From Physcia stellaris (taxonomy: Eukaryota; Ascomycota; Lecanoromycetes; Caliciales; Physciaceae), in the NCBI GenBank assembly GCA_018902385.1, contig JABSSW010000034.1, positions 62,001 through 126,000 of the forward strand: DNA of 64,000 nt. Direction: 5' to 3'. Of the stretch, positions 1 through 64,000 are shown piece by piece. The notes under the pieces were generated by a model, which ran no database searches, was not told the origin of the DNA, and saw nothing but the letters and a program-made list of their open reading frames with translations. How positions within the stretch are numbered: position 1 is the first letter of the stretch; each line of letters starts with the position of its first letter. Made by a program: the position numbers and the translations under genes.

Positions 1-985
1 ATAAATTTTGCAAATTTGTTTAATGAAAAAAATGTTACGAAAAAAATAAATATCGTGATTTTTGAATTTGATATTGCGATAATTGCAAAAAATATTTGTT
101 ATAATATAAAAAAAAATGTAAATATGACGATCATTGCAAACATTGATATAAATTTTGCAAATTTGTTTAATGAAAAAAATGTTGCAAAAAATATAAACAT
201 TGCGATTATTGAATTTGATATTGCGATTGTTGAAACAAATGATTGTTTGAATGTAAAAAAAAATGTAAATATAACGATCATTGCAAACATTAATGTAAAT
301 TTTGCAAATTTGCTTGATAAAACAAATGTTACGAAAAAATAAATATCGTGATTTTTGAATTTGATATTGCGATAATTGCAAAAAATGTCTGTTATGATAT
401 AAAAAAAAAATGTAAATATAACAATCATTACAAATATTGATGTAAATTTTGCAAATTTGTTTGATGAAAAAAATATTGCGAAAAAAATAAATATCGTGAT
501 TTTTGAATTTGATATTGCGATTGCTGAAACAAATAATTGTTTGAATGTAAAAAAAAATGTAAATATGACGATTATTGTAAACATTGATGTAAATTTTGCA
601 AACTTGTTTGATAAAAAAAATGTTACAAAAAATGTAAATATTGCGATTATTGAATTTGATATTGCGATTATTGAAACAAATGATTGTTTGAATGTAAAAA
701 AAAATGTAAATATGACGATCATTGCAAACATTGATGTAAATTTTGCAAATTTGCTTGATGAAAAAAATGTTACGAAAAAAATAAATATCGTGATTTTTGA
801 ATTTGATATTGCGATTATTGAAACAAATGATTGTTTGAATGTAAAAAAAAATGTAAATATGACGATCATTGCAAACATTAATGTAAATTTTGCAAATTTG
901 TTTGATGAAAAAAATGTTACAAAAAAAATAAATATTGCAATCGTTGAATTTGATGTTACGATTGTTGCAACAAATAATTTGTGAA
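1..985. repeat. 147-bp satellite array, about 6.7 copies, open at the left edge
   Basis: The landmark AAATTTTGCAAATTTG (or a near match) recurs at 3, 150, 298, 444, 591, 738 and 885, giving a period of 146-148 bp, mostly 147. The array runs off the left edge of the window. Because 147 is a multiple of 3, both strands stay open over several units: plus 457-984 and minus 99-995, each with a 49-residue repeat. The codons are extremely A/T rich and the array carries the CpY-depleted signature of the whole block. I read the open frames as a consequence of unit length plus loss of C and G, not as a gene. The ancestral unit could have come from a coding repeat, which cannot be decided here. Confidence 0.9.
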
Positions 986-1083
986 AAGTTTTCAAACATA
1001 AAAAAACAATTTGATTATTTGATTAATGCATGATGCATTTTGAAAAAATACAAAAATATAAACATAAACAAAAACATACGATT

Positions 1084-1183
1084 AATGAAAATTTCGACAT
1101 TGCGACACGCGTGTAATTTAAATTTTTAAAACAAAATTTAAAAATTTAAATTACACGCGTGTCGCAATGTCGAAATTTTCATT
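1084..1183. repeat. Perfect palindrome, 47-bp arms with 6-bp loop
   Basis: The left arm 1084-1130 is the exact reverse complement of the right arm 1137-1183, with loop ACAAAA between them. Identity stops immediately outside both arms. Each arm contains an internal ACACGCGTGT palindrome. There are no CT, CC, AG or GG dinucleotides in either arm. Confidence 0.95.
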
Positions 1184-1856
1184 GATCGAATCATGTTATG
1201 ATTGCAAATAATTGTTATTTGTTTTTGTTAATTTGAAAATCTGAAAAAACATCATTTGAATGAATTTTGAATGTCGCAATATTGCGCAATGAAATATTTT
1301 TTAACATTGAATGTACAATATATTATAATCAGATTTAAATTGTGAATCAAATGTAAAAAAACATTTTCATAAACGAAATTATGATTTCATCTTGAAAATT
1401 GCGCTTGATATGACGAAATAATCGAAATGATTGAAAAAATTTTTGAAATGTCGAAAATTTTTAAATTCGACGAAAATCATTTCAATCTGAATTCATTCAA
1501 CAATATAATTTGTAACATGCAATCAATTTTCATGTTATGTAAAATCGAATTCGACGAATTCAAAATTATCGTTGTCGACATTGAAACGTATCGAATCGTC
1601 AACAAAAATATCATTAAAATTTTGAAATTCGACAACAAAATCGTCAAAAAAAAACAAAAAATGAAATACGATAATGTGATGCAAAAAAAAAAAACGAATT
1701 CGAAAAAATTGAAAATGTTTATCATTAAAAATTGTTGACAATAAATTTCTCAACGTTTTTTTGTTTTTTTTCAATTTCGTCATTCAGTTGAATATGTTCG
1801 TAATACGCAATCAAAAAAATGTTTGATTCGCATAAACGTCGATTGAAAACATGTTG

Positions 1857-2413
1857 TCAAACGTTTGATTTCATGTTGCGCAATTGATTTCGTATTTTCG
1901 ATTCATTTTCGTTTGCACGCGATTTGACATCGAAATGTTTGCATGTTGCGAATCGAAAAAATGAAAAAATTTGACTATCGCTGAACGAAAAGAGAAAAAA
2001 CTGAAAACGCAACGCAAACGAACGATATTCGCGAATCGAACAAAAAAATTGCACGCAAACTGATTGCACGTCGTTTTCATTGATCGAAATTTTGCTTTTT
2101 GCGTTCTCGATGTCATGAATCGAGAACAAATGTTTTTCAATCGTACGTCGACTTTTACTGACTAATCGATTGTTTTCAATGCATGCATCACATCGAAATT
2201 CGAATTCGATGAGCAATTCGAATACACGTTCGATGTCACTGAATGAATGAACTTGACGAAAATCGCGAATGTCATGAATGCGAATTTCGATCAAAATTGC
2301 TTGCAATCGTTTTTCTTTCACTTTGTGTTGCTTTCTTAGATGACTTTCAATGATCGAATCGAATACGCAATAATCATGCTCTGAACAAACAAGTAAATGG
2401 AGTGAAAAATAAT
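1857..2413 (-). pseudogene. Relic of an OrsD/DUF3505-type C2H2 zinc-finger protein
   Basis: Minus-strand translation from about 2413 reads LLVCSEHDYC, then a HLRKQH segment about 14 residues later. Further on come RCDAC and, about 15 residues later, a KHLFSIH segment. This paired arrangement (Cys pair followed by HLxxxH, a ~60-residue linker, then a second C-x2-C ... H-x4-H) is what I know from the fungal OrsD/DUF3505 domain, often found in mobile-element-derived or RecQ-helicase-associated proteins. There are no stops across roughly 150 codons, but no convincing start and no partner domains are visible. This patch keeps some CT/AG dinucleotides, so it is less mutated than its surroundings. 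Family assignment is by pattern recognition only. Confidence 0.5.
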
Positions 2414-5127
2414 AATTGAAAATAAAATTTCATGTAAACGATCGAACGAAACGCGCGAATTTCGTGATAAAAATTTAATGACTAAATCAGACGATTGAAT
2501 CATTGTTGACAATCAATTCGATATTTTTGATTTTGACGTTAAAAATTCTCGTTTTGAAAATGACGAATTGATTTCTAAATATTACAAAAAATAATGACGT
2601 TTTTGATTGCATGCAAAGAAAATTTGCAAACAATTCAAAAAATGTTGATTTTCTGAACAAACGTTAAGTGATTTTCATTATTTTGCGAAATGATTAAAGC
2701 GAATTCATCAATCAAACTTCTGTCATGAATTGATTTCGTTAAAAAAATCATTTCGTTTTACTGTTAAATTTCGACTTGTGTATCAATGTTTATTCGCGAA
2801 AACAAATTTTTAAACACGCGAAAAAACGATAAACGCGCGAGAAACAACAAAAACAATTGTTCGATTTTCGCACTCGATATATTTTCTATTTCTTTTTCTT
2901 TTTTTTATATTTTTTTTATCGACGATTGAAATCATTTGTTCGAAAAATAAATATTTCAATTAACAAACAATTTTTTATCGAACATAATGTCGAACAATAT
3001 ATCGACAATTTGTTCGATTTCGTCAAAAATATATTTTATTCAATTCGACGTTTCATTTTCGATGTTTTTTCATTGAATGAAAAATTAAAAAATCGATCGA
3101 AACGATTGATTGAACACGTTCAAATTGAAATTAAATTTGCAAAAATTGCATGATTAATTTATACAATTTTTGATGTTTTCGAATTCATGAATTTCGATCG
3201 AATTTTCAAAATTCGATACAACATCATTAAAAAATTTATTTAAAATCATCGTCAATTCAAAACGTTGCGATGAATTTTACAAACAAACTTTTCACGATGT
3301 CGACGACGAGAAAATTGAAATTGCAATTCGTTTTCAAATCGAATATCATCGAGCGATTATTGAAGTCGAATCAAAAAACAACAAAAAAAATGCAAAATGA
3401 TTCGAATTGAATATTTCTAAAACGTTTCAAGAAACGCAAAAGATAAATCATGATCGATTTTCTCAAAAATCATTCGTGTATGAGTCGAAATTATTGAAAA
3501 CGTTTTCAGTCAATTCGATTTTTTGAACAGAATACGTTTCTATTTGATGATATCATCGTTTTTCGTTTTCGTTTTGATCGAAAACAATTAAATAATTTTA
3601 ACTTATCAACGTTGTTGAAAATTTGCGAAAAGAAAAATCATATTGCAATTTCTAGAAGTCAACATATGTACATAATATTCAGAATGATCGATATCAAAAC
3701 AAATACATTTTGAAATTCTATTGCGTTATATTCAAACGAAAATCATGATATGTTTCGAAAATGTGTTCAAATGATTGCAATTTTTGCAATTCAAATTTCA
3801 TGTTTGACATTGAAATTTTTCAAATTATTTCAAATTTGCGACATTTTTTTTCGATTTGATTAATTCAAAATCAATTTGACGTTTCATCATCGAACGTATT
3901 GCGTTTTACAATTGTTTCGCATTTTGCATTTCAATCAACAATCATTTATGATTTTCACTTATTTAGTTAAAATTGTAAAGCGAAATGAGCGCATTTCAAC
4001 GTCGCAAAAATAACAGAAATCGATTCATTATCGCAATAGTTTTGAGATTTCGAAAATTACGTCGTTGTTAATTTTGTGTTCGTTTCGAATTTTGCAATCT
4101 TATCAGATTTGATTCTAATTCTAAGAATTTTCGATAAAGTTTTTAAAAAAAAACTTTCGAATTTACTTGTTTTGAAAAATGATTTGAATAATCATAAATC
4201 GAATCATTTTGATGATGTGAAACATAATAAATGAATATTCGTGTGAAATGCGTCATTTTTGCGATTTGACGATTAAAACGATCATGATTCATAACATGAA
4301 CAATTCGTATTTTCGATGTTGAACACGACGTTCGAACAACGCAAAACAAAAACGCAAACATGTCAATTTTAATTTTTGCAACGAAATTCATGTCGTGTGA
4401 TCGTTGTTTGAAACATAATTGTTGTTTTGATCGATAATTTGATCGAAAAAATTTGCAAACTGTTAATAAAATTTGATTCGTCGAAAATGTCACGATTGCA
4501 AAATCGTTGCGTTTGTCGAATGATGTCGTCGAAACAATTTTGTTCGTTTTCGTCGAACGTGTATGCGAACATTTTTTTTTTTTTTTTCGAAAAGAATTGA
4601 GTGCGAACGAAAAAAACGACGATTTGTTTTCACGAACGTGCGTAATTTTTGAAAACGTAAACATGCATGTACGTTCGCAACGATTGATATTTGATTTGTT
4701 CGAATTCGTTGCGAACAATTTTCATGCGCATAAAATATTTCGCGTGTTTTATCGTTTGTTGAAATTGTTGCAACATTTTTTTTACGATTTTTCACACGAT
4801 AATTGTCAGCGATTTCTCATCGACAATAAAAAATTTCATTAAATTCATTAATTTGTGTCGATTGAATTTTTTCAAATGTTTGATTCATTTTATCGTTTTC
4901 AATCATGATTCGAATTCGATTTTTTTTTGACGATTTTTCATTTGTCGAAAAATGCGAAAATTCAATGCGTCGCGAACGACACGAAACAATCGTTTGATTT
5001 TATCAATCGTATTTATCGAAATCGCATCGTCGACGATTTGATTGATCGATGACGAAATAAAATTCACGCGAAAATAATTATTGTCGTTGTCGTTTGTAAA
5101 CATTTGTTGATATCGTCGTATTGAAAT
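2414..5127. other. AT-rich, CpY-depleted DNA without recognisable genes
   Basis: Several short open frames exist (for example 2857-3153 plus, 4143-4718 minus) but none shows a domain, and they overlap frames on the other strand. Probably decayed transposon sequence. Confidence 0.6.
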
Positions 5128-5388
5128 TTATGACGACGAGTTTTTTTTCATCGAAAAACGTTTTCGATGTTTTTTGTGATAAATGACGCAATGCGTTTTT
5201 ATATTGATTTTGATTATTGTCGTGTAAAAACATGCAAAATCGATTACGCATACAAAAATTTCTTGATAAATATTCAATTTCGAAATGAATTCGTTCAAAA
5301 CGAAAATAAATTCGAATGTTTGAAAATTTTGAATGACATTTGTTAAAACGAATTGTTGTTCAATTGATTTCGTTTGCTTTTTGAACAA
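5128..5388 (-). pseudogene. Possible second zinc-finger relic (OrsD/DUF3505-like N-terminal part)
   Basis: The minus strand encodes LNIYQEIFVCVIDFAC and later THCVIYHKKH. This Cys pair followed by H-x4-H resembles the first finger of the relic at 1857-2413. No second finger or downstream domain is recognised, so this is a weak call. Confidence 0.25.
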
Positions 5389-5799
5389 TTTATGATGCGT
5401 TTTTGAAATGATCGTAAACGTTTTTTGTTTTTACGTTTTGTTGACATTGAATGCAAATGATTACACGTCATTGCGAAAACACGATCAAATATTCATTCAT
5501 AATTTGAAATCGTTGATGAAAAACAATGTGACGTAAATATCAAAAAATGTGCAAATTTAAACGACGCGATGACGCGACGCGATTGACGAAATGTCATTTT
5601 GATAACGTTTATCATATTTGTCAATTTCTAATGTTAAAACAATTAATGATGATGAATAAAACGATATTATGAAATTAAAATGATGCAAAAACGTTGAACA
5701 TGTCGCGTTTGAATACGCGATAACAATTCGAAAACAACGATTCGATGTTTGACATTTGTTTTTCAATGTGATGTCAATCATAATCATGTCATTAATGTT

Positions 5800-6321
5800 T
5801 ATTGCGTCAACACGTATAAAATAATTCGATTGATACGTTCGATAACGTCAAACGAAAATTACAATTAAAATTCAAAAAATAAAAAATCGATTTGAAAAAT
5901 CGTTGATTTATGAATTTTTTGAAATTTTATTCATGAATTTGTCGCGTCGTTTATCAATTTCATGATTAAACGAAATACGATTCGATGTTTGACATGATTT
6001 TTCAATATGTTGTTCGTCATAATCATGTTATCAATGTTTATTGCGTCAACACGTGTAAAACAATTCGATTGATGCGTTCGATAACATCAAACGAAAATTA
6101 CAATTAAAATTCAGAAAATAGAAAATCGACTTGATGAATCATTGATTTATGAATTTGAAATTTCATGTAGAAATTTCGTGACGAAACGATGATGTTCAAT
6201 TCATTGCAATTGCATGTGACGTCAACGCAAATAAAACAATTGAAATAATGCGTTCGATAACGTCAAACGAAAATTACAATTAAAATTCAAAAAATAAAAA
6301 ATCGATCGAGTGAATCGTTGA
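5800..6321. repeat. ~170-240-bp satellite, left part of the array (3 copies)
   Basis: The unit core CGATAACGTCAAACGAAAAT (or a near match), followed by an ATTACAATTAAAATTC-type stretch, starts near 5840, 6079 and 6254. The same unit continues at 27,440-29,290, beyond the inserted retrotransposon stack. Confidence 0.85.
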
Positions 6322-6511
6322 TTTATGAATTTAATGTTTCGTTTATGAATTTAATGTTTCGTTTATGAATTTAATGTTTCGTTTATGAATTTAATGTTTC
6401 GTTTATGAATTTAGTGTTTCATTTACGAATTTATTGTTTTCGTTTATGAATTTAATGTTTCATTTATGAATTTAATGTTGCATTTATGAATTTAATGTTT
6501 CGTTTATGAAT
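6322..6511. repeat. 20-bp tandem repeat, about 9-10 copies
   Basis: GTTTATGAATTTAATGTTTC is repeated head to tail with a few substitutions (for example GTTTTCG and GTTGCA variants). It looks like local amplification of the ATTTATGAATTT end of the larger satellite unit. The array ends exactly at the outer retrotransposon's target-site duplication. Confidence 0.9.
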
Positions 6512-6737
6512 TGTGACGAACGTGCATCGAATTCAACATTTGAAATCAACATTTGATCAATCATTAAAATTAACATTTTTATTTTATCACATCGAATGTT
6601 AAAATCGAAATTCGTTTTGACGCATTCAAACGATTTAATTTTTTACATATGTTTTTACAAATTTTCATGTATTTGCTTTTCATTTAGAAATTTTCGTGTA
6701 ATTATGTATTAGTTCAATCAATGCATGACATTTTACA
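6512..6737 (+). repeat. 5' LTR of outer retrotransposon
   Basis: 226 bp, TGTGACGA...TTTTACA. It matches 27153-27378 at all but about five positions and is flanked outside by TGAAT. Confidence 0.93.
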
Positions 6738-8554
6738 TTATTTTTAAATTATTCATTTTTTTCAAATTGTTCGAAATACGACAATTTATTCAATAAACAA
6801 AATTTCAAATCAATCACGAAAATTTAAAACGTCATTTTCAAAATCAAATTGAACAAAAAAATTCGATTTTATTCAACGAATCAACAAAAAAAAAACAAAA
6901 AACTTAATTCGTTTTAATGTTGTACAAAATTTTCAAAAAAATGTTTATCGCGAAAATCGATGTATCAAATCGAATATATCGAAAAACGAATTGCAAAAAT
7001 AATCGTCAAATTATCAATCAACAAACATTTATACGATAAATCGAAATTCAACATTCATCGTTTTATCAAAAATTATTCATTATAAATTAACACGAATTAT
7101 TTCATCGAAAATAACATTAATTTAAAATTGTTTTCGTTGTTTTTCACGATCAAATTTTTAAAACACGATTATTTTTGAATATTTATTGTCGAATTCATTG
7201 AAACGAAATTTTTTTTTTGCATTAAAATTTCAATTATGTTTATTTTTATCAACATTTTTTTTGTGATCATTTTTTTTAAATTTAAACGCAAAATTTTTAA
7301 TCAAATTCAACAATTAACAATTTTTTCGAAAAATGATCAAATTATCGTCGATTCATTCAAATTGATAAAAAACATTTTTTTAAATTACGTTTTTTCGAAA
7401 AACGCAAATTACAATTCGAACGATACGAAACATGCGATAAACATTTGTATCGTCGAACAATTTCAACAATGAATTCGCAAAAATTTTTTCACGATATTGC
7501 AAATGTTGAATCAATTGAAAATCGATCGTGACGCGAAAATTCAAATTGTTTGAAATTAAAACGTTCACGTAAAAAATTATAATTCGTTGATCAAAAATTT
7601 CGAAAAAATCGAAAAAAACAAAAAACACAATCGAGAAATCGTCAATTTATTTCGACGAGAAAATAAAAATATAAATCAATTCAATGTCGATAAATTCAAA
7701 TTCAACATCGAAAATAAAAAATTCAAAAAAAATAATCAGACGTTGCGTGACGAAATGAATATTTTTCGAATGAATTTTACAATAACGTTCATTTTTCAAA
7801 ATGATATCAAATTCAAAATCGAAAATGTTAAATTGATCAATCGTAATATAAAATTGCAAAACGAGATAAATTTTTTAAAAATCACAATAACGTCAATTTT
7901 CAATTTCACATTGTTTATCGATAAAAAGAATAAAAATATCAAAATGTCGAATTTTTCAAATTCAATGAAAACATTTCAAATTTTTTACGAAATTTGAAAA
8001 CAATTGATCAAAAACAAATTTATTGTTAACGTTGATTATTTCGTCGACGAATATATCAAAATAACGACATTTATCAATTGAATCGAAAACAAAATTCGCG
8101 AACATTTTTTCGTTCGACGTAAAATCGACATTGTTTATTTCAAAATTTTTCAAATAATTTTTGATGTTTTGATTTTGATTTATGTTGAAAAAAACAAAAA
8201 ACGAAACGTACACAATAAATTTAAAATTTTTATCATGCGTATCAATCAATGTTTTTCGAAATTTTTTTCGAATTTTTGATGTTGTTCAATCAATTGTTTC
8301 ATTATTCGAAACAGAATTTGACAAACGAATTTCGCGAAAAATTCATTTTTCAATTTCAACGAATCATTGTTAATAACGATCGATTTGAAACAATCGAAAA
8401 CTTAAAAAAATTAATTGAAAAATGAATCAAAAATTACATTTTTGAAATCACACGTTTCGAAAATTCGACATTTAAAAATATTTCACGAATTATTTTCAAA
8501 ACATCAATTGTCAAAATCGTAATTCGTGATAACATATTTAACGTCAAAAAAATT

Positions 8555-8845
8555 ATGTTTATCGTCGATCAAATAATCATGAAAATTTTTTATAATAAAA
8601 ATGATATCGATAAAAATTGTTATCGTTGTAAAAATTTCAATCATTTAATACGAAATTGTTTTTTTTTAAAATTATCGATATTTGATTGTTCAAAAAAATT
8701 AAACAAAAAAAACATTTTGACAATCAACGAAATAAATGAATTTTTAATGAATTTTCAAATCGAAATCGATTCAATTTTTTTTGATAATTATTTTAATGAT
8801 ATTAATAACGAAATTTTTTCAATTTATGAATCGAAAAACGTTTAA
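8555..8845 (+). pseudogene. Outer element: Gag CCHC zinc-knuckle segment
   Basis: The plus strand reads CYRCKNFNHLIRNC, a C-x2-C-x4-H-x4-C retroviral zinc knuckle, near 8620. Upstream (7236-7997) lies a Lys/Asn/Glu-rich open stretch consistent with a decayed Gag capsid region, without a recognisable motif. Confidence 0.75.
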
Positions 8846-8868
8846 ATTTTTTCAAAATCGCGACGAAA

Positions 8869-9237
8869 ATGTTGTTTATTTCAACAATATCAAAAACATT
8901 TAACACGTTCAATAAATTTCAAAACAATTTTTTAATAATTAAATGTACATTAATTTTCGATAAATACGAACATAATTTGCAAACATTAATGAATACAAAT
9001 GTTATTGAATACGTTTTCATTGATGAAAAAATTGCGCAATTAATTTGTGAAACATTTCAAATAATTTTTGTGATTTTATCACGATCGAAATTCGTCAATG
9101 AATTCGATAATCGAAAAATTAAATTCATTATTCATGTCATTTATTTTACATTTATCGTGCAAAATCATTCAAAAATTACAATTTTCATGTTCATAATCAA
9201 AATTGAAATTCATTCGTTGATATTGAATAAATTTTGA
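8869..9237 (+). pseudogene. Outer element: aspartic protease segment
   Basis: The translation contains ATNVIEYVFIDEKIAQLIC-like sequence (NTNVIEYVFIDEKIAQ) followed about 30 residues later by IKFIIHVIYFTFIVQNHSK. This resembles the region around the DSGA active site of fungal Ty3/Gypsy proteases. The expected Asp-Ser-Gly is not intact. The minus-strand element at 17,023-17,387 has the same arrangement. Confidence 0.65.
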
Positions 9238-9856
9238 ATAAACGTTCACGAAATCATTTTGAATATGAAAAACGATAAAATTATTTTCAAATTCGATCGT
9301 TGTTTTCATTTCGAAACGTTCAAAATTTTGAAAATTAAAAACGAACGATCAATTTTTTTTAAAAAAATTTATTTTTTATCGTCAACATTATCGATCAAAC
9401 AATCGATATCGATAAATTTTCAAAAATATCGAATTATTCAAAAACGATCAATGTCATTTACGTTCAAAATTAAATTTTTTTTTATCGTCGAAAATTTCGA
9501 AAACGACGAGAATTTTTTTTCAAAAACATATTGAATTTTAATTTTCGATATGCTATCGAAAAATTGATAAAAAATATTTTTTTGTTAAATTTTCGAAAAA
9601 AAAAAACGAATTAAAATTATACGAAATTTTCAACAATTTATTTTCGTGAAAATTTCTGTTCGAAAATCGAATTTAATCAAAAAATCTGTTCGACGATTTA
9701 ATAAACGATTCAAAATTTCGATTTTCGATAATGAAAACGACGAACAAAATTTTGATTTCGAAACGTTTTTGAATATCGTTTTTATCGACGTCGTTGTTTA
9801 TCAATTTTTGACAAAATCGAAAAAAAAAAAAAAAAATCAAAACGTTTTCATTAATC

Positions 9857-10697
9857 ATGAAGAAATTGAACGAAATCATTGACGACATTCAAGAAAATTT
9901 AATCAAAATAAAATTCGATTTCGATATCGATTTCAAGAAAATTTTTAAAATCATGAAAACAATCGTTGAAAAATTGAAACGAAAAATTTTTGATTTTTTT
10001 AAACGATTCGAAAACGTGTTCAATTTCAAAAAAATCGATAAATTATTTTTTTAGATTTTACGATCACAAAATCGAATTGATCGAAAAATCGAAACAATTG
10101 TTTCGAAATCGAATTTATTTTTTATCGTCAAAGAAATTCGAAACTTTTCAAAAATATTTTCACGAGAATTTTCAAAAGAAATTTATCAATTCAAACAAAA
10201 CATCGTATGCATCGTTCATTTTATTCGTCGTCAAATCGAACGAATAATTTCGTTTTTGTGTGAATTATCGAAAATTGAACGTCATAATCAAACGCAATGA
10301 ATATTTTATATCATTGATTGAGAAAATTTTTGTTCGAATTATAAATTGCAAATTTCTGTTCAAACTGAACATTATATCGATTTTCAATAAATTTCGAATG
10401 AATTCACAAAGCGAAAAATTGATTATTTTTATATGTTCGCTGAACATTTACAAATATCATGTATTATTTTTCGAATTAACAAATGATTCGACGAATTGAC
10501 AACATTACATGAACGATTTGTTGTTCGAATACATTAATCATTTTTGTCAAATTTATTTGAACGATATTTTTATTTACAACAAAATTCGAAAAAAACATGA
10601 ACGACATTTCACACAAATGTTTCAAAAATTGAAAAAAATCGAATTTCAAATTGATATCAAAAATGCGAATTTTTTCAAACGAAAATTTCATTTTTGA
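9857..10697 (+). pseudogene. Outer element: reverse transcriptase
   Basis: Segments in order: FYDHKIELIEKSKQLFRNRIYFLS (YDHxIxL entry motif), a NYRKLNVIIKRNEY segment (the usual VDYRxLNxIT block), KLNIISIFNKFRM (KLDLxxAFNxIR block), and HFCQIYLNDIFIYNK, where the YxDD catalytic box now reads YLND. The Asp-to-Asn change fits a G-to-A event. Stops and frame changes interrupt the domain, so it is inactive. Confidence 0.8.
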
Positions 10698-10959
10698 ACG
10701 TCATATTAACGACAGAAAGTTTACGTATGAATTTCAAAAAAATTCAAAATATCGTCAATTGAATTCGTTCAATTTGCATTAAGAAAATACAAACGTTTGT
10801 GAATTTTTGCAATTTTTATCGTCGTTTCATCAAAGCATTTTTCAAATTCGTCAAATTTTTGATTCGAATAATCAAAAAAAAAATTGATTTCGAATGAATC
10901 GATTTCGTCAATGAAACGTTCGAAACATTGAAAAAACAAATTATCGAAATTTTCATATT

Positions 10960-11335
10960 TCGACATTACGATCGTAATCGTAAAATTATATTAAAAATTG
11001 ATTTATCAAATTGATGTTTGAATGAAATTCTGTCGCAATACGATGACGAAAAAATTTTTCATTCGATAATTTTTTTCAACAAAAAAATGATTTTTGTCGA
11101 ATGCAATTACGAAATATACGACAAAAAATTTCTAATCATTATTCGATGTTTGAAATATTGAAAATTCGAATTCGAAAATATCGACGAATTCGTCGAAATT
11201 TATATCGATCACAAAAATTTGAAAATTTTCATGACAAACAAAAAATTTATTTTTCGTCAAATACGTTGAACAGAAATTTTAATCGATTACAACATCAAAA
11301 TTCAATATCAATTCGAAATCAAAAATGTTAAAACG
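10960..11335 (+). pseudogene. Outer element: RNase H
   Basis: Across interrupted frames one reads [35 protein letters not shown] and IDHKNLKIFMTNKK. These match the LSQ...HPVAFxSKK, ENYxIYDKELLAII and TDHKNLxYF blocks of Ty3/Gypsy RNase H. Frame changes break the segment. Confidence 0.75.
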
Positions 11336-11639
11336 AACGTTTTGATTCGAATGTTTAAATTTCGTTTTGTCGATAACGACGAACGAAAATTTTATAAAAA
11401 ACAAATTTTGTTGTCGTTTTTTCGATTGTAATTTTGTTCGATTAACGTTTAAAACGATTTGTACGAACGAATTATACAAATTAATCGAAAAAATAAAAAT
11501 TGTATTATTTATCGTCAAATTTTGATCGATGAACAAATCATCAACGAAAAAATAAATTTACAAAAATGTTCAAATCGAAACGACGTTTTTTTCAAAAACG
11601 AAAATTTATGAATATCAAATCGTTTAAATTTCATGATTG

Positions 11640-12431
11640 AAATAATTCGCGATATTCACGATCAATTTTTTTGTGTTTATTCGAACATGAATCGCATTGA
11701 AAAATTCATTAAACGTTATTATTATTGATTTAATATGCGATTATTTATCAAACGTTACATTCGTAATTGTCACAAATGTTAACGATTTAAAATTTCACAC
11801 GATAATCGTCATGAATTATTAATATTTTTGTCAATTTATAATCAAAAATAAATAAATATTTCAATAAATTTCATAATTGAATTATTTGAATTCAAAAAAA
11901 ATAACGTTATTTGCATTATTATCGATCGATTAATCAAAAAACGACATTATGTTTTTTGCGTGATCGATAATGACGATTTGACAATCGAAATTTGCGTCAA
12001 AATATTGTTTCATTACGTATTTCGCACGCATGATTTTTTTTTTTATCGTTTCGAATCGAAATGATCAATTTGTAAATCGCGTTTGAAAATTTTTTTGTAA
12101 ACGTTTAAAAATCAAATGTAAATTGTTCACGACGTTTCAATTTCAAACGAATAATCAAATCGAACGAATTAATCAAAACATTGAAATTCGTTTACGTTTA
12201 TATTGCAATTATCGTTAAAACGATTGAATTGATTGAATCGACATCATGAAATTCGTTGATAACAATAACGTTTTCGCAATTACAAATTTCATTTCGTTTT
12301 TCATCAATAAAAATTATCATTTTCGAATGATTTTTGATTCGAATTTGAATAATTACGAAATTATTAAAAAACGTTTATTAATCAAACAAAACGAATTTAT
12401 CGTCGAAAAAATAAATCGCATTATCGAATAA
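11640..12431 (+). pseudogene. Outer element: integrase
   Basis: A IDRLIKKRHYVFCVI block (integrase catalytic core entry, usually VDRLTKxxHY) lies near 11,920. At 12,246-12,431 comes KFVDNNNVFAITNFISFF followed by INKNYHFRM, the conserved C-terminal integrase block (FADNNAxSATxxSPFF..G.HPR). The nested element at 13,823-14,038 has the closely related block EFANNNAIFATTNLSSFF, so these two elements belong to related families. Confidence 0.75.
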
Positions 12432-12655
12432 ATCAAAATCAATGCTGTTAACGTTAAACAAAAAATGACGATTCGAATCAACAAATTTCGTTATTCGATC
12501 AATTTTGAAATAGAAAATTTTGTATGATTAAATCGTCGTCACATCAAAACAATTCGTTCATTTGACAAATTGAATGACAAAAATTGAATTCATATTTCGT
12601 TGTCAAAAAACGAAACATTGTTTACAATTGAAACTGTTCGATGACATGCACATTC

Positions 12656-12879
12656 TATCATGAATCGTGCTTGAATAGACGTATTATTGACTAGTTAGAC
12701 GAAGACAATAAGTCTGCAAAAACAAATAAATACAAAATGTTGAAGTTGCAAACAGTGTGCGACGTCAAGTCTCAAATCACGTTAATTTCAACGTAAAATT
12801 AAAGCATAGTTCGTTGCTCGATCACATATCATACTAACTATCTATTTGTCAGATCTATTTGTCAAACATGTTCGTAACA
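12656..12879 (-). repeat. 3' LTR of nested element 2
   Basis: 224 bp, preceded by CATTC (12651-12655). Nearly all transitions against the partner LTR fall in CpT/CpC (or ApG) context. Confidence 0.92.
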
Positions 12880-13822
12880 CTAATTTTTTTTTTTTTCGCG
12901 AGCGTCGTTTCGACGATTCGTTATTATTTCGAAATAAGAAAATCTTGTTGAAAATCTTGTTGACTGATTTGAATGTCTGAATTTAGAAGTTTCACGATCA
13001 TCATTTTTCATTTCCAAATGCTTCGTTATTGCTTCAAAGCTCGATAAGATTTGACAACAATTTCTGAAAATGTTTTTGACACGATTGATTTTTTCATGCG
13101 ACGTTTTTTTCTGACTGTAAATAACATCGAGACGATGACGAAATCTAGAGACTGCAAAAACGCTGCGAGAATGAAATCGAAATAAATGTATTGAATTCGA
13201 GACGTTCAGATTTTAATCGAATGTAATCTCGATTAGTGTCAGCATGACGATCTTTTTTCGAAAACGACGACGATTCGTCGAGAGATCTGATTCATTGACG
13301 ACGTTTTGAAATATTGAAATCAACGTTTTGAACGATTTTGAACTTGCAATCGTGAAATGAATGCGATGAAAATCGTTCATCACATCGCGAAGCATTATCA
13401 AATTTTTCGTTGTCGACATAATATCATGTTCGATCATACGATCAGTTCGATCAGTTGACACGATATTGAAAACGATTGTAATGATATCGAGACTTCAGAA
13501 TATCGTTCATTTTCACTCGAAATTTTCGTTGACTATGACAAAATCAAAAAATTCATTGATTTGATTTTCGAATGAATCACGAAAATCTTTGCGTAAAAAT
13601 CAACAATGAAACACATTGTAGATATGCATGATTTCAAACAATTTCAATCGATATGAATTGTTCATACGTTGTAGTATTTTGTAAAAATTTAACTTTTTGT
13701 CATCGAGTTTGTCAGACGATTTAATCGTCTTGATGTTTCGTCGATCGAGAAAAACGAAATCTTTTCGACGTACTCTACGATTTTTCGATGCTTGTTGACT
13801 TGAATTATCATACGCTTTTGAA

Positions 13823-14038
13823 TCATTTTTGCATGATTTCGTACGTAATTGAAAATATTTTGCATCGTGTCAATAATATTTTTGCTTTGACGATCAGAAG
13901 TCGTTTTTTTGTTGTAACATACGAAATAAAATCTGATGAGAAATTCATACGAGAATGAAAATTCTTGTTGACGAAAAATGATGACAGATTTGTTGTTGCA
14001 AATATCGCGTTGTTGTTTGCAAATTCAATCATGAACAA
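13823..14038 (-). pseudogene. Element 2: integrase C-terminal segment
   Basis: The minus strand reads IEFANNNAIFATTNLSSFFV and then NKNFHSRMNF, the conserved C-terminal integrase block of chromovirus-like Gypsy elements. The preceding core (14,100-14,750) is decayed and not individually resolvable. Confidence 0.7.
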
Positions 14039-15558
14039 TCAAACATTTCAATCGTTTTGCATGTAATTGCAATATTGTCGCAATTGTTTCTCGATATTTT
14101 GATTGATTTTTTTCGATTTGTTCATCGATTTTTGAATGAAAAGCGATGAAAAGTTTACATTTGATATCGAGAATTTTGCAAAATGCTTGTCAAACGAACG
14201 ATATGAACTGAGAATCTCGATTTGACGTTATGAAAAAAAGTAAATCATGTGTACGAAATACGTAATTGATAAATATTTTGATCGTGATTTCAACATTGAT
14301 ATTTTCGTCGTTGACGATACAAAGCACGTAATAACGTTTTTGTTAAGTTTGTCAATTATCGTGCATATGACGTTATGATCGTGAACGTCGAGCAATTCGA
14401 TGATGAAATCTATTGATATGTCGATTCAACGTTGCAAAAAGTATGATCAAAAAAATGAACAAATCGTTTTTGCGATTTCTGAAAATTTTCGTGCGTTGAC
14501 ATTCATAACAATTACGTACGTATCGACGAATCGCTTTGCGCATGTTAAGTCAATAATAATCACGACGTATAAAATTTTTCATGCGATTAAAATTTGAATG
14601 TCTCGAGACAAAAAAGTTCATGAATTTTCCTGAGAAAATCAACGAATAAAAGAACATCGACGAACATTCATAATCGATCTTCTCGATACAGAACGTCGTT
14701 CTTTTCAATGCAATTTCGTAAATCAATTTCATTCAATTGAAAATGAAATTTTGCTCGATGATTTCACGATAAATCGTGCAATCATCGTCAATTCTGTTGA
14801 TCGCGAAAACTCGTTCGTAAATGAATTCGTCAGACTTCATCGCGTGAATCTCGAATCGTTTCGAAATAAACAATATTTGTTTTCGATATTGATGTCGTTC
14901 GTCAATATCGTTTTGAATCGTGAATCAAACATACGAATCAAAGCATCTGTTTTAACGTTCTGAATTTCGAATTGAAACTGAATGACAATATTGAATTTCG
15001 AGAAATTTCTGCTCAACGAATTTGACGAAAAGTTAGTTTTTTTGACGTCATGAAGATTTTCAAACTTTTGTGATCGATGAAAATTTTGACAAATTTTTCA
15101 ATGTTTTCAAGTTCAAAACGTCAATGTTCTAAACAACGAATAATGATCAACAATTTTTGTCATAAATTTCGTAGTTGCATTCGACTGAGATCATGTTACG
15201 ACTATAAAAAACAACGAGATGCAAAACTTTTTCGTCGTCGTATTGAGATAATATTTTCGCATTAACGTAATCAAAAAATCAATTTTCAAAATGATTTGTT
15301 TGATTCGATCGTAATGTCGTAATATGAAAGTTTCGATCATCGTTTTTTTGAAAAAATTGAAAACTTTTTCGATTTCAGCAGTTCATTCGAAATTCACGAA
15401 TTTTTTGATCATTCGAATGAAAGTTCGAATTTTTTTCGAAAATCACGAATGAATCGTCTGTAAAAGTTGACGAAATTCACGAAAATTTGCATTTTTTCAA
15501 ATTTGTAAAACGTTCTCAGTTGACAATGATTTTTATCTTTTTCGAATTCATGCGAAAG

Positions 15559-16515
15559 TCATTCATCGATAATATGACGCTCAGAAATGTCATTTTTTTT
15601 TTTGAAGAATTCGTATTTTTCAATATTCATTTGTAATTCGATTTTTTTGAGTTTTTTCAGCATTTTACGAACGTGAACGATGTGCTTTTTCTTGAATTTG
15701 CTGTAAATGAGAATATCATTTAGATAAATTTGACAGAAATCGTTCAAAAAGTTGAACAGCAAATCGTTCATGTAATGTTGTCAACTCGCGAATTCGTTGA
15801 TCAATTCGAAAGATAATATTCGATATTTGTACGATTTCATGAAGATAACGAATGTAATGAGTTTTTCATTTTTTTCATTCATTCGAAAGTTTGTTGAAAA
15901 TCGATATGATATTCAATTTGATCAAATATTTGCAATTTTGCATTCTAATTAGAGTTTTTTCGATCAGAAAAATGAAATATCGATTGCGTTTCGTGATGTG
16001 ATTAAATCGTCGATAATTCACACATAAACGTAATTGATCATTTGATTTGATTGCGAATAAAACGAACGAAACGTATGTTGTTTGACTGAATACGATGAAA
16101 TTCTTTTGAAAATTATTTTTCAATATTTCTTGAGTTTCTGAAATTTGAATTCGAACAAAAAATATATTCGACTTCGAAACAATGTATTGTTATCGTTTAA
16201 AAGTTCGATTTTGTGATCGTAAATTCGATGCGACGACAATTCAATTGTTTTTTGAAAATCGAATATTTTTGACAAATGTTTGAAATATTTCGACATTTTT
16301 TTCATTATACGTTCAAAAATCGATTTTATTTGCTCGTGTTTCAAAATCTTTTTGATCATGACGACAATTTTCAACGATTCAAAATTTGTTCGCAATGTCT
16401 TGAATGCGAAGTCGATTTGATTGATCGTAATGAAAAAACATTGCATTTTTTGTTTTCGATTTTTGAAATCGACGAGTAAACAAAAAAAAATCGCATCAAT
16501 TATCGCGATATTCAT
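15559..16515 (-). pseudogene. Element 2: reverse transcriptase
   Basis: In minus-strand order: SHRIYDHKIELLND (16,120-16,515), then SFVLFAIKSNDQLRLCVNYR, ITKRNRYFIFLIEKTL and KLNIISIFNKL (15,875-16,123), then FCQIYLNDILIYSK (15,559-15,771). The catalytic YxDD box reads YLND. Frame breaks separate the three segments. Confidence 0.85.
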
Positions 16516-17022
16516 CGAATCGTCTGAATTCAGTCTCGAGAATGAAAAAATTTCGAATTGTTGTTTCTTGATTTTTCAACGCTTGTTGCGTTGTTTTTTT
16601 AAGTCTTTTTTTTTGACGAATGTCGTTTTCGTAATCGCTGTGATATCAATTTTTGAGTGATTTGATTCAACGACGAACGACTCGTCATTTTGATCGATTT
16701 TCGAATGAATAAAGCAATCGAAGCATTTTGAATCGAATACGTTTGATTCGTTTTGTACATAAAGCGCTGAGAAACTAGATTGCGAACGAAATAAAATCGT
16801 ATATCGAAATTCTATTGCAGCAATATGTTTCGCGTTATTTGCTTTCGATAAAGAAATATCGCGACGTCAATTAAGTACGTCTCATCGACGATTTGAATCA
16901 AAAATTTCCAGACGTCGAATCTGCACTGCTTTGATGAATATACTGTCATGATGATTACATCTGAACGATTTGAAAATCAATTTATCGTAAATTATATTCA
17001 AAATAATTTCATGTTTGTTTAT

Positions 17023-17387
17023 TCACGATTTTTCTAGAATTATCGAATGATTGTTCAAATCGATGATGAACAAAGAAATTGTCAACTCGAAATGCAAATC
17101 AATTGTCAACTTGAAATAAATGACATGAATTATTGAAGAAATTTGACGATCGTCGAATTCGATAATGAATTTCGATTTTAATAAAAATACGAAATTCATA
17201 TTCAGCATGTTGCATACAAGTTGCGCAATTTCTTTATCAATGAAAGCATAATCAGTTGCATCAATGTTATTAAAGTTTCTAATTTATGTTTATTATCGTT
17301 GAATGACAACGTACAATTGATGACTAAAGATTGTTTAACAAAGAAATCAAACAATTCGTCATGATAAATAAAAAAATTTTTAAACAC
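17023..17387 (-). pseudogene. Element 2: protease segment
   Basis: Two adjacent minus-strand frames contain SLVINCTLSFNDNKHKLETL and FIIEFDDRQISSIIHVIYFK, matching the protease region of the outer element block by block. The active-site triad is not intact. Confidence 0.65.
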
Positions 17388-17499
17388 TCATCAATCGCGT
17401 TTTTGATGTGAATTATCAATTTTTCGAATCAAATTCGCTCGATTCGTTGATCATGTTCATGTAAAACATTTGCATTTTGTGTCAATAACGCTTTTGATG

Positions 17500-18043
17500 T
17501 TTGTAAACGTTCGAACACATTTTTCATACGTGATCGATTTCATCGCATGTGAAACATTTGCTCGTGACGATCAATTTGTTTGTCATCAAATCATGAATTT
17601 TGATTTCAACGTTGAAATGAAAATGAACGACAAACTTCACGAAAAGAATCGAGATAACAAGTTTCGTAAAAAGCATCGAAATCGAAGCGACAAAAGTTGA
17701 TTTGAATTGAAACAATTCAGAACGTTGTTGACGTGTCGCGATCTTTTCTTTTCGAAAACTCGATTGTCGATTGTATATTTGTTGCAAAATGATTCGAATT
17801 TCATCGAACGTGAAATTCGCGTGAATATACACTCATCGTTTTTTTCAAATTTCAGAAGATTTTGTTCATCAATTTCTCGATCTTGATGACTTCGCTATAG
17901 TCGATTGAATTGCTAAGACGAAGAAAAATGAAATAAAAGAACTGAAAGTTCTGAATACTCATGATCAATGCCCGGAATTGAATACGCATATTGCGTTTGA
18001 AGTCAAAATTTTCGAAAATGAAATTCAAGAATTTCAACATCAT
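17500..18043 (-). pseudogene. Element 2: Gag C-terminus with zinc knuckle
   Basis: The minus strand near 17,540 reads CFTCDEIDHV-stop-KMC. This is a C-x2-C-x4-H-x4-C knuckle interrupted by an in-frame TGA. Upstream frames (17,524-18,043) are consistent with decayed Gag. Confidence 0.65.
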
Positions 18044-19144
18044 ATGTCAGTTCTTGAAATGATTCATGTCGATATCACGTATCGATTGTATGTGATCATC
18101 GACATCATTTTCAATTCAGTCAATCACAATAGTGATTGCGATCATGTTCGTGTCGTAATGATCGACGTTGATCGTCATTTTATCATGCATTTTTGTTTTT
18201 CAGACACGTCAAATAGATTTCATTTCGTCGATGAATTTAAAAAAATCTGAATGAACTTTTGAACGTCGTTTGCTTTTATTGAAAAAGTTAATTACGTTGA
18301 TTTCGTCGTCGTTGTTTTTATCGTTGTCATCAAAATTTCGTGTACGATCGCGAGTCGTGATTAACAAAACGTCATGATTTTTTTTTGAAAAAAATGTAAT
18401 CGTGTTGCTTGATTAAAAGTCGATCACGCGTTTGTTCGTAATTAGTTTTCAATGTATTTATTTTTTTACGAATTTCATCGAATTGACGTTTGTATTGATC
18501 AACTCGTCACGATCGACGTTGACGATATTGTACAAATTCTGATATTGAATCAAAGCGTTCAAATAATTGTCACGATCAATGCGTAATCGATCAAATTTTT
18601 TCAAAAAGTCGATGATTTTTTGATTGATTCATCACTTCAACTGATCGATAATGACGATGTTCAGAAAATGAATTGCTTCGTTATTTTTCATTTTTATGAA
18701 CTCGATCGTTGAAACAGATCGACGACGTTTGAATTGCTCGACGAAATTCTCGTCGAAAAAATTGTCATTGATTTTTGTAACATACGATTCACATTGAAAC
18801 GTAGCGTTTTAAGACGTTGTTTCATCGAAGTAAAAAATTCGAAAAAAGTTGTTTCGTGATGACTTCGAATCATAACTAGAAATGAAAAGTTGAAAAATGA
18901 TAAAAAAAAAAAAATTAATCGAATCAGTTTTTTTTTATCGTCGAAAATATCGTCGTTTGCGTGAAAATTCGATTTGTTATTTCACGATTTTCGTCAAATG
19001 TTTCGTCAAAAAAACTTTTGATCGTTTGTTTGATCAACAGAATTTTTCGTCGTTTGTTTCGTCAAAAGAATTTGATCGATTTGAAATTTTATTTTTGAAC
19101 GCTCGCGTATCACGACGAGCGATAAAATTGAAAATTTATTGTAA

Positions 19145-19369
19145 TATCATGAATCGTGTTTGAATAAACGTATTATTGACTAGCTAGACGAAGACAATAA
19201 GTCTGCAGAAACAAGTAGATACAAAATGATGAAGTTGCAAACAGTGTGCGACGTCAAGTTTCAAATCACGCTAATCTCAACGTAAAATTAGAAAGATAAT
19301 TCGTTGTTCGATTACATATCATATTAACTATCTATTTGTCAGATTTATTTGCCAGACATGCTCGTAACA
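19145..19369 (-). repeat. 5' LTR of nested element 2
   Basis: 225 bp, followed by CATTC (19370-19374), the second half of the target-site duplication. Confidence 0.92.
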
Positions 19370-19948
19370 CATTCATTCAATTTTTCATTTTTGATTGTTA
19401 AAAAAAATTTCAACGATTCGTTGAAAAAATAACACAACGATTTTTCGAAATTCGTTATCGCAAATGAAACGTTCGAATGAAAATTCGACGACATATTGCA
19501 ATTTCGATATCATTATCATCGTTTTCAATATCGTTGCAAATGATCGAATTGAAATTTTCACGATCACATTTGATATTATGTCGACGACGATAAATTTCAA
19601 AATATTCAAAATATCGTCGATGTTTTTCACGAAATTCATTCAAAAACAACAGATTTTGTTTTGCGAAATGATTAAATCGTGAATTTTATTGTTTATGATC
19701 GATCAAAAAATTGTCATTGAATTCGTTACAATTTATCTTTAAATTGACGTCAATAATTTTTTTCGTTGTTATTCGTTTCATTGTCATTTTGCGTTATTTA
19801 CAATCAAAATTTACGTCGCATGAAAAATTGAATCGTATCAAAAACATTTTTAAAAATTGTCGTCAAATTTTATTAAACAATAAATCATAATGTAAAATGT
19901 TATACAATGATATGAATAAACAACAAAAAATTCGAATATTTGCAAATT

Positions 19949-20268
19949 TGTAAAATTCGTACTAGAAATAGTATAATTTAATGAATTATTGACATCAAAA
20001 ATATATAGTTTAAAATGTAATATATTGATTTATTAATCGTTACAGAACAAATTACGTTTTGCAATTGTTTTTTATTTACATTCTATCTATTCAATCGTAC
20101 AAATTCGATCGATTTCGATTGACAATATGAACTTGTTGAATTTATCGTTGATCGAATTGTAAAATGATTGAAATTGATTTTTTTCGAAATCATTCGAATT
20201 TCGATAATCGAATTGTTTGACGAAATGCGAATCGCATTTTCGAAAATTTTGAATTTTTATTTTTTACA
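19949..20268 (-). repeat. 3' LTR of nested element 3
   Basis: 320 bp, TGTAAAATTCGTAC...TTTTTACA, preceded by AAATT. Confidence 0.93.
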
Positions 20269-21687
20269 TACGTTTTTTTTTAAACATCGAATTTTTTGAA
20301 ATCAACATGTTAACAAAAACTTTGACGTATTTTGTTTGTTTTGATTTTGCATTGACTTGAAAAATCATTATGATCGTGATTTTCGCATTTCGAAATATTT
20401 TTGTTCGAATTCAATAATCAGTTTGCGTTAAAAATCTGAAAAAATATTTTTGAATGATTCAAAAAAACATAATTTGATGAATCAATTGTTTGCTGTTTTC
20501 ATGATCGAATGTTTGATTTCGTATCATTCACAATTTTCGATATGATGATTGACAATTGATTTGTTGACAAAAAGTTCTGAATTCGAACATTTTTTCATTT
20601 TTTTCATTTTTTTATTTCGAATATCAACATCGATATCATGAAAAAATGTGTAACGCGATAAACGCTCATTAATCGCGATCGCATTAATATTTAATTTTCG
20701 AATTTTTTTTTTTTTTTTACATCATTTCACATTTTTATTCAACGATTTATCGTTCGATCAAATCGAACAACAATTTTTGAAAATGTTTTTGACACGATTC
20801 AATTTTTTATGCGTCGTAAATTTTAAACAATAAATAACACACAAAATTTTAAAAACGAAAAATGTGTTAACATGCAATAAATATTTCAATTTATTTTTTT
20901 TTGATTTTCGATGATTTGTTTTCTTATTGACATCAAATTTTTTCGAATTTTCGTTATGAAATTGTCGCAAAGTTTTTCGAAAATATTTGACAAACGATGC
21001 AAATTTTCAAATCGCGTTTTCATAATTTTTTCATTTCACGAAATAATAAAAATCGAATTCGTTGTAAAATTTGTTTGAAATTTCATTTGTTTTGAAAATT
21101 TTGTTGTTTTTGATGATTTCGATTTCATAAAATTTTTTCGTGATTTTCATTTTTATGTTCTCGTCGAATTCAATATTTTCAATTTGATAAAAAAATTCAA
21201 AAAAATGTGACGTATGCGCGTTTTTTTTTTTTTTAAAATTGAATTTTTTCAAAAAAAAAACGTAAAAAACGTCGTGAATGCGTCAGCGTTTGAATAAATT
21301 TAAACGATAAATTTGATTTTTTATAATTTTTAAAATTTGAAATGAATTAAAGAATTTTCATTTCAATTTTTTGTTTCGTTTAATTTTGATGTTTTTATCG
21401 TTCAAATTCACGTAATTTTCGACGTTGTATGACATTGATTTCGTACGTTCGTTTTTATACATCGTTTGTTGTTGTTGTGTCATGAATAAATTGTTTTTCA
21501 ATATTCGAAATAATTCAATTAAATGTTCAACGTGTTTTTTTGCGAATTTGAATTTAATTTTTTTGTTTCATGTTTTTTCCAAAAACATGCGAAATGAATA
21601 TTCAAACATAATTTCGAACGAAAAAATATTTGTGAATGCATGTTTGTTATTGTTGTAAACGAATTCGATCATGAACAACAATTTTAT

Positions 21688-22020
21688 TCAATCATTTTGC
21701 TCGAAATTGACAAAAACGCGAAAAAATTGTTTCATGACGTTGTTCATTCGTTCGATCTGTTCATCGATCTGAAAATGAAAAACGATTGACAATTTACGTT
21801 TGATTTTCAAAACGTAACACAGTGTATCGTTGTATTTGAACGTGAAAATGAAATTTCTGTCGATGACGATTGACGAAAAAAAATCGTGAAATCGAATGAT
21901 TTCGCGAAATAAAATTTCAATCAAATTTTTTGCGAAAATCGTTTTAATTATTGATATGTAATGAATCATTTTCGTTAAACGATTCACAATCACTAAAATC
22001 GAATCGTAAATCGTTTCATT
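21688..22020 (-). pseudogene. Element 3: integrase core
   Basis: The minus strand reads VNRLTKMIHYISIIKTI, then LFREIIRFHDFFSSIVIDRN, FTFKYNDTLCYVLKIKRKLS and FHFQIDEQIERMN. These are the successive blocks of a Ty3/Gypsy integrase catalytic core (VDRLTKMxHY; LHGxPxSIVSDRG; AFHPQTDGQTER). The expected catalytic Asp residues appear as N or are lost, fitting G-to-A damage. Confidence 0.85.
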
Positions 22021-22577
22021 TCATGTTTTATTTGAAAAAAATTTTGTCACGAAATTCCAAAAAAATCAATTCATTTAAATTCAAAAATCGAAAAAAAAAA
22101 AAATTCGTCGTATGATTTGTGTCGTGCAATTTTGTTTCGTTTGCAAACGACGCATGTTTCACAATGTTTTTTGATTTGTTGTCGCATTTCAAAAATTTCG
22201 ATAAAATTTTGATTCGATCAATAATATTTTCGACGTATCAATTTCAACGTTCGTTCGATGTCGAAATGATCAACGAGCGAATTATCGTAATATGCACGAA
22301 TAACGTTTTCACGCAAATTTTCTGAAATGTAAACGACATCGTCGTAATACAAAAATTCATTTTTGTGTTGTCAATTGTCTGTTTTTGTTTTCGAAATAAT
22401 TAATTTTCGACATATTTCAAAAACGAATTGATTTTTAACGATCAAATCACGAACGAAATTCAACAATGAAAATGTTGATTCGTCGTTATATGTCGTTTTT
22501 TTTCGTAAAGCAATTTGTATTCGAATTTTATGCATTGCGCATTCAAATACAATCGTTAATTTTAACACAAAAATTTT

Positions 22578-23332
22578 TCATTTTATGAATGTCACGTTTG
22601 ATTTTTGTTCAATCGAATATTTCGAATTTTTTGAATCGAATGTTTTCGAAACAACGTTGATTGATTCGATTGTTAAATCATTTAAATGCAATCGACGTTT
22701 CATGTTATGTATCGCATTCATGAATCGTTTTATGATATGCATTGTATTCATGATTTTGATCGCATTTATTCGCATTTTTTCGAAACGTTTCGAGTTTGCG
22801 ATCAATAATTTTTGCAATTGTTTCAAAATTTGACGATTGTTTTCGACGTTTTTTTCAATAATCGTTATGTGATCAAATCGTTTTGAAAATTCGTCAATAA
22901 AATTTTTGTTATCGAAACGATAATCGATTAAAAAATTATATCGAATCAATTTTTGAATTCATCGAATTTGACGTGACGACAATTTAATTGTGATCATAAA
23001 TTGTTTCAAATTGCGATAATCAATAAAAACAAAAATTTGTTTTTTTGCGTTTTCGAAATAATGTTTTCATTGTTTGAACGAAATCACAATAATCAACAAT
23101 TTCTTGTCATGAATTTCGTAATGATATTCGATCGAAATCAATTTGCGCGAGAAATACGCAACAAAATGTCAATGATTTTCGTCGTTTTGTTGACATAAAA
23201 TGATTTTAAAATCTTGTCGAATGCGTCGATTTCGACTCGAATAACACGTTCGAAATCGAAATGACGTAAAATTGATATTTCGATAAATGTTTTGCGAAAT
23301 TGTTTGAAAATTTTCAATGTTTCGTTGATCAA
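22578..23332 (-). pseudogene. Element 3: RNase H
   Basis: The minus strand 23,138-23,332 contains SILRHFDFERVIRVEIDAFD (LxHFDPExPIRVETDAS block). At 22,578-22,949 comes RYNFLIDYRFDNKNFIDEFS (RFxFxIxYRPGxxNxxADALS block). Frames are interrupted between them. Confidence 0.8.
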
Positions 23333-23981
23333 AAAAATGTAAATATTCGATAATTTGTTGCGATTTCGATTTTGATTTCGTTTGCGTTTACGAATATTTT
23401 TTCGAAATTTTTGTGATTTTTAGCATAACGATCAGAAATTCAGCAATTTTATTGAAATATTTAATGAATCGTCGATAAAAATTAACGATGTCGAGAAATT
23501 GCATGATGTCGAAAACGTTGCGAAATATTGATCATTGTTGAATAATTTCGATTTTTTTGTTTTGCATTTTCATTTTTAGAAAAAAAAAAACGACGAATTC
23601 AAGAAAATTTATTTCGTCAACGAATCATTTGCATTTTTCAAAAACAATGTATAGTTTATTTTTCTTAAAACGATCAAAAATTCATTTGATATTGTCGACA
23701 TGAATTTCGACGTTAAATCGAATAAATTATTATATCATTCAGATATACAATGACGTTAATATCGAGACGAATCGCTAAAATTTTATTGATGAAATTTTGA
23801 AACGTCGTCGAAACGTTAATAAAATCGAAAAGAAATACGTTATATTCGAAATGATCATATCGAATACGAAAAATTGTTTTTCATTCGTTTTCATGCTTAA
23901 TACGCAATCGATGATAAGCAACAATCAAATCAATGCTGATATATTTGACGATTTTGTTAAATTTATTTAAATTTTCATCGA

Positions 23982-24473
23982 TTAACGATAAAAATATCTA
24001 TTTTTTATCGTGAAAACATTAAAATTTCTGTAATTCACGCATAATCGTAAATTATCGTTTTTTTTTTTGACGAACAAAATGAACGTCTTTGCAAAAAATT
24101 GTGAAAATCGAATGAAATCGTTAATTAAATGTTTTTCGATGTAAACACGTAATATTCGAAACTCATTTTCGAATAAAAAATAAATTGATTCATGCGACGA
24201 TTTTTTGTTTTTTTTTAAATCAATAACATGATCGTTTGAATTATAATTCGAAAATTCGTAAATTTTATTTTCGTTATCGAATTTTTCATACGTTTTTAAA
24301 ATATCGAAAAGAATGATTTTGACATCGAATTTTTTTTTCATTTCAATCAAAACAAATTTTATTTGAATTCGTTTTGAAACATGCATTTCATACATGTCGA
24401 ATTGTTTGTCAATATATATTCGTACGAACATGAAATACGTTTCGATTTCGTTATCGATGACGTTTATGATCAA
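23982..24473 (-). pseudogene. Element 3: protease/RT N-terminal part
   Basis: 163-residue minus-strand frame with HVIDLKKNKKSSHESIYFL (the YDHxIxL...xGPxYxLS entry), then FVKKKNDNLRLCVNYRNFNV and FTIKNRYFYR (FVKKKDGSLRxCVDYRxLNxxTIKNRYPLP). The frame stops where the RT palm would continue. Confidence 0.85.
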
Positions 24474-25099
24474 TTGTTTTGATTCGATGTTTTCGATACG
24501 ACATGTGATGAAAATGAAATGTTTTTTTTTGCAACGTCAAGTTTTGATATTGTCGTCGTTTCAATTCATTTTGATTTTCGAAAATTGTATTCAAAACATG
24601 TTTAACGTTAAATCTCAGTTCAGATTCACGATCAGAAACGATTTCTCGAAGAAACGACTAATTCTTTTGACGTTTGACACTTCGAATTGTACGAAATAAA
24701 CGTCATACGTCTTCAAACGATGACTGTCAACTGTTATTGCATCACAGCTTAGAGTTTCAGAGCGACGAAAATTCAACTTCTTCGCATAAGCATGACTTAT
24801 CAGATTAATTTTCGTTTTTGTATCGAGTATTGTTTTCGATTCGTTTCAAATTTTGTTTTCGCTTTGTATGTTAATCTTGATTTTGACGCATTTACGAATC
24901 ACGAATTTTTTAAACTTTTTGCGTCGTTTTTTTTGTTAGCATGATTCTTGTTCATGTCTGAAAAAAACGACGTATCGAAATCGAAATTCGAAAATTTTTT
25001 CTTTTTAACGATTTGAACGAAAATCATCAAATCGATTAGTTTTTTGATTGTTCAAAAATTTGATCAACGAAAATGATTTTGTTTTTTTTGTTTGTACAA

Positions 25100-25638
25100 A
25101 TTTCGATTTGATGATTTGATTTGTCACAATTTATACAATTATTTTTGTTTTGAATTTTTTTGAATTCGCTGACGAATCAGCGATACATTCGAATATTTTT
25201 CGATTTGATTGATTCGTGATTCGAATTGATTTTAATATTTTTGATTTTTTTATTTTTGAATTTCGCAATTTTGAATTTTTCGTTTTCGTTTTCAGAATTG
25301 TCAATATCGAACGAAATTTTACGCTTTTTGAAATTCTTGAATTCTTTTTTCAGAATTTGAACGTTTTTCATACGCTTGAGTCGTTCAAACAATTTCGTCT
25401 TTGTGAAAATTTTCTTTTTCTTAAAAAACATGCAGCGAAATTTCAAACGTAATTCGTCACGAAAATCATTGAATTTCATTGCTTTCGTGAATTTGAATTC
25501 GAATTTCAATTCAGCAAACATATTTATTCGTTCGACATTGTAATTCTTAATCGATTGATTGTGACTCTGTTTGTGCTTGCGATATTTTCTCAAAAAATTC
25601 TGTTGCAACGTGATTGCTCGTTCGATGTCGTTTTTCAA
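25100..25638 (-). pseudogene. Element 3: Gag with zinc knuckle
   Basis: A 153-residue Lys-rich minus frame (25,177-25,638) begins with a helical capsid-like segment and ends in a basic region. Just downstream, near 25,100-25,140, the minus strand reads CINCDKSNHQIEIC, a C-x2-C-x4-H-x4-C knuckle. Separate frames, so decayed. Confidence 0.65.
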
Positions 25639-26182
25639 AAAAATCTTGAATTCGTTTCAAATGTATTGCTTGTCTGAATGAAAATCGATTTTTGCGTTTC
25701 AAAACTTGTTCGCATTGCTATTTGATTTAAAATAAATATCAACGTATGCGATCTTGACTAAATTCGAAAATTGAATCATGTGATTCACGTTGTTTTGCGT
25801 GAATTGATTTTTCATTTATTTGCATCATTTTTTCATTTTTTGTATTTTTTTTTTTTTTATATTGATTCGATGTCGTTTCGATAATTTTCATGACGAAAAG
25901 TTTTCAAACAAAATCAAAAACAAAAATAAATGAAATAAATACAAATGAAATAAAAATTACAAATTTCGAACGTTCAGTATTTCGAGCTTGCAATCTGATT
26001 TTTTTTATGATTTTTTCGATTTGTTGTTTGTAATAAATCAATCAAAAAATACGTTAACATTCTCGACAAACTCAAAAAACAAATCATTATCAGAATTCGA
26101 CATGATGTATGCGAAACAACAAAACTGTATTTTGTTAAATATACACGAATGACATCATTTTGAGATATGATAACGATTAAAA

Positions 26183-26501
26183 TGTAAAACTCGTACTAAA
26201 AATAATATAGTTTAATGAATTATTGACATCAAAAATATATAACTTGAGATGTAATATATTGATTTATTAATCGTTACAGAACAGATTACGTTTTGCAATT
26301 GCTTTTTATTCACATTTTATTTATTCAATCGTACGAATTCGATCGACTTCGATTGACAATATGAATTTGTTGAATTTATCGTTAATCGAATTGTAAAATG
26401 ATTGAAATTGATTTTTTCGAAATCATTCAAATTTCGATAATCGAATTGCTTGACGAAATGCGAATCGCATTTTCGAAAATTCTGAATTTTTATTTCTTAC
26501 A
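26183..26501 (-). repeat. 5' LTR of nested element 3
   Basis: 319 bp, followed by AAATT at 26502-26506. It differs from its partner at about 21 positions plus a 1-base indel. Confidence 0.93.
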
Positions 26502-27152
26502 AAATTCGTCAACAAAATTTTCAATTGTTTATTAATGACACGCGAAATTATTTGTAAAATTCGTACAAAATATTTGTTTTTCAAAAAATTTAATACATGC
26601 ATATTTCGTTGAATGCATTGTACGAATCAATTGTTTTATATGCGATAACATCGACGTGTTAATTGTGATAACAAAAATTTCATCAATTTGATTAAATTGT
26701 TCGTTTCGTGATATCAATTTGATGTTGCAAAAATTTTCGTGTTTGTCGATACGCGAAATCGAATTATCAATTATTAATGTTCGTCGAAATTGCTTTTTAC
26801 GAATTGTATGAATTAATTATTTTTCAAAACATTTATTGTTTTCACGTTTTGACGAATGCAATGTACATTTCGATTTTCGTACATTCGAAAATATCAATGC
26901 ATTAAGAATTATATCGACGATTTTATTAACATGTTCGAATTGTTTATTTCAAAATATGATCATGTGAATGTTTTCAAAATTTCGACGAATTTATTTCGTT
27001 AACGAAATTTATTTCGCGACGTTTCGCGTTTATTTTTCTGTTTCGACGACAATTCAATTCAACATCATTTAACGACATATTTATATCGCGCAAAACGTTA
27101 AAAAAAATCAATTAATCGTTTCGAAACGAAATTGAAAAAAAACGAAAAATAA

Positions 27153-27378
27153 TGTGACGAACGTGCATCGAATTCAACATTTGAAATCAACATTTGATCA
27201 ATCATTAAAATTAACATTTTTATTTTATCATATCGAATGTTAAAATCGAAATTCGTTTTGACGCATTCAAACGATTTAATTTTTTACATATGTTTTTACA
27301 GATTTTCATGTATTTGCTTTTCATTTAGAAATTTTCGTGTAATTATGTATTAATTCAATCAATGCATAACATTTCACA
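27153..27378 (+). repeat. 3' LTR of outer retrotransposon
   Basis: 226 bp, TGTGACGA...TTTCACA, followed by TGAAT. Confidence 0.93.
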
Positions 27379-27439
27379 TGAATTTCATGATCGAACATTT
27401 TACGACGCAATATATAACATAATTTTCGAATATAATATC

Positions 27440-29290
27440 AATCATGATCATGTTATTAATATTTATTACGTCAACACGTATAAAATGATTCGACTGATAC
27501 GTTCGATAACGTCAAACAAAAATTACAATTAAAATTCAAAAAATAAAAAATCGATTTGAAAAATCGTTAATTTATAAATTTGAAATATCATGTAAAAATT
27601 TTATAATTGAACAATAATTTTCAACATTCATTACATGTTGCGTTAACGTAAATAAAACAATATGAAAAATAAATTCGATAACAACAAACGAAAATTACAA
27701 TTAAAATTTAAAAAATAAAAAATCGATTGAATGAATCATTGATTTATGAATTTATTGTTGTCGTTTATTGTTGTATTTATGAATTTAATGTTTTATTTAT
27801 GAATTTAAAATTGTATTTATGAATTTATCGCGTCGTTTACAAATTTCATGATTAAACGAAATACGATTCGATGTTTGACATGATTTTCGAATGTGTTGTT
27901 CGTCATGATCATGTTATCAATGTTTATTGCGTCAACACGTGTAAAACGATTCGATTGATGCGTTCGATAACGTCAAACGAAAATTACAATTAAAATTCAA
28001 AAGATAAAAAATCGACTCGATGAATCGTTGATTTATGAATTTACTGATTCATTTGCGAATTTCATAATTGAACGATGATTTTCAATTCATTGCATGTGAT
28101 GTCAATTCAGATCGAAATTTTCGAATGATGCATTCGATAACGTCGAACGAAAATTACAATGAAAACTCAAAAAATAGAAAATCGACTGAAAATGTTTAAT
28201 TTATGAATTTATCTCTTCATTTATATGACTAGAAGATGATTTTCGACTCATTGAATGTGACGTCAATTCAGATAGAAATTTCTGAATAATGCGTTCGATA
28301 ACGTCAAACGAAAATTACAATTAAAATTCAAAAAATAAAAATTCGATTCGATGAATCGTTGATTTATGAATTTGAAAATTCATTTACGAATTTCATGATT
28401 GAACGATGATTTTCAATTTTAAACATGTGACGTCAACGCGAATAAAAATTTCTGAATAATGCGTTCGATAACGTCAGACGAAAATTACAATTAAAATTCA
28501 AAAAATAAAAAATCGACTCGATGAATCGTTGATTTATGAATTTGAAAATTCATTTACGAATTTCATAATTGAACGATGATTTTCAATTCATTGCATGTGA
28601 CGTCAACGCGAATAGAAATTTTTGAATGATACATTCGATAACGTCAAACGAAAATTACAATCAGAACACAGAAAGTAAAAAATCGATTCGATAAATCGTT
28701 GATTTATGAATTTGAAATATCATGTAAAAATTTCATGATTGAACGATGATTTTCAATATTCATTACATGTTGCGTCAACGCAAATAAAACAATGTGAAAA
28801 ATACGTTCGATGACAACAAACGAAAATTACAATTAAAATTCAAAAAATAAGAATTCGACTTGATGAATCGTTGATTTATGAATTTGAAAATTCATTTATG
28901 AATTTCATAACTGAACGATGATTTTCAATTCATTGCATGTGACGTCAACGCGAATAAAAATTTCTGAAAAATGCATTCGATAACGTCAAACGAAAATTAC
29001 AATTAAAATTCAAAAAATAGAAATTCGATTCGATGAATCGTTGATTTATGAATTTGAAAATTCATTTACGAATTTCATGATTGAACGATGATTTTCAATT
29101 TTAAACATGTGACGTCAACGCGAATAAAAATTTCTGAATAATGCGTTCGATAACGTCAAACGAAAATTACAATTAAAATTCAAAAAATAGAAATTCGATT
29201 TCGTGAATCGTTGATTTATGAATTTTTTGAAATTTCAATTATGAATTTATCGCGTCGTTTACGAATTTCATGATCAAACGAAATACGATT
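27440..29290. repeat. ~170-bp satellite, right part of the array (about 10 copies)
   Basis: CGATAACGTCAAACGAAAAT (with variants) recurs near 27505, 27665, 27964, 28134, 28294, 28465, 28634, 28807, 28977 and 29146. Spacing is mostly 160-172 bp, with one larger gap where short ATTTATGAATTT repeats intervene. Many units carry GTGACGTCAACGCGAATA. Same family as 5,800-6,321. Confidence 0.9.
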
Positions 29291-29329
29291 CGATTGAACG
29301 ATTAAATTCGAATGTCAAACATTCATAAA

Positions 29330-29900
29330 TTTGTATGTGATCAAAAATTCGCAATTGAATATCTGATTGCGCGAATGTCACACAAAACACGTTTTTGCAT
29401 CGTTGAATTTTTTTTGTTAAACATTTCAAATATCAAATTTGATTGTACGAATATATCATTTGCGTTTTGATTTAATGATAATTGTTGAATTGTGTCATAA
29501 ATTCGAATCAAATTTGAATGTCAAAGTTTCATGTATGCAATCAAATTTTCGCAATTGAATAATTTTATGCGCATTTGTCACACGATTTTGATTTTTGCAT
29601 CGTTGAATTGTTTTCGTTTGACGTTACAAATATCATGTTTTATAAATTCAATTGATATTGTGAATGTTTTGTTTATGAATTTTTTGAATGTTCGTTTATG
29701 AAATTTTCTGTTTCGTTTATGAATTTATTGAACGAAAATTAAAATTTTAATTTCGAAAATCGATTTTATTAATTTGTATGCAATCAATTTTTCGCAATTG
29801 AATATTTTCATGCGCATTTGACACACGATATTGATTTTTACATCGTTGAAATTTTTTCGTCAAACGTTATCGATATTTGATTTTACAATACGAATTCATG
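29330..29900. repeat. Three diverged ~200-245-bp repeats
   Basis: A stretch containing TTCGCAATTGAATA, then GCG..TGTCACAC, then TTGCATCGTTGAA recurs near 29,336, 29,532 and 29,776. It differs from the satellite to its left. Confidence 0.7.
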
Positions 29901-30450
29901 TCGTGAATGTTTTGTTTATGAATTTTTTTCAAATTTCATTTATGAAATTACGTTCGAAAATCAAAATTTTAATCTTTACATACAAATTTTCGTTTATGAA
30001 TTTTCATAAATGAACGTATATTGATTAGATTGTTTTTCAACGCGCATCGTGTTCGCGAAATTTGACGATTAAAACGAAAAAAAAAAATTTTCAACACGAT
30101 ATTGAAAATCGAAAAAACACGAAAAATTCGAAAATGAATTAAAATCGAATTTGATATAAAAGAAAATTCAAAAAATTGAAAAAAATTTTCAAAAATAAAT
30201 CGACTTGAAAATTTGTCGAATAAAAACGTCTTTGTATATATTAATCGCAATGATATCAGAAAACGTGTCATTATTTGTGTTATATTGTGAACATCGAAAT
30301 AAATAACGAAAATAATCATGAATAACATTTTGAAAATTGAAAAATAAAATCACGAAATCAAACAATATTTTCGTTCGTCATTATTGTTGAAGTTTTTTTC
30401 ACGTTTTGCGTTGAAAATAAAAATTGTTTTTCAGACGAAAATTGAAAATT
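29901..30450. other. End of the AT-rich block
   Basis: No gene or repeat recognised. CT/AG-poor DNA runs to about 30,430. From about 30,460 CpT/CpC and ApG/GpG return within roughly 100 bp, marking a sharp compartment border just beyond the stop codon of the first gene. Confidence 0.6.
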
Positions 30451-30580
30451 CACGACTTAACGCAATGCTATGACTCTATTCTATTGTTGCGAAATCGCAT
30501 TCGCTATTTCATGATCAAAATAAACAACTCGAACACGATATTTGACTGCATTCTCATCATCACAGACTGTCTCTTGGAGT

Positions 30581-31720
30581 TCATCGATTCTTCGTCCAAC
30601 TTGTAGTCCCAGCTCGTTTTGCCGGCGGCACGTAAGCTTTCGAGCTTCTCTGTGCTAATGATTTCTCAGAGCTACTGGATGCAAATTTACCAGGTGTCGA
30701 ATCGCAGAGTGATACGGGGCTGGACGCCGATGGCCTCCAAGAGTCCATTTTGTCAAGAAAAGACGGAAGTCGAAGAGGAGACAGTCTCGAGCACGATGAA
30801 GCACTCTCTTGGTATTTGCGATTGCGGTCATGGCCCCAAACTTTGGGATCGGCCCAGGGGTTTTCCTCGACTTTCTGATCGAATGTGTATTCAAGGACTT
30901 CGGCGCTGATCTTCCACCCATCTTTGACTTCCCAATCCGACCCTTTCTGAGAGGCCTTGAGAACGCCCTGGAGTCGCCCGCTTATCATTTTCTTGAGGTC
31001 TTCTGGGAGATCTTCGTCGGAGCCAGTGCTCCCCTTGTTCATCTCCACGCGGCACCAGTCCATCTCCCTCACAATATGGTCGAAGCTGCGCCCCAGATCA
31101 TCGTATCCCATGGTCTTCGCGAAGATGGCTGCGTCGTACATCGTCTTGCAGGCAGCTAGAGCAGAAAATTTGTGTCTATGCACAAAGGCGTGACGGATAT
31201 CCGGTAGCCAATGGTTGAGGGTCTCGCTCATGCTTGCAGGACAGTGAGGATGTAAATTTCGACAGGCCCAGTGGAGCTCCACTCCCTCTGCGCAATCTAT
31301 TTCCTTTGCCGTGAGAAGGCTCGGATCCGATTTTTGCAAGATTGTGAAACTGATAGCTTCAAGTTCTTCTTGGGCATAGCCCATAACTCGACGCATCTCA
31401 GAAAAAGGGAGCTGCGAGGCTGCTGGGGAGTAGTTCGAGGGTTTCCGTGAGAAAATATTGGTGCTTGGCGAAGTGGTCCCTGATTGCGGCGATTTTGTAG
31501 AGTTGAAAGAGTATATGCTGGATGGGGGAGAGGGAAGGATAGCGTTAGGGTCCATGACTGGGGTGGTGGGTCTCGACATATCCATATGTGGGATTGGGGA
31601 TATACAGCGGTACAGCTCTGGTGCCAAGGATCTATGGCGATGATCGTGATACGGAAAGCTAATGGGGATGTCAGGTAGAGATGTATAGACAATGATAAGA
31701 GTCACCAATGCTTGCATCAA
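30581..31720 (-). CDS. Conserved-looking hypothetical protein, Ser/Pro-rich ends
   Basis: Single-exon frame of 379 codons with normal codon use. The N-terminal ~100 residues are Ser/Pro/Thr-rich and probably disordered. Residues ~110-300 form a compact, partly helical region with conserved-looking Trp and Cys (for example AEGVELHWACRNLHPHCPAS and FDHIVREMDWCRVEMNKG). The C-terminus is basic and ends in a KAYVPPAKRAG stretch. I do not recognise a named domain and see no signal peptide. The hydrophobic first ~25 residues may be 5' sequence rather than protein: the in-frame methionines at residues ~46-48 (MDMSRP) are a plausible alternative start. The stop lies only ~130 bp from the AT-rich block. 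Existence is supported by frame length and composition; function is unknown. Confidence 0.65.
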   Translation of the reverse strand: MMQALVTLIIVYTSLPDIPISFPYHDHRHRSLAPELYRCISPIPHMDMSRPTTPVMDPNAILPSPPSSIYSFNSTKSPQSGTTSPSTNIFSRKPSNYSPAASQLPFSEMRRVMGYAQEELEAISFTILQKSDPSLLTAKEIDCAEGVELHWACRNLHPHCPASMSETLNHWLPDIRHAFVHRHKFSALAACKTMYDAAIFAKTMGYDDLGRSFDHIVREMDWCRVEMNKGSTGSDEDLPEDLKKMISGRLQGVLKASQKGSDWEVKDGWKISAEVLEYTFDQKVEENPWADPKVWGHDRNRKYQESASSCSRLSPLRLPSFLDKMDSWRPSASSPVSLCDSTPGKFASSSSEKSLAQRSSKAYVPPAKRAGTTSWTKNR

Positions 31721-34256
31721 ACAATTACGAGCACAAGTGTTACGAGAGCAGTATCAGCACAACGATAGAAAGCAGTGTCCGTAAGTTTGCTATCAATGGA
31801 GAAAGATGAGGAGGGAAGGATAGATTTGGGAGAGGTGTGCCCAATATATGTCCACAACGACGGCATGAGATGACTCTACAGAAAGGTTAATCGTGGAAGT
31901 CTAATGTGTACCAACCCCGATCTAGGAGCAGACTTGATCTCAACAGTCTACGGCAGACATCGGCAAGTCAGCTGAGAGTTATTTAGCCGTGTTTTAGATG
32001 ACTTATGTGCGCTCAACAGAATACATTCAACCTCGATATTAGGTTGCTCGGCATTAGTATGGAGCTATTTGATAGCCGAGCCAAGGTAGGATGTCACCGA
32101 GGTGCTGTTGATTCTATCTATCTAGACATCCCTTCTTCTAATGAACCTAAGAATCAATATCCACATATCTGTCTGAATTTCCTTTCGCTCCTTCTGATTC
32201 TCTTCCCCAAGGCTAGGGCGTTAATAGAGAAGTGAATCATCCGACGTGCGGATCATTCGTTAGATCATGTCCACAGCCAACAGTATATTTCAGCGAACAT
32301 AGGCCCGGCTCATATTTGAGAGCATGTTAGGTCGAGGCTTCGCGCCACATGAGTTGTCAGGGTAACCATGAGACATTACTCGTCAATGGTTGAGCTCAAA
32401 ATTTGTAGTCTTCAATGAAAGTATCATCATAGCACCGAAATAGAAAATGCTACATAACTCCTGTTGCATAGAATACATCAGTCAATTCCTATGTACGGTA
32501 TCCCATGCACCAATATATGTTTGCACTAGAGAATTGCTCCCTATAAGGCCGTCTAGAATTTAGTCCTGAGGGCCTCCATCAATGACTGTTTCACGCGTAT
32601 GGGCTTTGAATTTTAGGGGCATCAGCTCCCCGCCCCGCCTAGCCGAGCCCATAATGCCGCCCAAAGCCGCTAGTGCTATATCGGTGTATGGAATACTTAG
32701 ACTTTTCCATCTTGCATCACCCCACTGGAGAACAGACTTGGGAAACGAGTCTTTCAGAGCTTTGTTGAGTCAAAAAGTCAACTAACACATTGTTGATAGA
32801 ATATTCGAATGATTTCCATCGTGACCGGACCACGCGGACAAGGAAAAGCTCGACGCATTGGCAAATCCGATATGTCGAAAGTAACATTCAATCATCAGTT
32901 GATTGCATACTGCATTTACAGACTGACAGGATCTACATTAGAATAAATCTTCAGACACCAAATATCAACAATCTTTTGGTATTCATTTCGTTCCAATTCG
33001 CGGAACCCGAAGGGGCACTTCTATTGAGTGATTATACGGATGGTGGCAAATGAAACATTGCAGTGCAGTTGATAAGTGGTTCATCCTCACGCGAGAGAAG
33101 ATTTGAGTCTCGATTAGCAAGGTTCTATAGATCTCAACAGAAGTCATCAGTGCTCAACTGGTAGATGGTGCCGTCGTCGTCATCACGGATGCGAGTACGT
33201 AGCAACTCAACGACAAGAGAGATGCGTTTTGTACTAGGTATGGTGCGTCATGAGAAGATACAGTCATTCAGCGCATGTTCTGTCCTCTGATGCATACCAT
33301 TAGCCATCGATTCTTCATCCTATATGTATCGCTACCAATCCCTGAGTGAGCATCTCTTAAAGATTGGCGATAGTGCTCGCATTGCTGGCGACACCCCTTG
33401 CTCTTTCGATGTATCAGAGATAAAGACTGTAATGTCTTGACTCTACCAGCTTTCAAGATGATGCAAATACAGACCATTGTGGAAATATGCCGAAGTCACC
33501 GCAATTTAATCCTTTGACTGTCTGCCTTCAGTCTGCCCGTGACTGCGCAGCGCTACATTACTTTTCCAGGTAGAGGCAAGTGGAGGTGGATAACGCCAAA
33601 TGGACTTCAATTGGCCTATCGTAAAGACGATTCAAGCTTACCTTCGTCTCTGATTACTAGACATATCATAAATATGGAAGTAGTGGGTGGTGAGATTTGA
33701 CGAACTATCGCGAAGGAGAATTAAGAGAATCAATCATTCTCGAGAGTATTTCCATGAGCGAGCCCGTAAAGACGTACAGCTTTTTGTGATATGGTCCACT
33801 ACGAACGAGGCGTGAGATCGAGAGTTCTTTTGGTAGGCACATAATTGATTCCAATATGAACGCGCACGGATATGGTCCTGTCCGTTAAGTGGGTCCCTTG
33901 TGTCTCTGTGAGACGTAAAGTGGTTTTCGACGCAAGGTTCGAGGTTGAAAGTGTTATTAGTAGATAAACTGTCCACGGGTGCTGGACATTCCATAATCCT
34001 GGGTTGGAGATTTGCACATTCACATACCTGTGGATCGTCATGCCCTCCATTAAAATCTGTATCCCCAACAGAGGATTAACGTGTGGACCGGTGAAAATCC
34101 CGAGTACTAGGGTAAGTGCTGGATTGAGAGAAGCGAATTGAAGAGCCAATTCCTCTTGTGTCTGAAGTTATTAGGAAGAAAAAATTCAAGTGATGCTCTT
34201 CATTCTTCTATCATATAGGCATTCATTCGTTATGTGATAAACTCATAATTGATCCT
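31721..34256. other. Long intergenic region, no gene recognised
   Basis: Normal base composition with only short, mutually overlapping open frames. A minus-strand stretch at 34,030-34,149 (around LNPALTLVLGIFTGPHVNP) is hydrophobic and could be an exon remnant, but no start, introns or family could be supported. Confidence 0.4.
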
Positions 34257-35307
34257 TCAGGCATGTAGTTCGACTCTCATGGTGCCGACCAACTCCACAT
34301 AGGGTTCTCGCTCCCACAGCTCTTGTCGGATCGAAAGAGCTGGCGCTTCATGTATTGAGTCCTCCTTAATACACTGCACATGATGTCATTCAGCGTTCGA
34401 TTCCAGACGATGACAGCGATATCGCAAGACTTACTTTATCATCTGTAGCCCCTTCGGACCCTGCAGTGTCATCAGAACCAGCTCGTTCTTTTCTTCTCAT
34501 GATACACCCGGCGATGAAAGCAGCCACTAGAGTGCCAACGATGACACAGCTTACCGCAATAGCAATTTGATCTTTCAAGCTCAGTCCAATTGGATGTCTT
34601 TCGCTGTTCCCGGCGCTTCCTTTGGAGGTCACAGCGGTGGCGGTGGGGGCTCCGGAAGGGTGGAAGGTACGCGATCCAGCTGCAGTACCTGGAGAACTTC
34701 TTGGATTTGGATCAACGATGATGTTCGCGATGCGTTTGCCATGGCCTTGAGCACAGCACGTCATATTGCGTACACCGCAGCAGTAACTCCCGTCGCCGCA
34801 ATGGGTCAGCTTGGCCGCGTTCTGTGAATAATCCAAGTTTGTCGCTTCTCGGTATCATGTCAGCCAAGTGCTCCATAAACAAGATTGCAACAATACCCGC
34901 AGGTAATGGAGACTGGGGGTTTGAGCCGCAGACGCTCGCTGACCTTCCGGGTTGCCAACATCCTCGCCCGTTTCTCCAAACCCCGTGGTACACAGTTGAA
35001 CACAGCCCGTACTTTTCCAGGTCGGGTCTGTACAGTCATCACGGTAGATGTCGCCGCCGTTGCGACAAAGCCCGTCGGGTGAGCACTCATCGGGAAAATC
35101 TACTCGTCTTGTAGCACAGCACATAGATGCTGTACCTGGAAGTAAGGGTTTGCAGGGAGCATAACCTGCATAAGCAACGATCTGGCCACTAGGGTGGTAG
35201 CAATCGACTGCCAAAGTGGAGCGAGCGAAAAGCAAAAGCACGAGCCATAGGCATGACATTGCGGTTGTTAGCCAAAGGAAAAAAAGATGATTCCCGAAAT
35301 GTAGCAA
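34257..35307 (-). CDS. Secreted-type Cys-rich single-pass membrane protein, 3 exons
   Basis: Model: exons 35307-34897, 34821-34435 and 34373-34257. The 75-bp intron (GTATTG...CTGAC...CAG) and the 61-bp intron (GTAAGT...GCAG) keep the frame and give 304 residues. An N-terminal signal sequence ends near LLLFARSTLAVDCYH. Met17 is an equally good start. The ectodomain has about 16 cysteines (DCYHPSG; PGTASMCCATR; GLCRNGG; CTDPTWKSTGCVQLC; THCGDGSYCCG; MTCCAQGH), then a Ser/Thr/Pro linker, one transmembrane helix (IAIAVSCVIVGTLVAAFIAG) and a basic cytosolic start (CIMRRKERAG). The third exon adds a tail ending ELWEREPYVELVGTMRVEL. This is a common Pezizomycotina architecture for surface or sensor-like proteins; no ligand is known to me. 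Homologues would confirm the splice sites. Confidence 0.75.
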
Positions 35308-36285
35308 GGGAGAGACGGAGACTTGGCCATTTGAAAGGAAGTCATGACCGTCCTCAACTTTGCGATCAATGGCCTCATCTACGGCTCGCCGCGACGCGAC
35401 TTGTTTGGGCGGGTAGTTTCCGAGACAGCAGAGCGTGCCTCATGATAAGCGATCCGCTTCTAATTATGGCGACACTAAGCAATTCAGCGTCAGGGATCAG
35501 ATTAAGATTGCACCTCTTCAATGGCCTGCATCGAGGAAGGCACCTCTTTCTTTGATTAGGCGTCAAGCAGACTTTGATGACGCCAATTTCAACATCAAAG
35601 TTTGAAGTACCTGCTCGCGCTTCTGACCTTGTTCAGCACGTGATCAGGTTTAGGGTTCTGGTACCCATGCGGAGTACACACTTTTGATTTGGAACCTCCC
35701 TTTGAGCTTACTATCGTATAAATTTGGGAGACGGGAAAAAGTCGCAAGCGTTTTTTCCACGCTTGACCCGAAAGCGGTCAGGCAGCACCAGATTTGTTGT
35801 TTCTTTTCTCGACACAGCAGCGTTGTCTGTGACTGTGAAATGCAGAAACTTGGGAACACTTTGACCGGATCTCGGAATCCTTTCGCCGAAACCACATACT
35901 GCACCCAAATAGCAAATCTATCCCGCATACCCTACAAGGATGATCATTGGAGGCTTCTTGTGATGCTCGCGTCGTTGATTAGGTTTCAAGGATGGTTAGA
36001 ACCATAGAGACCGCATTGTTGAGTGGACGGTTGGGTGAGAGCTTCACTGTTTGAGAAATTCACACATGAACAGTACATATCATACTGTTCTCAGTTTCAG
36101 ATCAAGTATTGAGATGGCGAATGATGTTGCATCGAAATCCACTGGAAAATTTTGAAAGGGTGATTTTTGCGAATTCTCGCAACAAGCGCCTTGCTGGGTA
36201 TCATTCAATATCTTTCTTTCGTCTGCATTGTATTCTCAAACATGTATCTCTCAGTTTCTTGTTTTCCGGGGGCAAAGCCGACCCG
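35308..36285. other. Intergenic, nothing recognised
   Basis: Only short overlapping frames on both strands. The divergence of their composition gives no support to any of them as genes. Confidence 0.45.
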
Positions 36286-38386
36286 TCACGGCTTCAGTCG
36301 CAACAAGAAACCCAGAGTGCACAACAACAAAACCATACAAACGACAAACGGCACTCCAATCCAGACGCCTCTGCCGTGGTAGGCCTGAGCGAAGATCCAG
36401 CCCCAGATCGGCGACCCAACTATGACTCCCAACGTCTCCACCACCGTGACGGCGGCGTACAGCGCCTGGATGTCGTCGGCGGCGAAGAAGCTCGTACAGA
36501 ACGCACGTACTGCATCTGGAAAGCCAACGGCGCCCGTCATCACTACCAGGCCCAGGACAAACACCGCGCGACTGGCCGCCAGCATGATGACGAGCGCCCC
36601 TGCGGCGCCGAACCCGAGCGATGCGCGCGCGACCCTGAGTTCCCGCTTGCGCTTTCTCCGAACGGCGCTGGCGAGGTCTTCGCCCTCCGGTCTATTGCCC
36701 CTGCCTCCACTATCGTTTGCATCCAGGGGGGCCTCCTGAACGACCGCGACGCGCGCACCAGGTGGCGGGCGATGCGGGATTCGGTCGAGCCATGGGAGCG
36801 CGAACAGAACGGCTACGCTGGCGAAGCTTTCGGCGCTGAGGACGTAGCCAACGTCTGCTAGCGGCCAGCCGTAACGCGTGCTGACCCATGGTTTGACTTG
36901 ATTGCGAACGCCCATTGCGAGCGAGTTGGTGAACATGATAGCCAGGAACATGAAGCAGACTGGGTTGTGGATTGGGAGGTGGGTATACCTTTGCACCGTT
37001 GCTGCATAGTGAGCTTCGCGAATGGCTGCCGCGAAGCTCTTTGAGCGATAGTTTCGGTGCGCGTTGCGAGCTTCGTGGGAATCATATCCTACATCTTCAT
37101 CTGCTGCTATCTCTTCACTCGAGTCCGAGACGCTCTTCGTGGTAAGATATTGGAGCCTGATATCCTGCCGTCTGGGCGTTTGCTGCTCGGAAAAACTGGG
37201 CTTGATGGGCCTTGGCGCTTGAGCGACGGAGCGCGGTAGTAGGCCCAGTATTGGAATTGTGACGCTTATCAGAGCCATACCAGAGAGGTTGGCCGCTACG
37301 GCGCCGTACTGAAGCAGCCACGAACCAAAGACTACTCCGCCCAGTCGCACCAGCATGCTGAGACCGGATAGCACGTACAGAACACAACTCCTATTAACGT
37401 TATTGGAGGCTGATTCGAGTTGATGAGTTGATGGGATGGGTGGCACTCACAACCGATCGGTTTCTACACTTTCTGCTATGATACTTTGCAGCAACGTGAA
37501 AAATACAGCACCCCCTCCCCCGAGAAGGCTGAAGAGACCTTCCAACCACAGATATTTGAGGTTGATGTTTGGTATCAGGACTGTGAGACCACTGATGGTT
37601 ATTATATCATTGTCTTTAAGGTCAACACCTGAAAGAGTAGCTTCTATGGCTCAACCTACCTATGATTGTCGTGAAAAGAATGCTGCATAACGTACTGATC
37701 GCGTTGACAACAAGTAATAAACGACGATCTACATGTTTTGCGAGCATAGAGAATGGTATGACGAGAAAGAGACCTGCTGGTTAATGAGCTTTACTGTCGG
37801 AAATCTGACCTTTTTCTTTTTGCAGCCACCAGTACCAGCACTTGTGTGAGAATCAGGTTAATAACTCACTGGGAATTGATCCTAGACTTGCCATGCCACC
37901 CGTCCTTTTCAATGTCCCAGTCAGTTACAGATCTTGGATGCAACAACTTGGACATGCTGTCCGACTCTCCCGATTCCAAGACTCCTCAATTCCGAAGCAC
38001 TCTTATGTTTCAAGTAATCACGGGGAACCTTACAACTCTGCCATCTCCGACTGTACCACGTCGCCCTTGCACCGAGCCTCGGCCGTGAGTCCACCCGTCC
38101 CACCCATCAGCAGCATTCTTATAAGTACCTGGTCGAATGAGGGACGTATTCCGCCTTCAGCAACCAGGAAGTTTTGGGTGGTGGCGCCCGTGTATCGCCG
38201 ACAAATGACGCTCTCGATCAGGCGCGTCCACGGCATCGAGCTCACAGCGCCGCCGAAGCTGAAGGCGACTTCGGCAGCGCAGCATAGGTAGAGTGCGAGA
38301 CGTGCGTTCTGGTTCCGCAGCCCATGATCCGGTCGCGTTTGGGGGGAAGATTGCGGCGACCATGAGAGTGGTTGACGGGATGACAT
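36286..38386 (-). CDS. MFS transporter, multi-exon, minus strand
   Basis: Start at 38386 (MSSRQPLSWSP). The first exon carries transmembrane helix 1 (ARLALYLCCAAEVAFSFGGA) and the family's early block CKGDVVQSEMAEL. A middle exon reads GLFLVIPFSMLAKHVDRRLL near 37,660-37,774, the position of the cytosolic GxLADxxGRR loop that defines MFS. Exon 37591-37451 (VLIPNINLKYLWLEGLFSLL) joins 37390-36286 across a 60-bp intron (GTGAGT...TAACG...TAG). The last exon contains a large charged cytosolic loop and helices 7-12, ending in LLLCTLGFLLRLKP. Small exons between 37,600 and 38,050 are uncertain: the junction near 37,660 closes in frame only with a very short (31-bp) or weak-donor intron, so either the model is incomplete or the gene is damaged there. 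Substrate unknown. Its position beside a UstYa-like gene suggests peptide export, which is inference. Confidence 0.75.
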
Positions 38387-39045
38387 GCTGCGACGACGCA
38401 AGGCCAGCTCTCCACGCTTTTATGGTGAATCTGCGCTGGCGAAAGCCAAAGGCGAGCTTGTACTGAGGGGGAGATTATACCGTGATGAAATGCACAAATT
38501 CTTGCTTTCGGGCTGTGGAAAAATCCTGTGTATCTCTACCCAGGAATCTACCGTCAAAGAAGGCCCGCGATCGGAGACTCTCTGGTGGTGGAGTAAGAAG
38601 GCTGTCTGGCTGAAAGCGTAAACCCTTCCTCGGCCTAGCTGGGTCCTCCGAGGACTCTCGCGGGTCATTGGTGGGGTGACTGCTTCTCGTAGCTACAAGG
38701 TGGTACTCTAAGCTAGACAGCTGCAAAGCAGAGAGCTCAATGGGTTGAGTGGGGTCTTGGCCAACGACTATCAAGCGAGCCAGATACCCATTCCGACCAC
38801 TCAATTTCTACGCCTACATCTAATTTTGACTTGCCATCGCGCTGCAACTTCAGCGGACCAGCTATCTAACCGAGAGGAGACGCCATTCGCTCCTAGATTC
38901 CTTGGCAGAAGCTTCCACCTAATGGGGTAGAGTCTTGAGGAACTCTGCCCCACAGTCGGATACCCGATTCTTGCACTTGCAGTATCTAAAGCAGCAATCC
39001 TCTCATGCAGTCTCTGATTTGACATAGAATATTACCAGAGAGAAT
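38387..39045. other. Intergenic between the MFS and UstYa-like genes
   Basis: It would hold the MFS promoter and the UstYa-like terminator. No motif is confidently identified. Confidence 0.4.
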
Positions 39046-40205
39046 CTAGAAAAAATGATGCCTCTCAGCCTCTCGACAGTCCTCCGTCTGACAATGAATC
39101 TCTTCGGATATCCCTTCAAAGCCCAGAGGAAAGAATCTGTGCTCCGCGACCCACTCTTCGAGAGGTTCAAGCCGATTGCATGTGTGATCAATATCCCAAA
39201 AAAACTCTGCATTTTCATATCTTTCAAAGAAGGTCATGTTCTTGAACCACTCCGACTGCTGCCCATGCCCTTCCTCGTCGAATGTGGTATAATTGCGATT
39301 CCACCTTCGCGTCACCGCTTGGTCAGCAGAAGTCTAAAGAACAGCAGGAGTCTAAAGAACAGCAGAAGTACGTACCAGTAGATCATTTCCACATCAGCAT
39401 GACAAAGCACAATCTGTCTCATGTAATCCAAACAATGATCTAAACCCATCAGTACCTCATCATAGTTCTAACGTGAATGTACTCACGTCTATGATAATTG
39501 AATTGCGCATCCGTTACGTTTGGGAAGTACCTTTCTCGATTAAAAGATTAGTTGAATTGCGAATCCGTTACGTTGTAAAGTACCTCTCTCGATTAAAAGA
39601 TCTCCGGAGAATATCGAGACAGTGCAATTGATGATACATTGACGGTGCAAACAAATACTTCGTGGGCTCCCATGGACTGGCGATGGTAGGGCGCCCTTGT
39701 TGAATATAAAGCTTCGTCATAACGTCTTTATTCAAAGCAACGTAGCCCATGTCGTGTCCTTGAATGTCATTCCATGCAGAGTCGGCAACATCGGGGTCGT
39801 CGGTCTGGAAAGATAAACTGGGCCTGAATTTCTTTCTCACTGGCTGCAACACATGACGCGCGGGAGCTTTCGAGAAGCGTCAGTTCAATGTCATGCTGAT
39901 AGGGTAGAGAAGTACTAACAGTATGGCACAGAAGCCTTGGCCAGGTCTTTGCGATTATGAGTCTCAGAAACTGCGAGCAAAGTCAAGCAAACAGCCAGTA
40001 TCAGCGCTAAGCCGACGTTGACGCAGCTCATGACTTTGTTAAAGGTAGTAGTCGTGCCAAGCACCGGCGCCTTCTTCTCGGAGAGTTCGTTATTGATAAA
40101 GGGTTGGTCTTCTTCATCGGTACTCTCTCCCGTGGCTGTCAGCCCGTGAGAGTGTCGTGGAGTCATGGTGAACGAGGAGCGAAGCAATTTCCGAAAGGGG
40201 TTCAT
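39046..40205 (-). CDS. UstYa-like (DUF3328) peptide-modifying oxidase, 5 exons
   Basis: Exons 40205-39920, 39866-39584, 39530-39487, 39439-39376 and 39304-39046 total 936 nt and close in frame to 311 residues. Introns are 53, 53, 47 and 71 bp. Residues ~59-81 form one transmembrane helix (MSCVNVGLALILAVCLTLLA), followed by the SPAR motif. The two family-defining HxxHC boxes are present: HQLHC (~174-178) and HRHHC (~203-207, then LDYMRQ). Downstream comes a DIDHTC segment. UstYa-family proteins are secretory-pathway oxidases thought to cyclise ribosomal precursor peptides (ustiloxin, phomopsin and asperipin pathways) and also act in some other pathways. The second HxxHC box is assembled across an intron, which supports the splice model. 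The nearby Kex2-type repeat precursor (42,475) fits that pathway. The second intron coincides with a tandem duplication. Confidence 0.88.
39494..39600 (-). repeat. 53/54-bp tandem duplication spanning an intron
   Basis: On the minus strand, 39600-39548 and 39547-39494 are two adjacent copies beginning TCTTTTAATCGAGA and differing at a handful of positions. Each copy contains AGGTACTT. The GT of the first copy is the donor (39583) and the AG of the second is the acceptor (39531), making a 53-bp intron of exactly one repeat length. Confidence 0.85.
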
Positions 40206-42343
40206 GTGAGAGGAATTATCTTGGAGACTCGAGTTGAAGAAGAACGGGGCTCGTACCTTTCACGGGCTGAGGAGGATGGAAAAGATGCGAGTAAGACTTT
40301 GGGTAGGTAAGATTCAACGTGGGGAATTTGTGACATGATAAGAGAGGCAAAAGGACGTTGGACGGCCGAATCAAAAGCAAAGCTGCGAGGAGAGGACTGA
40401 GACCAGTCCATCCCGTGATCTGGAACAGCAAGGTAGAGAAAGAGGTGGCAACTTACCTATCGCCTTCTAGTTGCTGATGTACCCCATTTTGCCAATTAGA
40501 TTATGCCGATCATTGTCGCGTTCTCGTGTGAGGAGGTTCGTGCAGAATGCCATCCGCAGAATGCCATCCGCAGAATGCCATCAAGAGATTGGCACGGAAA
40601 AATTCGGCAAAGATGATGCTGCTGTTGCTGCTGCTGATGATGACGATTATGATGACGACGATTTTCCATTCAGAAGCAGATCTCTCTCAGGCTTTGGTAC
40701 CCCCTCGCAACCCCTGTTACCAGCTGCAGCGATGTTAATGCGCTGGCCCCGCTCGCCCCGCTCGCCCCAGACGAAAGGGGCGGCCCGCAGATGACATTGC
40801 AGTTAAGTTTACTTTCAAAACGTCCAAACTTCCATTTCCACACCCTGTGTCCATTCATGCCCCATACTCGTACCATACTGCTGGAAAACAGAGCAGCGAC
40901 TCAAAACCTGCCCTCACAGCTACCAGCATCGTATCACGCAAAAGCTCTAGGCACTCTCGTCGGAGAGATTGAGTGCGCGACTAGACCCAATCAGACTATA
41001 TATATGAAACACACATCTGATCTCCGAACTATGTATCTTTTTCACAGATAATATCGCAATTGTGTGTACACTGTGTTTTTTTGTTCATAGAATCTGATTG
41101 TTGATAGCAATGACTCGTTTTTCAAATCTGCACGCTGTAGAGAGTCTTGTATTGTATTGTAACGGTGTGGGCAATAGTCTGCCTGATTGGTCCCGAGCGC
41201 GCGTTTAGTCTTCTGCAAGGGGCCTTGTGATACTCTCAAAATCAGCATGTTCACCCACACTATAATCGTGCTGCACTAATCGCTAACAGCACGATTATCC
41301 TCCCGCATGGAACTCAGACAGATCCGCTAGAAGGAAGCTCAAGCCTTGGCAGCAGTGTACTGACCTCTCGACTGCCCACTAGATCTCGACAGAGTTGCTT
41401 GACCACACAGGGAGATTATCATTTTAGCGATGTTTGTGGTCGTCGAAGACTGTGATGTCTCTCGACCTAGCTCGACCTAGCAGTCTTCAGAAATCGGCAA
41501 TGATCGACATGAAGCGACACGAGCCACTGTTGCTGCTGATGGTCTTGCTATGGCACATGCAACGATAATCTTATTAGCGCACCGCGTTGCTATCTTAAGA
41601 TGCAGTCATGTCGGAGATGAGTTGCAATGTTACTATTGAATATGCTGGAATTGAGGAATGACTAGGTTCCTCAATCCAGCCATTGTGAGATGTAGATGGT
41701 GAGGTACACAGAAGCTTGATCGGAAAGTACCGTTCATAGAATACCTTTGGTCGACGAGGAGATGCAGAGCGATTTCCATTGCACAGATATCATGCCAGTC
41801 CTTCTTCTTTTTTCGCTCAATGCAGGCTTGAACCGACTAGCAGGCGGCCAGGACTGTACATACCTCCCATTGAGGACTTGGACCACCCAAGTACACGATT
41901 GGAAAAATTACAGTGCAATGCAGATGCTCATGCAAAGCTAGAAAAGCTCTCCATCGGAGTTCACTGTACGTCGATCTTACGGAAGTCTCAACATCCGGAA
42001 CTCTCACCATATGATGGTCCACCTCACATGATGTTACTGCTGCAGTTGCTCTTGATTGGATGATGCTTGAGCATGATTCAGCACCGGGTCCAGCTGCACA
42101 AGGGGGCCAGAAGCATCACCATCTATTGTCACTCATAGTCCGGAGATAGCCGCAAATAAAATGGATCTGTAACATGCAGTCATCAGATAAACAACTCATA
42201 GTGGTTAGTGGACTCCGCATGAGGTTGACGCAAGTCTACAAGGTGTCTAGTAGCCAAAGTAGCCAGGTCCAATAATAGCCGGGTTCAACACATCTTTCAT
42301 TAAATTCTTCTTGCGATTCCCCAATCTCTCTGCCCCATAGTGG
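40206..42343. other. 2.1-kb intergenic region upstream of the repeat-precursor gene
   Basis: It contains short tandem repeats: three copies of AGAATGCCATCCGC near 40,547-40,590, a trinucleotide-rich GATGATGCTGCTG stretch near 40,610-40,660, and a CTCGACCTAG duplication near 41,461. No gene is recognised. Confidence 0.5.
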
Positions 42344-42350
42344 TATATAA
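42344..42350 (+). promoter_or_regulatory. TATA box of the repeat-precursor gene
   Basis: TATATAA lies 125 bp upstream of the ATG at 42475, a usual distance for fungal TATA boxes once a 5' UTR is allowed. Confidence 0.5.
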
Positions 42351-42474
42351 CATCGAGTGGGCCCCGGTTCTTTCACAATTCTCTTTCCAAGCTCTCCTAA
42401 GAGGTCAATCTGCAATAGACTTACCACCCTTTGACCATCCATCAGAGTCCAAAGCATTGCACGAGTCGTACAAC

Positions 42475-42873
42475 ATGCATCTCAGCATCATTCTGACCGC
42501 TTTTGCGGCTGCGGCAGCTGCCGTCCCCATTATCAACGGTACGAAATTCGTCTTGATTAAAAGAATCAACCTGTGATACTTGGAAGCTAGTCAATATCCT
42601 GTATATTTCATTACGTTTCCTCTTCTTTTTCTTGATATGCTTTCCCACGTTGATATTTCAATAGGCAACATTGAAGCTTTGGAGAAGCGCGAGCCTATGG
42701 GTCGATCTTATGCCATCAGTGGTCTCGACGAGGGTCTTGAGAAGCGCGAGCCTATGGGTCGATCTTATGCCATCAGTGGTCTCGACGAGGGTCTTGAGAA
42801 GCGCGAGCCTATGGGTCGATCTTATGCCATCAGTGGTCTCGACGAGGGTCTTGAGAAGCGCGAGGAGAACTAA
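42475..42873 (+). CDS. Kex2-processed repeat precursor peptide (dikaritin/RiPP-type), 2 exons
   Basis: Exon 1 42475-42538, 126-bp intron (GGTACG...CAATAG), exon 2 42665-42873; 90 residues. Residues 1-~17 (MHLSIILTAFAAAAAAV) form a signal peptide. After NIEALEKR come three perfect copies of EPMGRSYAISGLDEGLEKR (57 bp each: 42691-42747, 42748-42804, 42805-42861), identical at nucleotide level, then EEN and stop. Every unit ends in Lys-Arg, the Kex2 protease site, so the secretory pathway should release three identical 17-19-residue peptides. Signal peptide plus repeated KR-bounded cores is the hallmark of fungal UstA/PhomA-type precursors, whose tyrosine-containing cores are cyclised by UstYa enzymes. 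The Tyr-Ala-Ile segment recalls known Tyr-initiated cores, but the product here is unknown. Alternative: a secreted repeat peptide such as a repellent or pheromone-like product. Confidence 0.85.
42691..42861 (+). repeat. Three identical 57-bp in-frame repeats
   Basis: Units start at 42691, 42748 and 42805 and show no substitutions between them, which points to recent expansion or homogenisation. Confidence 0.97.
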
Positions 42874-43871
42874 ATTTCCTGCCTACGTCATCGCGCCGGT
42901 GCTGGTCCAATAGGAGGAACAGAACGCAAACTGGCAGAGGAGATATTGTGAGCAGGAGCGGGGGGAAGGTTGGGACGGGAGCGGGGAGTTGACCGTAGAG
43001 GCCGAGTTCACAGGGGAAAGGAACAGAGCTTGAGCGGTGGAGTCTTAACATTCATTTAGTGTCTCGAAAGCTGTCAGTCTCTTGGCTAGTCGGGAACAGT
43101 ATCTTTTTGATTTATGATGATGATGATACTTCTCTGTTCTAATATCGATGTCATGAAACAAGTATCAACGCTGTATTCCTTCCTCGTGTGTATGTGCGAT
43201 AGACCAGCGGCCGTAATCGAATCTATTGGAGCGGATCCGATTCTTAGACCCATGCTATGGCCGTTTGAATGCCGGGAGAAGCTTTGGGCATGTTTGGAAG
43301 TCTTGCCGAAGATGGTAGAGAGTGTGGGCATTCTCTCTCTCCTTCCCCTCTGTTTAGTGGAACAAAAACCCAGCTGGGAAGGGAGATAGCCTCTTTCCTA
43401 CCTTTAGTAATATAGAAAGACTTGGTCTAGTGAAAACCGCCTTGGTTGCCGCTAAGCATCTGCAGCCGCTGTCACTATGTTTTGCATGAGAAATCTCGGC
43501 TGGGCGAAGAGATCATGGTGGCGCTGCTCGTGATTCTCCAAGTATTTCAATTTAATCTTAATAACCTCGCTATCCGCGCTCTTGGAGTCATGAAAGACAA
43601 GACACAAGAGCTTGGGGACGAAAGAAACATGGTCGGTCGAAGCAGTGCTTCGCAGCATTCCATATTGATGCAGTTCCTGGTGGAATGCATGATGCTTTCC
43701 AGATCTCGGTACCATAATTCTTGGTGGGGTTGGTTGAGTTTTTCCTATGTTGACTATGGTCGCCAAGGGCTAGATTATGGACCCCGAAAGTCAGTAGTCT
43801 CGCAAGTTTGTACGCGGAAATGCTGACGGGCTGACCGTACATACATTAGAATTTTTGCAAAAGCAAAGACT
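42874..43871. other. Intergenic, nothing recognised
   Basis: Downstream of the precursor gene. Overlapping short frames (for example 43,446-43,826 plus and 43,452-43,766 minus) show no domain. Confidence 0.4.
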
Positions 43872-45156
43872 TTGGATGGGAGTGCACTGCCGCCATTTGA
43901 GAGGATGAGTATTTTGTTGACATCACACCGCATCGCATGTGGGATCAATGTCGGGCCGACCGCCACCTGTCGCTCGTATTCATCGCTTTCTTCATATCCG
44001 TTCTTCGGATATGCTGCACTACACTGGTTCTCACATTTGAGATGTATTCAAGACTATAACATGCATTGGCAAAGTCTGCTGGAGCGGTCGAATGGCGGTG
44101 TACCAGTCCAAAGTTTTGCCGACCTATCCGATGACAATCATAGAGCTGTATTCGAGAAAGCTGAAGCATACATCGACGACGCCGACAAGCTGCTGTTTTC
44201 GACCATATCGTTACGTAAGCTACTCCTTCGTCCATCTTCTTATGATAGTGTAAGTGAGGCGGACCTCCAGAGTTGGAGATGTACCCTGCTATTAGTAACC
44301 TCTTCCGAATGTGGTCTTTTGGATCTCACGCAATTGATATTGACACAACAATGCCATTATTCAAACGTCCTCGGCGGATCATACATCGATTGTACGTCTC
44401 CTCCTGAACAACAGAATTTTTCCAGAAATTTTCTTTGATTCTGCATATGATTTCAACCCTATAACTCCTGCCCTGCACGCAGCATGCAAAAATGGTCATT
44501 TGGCAGCTGCAGAGTTATTGGTAGACTCTGGGGTCAAACCCTCTGTCGGGGACCAGTGGAACTGGAAGCCTCTCCATTACGCCGCTTATGGTGGACATGC
44601 GGATCTTGTTGCTTTTCTGCTGCAGAAAGGAGCCTATCCTTCCTTCCAAACGCCGCTTGGACTGACAGCCTGTCATATGGCGGCTGAGCGCGGGTATCTC
44701 GAGCTTTGAAACACAACTGCATCCAAATGGCCGTCTACCCTAAGGATGAATACAGTGCTACACTCGGCAGCGGGAGGTGGGCATCTGAATATAGTCAACT
44801 TACTTTTGGCCAGGGGCTTCGATCCGTGGGCGAAGAATGCTTCTGGAAAATATGCCCGGGAGTTGGTACCCAACAACGATACGAGATGGGTAGAAGCAGC
44901 ATTTTCCCAATATACTGAACTGTCTTTTCGTAGCCAAACAGCAGAGGATCCTTCCGCAACTAATGCAAAAGCAAGACTCTCTGGAGCGCATGATGAGAAG
45001 AATATAACAATGAGCTACGAGCTTGACGAGACCCAGAGTCGTGACGATATTACGGCCCCTGCGCTTCGCCTGATAGCGCCCACACCGGACGCCAGTGTTG
45101 CTGGATCATCGGATAAGGGAAGCTCTCGATCGCCATCCCCCGAACCGCCGATTTAA
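43872..45156 (+). pseudogene. Decayed NLR-type ankyrin-repeat gene (C-terminal part)
   Basis: Reading starts with YPFFGYAALHWFSHL, a block that in fungal NACHT-ankyrin proteins sits between the NACHT region and the ankyrin repeats, so the N-terminal NTPase part is missing upstream. Ankyrin-like units follow: SADHTSIVRLLLNNRIFPEI, ITPALHAACKNGHLAAAELL, WKPLHYAAYGGHADLVAFLL, GLTACHMAAERGYLEL and NTVLHSAAGGGHLNIVNLLL, ending in a Ser-rich tail (SSRSPSPEPPI). The frame changes near 44,340-44,380 without a good intron, and an in-frame TGA at 44,707-44,709 breaks the repeat GYLEL. NLRs act in fungal non-self recognition. This copy looks truncated and inactive. Confidence 0.7.
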
Positions 45157-45905
45157 TCAGATGTGCGAGAACACTAAATTATGGCTAATGGTAATTAGAT
45201 ACCGTATATTAACCAGCAAAGTGGTTCTGGGATCACGGTCGACAATGATGACCCATGACAATGCTGATTCCAATCGTCTGGATCGCACCCTGTCGATCGG
45301 AGTTCGACACGAGTACCTGAGATTCGAGTATTCCACCTCAATCTCCCTAGCACAACGCTATCGCAGTCCGTCTCAGTCTTAGCTGATCCGCCATCATTTA
45401 TGTCCAACCATTTCCATACACTAAAGCTGGACGGAGAATTTCCATGAGCTAATGCATGTACCACGCTGGATAAATATTCCGAAACCTGGGGTAGCATCGT
45501 CATGCTCCCTGCTAGGCTCTGTGCACGACCATGAAACGGCAGGATTTGAAAGCATGCCGTCCCCCTAGCTCAGAAGAATGCCTTCATCTCGCAATGGCAC
45601 GCGCTGCCCTTGAAATCTGACCAATGGTACTCGGAGCGACCCCGCGTGCAATTGTCCGTCATTGCCTAGCTAGATAGTCTATCCTGAATAACCTCGATTT
45701 CCAACTCGAAGCCTCGTCAGTGGCTGATCTAAAGCCATGCCTCGAGAGGGGAATGCTGTTGCAAGATGTCTGGACTAAAGATGTATAAGGTACGCACTGC
45801 ATGCCCGCTAGATCTTCTTTCGTCGCATGTTGTATTCAGTTTCATCAATGGTACTTGCGACGACATTTCATCTTTATCGCACACAGTAGAGACTAGAAAG
45901 CCATA
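45157..45905. other. Intergenic, nothing recognised
   Basis: No coding frame with family support; it would contain the promoter of the downstream membrane-protein gene. Confidence 0.4.
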
Positions 45906-47407
45906 ATGCCAGGCTACACTCCCCCAGTCACGCCGAATTATGTGAATCCTCCAACCAGGGGCCATGAAGCCACAGACGCCGCGCTCGTCTCCCTGATCTT
46001 TGCTACCATCGCTGTGGTACTTCGGCTGTTTACGAAATTCTATATGACCCATTCGCAGGGGTGGGACGATGGTATTATCGCAACCTCAACTGCCTGGGCT
46101 CTGCTAATGAAGCACAAGTGTGTTCGGTCCTTGCTCTAGGCTTCGGGATTATAAGACTTGGCTTGGCTTTTCACCGTATGTATCCTCCTCTTCACAGTGC
46201 TAAGAATGCTGTCAACTAACATTGTTAGTCGTGGATGTTGGGTACGGACGTCACTTGTGGGACGTTCTTCCCAGCAATTACAATACTTTACAGACCGTGG
46301 GTCACGTTTCTTGACCCGAGAGTGCGTCTCTGACATTTTACCAGTCCCTTGGCTCCGATGTGATTGTCTACATCGTAGGGATAGCGTTTGCTAAACTGGC
46401 AGTTCTCATCCTGCTTCATCGCATTTTTGGTATCGACAAAAGATTCCGTTGGGCGTGTTACCTCCTGGGCCCCATCATCTTCCTCTGGTCCTTCATCACC
46501 GCGATGACTCAAATTTTTAGATGCCGACCTGTCAAAGCCGCGTGGAATGCAGAGTACACCTTGGAGCATCCCGATGGGTACAAATGCCTCGATAGGATCC
46601 TCATTAGTGTCACATATGGCTGGTTTAACATCTTTTCCGATTTTATACTGCTCTTGCTTCCTTTACCGATGCTTTGGAAATTGCACTTGCCTTGGCAAAA
46701 GAAGCTTGGATTGTTGGGTGTATTTATCACTGGAGGATTGTCAGTCGTCACTACCATCTTCTGAAGCTCGCCAGAATGCTAACCGATCATTCTAGCGTTT
46801 GTGCTGTGAGTATCATTCGTCAAGCTGTCCTCTATCACAATAATGCCAGCGGGAGCGGGCAAACCGACGGTACTTGGACGGAGATCACGAACTACGTCTG
46901 GTTGTAAGTTGATCCATCATTCATCGATGTCGGATCGACCAGCTAAAAAGTCGTCGGTCTTCTCGAATTGAATATCGGCATTCTTGCTGGCTGCTTGGTG
47001 ATTTTCCCCTGGTACAATTCAAGCCCTTCACAAAAGTTGACTTACTACAGCCCACTATTCACCCAATATTACGTCACTTCACCCTCCTGAAAGATCATCT
47101 TCCACCGTCCTTCCGCTCTCTCTTCAGCTCCTCCGCCGGCACGACCAAAATCAATCGCTCCAAGAAGTCCACTCAGGGGGATAAGTCGATCGAATTGGCC
47201 GAAGAAGGAAGAGCATCAAAGAAGAAGCAATCAGAAGACTCCGGCGGGGATACTCTACTTGATCCGGCCGAGAACGATTTCCGCTGGACGACTGGTATCC
47301 TCAGAACAGATCAGTACGCTGTAAGCACTGAGGATCTCCAGGCAAAGGAAAAGCGGGCCAGAGGACCTCGAAATGATCCGTTGGTTTACCAGGGAAAGGC
47401 ACTGTAG
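45906..47407 (+). CDS. Pth11/SAT4-type fungal rhodopsin-fold membrane protein, possibly damaged
   Basis: Starts MPGYTPPVTPNYVNPPTRG, then helix 1 (ALVSLIFATIAVVLRLFTKF) and the WDD motif. An exon from 46229 reads VDVGYGRHLWDVLPSNYNTL, the family's GxGRHxWD box. The exon from 46345 carries VIVYIVGIAFAKLAVLILLH and RIF, followed by FRCRPVKAAWN and KCLDR, then two more helices. Exons 46951-46997 and 47051-47407 join as ELNIGILAGCLPTIHPILR across a 53-bp intron. The soluble tail (GTTKINRSKKST onward) ends in YQGKAL. Family members are seven-helix proteins; Pth11 is a surface sensor in Magnaporthe. I could not close the frame at three places (near 46,110, 46,750-46,797 and 46,903-46,951), so this is either a gene with unusual splicing or an early pseudogene. 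Confidence 0.7.
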
Positions 47408-49001
47408 CCGTTACACAAATCTTTGCAGCAGCGGAACGGAACAGCTTCTGCTACCGGTTACATGCACCGGTCGAAAATGAGGTTGGATATGCCTCAAGTA
47501 TATTGCGTGTAAAATAAATATTCTGTCTGTAAAATGTCTGTTTCAAGTATTCATAAGTAAGATCTTCTTTCTAAGAAGTCTAGTCAAGCACGCAGTGTAT
47601 GGAACACTTTTGTCCTTCAATACACTATTCGACAATGCCTCCCGGGAATCATCCGCCTCGAAACGCTCCATGGGAGCCACCTAACAATCTTGGCTTTACG
47701 ATAGTATGGCCTGACCATGACCGGGGATATGTGTAGGTGCGTGTTGAAAACCCCAATTGTACGAGAGTGGATACTCACATGGCGCAAGTCTGTCTGCGCG
47801 TTGTTGTCCTTGTAGGTAGGCTGCAATCCCAATGAAAGATGGGACGCGTCACATTATTGAGCCACAGATGACGATCTCCCTGCTAGCCTCTAACCCTGAC
47901 AGAACCCTGGTTAATGAAATACTCCATGCACGTGCATAACTCACTTTATGCAGGTGTCTCGTGCTGCACAACGATGTGCGTCGCTCAACACCCGAACTCC
48001 TGCCAGCATTCGAGCTACACATTTTCCACCACGCTGCTAAAGTGGTCACCCTGTCCTGCTCCTCATATAGTCGCTGATAGCAACGCTTCTCAGCACCTGC
48101 ACGTCCAATTGTACTGCTCCATCCTACATTCCAATTGGCCCTCGTAGCCATGGATTGGAAGCGCAAGGTGAGCGCAACAGCCATCGACTAATCCCTAGAG
48201 AAGCATATTCGCAATCCTCGCTTCAGAAACCTCAAGTGGGGACTCCGCGAAGCCACATCGTCGCAGAAATCCTAGAAGTCCTAGGCGCCGGAATTACCTC
48301 CAGCAGCCTCCCATGAAACCGGCCCTGATCCTTCACGAAAGGCCAGAGCAACGACACATAAGCAGCTTTACATCTAGGAAAGGTGAAGCAGGTGAAAGAG
48401 GCGAAGCCATCTGAGCAGTTGCTCGGAAAGCAGCAGTCCCGATGAGGAGGATGTGTCGGAGCCAAGATCGTTGCTGGATATGAATCGTAACAGCAGCCAT
48501 GGGGCGCCGCAGGACAACAGGACCTCCCCCGAAGTGATTCGGCATTCGCGCAAAGTCAATGAGCCGGCCAAGCTGAAGGAGGACTCCAGTCTCTGACGGC
48601 AAGAGTACCAGCTCCGCGAACACCCGCTCCGAAAGCACCAGCTCCCACGAGGCGACCGTGCACCACAAGCGATCGAAGCCACGCCGGATGAAATTTCCTA
48701 CCAAAACAAGGCAAAAGTTGAGGTCAGTGAGAAGGGGGGGGCGCCAGCTACTGAGTTCACAAGCAGCAGTAAGAGAGCGATAATGAATCCGGAGGCTCTG
48801 ATACCCCGAGCGCATGTGAGGAGGACCTGCCAACCCTCGAAGTCGTCCGCGACGGAAAACTTGACGATTGACCTCTGTGAAATTAGAAAGCGGATTGACA
48901 CCCAGTTGGAAGAAGGTATAAAAGCAGGAGTATTGCTCCTACGCCTGGTACAGATTCACCAAACACAGGGACTCATGCACATCAGATCGGATCAGATCAA
49001 A
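47408..49001. other. Intergenic, nothing recognised
   Basis: Open frames on the minus strand (48,333-48,833 and 48,374-48,682) overlap each other and show no domain. A TATAAAAG on the plus strand near 48,917 has no plus-strand gene behind it. Confidence 0.4.
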
Positions 49002-49879
49002 TTAATTAGAGGTTATGTGTCCCCCGAGAATGTCCGCTGACTCATCCAAGTCCCACTCCCTCGCAAATTCCAGTGCGGTCTGGCCCAAGGTATTCCTCGC
49101 ATTCACATCTGCATTTCGTGCCAGAAGAAATTGGATTCCCTCTCTGTTCTGCACAAAAGTCGCACTGTGCAGCGGTGTCCCTCTTCCAAGACCTCTGCCG
49201 GCTGGCGCTCCATGCTTTTCGATGGCATTGATATTCATTCGTACAGTATCGAGCAAGAATGCCATCAATTCTATCCTCCCGGGCGTGGCATTCACTGCGC
49301 CTGCCGCGGCATGCAGAGCGTCGCTATCCTCGACCTTTGCACCATGCTCAAGCAGTAGATTGAAGACTTCCGGTGTGGAATTAGCGGCTGCGACATCGAG
49401 GATATTGAAACGACGCGAACCGCAGGTGTTTGGATTCGCGCCGTGGGTGAGGAAGAACCGAACGAGGGGCTCGAAAGGAATAACGTCTCTGGAAATCTTG
49501 TCAGCCCCGGAGAGAATTCTGCGGTGCCGATATATGGTAGCTTGGCATATTTCAAGCAAGGCGCACTGTTGCTGGTGCTGCTGTTGATGTCCCAGCCGTG
49601 GTCGAGAAAGACTTGGACCAAATCCGTGGAATTCTCCTCGACTGGGGCTAGATTGACGATATGAGAATGCAGCTCTGCTTCTTGATCTAGCAGCTACGAC
49701 ACTACATGAGCCCGATTGGCCATTAACGAATCAAAAAGAGGCTGGCGCAGATGTGAAGCTGTCAATTCTGATGGAGAAAGCTTCGCGCGCCATTGCTCTA
49801 CCAGGGCTTGGACCCGGCTAAGGTCGCCCTTTTTGGCGACTGTGAGAAGCTCGAGATCTGCGGTATGAAAATCCGACAT
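49002..49879 (-). pseudogene. Ankyrin-repeat protein gene with in-frame stop
   Basis: Start at 49879 (MSDFHTADLELLTVAKKGDL). The first repeat-like helices run to ANRAHVVS, where TAG (49694-49696) interrupts. The same frame continues directly as LLDQEAELHSHIVNLAPVEE and VQVFLDHGWDINSS. After a frame change, probably an intron near 49,500-49,590, come PLVRFFLTHGANPNT, NILDVAAANSTPEVFNLLLE, GTPLHSATFVQNREGIQFLL and GQTALEFAREWDLDESADIL. Relatives read VVSYLLDQG at the stop, so a tyrosine codon has probably become TAG. Small fungal ankyrin proteins of this layout are cytosolic and uncharacterised. Without the stop this would be roughly 270 residues. Confidence 0.65.
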
Positions 49880-49948
49880 TCTAATGGAAAGGCTAGAAGA
49901 TGAACGTTTTTCGGAATGAACTATGGGTCGATGCAGTGGGGAGATCAC

Positions 49949-50303
49949 AATGAGATAAGCTCAAAGTCCATGGCTAAGAGGAGCAACATCGAGTTCTCAC
50001 GATTTGGAACCTTCTAGTCAGCAGGCTGTGCTAGTTTCAAGAGGTTACATGATGTTGCGACAGGTGATTGTGCAACATAAGTATGGGACACTCCCACTAC
50101 TTTATCATCCCTTTACTCAGCCGCCACAAAATGCATTGTAAGTTTACATAAGCCGCCATCTCTCTCTTTGCTTTGCGCTAATCCCATCACTCTGAAAGCA
50201 GAGACTCATTGCTGCCCACCATCTTTCCAAGATACACATCCGCGCACCTTCCAGTCTCGAGTCGTCTGAGCTTGGAAGGGGATGCTACTACCGCAGTGCT
50301 GAA
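49949..50303. other. Promoter region of the small secreted peptide gene
   Basis: No gene. The divergent ankyrin pseudogene lies to the left and the peptide gene to the right. Confidence 0.4.
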
Positions 50304-50310
50304 TATAAAA
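50304..50310 (+). promoter_or_regulatory. TATA box of the small secreted peptide gene
   Basis: TATAAAA, 115 bp upstream of the ATG at 50419. Confidence 0.5.
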
Positions 50311-50418
50311 GACCTGAATTATTCGCACATGAAGAAAAACTTCACCAGATTCTCCACTCCACTCTTTACCCTAGCCTATCAGTGATCTGCACAATCTCAC
50401 CGCCTTACCACTACCGCC

Positions 50419-50640
50419 ATGAAGTCGCTCATCGCCCTCACGCTCACCTCCCTCCTCCTCTTTACCCAAACCCTAGCCGCACCCCTGAGCGAGGACCTCC
50501 TCCTAAAGCGAGTCGCAGTCGCCCAGCCTCTAGAAGCTCGGCTCCCAGCGCCAGAGGCCGGGTTGGAAGCCCGGAGATACCCGCCTGACTGGAAGCGTGA
50601 GGCTGAAGCCCAGGCTGGTTGCGCGCCCCATTGTATCTGA
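50419..50640 (+). CDS. Small secreted Kex2/Ste13-type peptide precursor, alpha-pheromone-like
   Basis: 73 residues, single exon. Signal peptide 1-~20 (MKSLIALTLTSLLLFTQTLA). Dibasic sites are KR at 30-31, RR at 52-53 and KR at 59-60. The last is followed by EAEA (61-64) and a nine-residue C-terminus, QAGCAPHCI. KR plus EAEA is the classical processing signature of alpha-factor-type pheromones: Kex2 cuts after KR and Ste13 dipeptidyl aminopeptidase removes Glu-Ala pairs. Filamentous-ascomycete pheromones are typically 9-11 residues with two cysteines and Trp ends (WCxxxGxxCW). Here there are two cysteines but closer spacing and no Trp, and only one copy. It may be a diverged pheromone or another secreted signalling peptide. 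A GTAAGT...CTAAC...TAG interval (~50,678-50,731) downstream suggests a 3'-UTR intron. Confidence 0.7.
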   Translation: MKSLIALTLTSLLLFTQTLAAPLSEDLLLKRVAVAQPLEARLPAPEAGLEARRYPPDWKREAEAQAGCAPHCI

Positions 50641-51845
50641 GAGAGGATGAGGTCGAGGACACATTTGTGGTAGTGTGTAAGTCGGAAGTCTTCTTGCTTG
50701 GAGAATGATGGGAGTCTAACAGAGCTGTAGATTGAGGGAAGAACTAGATGGAATGCGGAGCTGGTGGGAGGGCGTGGGGGGCTGGTAGTGGTGTGATTTA
50801 AGCGGATGGTGAGTGGTTGTGGATCGGCAGTGGGAGCCATGGATATGGTGGAATTCGTAGAATGAATGACATGACTATTCCTGCGTTATAGGGATTGGGG
50901 AGTGGCTCTTGAGTAGATTACTACATCCGCTGTCTTCGTTTCATACAGTCCAGACACGCTGTTTGCTGGTTTAGCCAGAAGGATAATAGTTCGCTGCAAG
51001 ATCTTAAGGCGTTGAGAATGATGTTCGAAAGACGCACTATTGAACGATTGAATTCTGCATCATGTCAATATCTTCACGCAAAATGCACGAGGATTAGCCA
51101 CCATAAAGATACATGTGAAATGGAATGACCTTAGAGATTGTCGAAGCTCGAAGAATCCCAGAAATGCCTAATCTGTTTACAAGAATAGACTGAGATGTGG
51201 CGATGCTATCTGAAATAAAACCTCAACCCCGAGAGAGCCCACTTGGGAATCCCAAGCCCTAGAGTTAGACTATTTACTGCTTTTGGATAGACAGCCATAA
51301 GGTAACCCCCTTGAACCTATTGATTTATCACGATGCTTACAATGCATGGTTGAGATCAAATCCTCCGAAAACCACTAAGTCAGACAAGGGTGATATCACC
51401 GCTGGTGTAAATTGGGGATGATCATAGGCACACTCGGTTTGTGGAATGAGCATCTCGCTGTATGTACCAGCTAGTTTTGAAGCTCGTGATCCCAGATTTG
51501 AACGGTGTCTCTTCGTGTTTGAAACTAAAGCGTCCACAATATATACGAGAGCATTTGAAGCAAATACGCAAGCTTTTAACGTTGGAAAGAGAGGTAACAA
51601 ATCGGAATAGATGAAGTCTAGTGGATCTCAAACATCTGTTCATGTAGCTTCAAGGGGAGAGACAAGGTATCCCATGCACTGGTGCGGCACTTTGGTTATA
51701 GGTGGTACTTAGCTGAGAACCAACTAGAGCGATGCCCGGAAACGCCCCTAGAGCATTCTGCTGCCGGGAACCCGTAACCGTGCTCGCCGTGGAGTCTTAA
51801 GTGCCACCCTCCACCAGTGCATAGGATACGTCCTAGGCAACTCGA
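50641..51845. other. Intergenic, nothing recognised except a probable 3'-UTR intron
   Basis: GTAAGTCGG near 50,678 and CTAACAGAGCTGTAG near 50,717-50,731 look like an intron just after the peptide stop codon. The rest shows no gene. Confidence 0.4.
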
Positions 51846-52896
51846 CTACAACCATTGTTTGTTACCCAAATGGGAAATGAATGCGCCACCATCACCCTTC
51901 TCGATACTCGCATTCGTAAGGAGCTTCAGCATGCGATCTACTGACTCGTCAGGCTGGATAGGACCTTTCAAGTGGGGCGCATAGGCAGCGAATTTAGCAC
52001 CCATGGCCATCATGCCCTTGTTAGCTTCTTCGTCGCTTGGATCTATAACTAATCAGAGATAGTGCTGACAACATTTCGAAGTACTTTGAGGAACATACCT
52101 GGAGCATTCCCGGTATCGACATAGCCAGGGCTGATCGCCATGAATAGGATGCCTTCCTTCTTGTACAAAGCGTTGTAGTGGGCTACTGCCATATTGACAG
52201 CCGCCTTGCTGATGGCATAGGGCGCCGCCACATCCATTTCTACCTCATTGATGAAGTCCGTGGAGGCCAATCCGGTCGAGAGAGTCAAGACCTTCTTCGC
52301 GGTGCCTTTGCGGAGAAGAGGGACGAAGGCATTAATTGTCTGGATTACTCCGATGACATTGGTTCTGAAGCTGCTTGCAAGGTCTTCCACCAAGATGTCT
52401 GGGTCTTCTGGGCTGCCGTACTTGCAATATTAGTGTATATTTGAGTCAATATTCCCCGTGGGATCAATGCGAACTTACAAATCAGCAAGGGATTTGAAAG
52501 GACTGATCTTTGAGACGATGGCGCCATTGTTGATGAGGTAATCCAGCTTCCCTCCCACGATGGTCTCCACCTTGCTTGCCGCTGACTGGACCCACTTGTC
52601 AATATTTTACCGCGATAGTGCATATGGCTTCGCCTGAGAGGTCTTTACCTTCAAAGATTGATGGTTTACTATATCTGCTTCGATGAAGGTGGCGTTGCTT
52701 GGTAGCTTCTCCCCGTATCTGGATTCAGCTTCCTTGGGATTTCTAGCCAGGCCGACTACGATATTGTTGGCATCCTGGGACAATTGTCGCACAAATTCGA
52801 GCTTGTAAACGAACAATCAGTATGGTGCTGTCCTAACGCAAAGGTGCGATTTACCCCAATTCCTCTGGAGGCTCCTGCAATCACGTAAGCTGGCAT
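51846..52896 (-). CDS. Short-chain dehydrogenase/reductase (SDR), 5 exons
   Basis: Exons 52896-52855, 52801-52649, 52594-52479, 52412-52099 and 52048-51846 total 828 nt and close in frame to 275 residues, all GT...AG. Motifs in order: nucleotide-binding GASRGIG at residues 8-14, YLINNGA (the NNAG position), a central TNVIGVIQTINAFVPLL helix, the LTLSTGLAS strand with the catalytic Ser, and the catalytic YAISK (Y-x3-K), then SPGYVDTG. These define a classical SDR using NAD(P)(H). The C-terminus (FISHLGNKQWL) is typical of fungal SDRs of unknown substrate, about the usual 250-280 residues. It lies next to a Zn2Cys6 regulator on the same strand. A role in secondary metabolism is possible but not shown. 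Confidence 0.88.
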
Positions 52897-53740
52897 TTTG
52901 GGTGCTTGTATGACAATTTACAGTATATGATATGGCGGTGATATTCTTTGGAGAAGGAGATGTTGAAGTAATCGTGCCATGGGGAGAGTCTTATATGTTC
53001 AATCTCTCCTTCCTAAATCCCTGTTCGCTGCACATTGCTGACAAAGGTATCACAGTTCTCACGAATAGTTAATCTTCAATACAGGCCTACTGCAGCTGTG
53101 TTTTTGAGTAGAGAGGCGATGTTCATTGGATAGTCTTTGTGGCTTGGCAATATTGTTGAGACGCCAAGAACAAGTCTCGCAGAAAGTTGCCGATCAAAGA
53201 GGTGCTGCTTATGAATAGTGTAGTGCATTGCATCACGGGTCTGCAACAAATGCTTACCATATCACTTTCATTGCGAAGCCATGCATAATCCTGGTTACCA
53301 ATCCTCAACAGCTTCTCGCAGAAAGTTGCGAATTTAAAGCGCGCTACCACAAAGAATGCGCCGCCACGTAGCTATCGAAGTCCAATGAGCCATTATGGTG
53401 TGCGATAAGATACCGGTCCCACAACGTCACAAAAAAATGGCAAAGCTGCCTGCTGCGAGGAATTAGATGAAGTATAGCTTGCACATATGAAAGTCTGATC
53501 CGCGTACTGGTTGACAGTGCAGGGACCCTCGTCGGAAGACCTTGCTACGGTATCTGGGAACCTTGCTTCCGCCCGTTTTGCGCTGTTGATCAGTAATGAG
53601 TAGTAACAAGACACGATGAAAGACGACAGTAATTGCCGGATATGAGATCGCGGGCGGCGAAATGACACAAGTCAGCTTCTTCAACTCTCCCTGAGACGTG
53701 CAAAGTAGACTGTATGCCCTGGTATTTTCATATGTAATCA
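52897..53740. other. Intergenic, nothing recognised
   Basis: Short frames only. Two related segments (CTCGCAGAAAGTTGCCGATC near 53,177 and CTCGCAGAAAGTTGCGAATT near 53,314) show a small local duplication. Confidence 0.45.
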
Positions 53741-55598
53741 TCACCAGAAATTTGGAAGCTGGGAGCTAGCGCTTACAACAGACCCATACCTGAGCAATGG
53801 CTGGGCCGTTTTCGTAAGGTGAGAGTATGTAAAAAGGTCGTCCTGCTTCCAAATGCCTTTAATTAATCTCTCAGCCCATAAAATGTTGTCAGACTTTCGG
53901 TACTCTGCGGATCTTTTCAAGAGCTGAAGTGTCAACTGTCTCTGAGAATCTGTTTCTGCTTCGCAGCCAACAATAAACAATGGCCACGCGGCTGCGCACA
54001 TTTGGAGGCTCTCTAGAACGCTCATTGCATTTTGCACAAGGTTTGCCACTTTGACAGACGACCGGGTATTCCTTCTGCACGCTCGCTCAGAATATATCAA
54101 GGCTGCGAGTCGGTACAACTCTGCAGTCTCAAGAACGGCCTTTTCGTCTAGCATGCTACCTGGCGAGCCACGAAGTACTAGATCCTGGCGTAGCGCCAAC
54201 AATTGACTCTCTAGCTGATCCACGGCTTGGGTGTCTTGTGCGTCGGTGTCAGGTCCTTCAGTTGACAACGTAATGTCGCTTAACCTCGCAATAATGCTCA
54301 TCAATTCCATCGAGCAACCTGAAGATCCAATGATCTATCAATATCGCGTCAAAACTCAGTAGGGTATCCTCGGCTGAAATTCGATAACTTACTGCCATTT
54401 CAGATGAGGGCGCTGAAAGATACGGATCTTCCTCGCAGCGCTTCTGGGCGTACGACTTCTGCGGCCAGAATCGAAGCGAGAAGTTCGACAAAACGTTATG
54501 TGCGTATACCCAATCCATGAGAAAACTCGTAGCGGAATTCCGATCCTGGTTCCTAGATTCGGAAGCGATTGTTCGTGCCAGACGTTTTGCTCCGCAGAAA
54601 TGCGTGGTCCACTAGCTCTATGCGTATCAGCATCATTTGATGAAGATAGCCAAAGAAACTTAATTGACCCTGAGGAGTGTCTATTTCGATTTTCGGATAG
54701 AGAACATGCTTTACAGCAAGATTGCTATCCCAGCATCAATCTAGAAAGAAAAGCTAATCGGCCAACATGTATATTCACTCGTCGGGAATATTTCCCTCCT
54801 GAATCGAGAATCACTCATTATTCAGATCGGAAAAAGATATGTGGCCTACAGTAGATTTTCTAAAGTGAAATACTCCGAATGTAACCAGCAGCATGCTCGC
54901 TGCGAGCTGACAAAGACGATCCTTTAGTGTCCAAGAGGCCTCTATCGACTTAGAAAGTGCCTTGACTGCGGCAGCATTGTGCACTGAGGCTGCATCCCCT
55001 CCGTACAGCTGGCAGGCTGAAAAGGCAAGAATGGCTTGGATCACGGCGACAGAAGAGTCGGAAGGGTCAGAGAAAGCCATTCTGATGAGCACGTGCCGAA
55101 ATCCGTTTGAGTCATCATCGATGGTAGTGATCATCCGCGACGCCGTGGTCTCATAGTACGACAGCAGTTTCTGATGCTCGCCAGCGAGAGTACTCCAAGT
55201 GGTGCTCATGGGCCTGGAGACTGTTGGAGGCTGAGTCCAAGATCCAATATGGCTTTGAAGCTCTCCACTACTCAGTACCTCATGGTGCAGAGTAAGGTCC
55301 CAGAAAGTAGTATTGAGAAAGTTGGGTACCGCGCGTGCAAGTGGTGATCTACTGCGCTGGGGAGCAGCTGGGGATTGGACGATAGCTCTTCGACGATCAT
55401 TCCCTCTGGGCCACGAAAGTCGCAGCTCATAGCCAAGGCATTTCCTCTTAGTCGATACACAGACCTCGCACGCTGGGCGTCCCAAGTCACACCGGATCTT
55501 TCGATCTATCGAGTTCTTCAGTCACCAGAGCTCTTGTCAGCCCTCGTCAGCATACTTTTACATGTCCAGCAGCCCCGGTTTCCCGTTGTCCCCGGCAT
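53741..55598 (-). CDS. Zn2Cys6 transcription factor with fungal-specific C-terminal domain
   Basis: Exon 1 is 55598-55556 (MPGTTGNRGCWTCK). A 50-bp intron (GTATGC...GATAG) joins it to exon 2, 55505-54874, giving GCWTCKNRKIRCDLGRPACE then VCVSTKRKC, a perfect C-x2-C-x6-C-x6-C-x2-C-x6-C binuclear zinc cluster followed by GYELRLSWPR. Downstream the regulatory domain (Fungal_trans_2 type) includes LAGEHQKLLSYYETTASRMI, AILAFSACQLYGGDAA, FFGYLHQMML, FLMDWVYAHNVLSNFSLRFW, CAAAWPLFIVGCEAE and GIWKQDDL. Intron positions between 54,874 and 54,300 are not all resolved. Such proteins are nuclear activators that often control a nearby cluster. The SDR lies just downstream. A link to the peptide cluster 11 kb away is only a possibility. 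Confidence 0.85.
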
Positions 55599-56034
55599 AG
55601 CTCGAATGGATGTCCGGACTCCGGATGATGAAGTGACAGCTTCTGGGCTGAAGTCGGTTTCACACTACGATGTGACGGATGCTGGATTTGAATCACAAGC
55701 GCGAGAACTCAGTCACCGCCTGCTTTGTAATCACAGTATTACAGTATCCCTACTTGGTACGGATACGAACGGATACGAGTACGAGTACGAGTGGGTCCGG
55801 GCCAAGAGCCAGAGCCAAGATTGGTCGGAAACTTGTCGGGCCGAACTAATGCCAAGTCCTCCAAACACCGGGGAATCGTCCGTCATGGCGCCTGTCGTCA
55901 TCATGCATGACATTCGGTCAGGATGTTTCAGATGTTGATTCTCGAGCAGGAAAGTTCACCATCTGATCTTGTACTACAATCTCATAGCCAGAAAGATTTA
56001 TTGCCTGTGTGCGCGAACAATATACCCAACAGCC
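55599..56034. other. Shared divergent promoter region
   Basis: Between the minus-strand regulator and the plus-strand gene at 56035. Contains a GTACGGATACGAACGGATAC and CGAGTACGAG short-repeat stretch near 55,757-55,790. Confidence 0.45.
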
Positions 56035-56662
56035 ATGCCGCAACCTTCAGAAGACCAGAAGAAAGCCTTCTACGAAAGCTTGCCCGAAGACCAAAAGAGC
56101 AAGCAAACCTACAGCGAATGGGTCCAAGACGCTTATAACAATCAGTATGAGCAGTGGATGCCCTGGATAGAGGACAAGTACCTCGCCTGGTTTGGCACAG
56201 ACAACAAGGCCTCTTATGCTACCAAGGGTATGACCACTGGCTTCATCCTCCCTGTTTCATGCCGAACAATCGCTCAATCTGCGACCTCGCTAACATGAGT
56301 CCTTAGACACACTTGACAAGACCAAAGTCACCGGCATCTCGCAAGTCGACAATCTTCAAGACGGCGTGAACAACCTTGTTTCAGGGCAGATCGGAAAGGA
56401 GGGACTGCTCGCTCCGGTCGGAAATGCTGCATCCAAGGAAGGCGTAAACCGTGCGGAGCGAGGTGGAAAAGATGAACAAGGCACATACGGTGGCGCAGCA
56501 TCTTCGATCACAGACCCAGTGGCCAAAAACGCAAAAGGAGCTGGCGAAGGGCTGGTTGGTGGTGCGCAATCGGCAGGAGGCACCGCGGCGGACGGTGCCA
56601 AAGGTGTGAGTGGCTACGTCGGTGGGCTATTCGGTGGCGGAGAGAAGAAGACGGAATCTTGA
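56035..56662 (+). CDS. Conserved fungal small soluble protein, Gly/Ala-rich C-terminus, 2 exons
   Basis: Exon 1 56035-56227, 79-bp intron (GTATGA...CTAAC...TTAG), exon 2 56307-56662; 549 nt, 182 residues, frame closed. The N-terminal part is MPQPSEDQKKAFYESLPEDQ with two Trp-rich segments (EWVQDAYNNQYEQWMPWIED and KYLAWFG). The central part is DTLDKTKVTGISQVDNLQDG then VNNLVSGQIGKEGLL. The C-terminal ~80 residues are Gly/Ala/Lys-rich (GGAQSAGGTAADGAKGVSGY). There is no signal peptide or membrane helix. It resembles an uncharacterised family widespread in Pezizomycotina, with an LEA-like composition at the end. Function unknown. Confidence 0.8.
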
Positions 56663-58677
56663 AGGGTTTCTGACAAGGGACGGAGCTTTTGAAGCGTGGT
56701 GCGATGTGTTTTGTCTAGTGAGTGTGTTCGCTGATGATCACAATAGAAATGAATGATCTTACTGCTCTCCTGTTCTCATGTAGCACTAGCTGAGCTCCCA
56801 CGGTTAACCACCAAAGTACAATCAATATCATACAACCACCGTCGTAAGCTTAATTGCGCGGTCACTACTGTAGACCTGACTTTTTTTCTATGGCCACCAG
56901 GAAAACCGCGAGCTTCTCCACCATTGCCGACAAATTTACTTACGTAGACAAACAAGACGAGACTTGGAAAATGGAATGCACGATGTAAGGGGAAGCTGGC
57001 GGGCCCTCGTCTTACTCCAATGCTCATGCTAGATGCTGCACTGGTATAGATTGCTGAGGCCAAGCATGAAACGTGCGGGATATAGTCACTGGGATGAGTG
57101 GGGTCTCAAGGCTCGATAATCGCTGGCTCGATGGTGATGGAAGAGCTGGGATTGCGACGAGGGATTTTCCTGGACATCTCTCTTGCGCTTGGCGATACAG
57201 CAAATCTGCAAGTCTAATCGGGTATCCAGATCCGGCGGCTGTAGGCCAAACATATTCCCGGCGAGCATATCAATCTCGAATTTCTACTGCTTTGCATGCT
57301 GACCTTCCGCTCAGCAAAGGGCATAGGGTATCTCGGATGTTTTCTATTACTACGGTGCTACTACACTTTTGATACTTTCTTTCATGTGCTCTCGCTTACT
57401 CTCCAGATAGCTTTACCTCCACTGGTTCCACGCGCTCGAGCCGACAAACCCACGTCAAAGCTATGCAGCCTTACCATCGGAAGTGAAAGTCGAAACGGCG
57501 GAGATGCAGAATGCAGACTTAGCCTAATATACCATGTCAAAGCCGGAGTTATCGGCGGATAAGTGACCAGGCAGATGCAAACCTACGCCGAAAAACCCTT
57601 GAAGTGGAGCTCAGTTCGAATCTTGATAGCTCCGCTGGAACTTCCCGGGTAAATACGAGGAGGCTACCATAGCGCTCCCTGCACCTCCAGAGCGGATGTG
57701 GTTCCAAGAAAGCTTCCCACGACTTTGGCCCAGGGTACTTTCGATATCACCATTGCCACCCAATCACTATAAGCGGTCATGCTGCGTAATACTCTTAGCT
57801 CTGAATAGCAATAGGAGGAGCTCTCGTGCTTGGTTTTCAGCCTCCAAATACCGTTCAATAATCAGGATTCTGGATGGGCGTCCTCGAGGAGGATTGCAGA
57901 GTTCTGACATCGTATTCCCATGATGAGAAAGTTGGGATCTGCAAAGTTATCTCATGAATTCCCAGGAACCCATTTTTCCCTGCGAGCAATTAATACTAAA
58001 CCACGCTAATGCTCGTTCGCTTCATCGCTATGCAATATCACCAATTATAGAAAATGTTACCCACGAGCCGGCAATCGCAAACTGTCATGGCGGTTTCGCC
58101 TCCGCAGCAAAAGACCCAGGAAGTGAGTGACATTATGAAGGTTCGATTGCCCTCAGTCTATGCGACAAACCACTCGTCGATCAAGGCTCGGAGATAGCTC
58201 TCCAGGAACAATAGCCAATGAAGCTTGGAGATAGATTGGTCAACGTACGAGCCTTCGCAAATACGCAGACGACGAAGTGAGAAGAGAAACTGGGAAGGTG
58301 TCAGCCCAAACAACCGATAATAGGGTTCAAATTACCCCAGCCACACACTTTCGCCTGCTCAAAGCTCCATATGTTTTTCTGGTCATATATGTCAATGGGT
58401 TCGTTGCTTGGTGGCCATCAGTTTTCAAGCATCAAAACATCTGACCTGCCCAGATCGTCTTGTTCACGGTGAGTGTCAATTGGTGACAAATCCTCGAGCG
58501 CTTCTTGAAAATGAAGATCTGAAATGATCTAGCTTAGATTGTCTCTGTGTGATAACTTGACCAGCTCAGAAGCACAGTGCATGAGAATACTCCGCCACGA
58601 GACTTAATACTACGTCCGTGCGAGATCTGAAACACCACTATGCCGGCTGGAAGAACGGCGATGGTCGTAGCGCCTAG
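56663..58677. other. 2-kb intergenic region, nothing recognised
   Basis: No frame with domain support on either strand. Confidence 0.45.
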
Positions 58678-58735
58678 GTGATGGTGATGGTGATTAGTGA
58701 TTGGTGATGGTGATGGTGATGGTGACGGTGATGCA
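58678..58735 (+). repeat. GATGGT microsatellite
   Basis: Imperfect hexamer/trinucleotide run GGTGATGGTGATGG with a few interruptions. Confidence 0.85.
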
Positions 58736-58958
58736 AAGAGATCGGGGGATCTGACATCAGCCACCATTAGTTCGGAGGATTCCTGTGAATCGGGTTGCGT
58801 GACAGGGGTGCTCTTGGTAGAGGCGACGCAGTCACGCAAAATACGAAGTGGCAGGGCACGGACTCTGGGTATCTTCTACCAGGATTACTGTACCTTCTCT
58901 TCAGTGTTCTCCCAGCCATACTTCCTTTTTCAAGGACGTGCGGAAATACGAGCCAGAG

Positions 58959-58965
58959 TATAAAG
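58959..58965 (+). promoter_or_regulatory. TATA box of the WSC gene
   Basis: TATAAAG, 135 bp upstream of the ATG at 59094. Confidence 0.45.
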
Positions 58966-59093
58966 GACCAGACCACGGCTCCGTATACCTCTCATAAGTT
59001 CATAACATCCAGAAACTTATCAGAATACACACCTCGGCAATCCTCTCAATCGATCACTGAAAACCACGAGTCTCTACGTCCTTTTCCGTCAAC

Positions 59094-59773
59094 ATGAAGA
59101 GCACGATCCTTGGCGCCATTGGCGTTCTCCTTTCCGCATACCCTGCTAACGCAACACCATTGCAATCCCTGGAACCCCGAGCCGCTACTCCCCTAGCTGG
59201 CTATAACTACTCAGGATGCTACACCGAGGCCACAAACCAGCGCGCCTTGACCGGCAGCCAATATTTCGACGACACCCTAACCGTCGAGAAGTGCGCAGCC
59301 GCCTGCGTAGCCTTCGCCCGATTCGGCGTCGAGTACGGCCGCGAATGCTACTGCGGCGATGCCCTCAATGCCGGAAGTGTCCAGGCCCCGTGGGTGATTG
59401 CAGCTTCCCTTGTCCAGGCAACAAGAATGAAACCTGCGGCGCTGGCAATCGTCTCGACGTGTATCGGAAATCCAGCGTACCTCCTAACCTGGCCTATACC
59501 GCCAAGGGTTGCTACACCGACAACCCCAACAGCCGCACCCTTGCCGCTACTTCGACTGAGAACAATGGCATGACGGTTGAAATTTGCAGTGCCACCTGCC
59601 AAGCGTATGCTTATTTCGGTGTTGAGTACTTCCGTGAGTGCTATTGCGGTAATACGATTGCACCTGGCGGCGTCCCGGCCCCGGCTGCTGAATGCGATTC
59701 GCCGTGCAGTGGGAATAGTGCGGAGAAGTGCGGAGGCAATAGCAGGTTGAACCTATACCAGTACAACAAATAG
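59094..59773 (+). pseudogene. Secreted protein with two WSC domains, one-base frameshift
   Basis: The frame from 59094 begins with a signal peptide (MKSTILGAIGVLLSAYPANA) and the first WSC domain (YSGCYTEATNQRALTG, TVEKCAAACVAF, GRECYCGDALNAGSVQAP). At about 59,383-59,391, in CAGGCCCCGTGG, the reading shifts by one base. The next frame continues the domain exactly (VGDCSFPCPGNKNETCGAGN, RLDVYRK) and then a second WSC domain (KGCYTDNPNSRTL, ECYCGNTIAPGG, SPCSGNSAEKCGGNSRLNLY), ending at 59773. A single missing C in the CCCC run explains it: either a real pseudogene or a sequence error. With the frame joined it would be ~226 residues. WSC domains bind carbohydrate and occur in cell-wall sensors and secreted wall proteins. 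This one has no membrane helix. Confidence 0.85.
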
Positions 59774-60282
59774 GCTCCAACTCCGTCAGCAACGCGAAGC
59801 ACCTCGAGTTCTCAATGCCATGCCCGTGGAGATGTGCACCAGCGATTGCTTGGATTGGGTCTGCTATGGAGCGAGTATGATTGAGAAGCTATTGGCAGGT
59901 TGTGCTCTGACGGTACATTGACATGCACCTTCGTCTGCCCCAGGACTAGTTGTGGGATTTTTGGGAGTTTTTAGGAGTCACTGAGATGGCTTATGTCTTT
60001 CCTTCTTGCAGCGGACACCTGATGGAGAATTCGGTCGGAATTTGACAGGGGGGATGGTGCTCATAGACTTAGAAATTTCATATGCATTGCTTATGATAAC
60101 ATAGATCACACTCATTTACTGATGATATGCTCAGGCTCATGTGCCCCTTATTTCACTGAAACCTGACTTCCTGGCAATTACTAACGCATATCGTAGCATC
60201 AGCAGTGTCGATGCCAATTACAAACATGGGGGATTGAGCTGTGACGATCTTGGCTTCGGGTACCGTTTGCTGCCAGTCCGTT
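59774..60282. other. Intergenic between convergent genes
   Basis: Terminator region of the WSC gene and of the minus-strand CFEM gene; nothing else recognised. Confidence 0.4.
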
Positions 60283-61264
60283 CTACAATTCCACATATCT
60301 CATCCACAATAACCATCCCATCATCCCAAGCACATAGTGTATCAAGGGACTACTAACGTACCGGGGAAACGAGTCGCCCGTGAAAGTCGGCCCCGTGGAA
60401 GACGGCGTGAAATTTCCCGTCGTCGACGTTGTCAAATTTGAAGAATTCGACATCGGAGAGGGAAGCTGAACACCGACAGCAGCGCATGTGGCGCTGGTGA
60501 AATTATAGATCGCTGCGACAGACTTAGTGACTGACATGACCAAGTAGGAAAACTTCCGGGTGGGGATTTTGCTTAGAATATAAACATATCTTAGGATCTA
60601 CAGGTAGAAAGGGAGATCGCAAAGCTTCAATTACCTTGTCTGTCAGCAAAACTACAATGCTGCTCTTCATACTCCGCTGCGCCGACGGTGAAAGCCGGGT
60701 TCGAGCAAATACACTTCCAATCGGTATCGGAGCAGCCGCTTTGGGCTTTAGCTGTCGCGAGACCAGGTTGCTGTTCACGCATCAGCTACGTTACGCCCGA
60801 CATAGTCGCTCGTCGCAGAGATGGGAACTTACGGCGCAAGCGGAGAGGTTGAAGAGGCCGTTATCAGCTGTCCCGCCAACGGGCACGCAAAGCTGAAGAC
60901 CGAGCGTGAAGATTCCTGTATACACGTCGATACTCAGCTTCTTGTACCAAAGGAAGTGGGAAATTGACAATGGCGATTAAGAGGTCACCTACGGGTCAGG
61001 TCCGACGGGCTGCAGTTCTGCGTTTGGCATGATTCTGCGGAGGATAGGAAGGTGGACGATTTGCAGACGAAGTTGGGATCGGTTTTGTCGCCTCCTGTCT
61101 CAGCTGCGGCACGGCTGATGCAGTTTTGCTAGGAGCAGTGAGAAGACGATGTAGTAAGGGACGAAGTTACACTTTACAGCACATGGGCGGAAATCGAAAA
61201 TCGTGACGCACTTTGTTCGGACGGCCGCAAGTAAACCCAGGAGAGCAATCTGGAGGCGCTGCAT
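60283..61264 (-). CDS. CFEM-domain secreted protein, multi-exon
   Basis: Start at 61264 (MQRLQIALLGLLAAV, signal peptide). After an intron ending CTCCTAG comes a Cys-containing segment (QNCISRAAAETGG, PNFVCKSSTFLSSAESC, QTQNCSPSDL) that looks like a partial CFEM-type domain. Across further introns comes LFNLSACAQPGLATAKAQSG then CSDTDWKCICSNPAFTVGAA and HCSFADRQ, a well-formed CFEM domain with the expected aspartate before the CxC (heme-iron-binding position). A 104-bp intron leads to VAAIYNFTSATCAAVGVQLP and a Ser/Thr-rich stretch. The C-terminus ends either in a hydrophobic tail (IHYVLGMMGWLLWMRYV) or in another exon after GTACGT. CFEM proteins are extracellular or GPI-anchored and act in heme uptake, adhesion or virulence. 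Exon borders near the N-terminus are uncertain. Confidence 0.75.
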
Positions 61265-61878
61265 AATGGAAGAGAAAACTTTGAGGGGTTTGAATTGTCT
61301 GACTGGTGTTCTCGGGTTACGAACGAGAGACTGAATGTGAATATGGGCTTTTAGGGTATCCCAGAAGAGAGATGTCGTAATCTCGTAAATCTAATCTGCA
61401 GCCTCTCAGGAGAAGTGGGGAGTCGGATGATCGTACTCCGTATACGAGCACCGAACTGGGATCGCTAAAGCAGCTCTGCAGTGACCTGCATGAGAGAACC
61501 AAGCGCTGCGCAGCACCAGGTACGTCATGGCCATTGGTGCCAACTCTGTTACCATCAACGATTTTCCTCAATGCGCTGTACCTGAAATTCTCTCCTTCTA
61601 CTACGTCAACGATTCTTTTATTGACTTTCTCCCAGCAGAGTTGTATAACCCTGTCACTCTATTGACTAGAACAGAATTCTACCGACCGAAATTTCATCTG
61701 GAAATCAAACGAGTTCCTCACTGCTACGGAAAGTAGTGAAGCCCAGAATTGCGCTCGCCCAGAGCTACTTCGTATATATTCTTGCCATAACCTATCCTAT
61801 ACTCCAGCAAAGAAAATTGAAAACCGAGAACGTAGATATAGAAATGGATCCTACGCGGGCAATGTTTTCACCCTTGCG
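61265..61878. other. Intergenic next to the compartment border
   Basis: No gene recognised; base composition still normal. Confidence 0.4.
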
Positions 61879-62249
61879 CAATGTTCGCAATAGTGCACTA
61901 GTGCTGTTTTTGGCCCAAAACTGCACTGCACTAAGACGTTTTTGAAAAAAAATAGTGCAATTTCGGCCAGAACTGCACTGCACCAGTGCGCACTACATGA
62001 GTCAACCCTAGCAGCAACCCTAAAGATGTCAGGGTTATGTCAGGGTTATGTCGAGATTCAACCTCAAAAATCTTGAATATCCGCAGGAATATTGACATAG
62101 TACATATATTGTTCAGTGCACTAGTGCAATTTGCCTCAAAACTGCACTGCACCAGTGCAAATTTTTCGAAAACTGCACTAGAAAAATCGCGAGAACTACA
62201 GTAGTGCACGGGTTGCACTACTTAGTGCAGTGCACTATTGCGAACATTG
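61879..62249. mobile_element. 371-bp MITE with perfect 21-bp terminal inverted repeats, hAT-like
   Basis: CAATGTTCGCAATAGTGCAC at 61879 (21 bp, to 61899) is matched exactly, as reverse complement, by 62229-62249. The interior is non-coding and full of subterminal TGCAC/GTGCA motifs in both orientations (for example near 61,955-61,990, 62,115-62,165 and 62,205-62,235). Short length, terminal inverted repeats and clustered subterminal motifs fit a non-autonomous DNA transposon. The CAxTGTTC start resembles hAT elements. No 8-bp target duplication could be found. Confidence 0.75.
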
Positions 62250-64000
62250 TTTCGAAATTTTGCGATGCAACTTTGCGACTCTGTCGATGAAATTTCGCAT
62301 ATTGAATTTTTCAATTTGTCATTTTGTGATTTTCGAGTCTCGTTCTTTTCTTCGCATTTTTCTTTTCATTTCACAGATGTAAAAAACATTCTAAATGTAA
62401 CAATTCGATCTGTGTTGCAATTAATTCATCTAGAATTAAAATTGCAAAAAATCTGATGAAAATCTCAACTTCAAATCCTGTACACTTAATATTATCATCG
62501 ATATAGTCAATGAATTATTTCTATTTTAACAAATTATGAATTCGAACAATTCGCTTTTTATCAGTCAAACACTATTCGTTTCGTCGTTTTCATTTTTTCA
62601 ATGATTTCTGCATCGTCGTGCGCAATTTTTACGAAATCGAATACATTTTTTGAAAAAATGAATTAAACGAGTTTTTCGACTCTCAACGTTGAATTTATTG
62701 TTTTTTATTGATTCATTATTTTGTTGTCTTTATTACATGAGTTAATTCGCGTATACATATCGTTTTCTAATTTTTCAACGAGTTTCGATGATTCTCGTCG
62801 TCGAAACAACGATTTACATTTTTTTTATCATTTCAATATCGTGCGCAAAACATTCATTTGATCGATATCATGATTTATTGCGATATTCGAATCATTACAA
62901 CATTTTGTTTTATTTACGTGTCGTCAAAACATCTCATCATGATGTTTTATGTTTGAATCATTGTTCAAACGATTATCAACATCAATCGTCATTCAGAATT
63001 TCGATTCGAATTTCACACGCAAATTTTGAACATTTGCGCACATTTTTTATTAAATTGAATGCGTTATTTGCGTTAAATTTTTCAAATCGAATTTTCATAT
63101 TCGAATCGACGTTATTTTCGATGAAATTTCATTGCTGAAAATTATGTTTTTACATTAAATTTCATTCTTTCTATTAGTTTATTGCTAGATTACGTTTGAT
63201 TCGAATGTTTGAACATTCGTCTATTTTGTTCGTTCAAACGTTTGATCGTTTGTTGATTTTCTCGTATCGCATAAATGAAAATTTGAACGAAATTCTGAAT
63301 TCGAAAATCGTGTCATTGATTCGTTTTTTACAAAGCAAATAGTTGATTTCGTTATTTTTTTTTCGTTATCACACATTTTCTGAATTTTTCATTGTTCGTT
63401 ATTTTATTTTCAATTTATTCTCGATACACATATCAATACATTTTTTTGTCTATTTTATTTCACTGTTTGTTTCGAAATAAATCATACGATCGTCATTTCG
63501 AAAAAATCAAACAGTTGACGTATTTGCTTTCGTTGTCGCTACACAATTGTTTATAAGTTCTGACAATAAAAAAATGCATGAAACGAAACAGACACGATAA
63601 TCATTTCATATTCACGTTCATTTTTTAATAGACGTATTCAAATCAAAATGAAAAATCATTCGATCAAATTTTTGATTTACATCAAATCATTGTATCGTTT
63701 CGAGAATTATTATTTTTGAAAACTTGAAATCAAAAATCATTTTCAGTTTCTAAATGTTGAATGAATTATCACGAAATTCATACGAATTCGTTTTATCAAA
63801 AATTTCATGACAGTTGAAATCGAAACGAAAAACTATACGAACGAACATGTCGTCGTCAAAACGTTTGACTTGAAAATCGTTCAGAATCGTCATGATTTTG
63901 AAATCATCAAAACACATAATTTTTATTTAATTTCGTGTATGTTTCACATCGCTTCACTATTTTGAATCAGAAAATTTTCTTGAAACGTTGAATCGCTATT
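62250..64000. other. Start of the right-hand AT-rich block
   Basis: CT/CC/AG/GG become scarce directly after the MITE, as in the left block but less extremely. An open frame at 62,788-63,138 has no domain and fits chance. No transposon domain could be identified. Confidence 0.6.

Follow-up and report, generated by a model that had tools for sequence, protein, structure and literature searches.

The asperipin-2a cluster of Aspergillus flavus comprises aprA, aprY, aprT and aprR, i.e., a precursor, one UstYa, a transporter and a reductase (PMC6514808). In the symbiotic fungus Epichloe, the epichloecyclins (PMC9233826) are made by a pathway to which a DUF3328 protein belongs (PMC12048977). More generally, 1758 of 7878 KEP genes (22%) have a DUF3328 gene among their 15 nearest neighbors, at a mean distance of 3.09 genes (PMC7329392). 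UstYa homologues in other pathways also carry out hydroxylation, chlorination and transacylation (PMC12048977), and thus membership of the family does not by itself prove cross-linking. A survey published in 2025 and covering 111 genomes of lichen fungi describes UstYa-type genes as widespread, but found a repeated precursor in neither of its two main clans (PMC12048977).

Here we analyzed a 64-kb stretch of DNA (the window) from a 44-Mb fungal genome; the source fungus is related to the lichen genus Pyrenodesmia. As judged from its sequence, the locus described below is a minimal UstYa-dependent RiPP (ust-RiPS/dikaritin-like) cluster with a probability of about three in four, its product and cross-link being predictions.

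The three genes of the locus

An earlier note on this DNA had claimed an MFS gene, a UstYa-like gene with both HxxHC boxes and a repeat precursor with a signal peptide. All three genes were found, within limits that proved exact to the base (Table 1), and each reads open over its full length once the GT-AG introns are spliced out. The UstYa and precursor genes are divergent and 2.3 kb apart, and the MFS gene adjoins the UstYa gene.

Table 1. Positions of the features in the window.
Feature	Position	Strand	Description
Three-gene cluster	36286-42873		precursor (+), UstYa gene (-), MFS gene (-); 6.6 kb
MFS transporter gene	36286-38386	-	590 aa, four introns, intact
MFS introns	38033-37905, 37869-37777, 37659-37614, 37450-37391	-	hand-placed
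UstYa (PF11807/DUF3328) gene	39046-40205	-	311 aa, 5 exons, 4 introns
UstYa exons	40205-39920, 39866-39584, 39530-39487, 39439-39376, 39304-39046	-	
UstYa intron 2	39531-39583	-	53 nt, the same length as one period of the tandem duplication (39498-39601)
Precursor exon 1	42475-42538	+	start codon, signal-peptide-like hydrophobic stretch MHLSIILTAFAAAAAAVPIIN (by eye)
Precursor intron	42539-42664	+	126 nt, GT...AG
Precursor exon 2	42665-42873	+	NIEALEKR, three repeats, EEN, stop; homologues P0005-P0007
Repeat 1	42691-42747	+	EP, core MGRSYAI, follower SGLDEGLE, KR
Repeat 2	42748-42804	+	DNA identical to repeat 1
Repeat 3	42805-42861	+	DNA identical to repeats 1 and 2
Precursor repeat unit, sequence			EPMGRSYAISGLDEGLEKR
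Precursor repeat unit, linear peptide			MGRSYAISGLDEGLE
SDR fragment (PF00106)	52052-52429		~9 kb from the cluster

The spliced precursor has 90 residues and an open frame (CDS of 273 nt). Its three KR-ended units and its signal-peptide-like start, the latter identified by eye, are as had been described. Tandem-repeat analysis gave a period of 57 bp (19 aa), 3.2 copies and 100% matches, and the repeat is therefore not a chance occurrence. In a scan for KR-separated repeat ORFs, the precursor was the sole case in the window; one such ORF each was found at 2 of 10 other UstYa loci, and none in 10 flanking pieces.

The UstYa protein scores 102.8 bits against PF11807 (cut-off 25), covering profile positions 13-220 of 220. 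Both of the claimed boxes are present, namely YHQLHC and YHRHHC, the second being completed across intron 3, and a single membrane-spanning stretch was recognized by eye. Starting at the second Met, as the Pyrenodesmia protein does, would give 298 aa. That protein, P0001, is the closest relative (66% identity) and agrees with the splicing over RERYFPN and YWWNRNY. The introns measure 53, 53, 47 and 71 nt. For intron 4, a 38-nt alternative at 18-bp repeats was rejected; it is the 71-nt intron that yields YWWNRNY, as in Pyrenodesmia. The 53-bp tandem duplication within the gene can be removed in frame by splicing. A search for a solved structure returned six weak MHC matches (E 0.28-0.34), which we took as chance.

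The MFS protein scores 40.4 bits against MFS_1 (cut-off 33.4). An automatic search under its filters gave no 5' introns, and the gene model was set by hand; intron 3 is one among several open choices, and no clear match to a branch point was seen in intron 2. The tail of P0001 aligns with the N-terminus of the window's MFS protein (65 of 120 positions, E 2e-29). That is, the Pyrenodesmia UstYa gene model continues into the same MFS gene, which shows that the UstYa-MFS pair is conserved.

Core and follower in the precursor family

Protein searches identified three other proteins, P0005, P0006 and P0007, as homologous precursors; none was found in Pyrenodesmia. The pairing of precursor and UstYa gene seems to be kept as well: P0005 and the UstYa fragment P0002 name the same longest contig, of 8134 bp, and thus probably lie on one contig. 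The earlier note had named a lack of conserved pairing as a refutation, and this is not what the relatives show.

The four precursors share the unit grammar KR-(EP/EA/DP)n-[core, 7-8 aa]-[SG]GLxEGL[EG]KR. The follower residues G, L, E, G, L and K occupy fixed positions in 12 of 12 copies, and the flanks are kept between precursors, whereas the cores are hypervariable apart from one Tyr. This residue, at -3 relative to the follower, is the best conserved core position and occurs in six of the seven distinct cores, the exception being FALSTSLR in P0006. Within-core shuffling matched the Tyr column in 65 of 200,000 trials, a figure to be read with the cores coming from related precursors and not being independent. 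The hypervariability suggests a different peptide in each species, made by shared machinery.

The dikaritin-type reading of the earlier note, with Kex2-cut repeats and a UstYa protein acting on a Tyr-containing core, remains the best one, and the homologues add support; the core itself had been misplaced. It had been put around SYAISG, but in the homologue alignment SG opens the conserved follower, and the variable core is MGRSYAI.

Predicted pathway and alternatives

The probable product of the cluster is a small, secreted peptide with a cross-link. The precursor would enter the secretory pathway, where UstYa would recognize the conserved follower SGLxEGLE and then oxidatively link the Tyr at -3. 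The link would most likely join the phenol oxygen of Tyr with the beta-carbon of the second residue after it, Ile here, closing a ring around Y-A-I. Kex2 would cleave after KR, Kex1 would trim KR, and a Ste13-like dipeptidyl peptidase would trim EP (EA and DP in relatives); the genome has a single match to a proprotein convertase and two matches of DPPIV type. An unlinked peptidase would remove the follower, and the MFS protein would export the product. A bolder and rather doubtful extension is that lichen fungi of this group possess a combinatorial RiPP system, in which a tyrosinase-free UstYa reads SGLxEGLE and links Tyr -3 to any -1 residue (Ile, Phe, Leu, His), the rest of the core varying freely by species. 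This would include a Tyr-to-His-type ring, which was not met in the literature examined.

The earlier note had seen no tyrosinase, methyltransferase or P450 nearby, and this holds as far as the searches reach. On the cluster's contig, C34, no tyrosinase (PF00264) was found (17 of 17 candidates scored). No P450 was found in reach, the nearest listed on the contig lying ~130 kb off (92 of 248 candidates scored). The Pfam matches obtained for 67 out of 80 ORFs (at least 100 aa, right of 29 kb) included no methyltransferase, and among these scanned ORFs there was no isoflavone-reductase-like gene. Near the cluster there is no S41 peptidase; the genome's only PF03572 match is on C28, at a separate, canonical-looking locus with YXIS repeats, UstYa, an S41 peptidase and a tyrosinase.

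With no tyrosinase in reach, the tyrosinase step known for ustiloxin and phomopsin would be either dispensable, as in asperipin-2a, or unlinked. In the latter case the pathway would be a split one of ustiloxin/phomopsin type rather than tyrosinase-free, as the 15 tyrosinase matches on ten contigs elsewhere in the genome would allow, and the Y-A-I of the core conforms to the YXIX rule for these compounds (PMC7329392). However, the homologous cores break this rule, with Y-E-F, Y-Y-L, Y-P-F, Y-E-H and Y-T-H at the Tyr position. Moreover, two tyrosinase loci lie close to other UstYa genes (C44, ~9 kb; C28, ~12 kb), and the C28 tyrosinase has its own YXIS precursor along with the only S41 match. 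We consider a split pathway unlikely.

The precursor might instead release a linear secreted signaling peptide, i.e., a KEP resembling alpha-pheromone that Kex2, Ste13 and Kex1 would process, with the neighboring UstYa serving something else. The dipeptides after the Kex2 site in this family (EP, EA, EADP, EPEP) agree with the XA/XP rule of Ste13, and such dipeptides are typical of alpha-pheromone precursors (PMC7329392); one of the seven cores also lacks Tyr. Yet Tyr at -3 is better conserved than any other core position, UstYa is the next recognized gene, and the precursor-UstYa linkage seems to recur. Almost all mating-factor KEPs are reported without a DUF3328 neighbor, with three exceptions (PMC7329392), whereas here one lies 2.3 kb away. 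A pheromone would also be expected to be conserved among close relatives, and the core varies. This explanation appears distinctly improbable.

Least probable is a relic or inactive cluster that is decaying where an AT-rich block ends, with a duplication-born intron and repeat homogenization as the signs of this: the duplication within the UstYa gene and the end of that block ~6 kb away would fit, but the three frames are open, the duplication can be spliced out and the UstYa protein retains its identity to the Pyrenodesmia protein. Canonical RIP as the origin of the block was rejected, a TpA/ApT of 0.42 speaking against it.

Comparison with described systems

The minimal RiPP cluster favored here contributes a precursor family with a readable grammar, in which trimmed dipeptide, core and follower can be told apart. 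Being small, with a precursor, one UstYa and one transporter, the system allows direct tests of follower recognition and of which residues UstYa prefers in cross-linking.

The Parmeliaceae lichen RiPP clans R1 and R2 likewise belong to Lecanoromycetes and carry UstYa-type signature genes with HxxHC, but no repeated precursor is described for them (PMC12048977); in this Pyrenodesmia relative, a repeat precursor lies beside its own UstYa gene. The epichloecyclins (GigA, Epichloe) share repeats with varying cores in one secreted precursor, but their ring closes between an Ile at the N-terminus and an internal Tyr (PMC9233826), whereas MGRSYAI starts without Ile.

With ustiloxin B and phomopsin, the cluster has in common the repeat precursor, UstYa and Tyr-X-Ile in the core (YAI in this cluster, YAIG and YVIP in those two; PMC7329392). 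It differs in that neither a tyrosinase nor an S41 peptidase nor a second UstYa was found, in its internal Tyr, preceded by four residues after EP trimming, and in the Phe, Leu or His that its relatives have for Ile.

The gene content is closest to asperipin-2a, with which the cluster shares a repeat precursor cut by Kex2, one UstYa homologue and a transporter; the four genes of that system likewise include no tyrosinase (PMC6514808). The isoflavone-reductase-like gene of that system was not found here among the 67 of 80 ORFs scanned, and an SDR fragment (PF00106) lies ~9 kb off (Table 1); the core is MGRSYAI rather than FYYTGY, and the units are 19 aa long with a long follower. The type of cluster, which had been put forward as a candidate undescribed one, thus has a precedent in asperipin-2a (PMC6514808). 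With a secreted-type Kex2-repeat precursor, a nearby UstYa with two HxxHC boxes and Tyr in the core, the cluster is, on the strength of its genes and with a predicted product, a further member of the known ust-RiPS/dikaritin-like type.

Gene models and conserved neighbourhood

The earlier note had proposed a candidate three-gene RiPP cluster with a peptide core around SYAISG. The window corresponds to positions 62001-126000 of contig C34. The three genes are listed below, with two further repeat precursors of the same genome (44.0 Mb, 147 contigs). UstYa scores 102.8 bits against its Pfam model, of which positions 13-220 of 220 are matched. The MFS protein scores 40.4 bits against MFS_1 (cut-off 33.4); its gene model was placed by hand, and intron 3 is one among several open choices.

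Cluster genes and further UstYa-linked repeat precursors
Feature	Location	Strand	Description
MFS	window 38386-36286	minus	open frame after GT-AG splicing
UstYa	window 40205-39046	minus	open frame after GT-AG splicing
Precursor	window 42475-42873	plus	open frame after GT-AG splicing
C28 precursor	contig C28, ~157.1-157.5 kb (7130-7489 of stretch L029)		repeats around DYYISVD/DYFISVD
Third repeat precursor	contig C34, ~255 kb (2982-3350 of stretch L030)		units like KEDAIAYPDSYKR

When UstYa was searched against ~5.8 billion proteins, four passed E 0.001. The best relative is P0001, annotated as a hypothetical protein, from Pyrenodesmia sp. 3 TL-2023, a lichen fungus of the Teloschistaceae; it is 66% identical over 95% of the query. 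P0001 reads through both joints of our splice model, RERYFPN and YWWNRNY, exactly as predicted, and the splicing of UstYa is thereby checked. Missing from P0001 is the segment bearing the second HxxHC box, an absence that we take as a gene-model error there. The P0001 tail matches the N-terminus of the window MFS protein at 65 of 120 positions (E 2e-29); therefore, as judged from this alignment, the UstYa-MFS neighbourhood is kept in Pyrenodesmia. The public gene model of P0001 joins UstYa to the start of the MFS gene. A second relative, P0002, is a fragment matching the first UstYa exon (68% identical over 31% of UstYa) and occurs on two contigs. Because its longest contig and that of the precursor homologue P0005 are each 8134 bp, the two probably lie on one shared contig.

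Positions 39498-39601 hold a tandem duplication with a 53-bp period (90% matches with indels, 33/53 ungapped). It can be removed by splicing as the 53-nt intron 2 of UstYa (39531-39583), with AG|GT at the joint, and intron birth by tandem duplication is therefore likely here. The divergent intergenic region also holds a 14-bp perfect tandem repeat of 2.9 copies (40542-40582), ~340 bp upstream of where UstYa starts.

Precursor family and core boundaries

The three units of the window precursor are identical in DNA (57 bp, 100% matches). A protein search with this precursor gave two matches, P0005 and P0006; among the best 8000 candidates, a profile of the three returned these two, both part of it, and one new sequence, P0007 (E 2.9e-15). 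All three homologues are marked 'ena' and come from contigs of at most 8134 bp. We take them to be metagenome ORFs read without splicing, with exon 1 hence unseen. The last residue of both P0006 and P0007 is the K of their final unit.

Division of the four precursors at their conserved letters yields 12 units with seven distinct cores: MGRSYAI, GSKFYEF, GGYGRYYL, FALSTSLR, RVGGLYPF, GVIVYEH and RGANIYTH. Each core is preceded by EP, EPEP, EA or EADP and followed by [SG]GLxEGL[EG]K, and is in all cases 7 or 8 residues long once the dipeptides are removed. Tyr occupies position -3, counted back from the follower, in 6 of the 7 distinct cores, while the best residue of any remaining column reaches at most 4/7. 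When residues were shuffled within cores, some column reached 6/7 in 65 of 200,000 trials, a figure that is a guide and not a probability, as the cores are kin by descent. The three-gene finding was real and well read, except that the core boundary had been set wrongly.

Genomic setting

To the right of 29 kb, 80 ORFs reach 100 aa or more, and the Pfam scan covered 67 of them. Beside UstYa and MFS it found a fungal transcription factor, Zn cluster, fungal rhodopsin, WSC, ankyrin and short-chain dehydrogenase/epimerase families, and among these 67 ORFs no methyltransferase. On C34, the contig of the window, neither a tyrosinase nor an S41 peptidase was matched; the genome has 15 tyrosinase matches, on ten other contigs, and a single S41 match, on C28. 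With 92 of 248 P450 candidates scored, the closest among the matches listed on C34 lies at 234.7 kb, ~130 kb away.

A UstYa profile gave 20 matches in the genome, which group into ~13 genes at 11 loci. In a scan of the stretches around these loci, KR-type repeat ORFs turned up at two of the ten further UstYa loci and in 0 of 10 flanking pieces. The C28 precursor has eight repeats, of the types YYIS (two), YFIS (five) and YYIA (one). A UstYa gene is 1-2 kb away from them, the S41 match ~4 kb and tyrosinase matches ~14 kb, and this locus looks like a ustiloxin/phomopsin-type cluster. At ~255 kb of C34, repeats around IAYPDSY adjoin two UstYa genes. Thus the window cluster is the small one, with no tyrosinase found, among at least three such loci in the genome.

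Window positions 1-30000 are AT-rich (GC 26.6%), with merely 2 GG and 8 CC dinucleotides in 30 kb; AG/CT stands at ~0.2 of expectation, CG at 3.4 times expectation and TpA/ApT at 0.42. Dinucleotide counts reject classical CpA-directed RIP, and the bias looks like a C-to-T process that would target CpC and CpT. The block holds large tandem arrays, with periods of 170/342 bp at 27958-29225 and 147 bp at 2-979. At the right end of the window (62001-64000) the counts are 7 GG and 9 CC, and 1-kb stretches with at most 6 GG+CC occur at 4 of 20 other loci examined (L030, L032, L039 and L042).

Predicted maturation and known systems

The cluster anatomy, the conserved frame of the precursor and its variable core are read directly from the sequence. 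In the proposed pathway the follower would act as a recognition element and Tyr(-3) would be linked to residue -1, with Ste13-type trimming and export as further putative steps. Genome-wide, there are one Kex2-type and two DPPIV-type matches.

A word search of the open literature, with most subscription journals and all supplements outside it, found no publication on the window cluster among the entries listed. Repeat precursors were not found in the two lichen clans of PMC12048977, a Teloschistales metagenome study left RiPPs out of its cluster families (PMC9907504), and the main text of PMC7329392 makes no mention of lichens or Lecanoromycetes. Cyclisation in ustiloxin, asperipin-2a and phomopsin requires UstYa-type proteins (PMC7329392), and a single one suffices in asperipin-2a (PMC6514808). 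Clusters of this kind are already known; the precursor grammar of this one is unusually clear.
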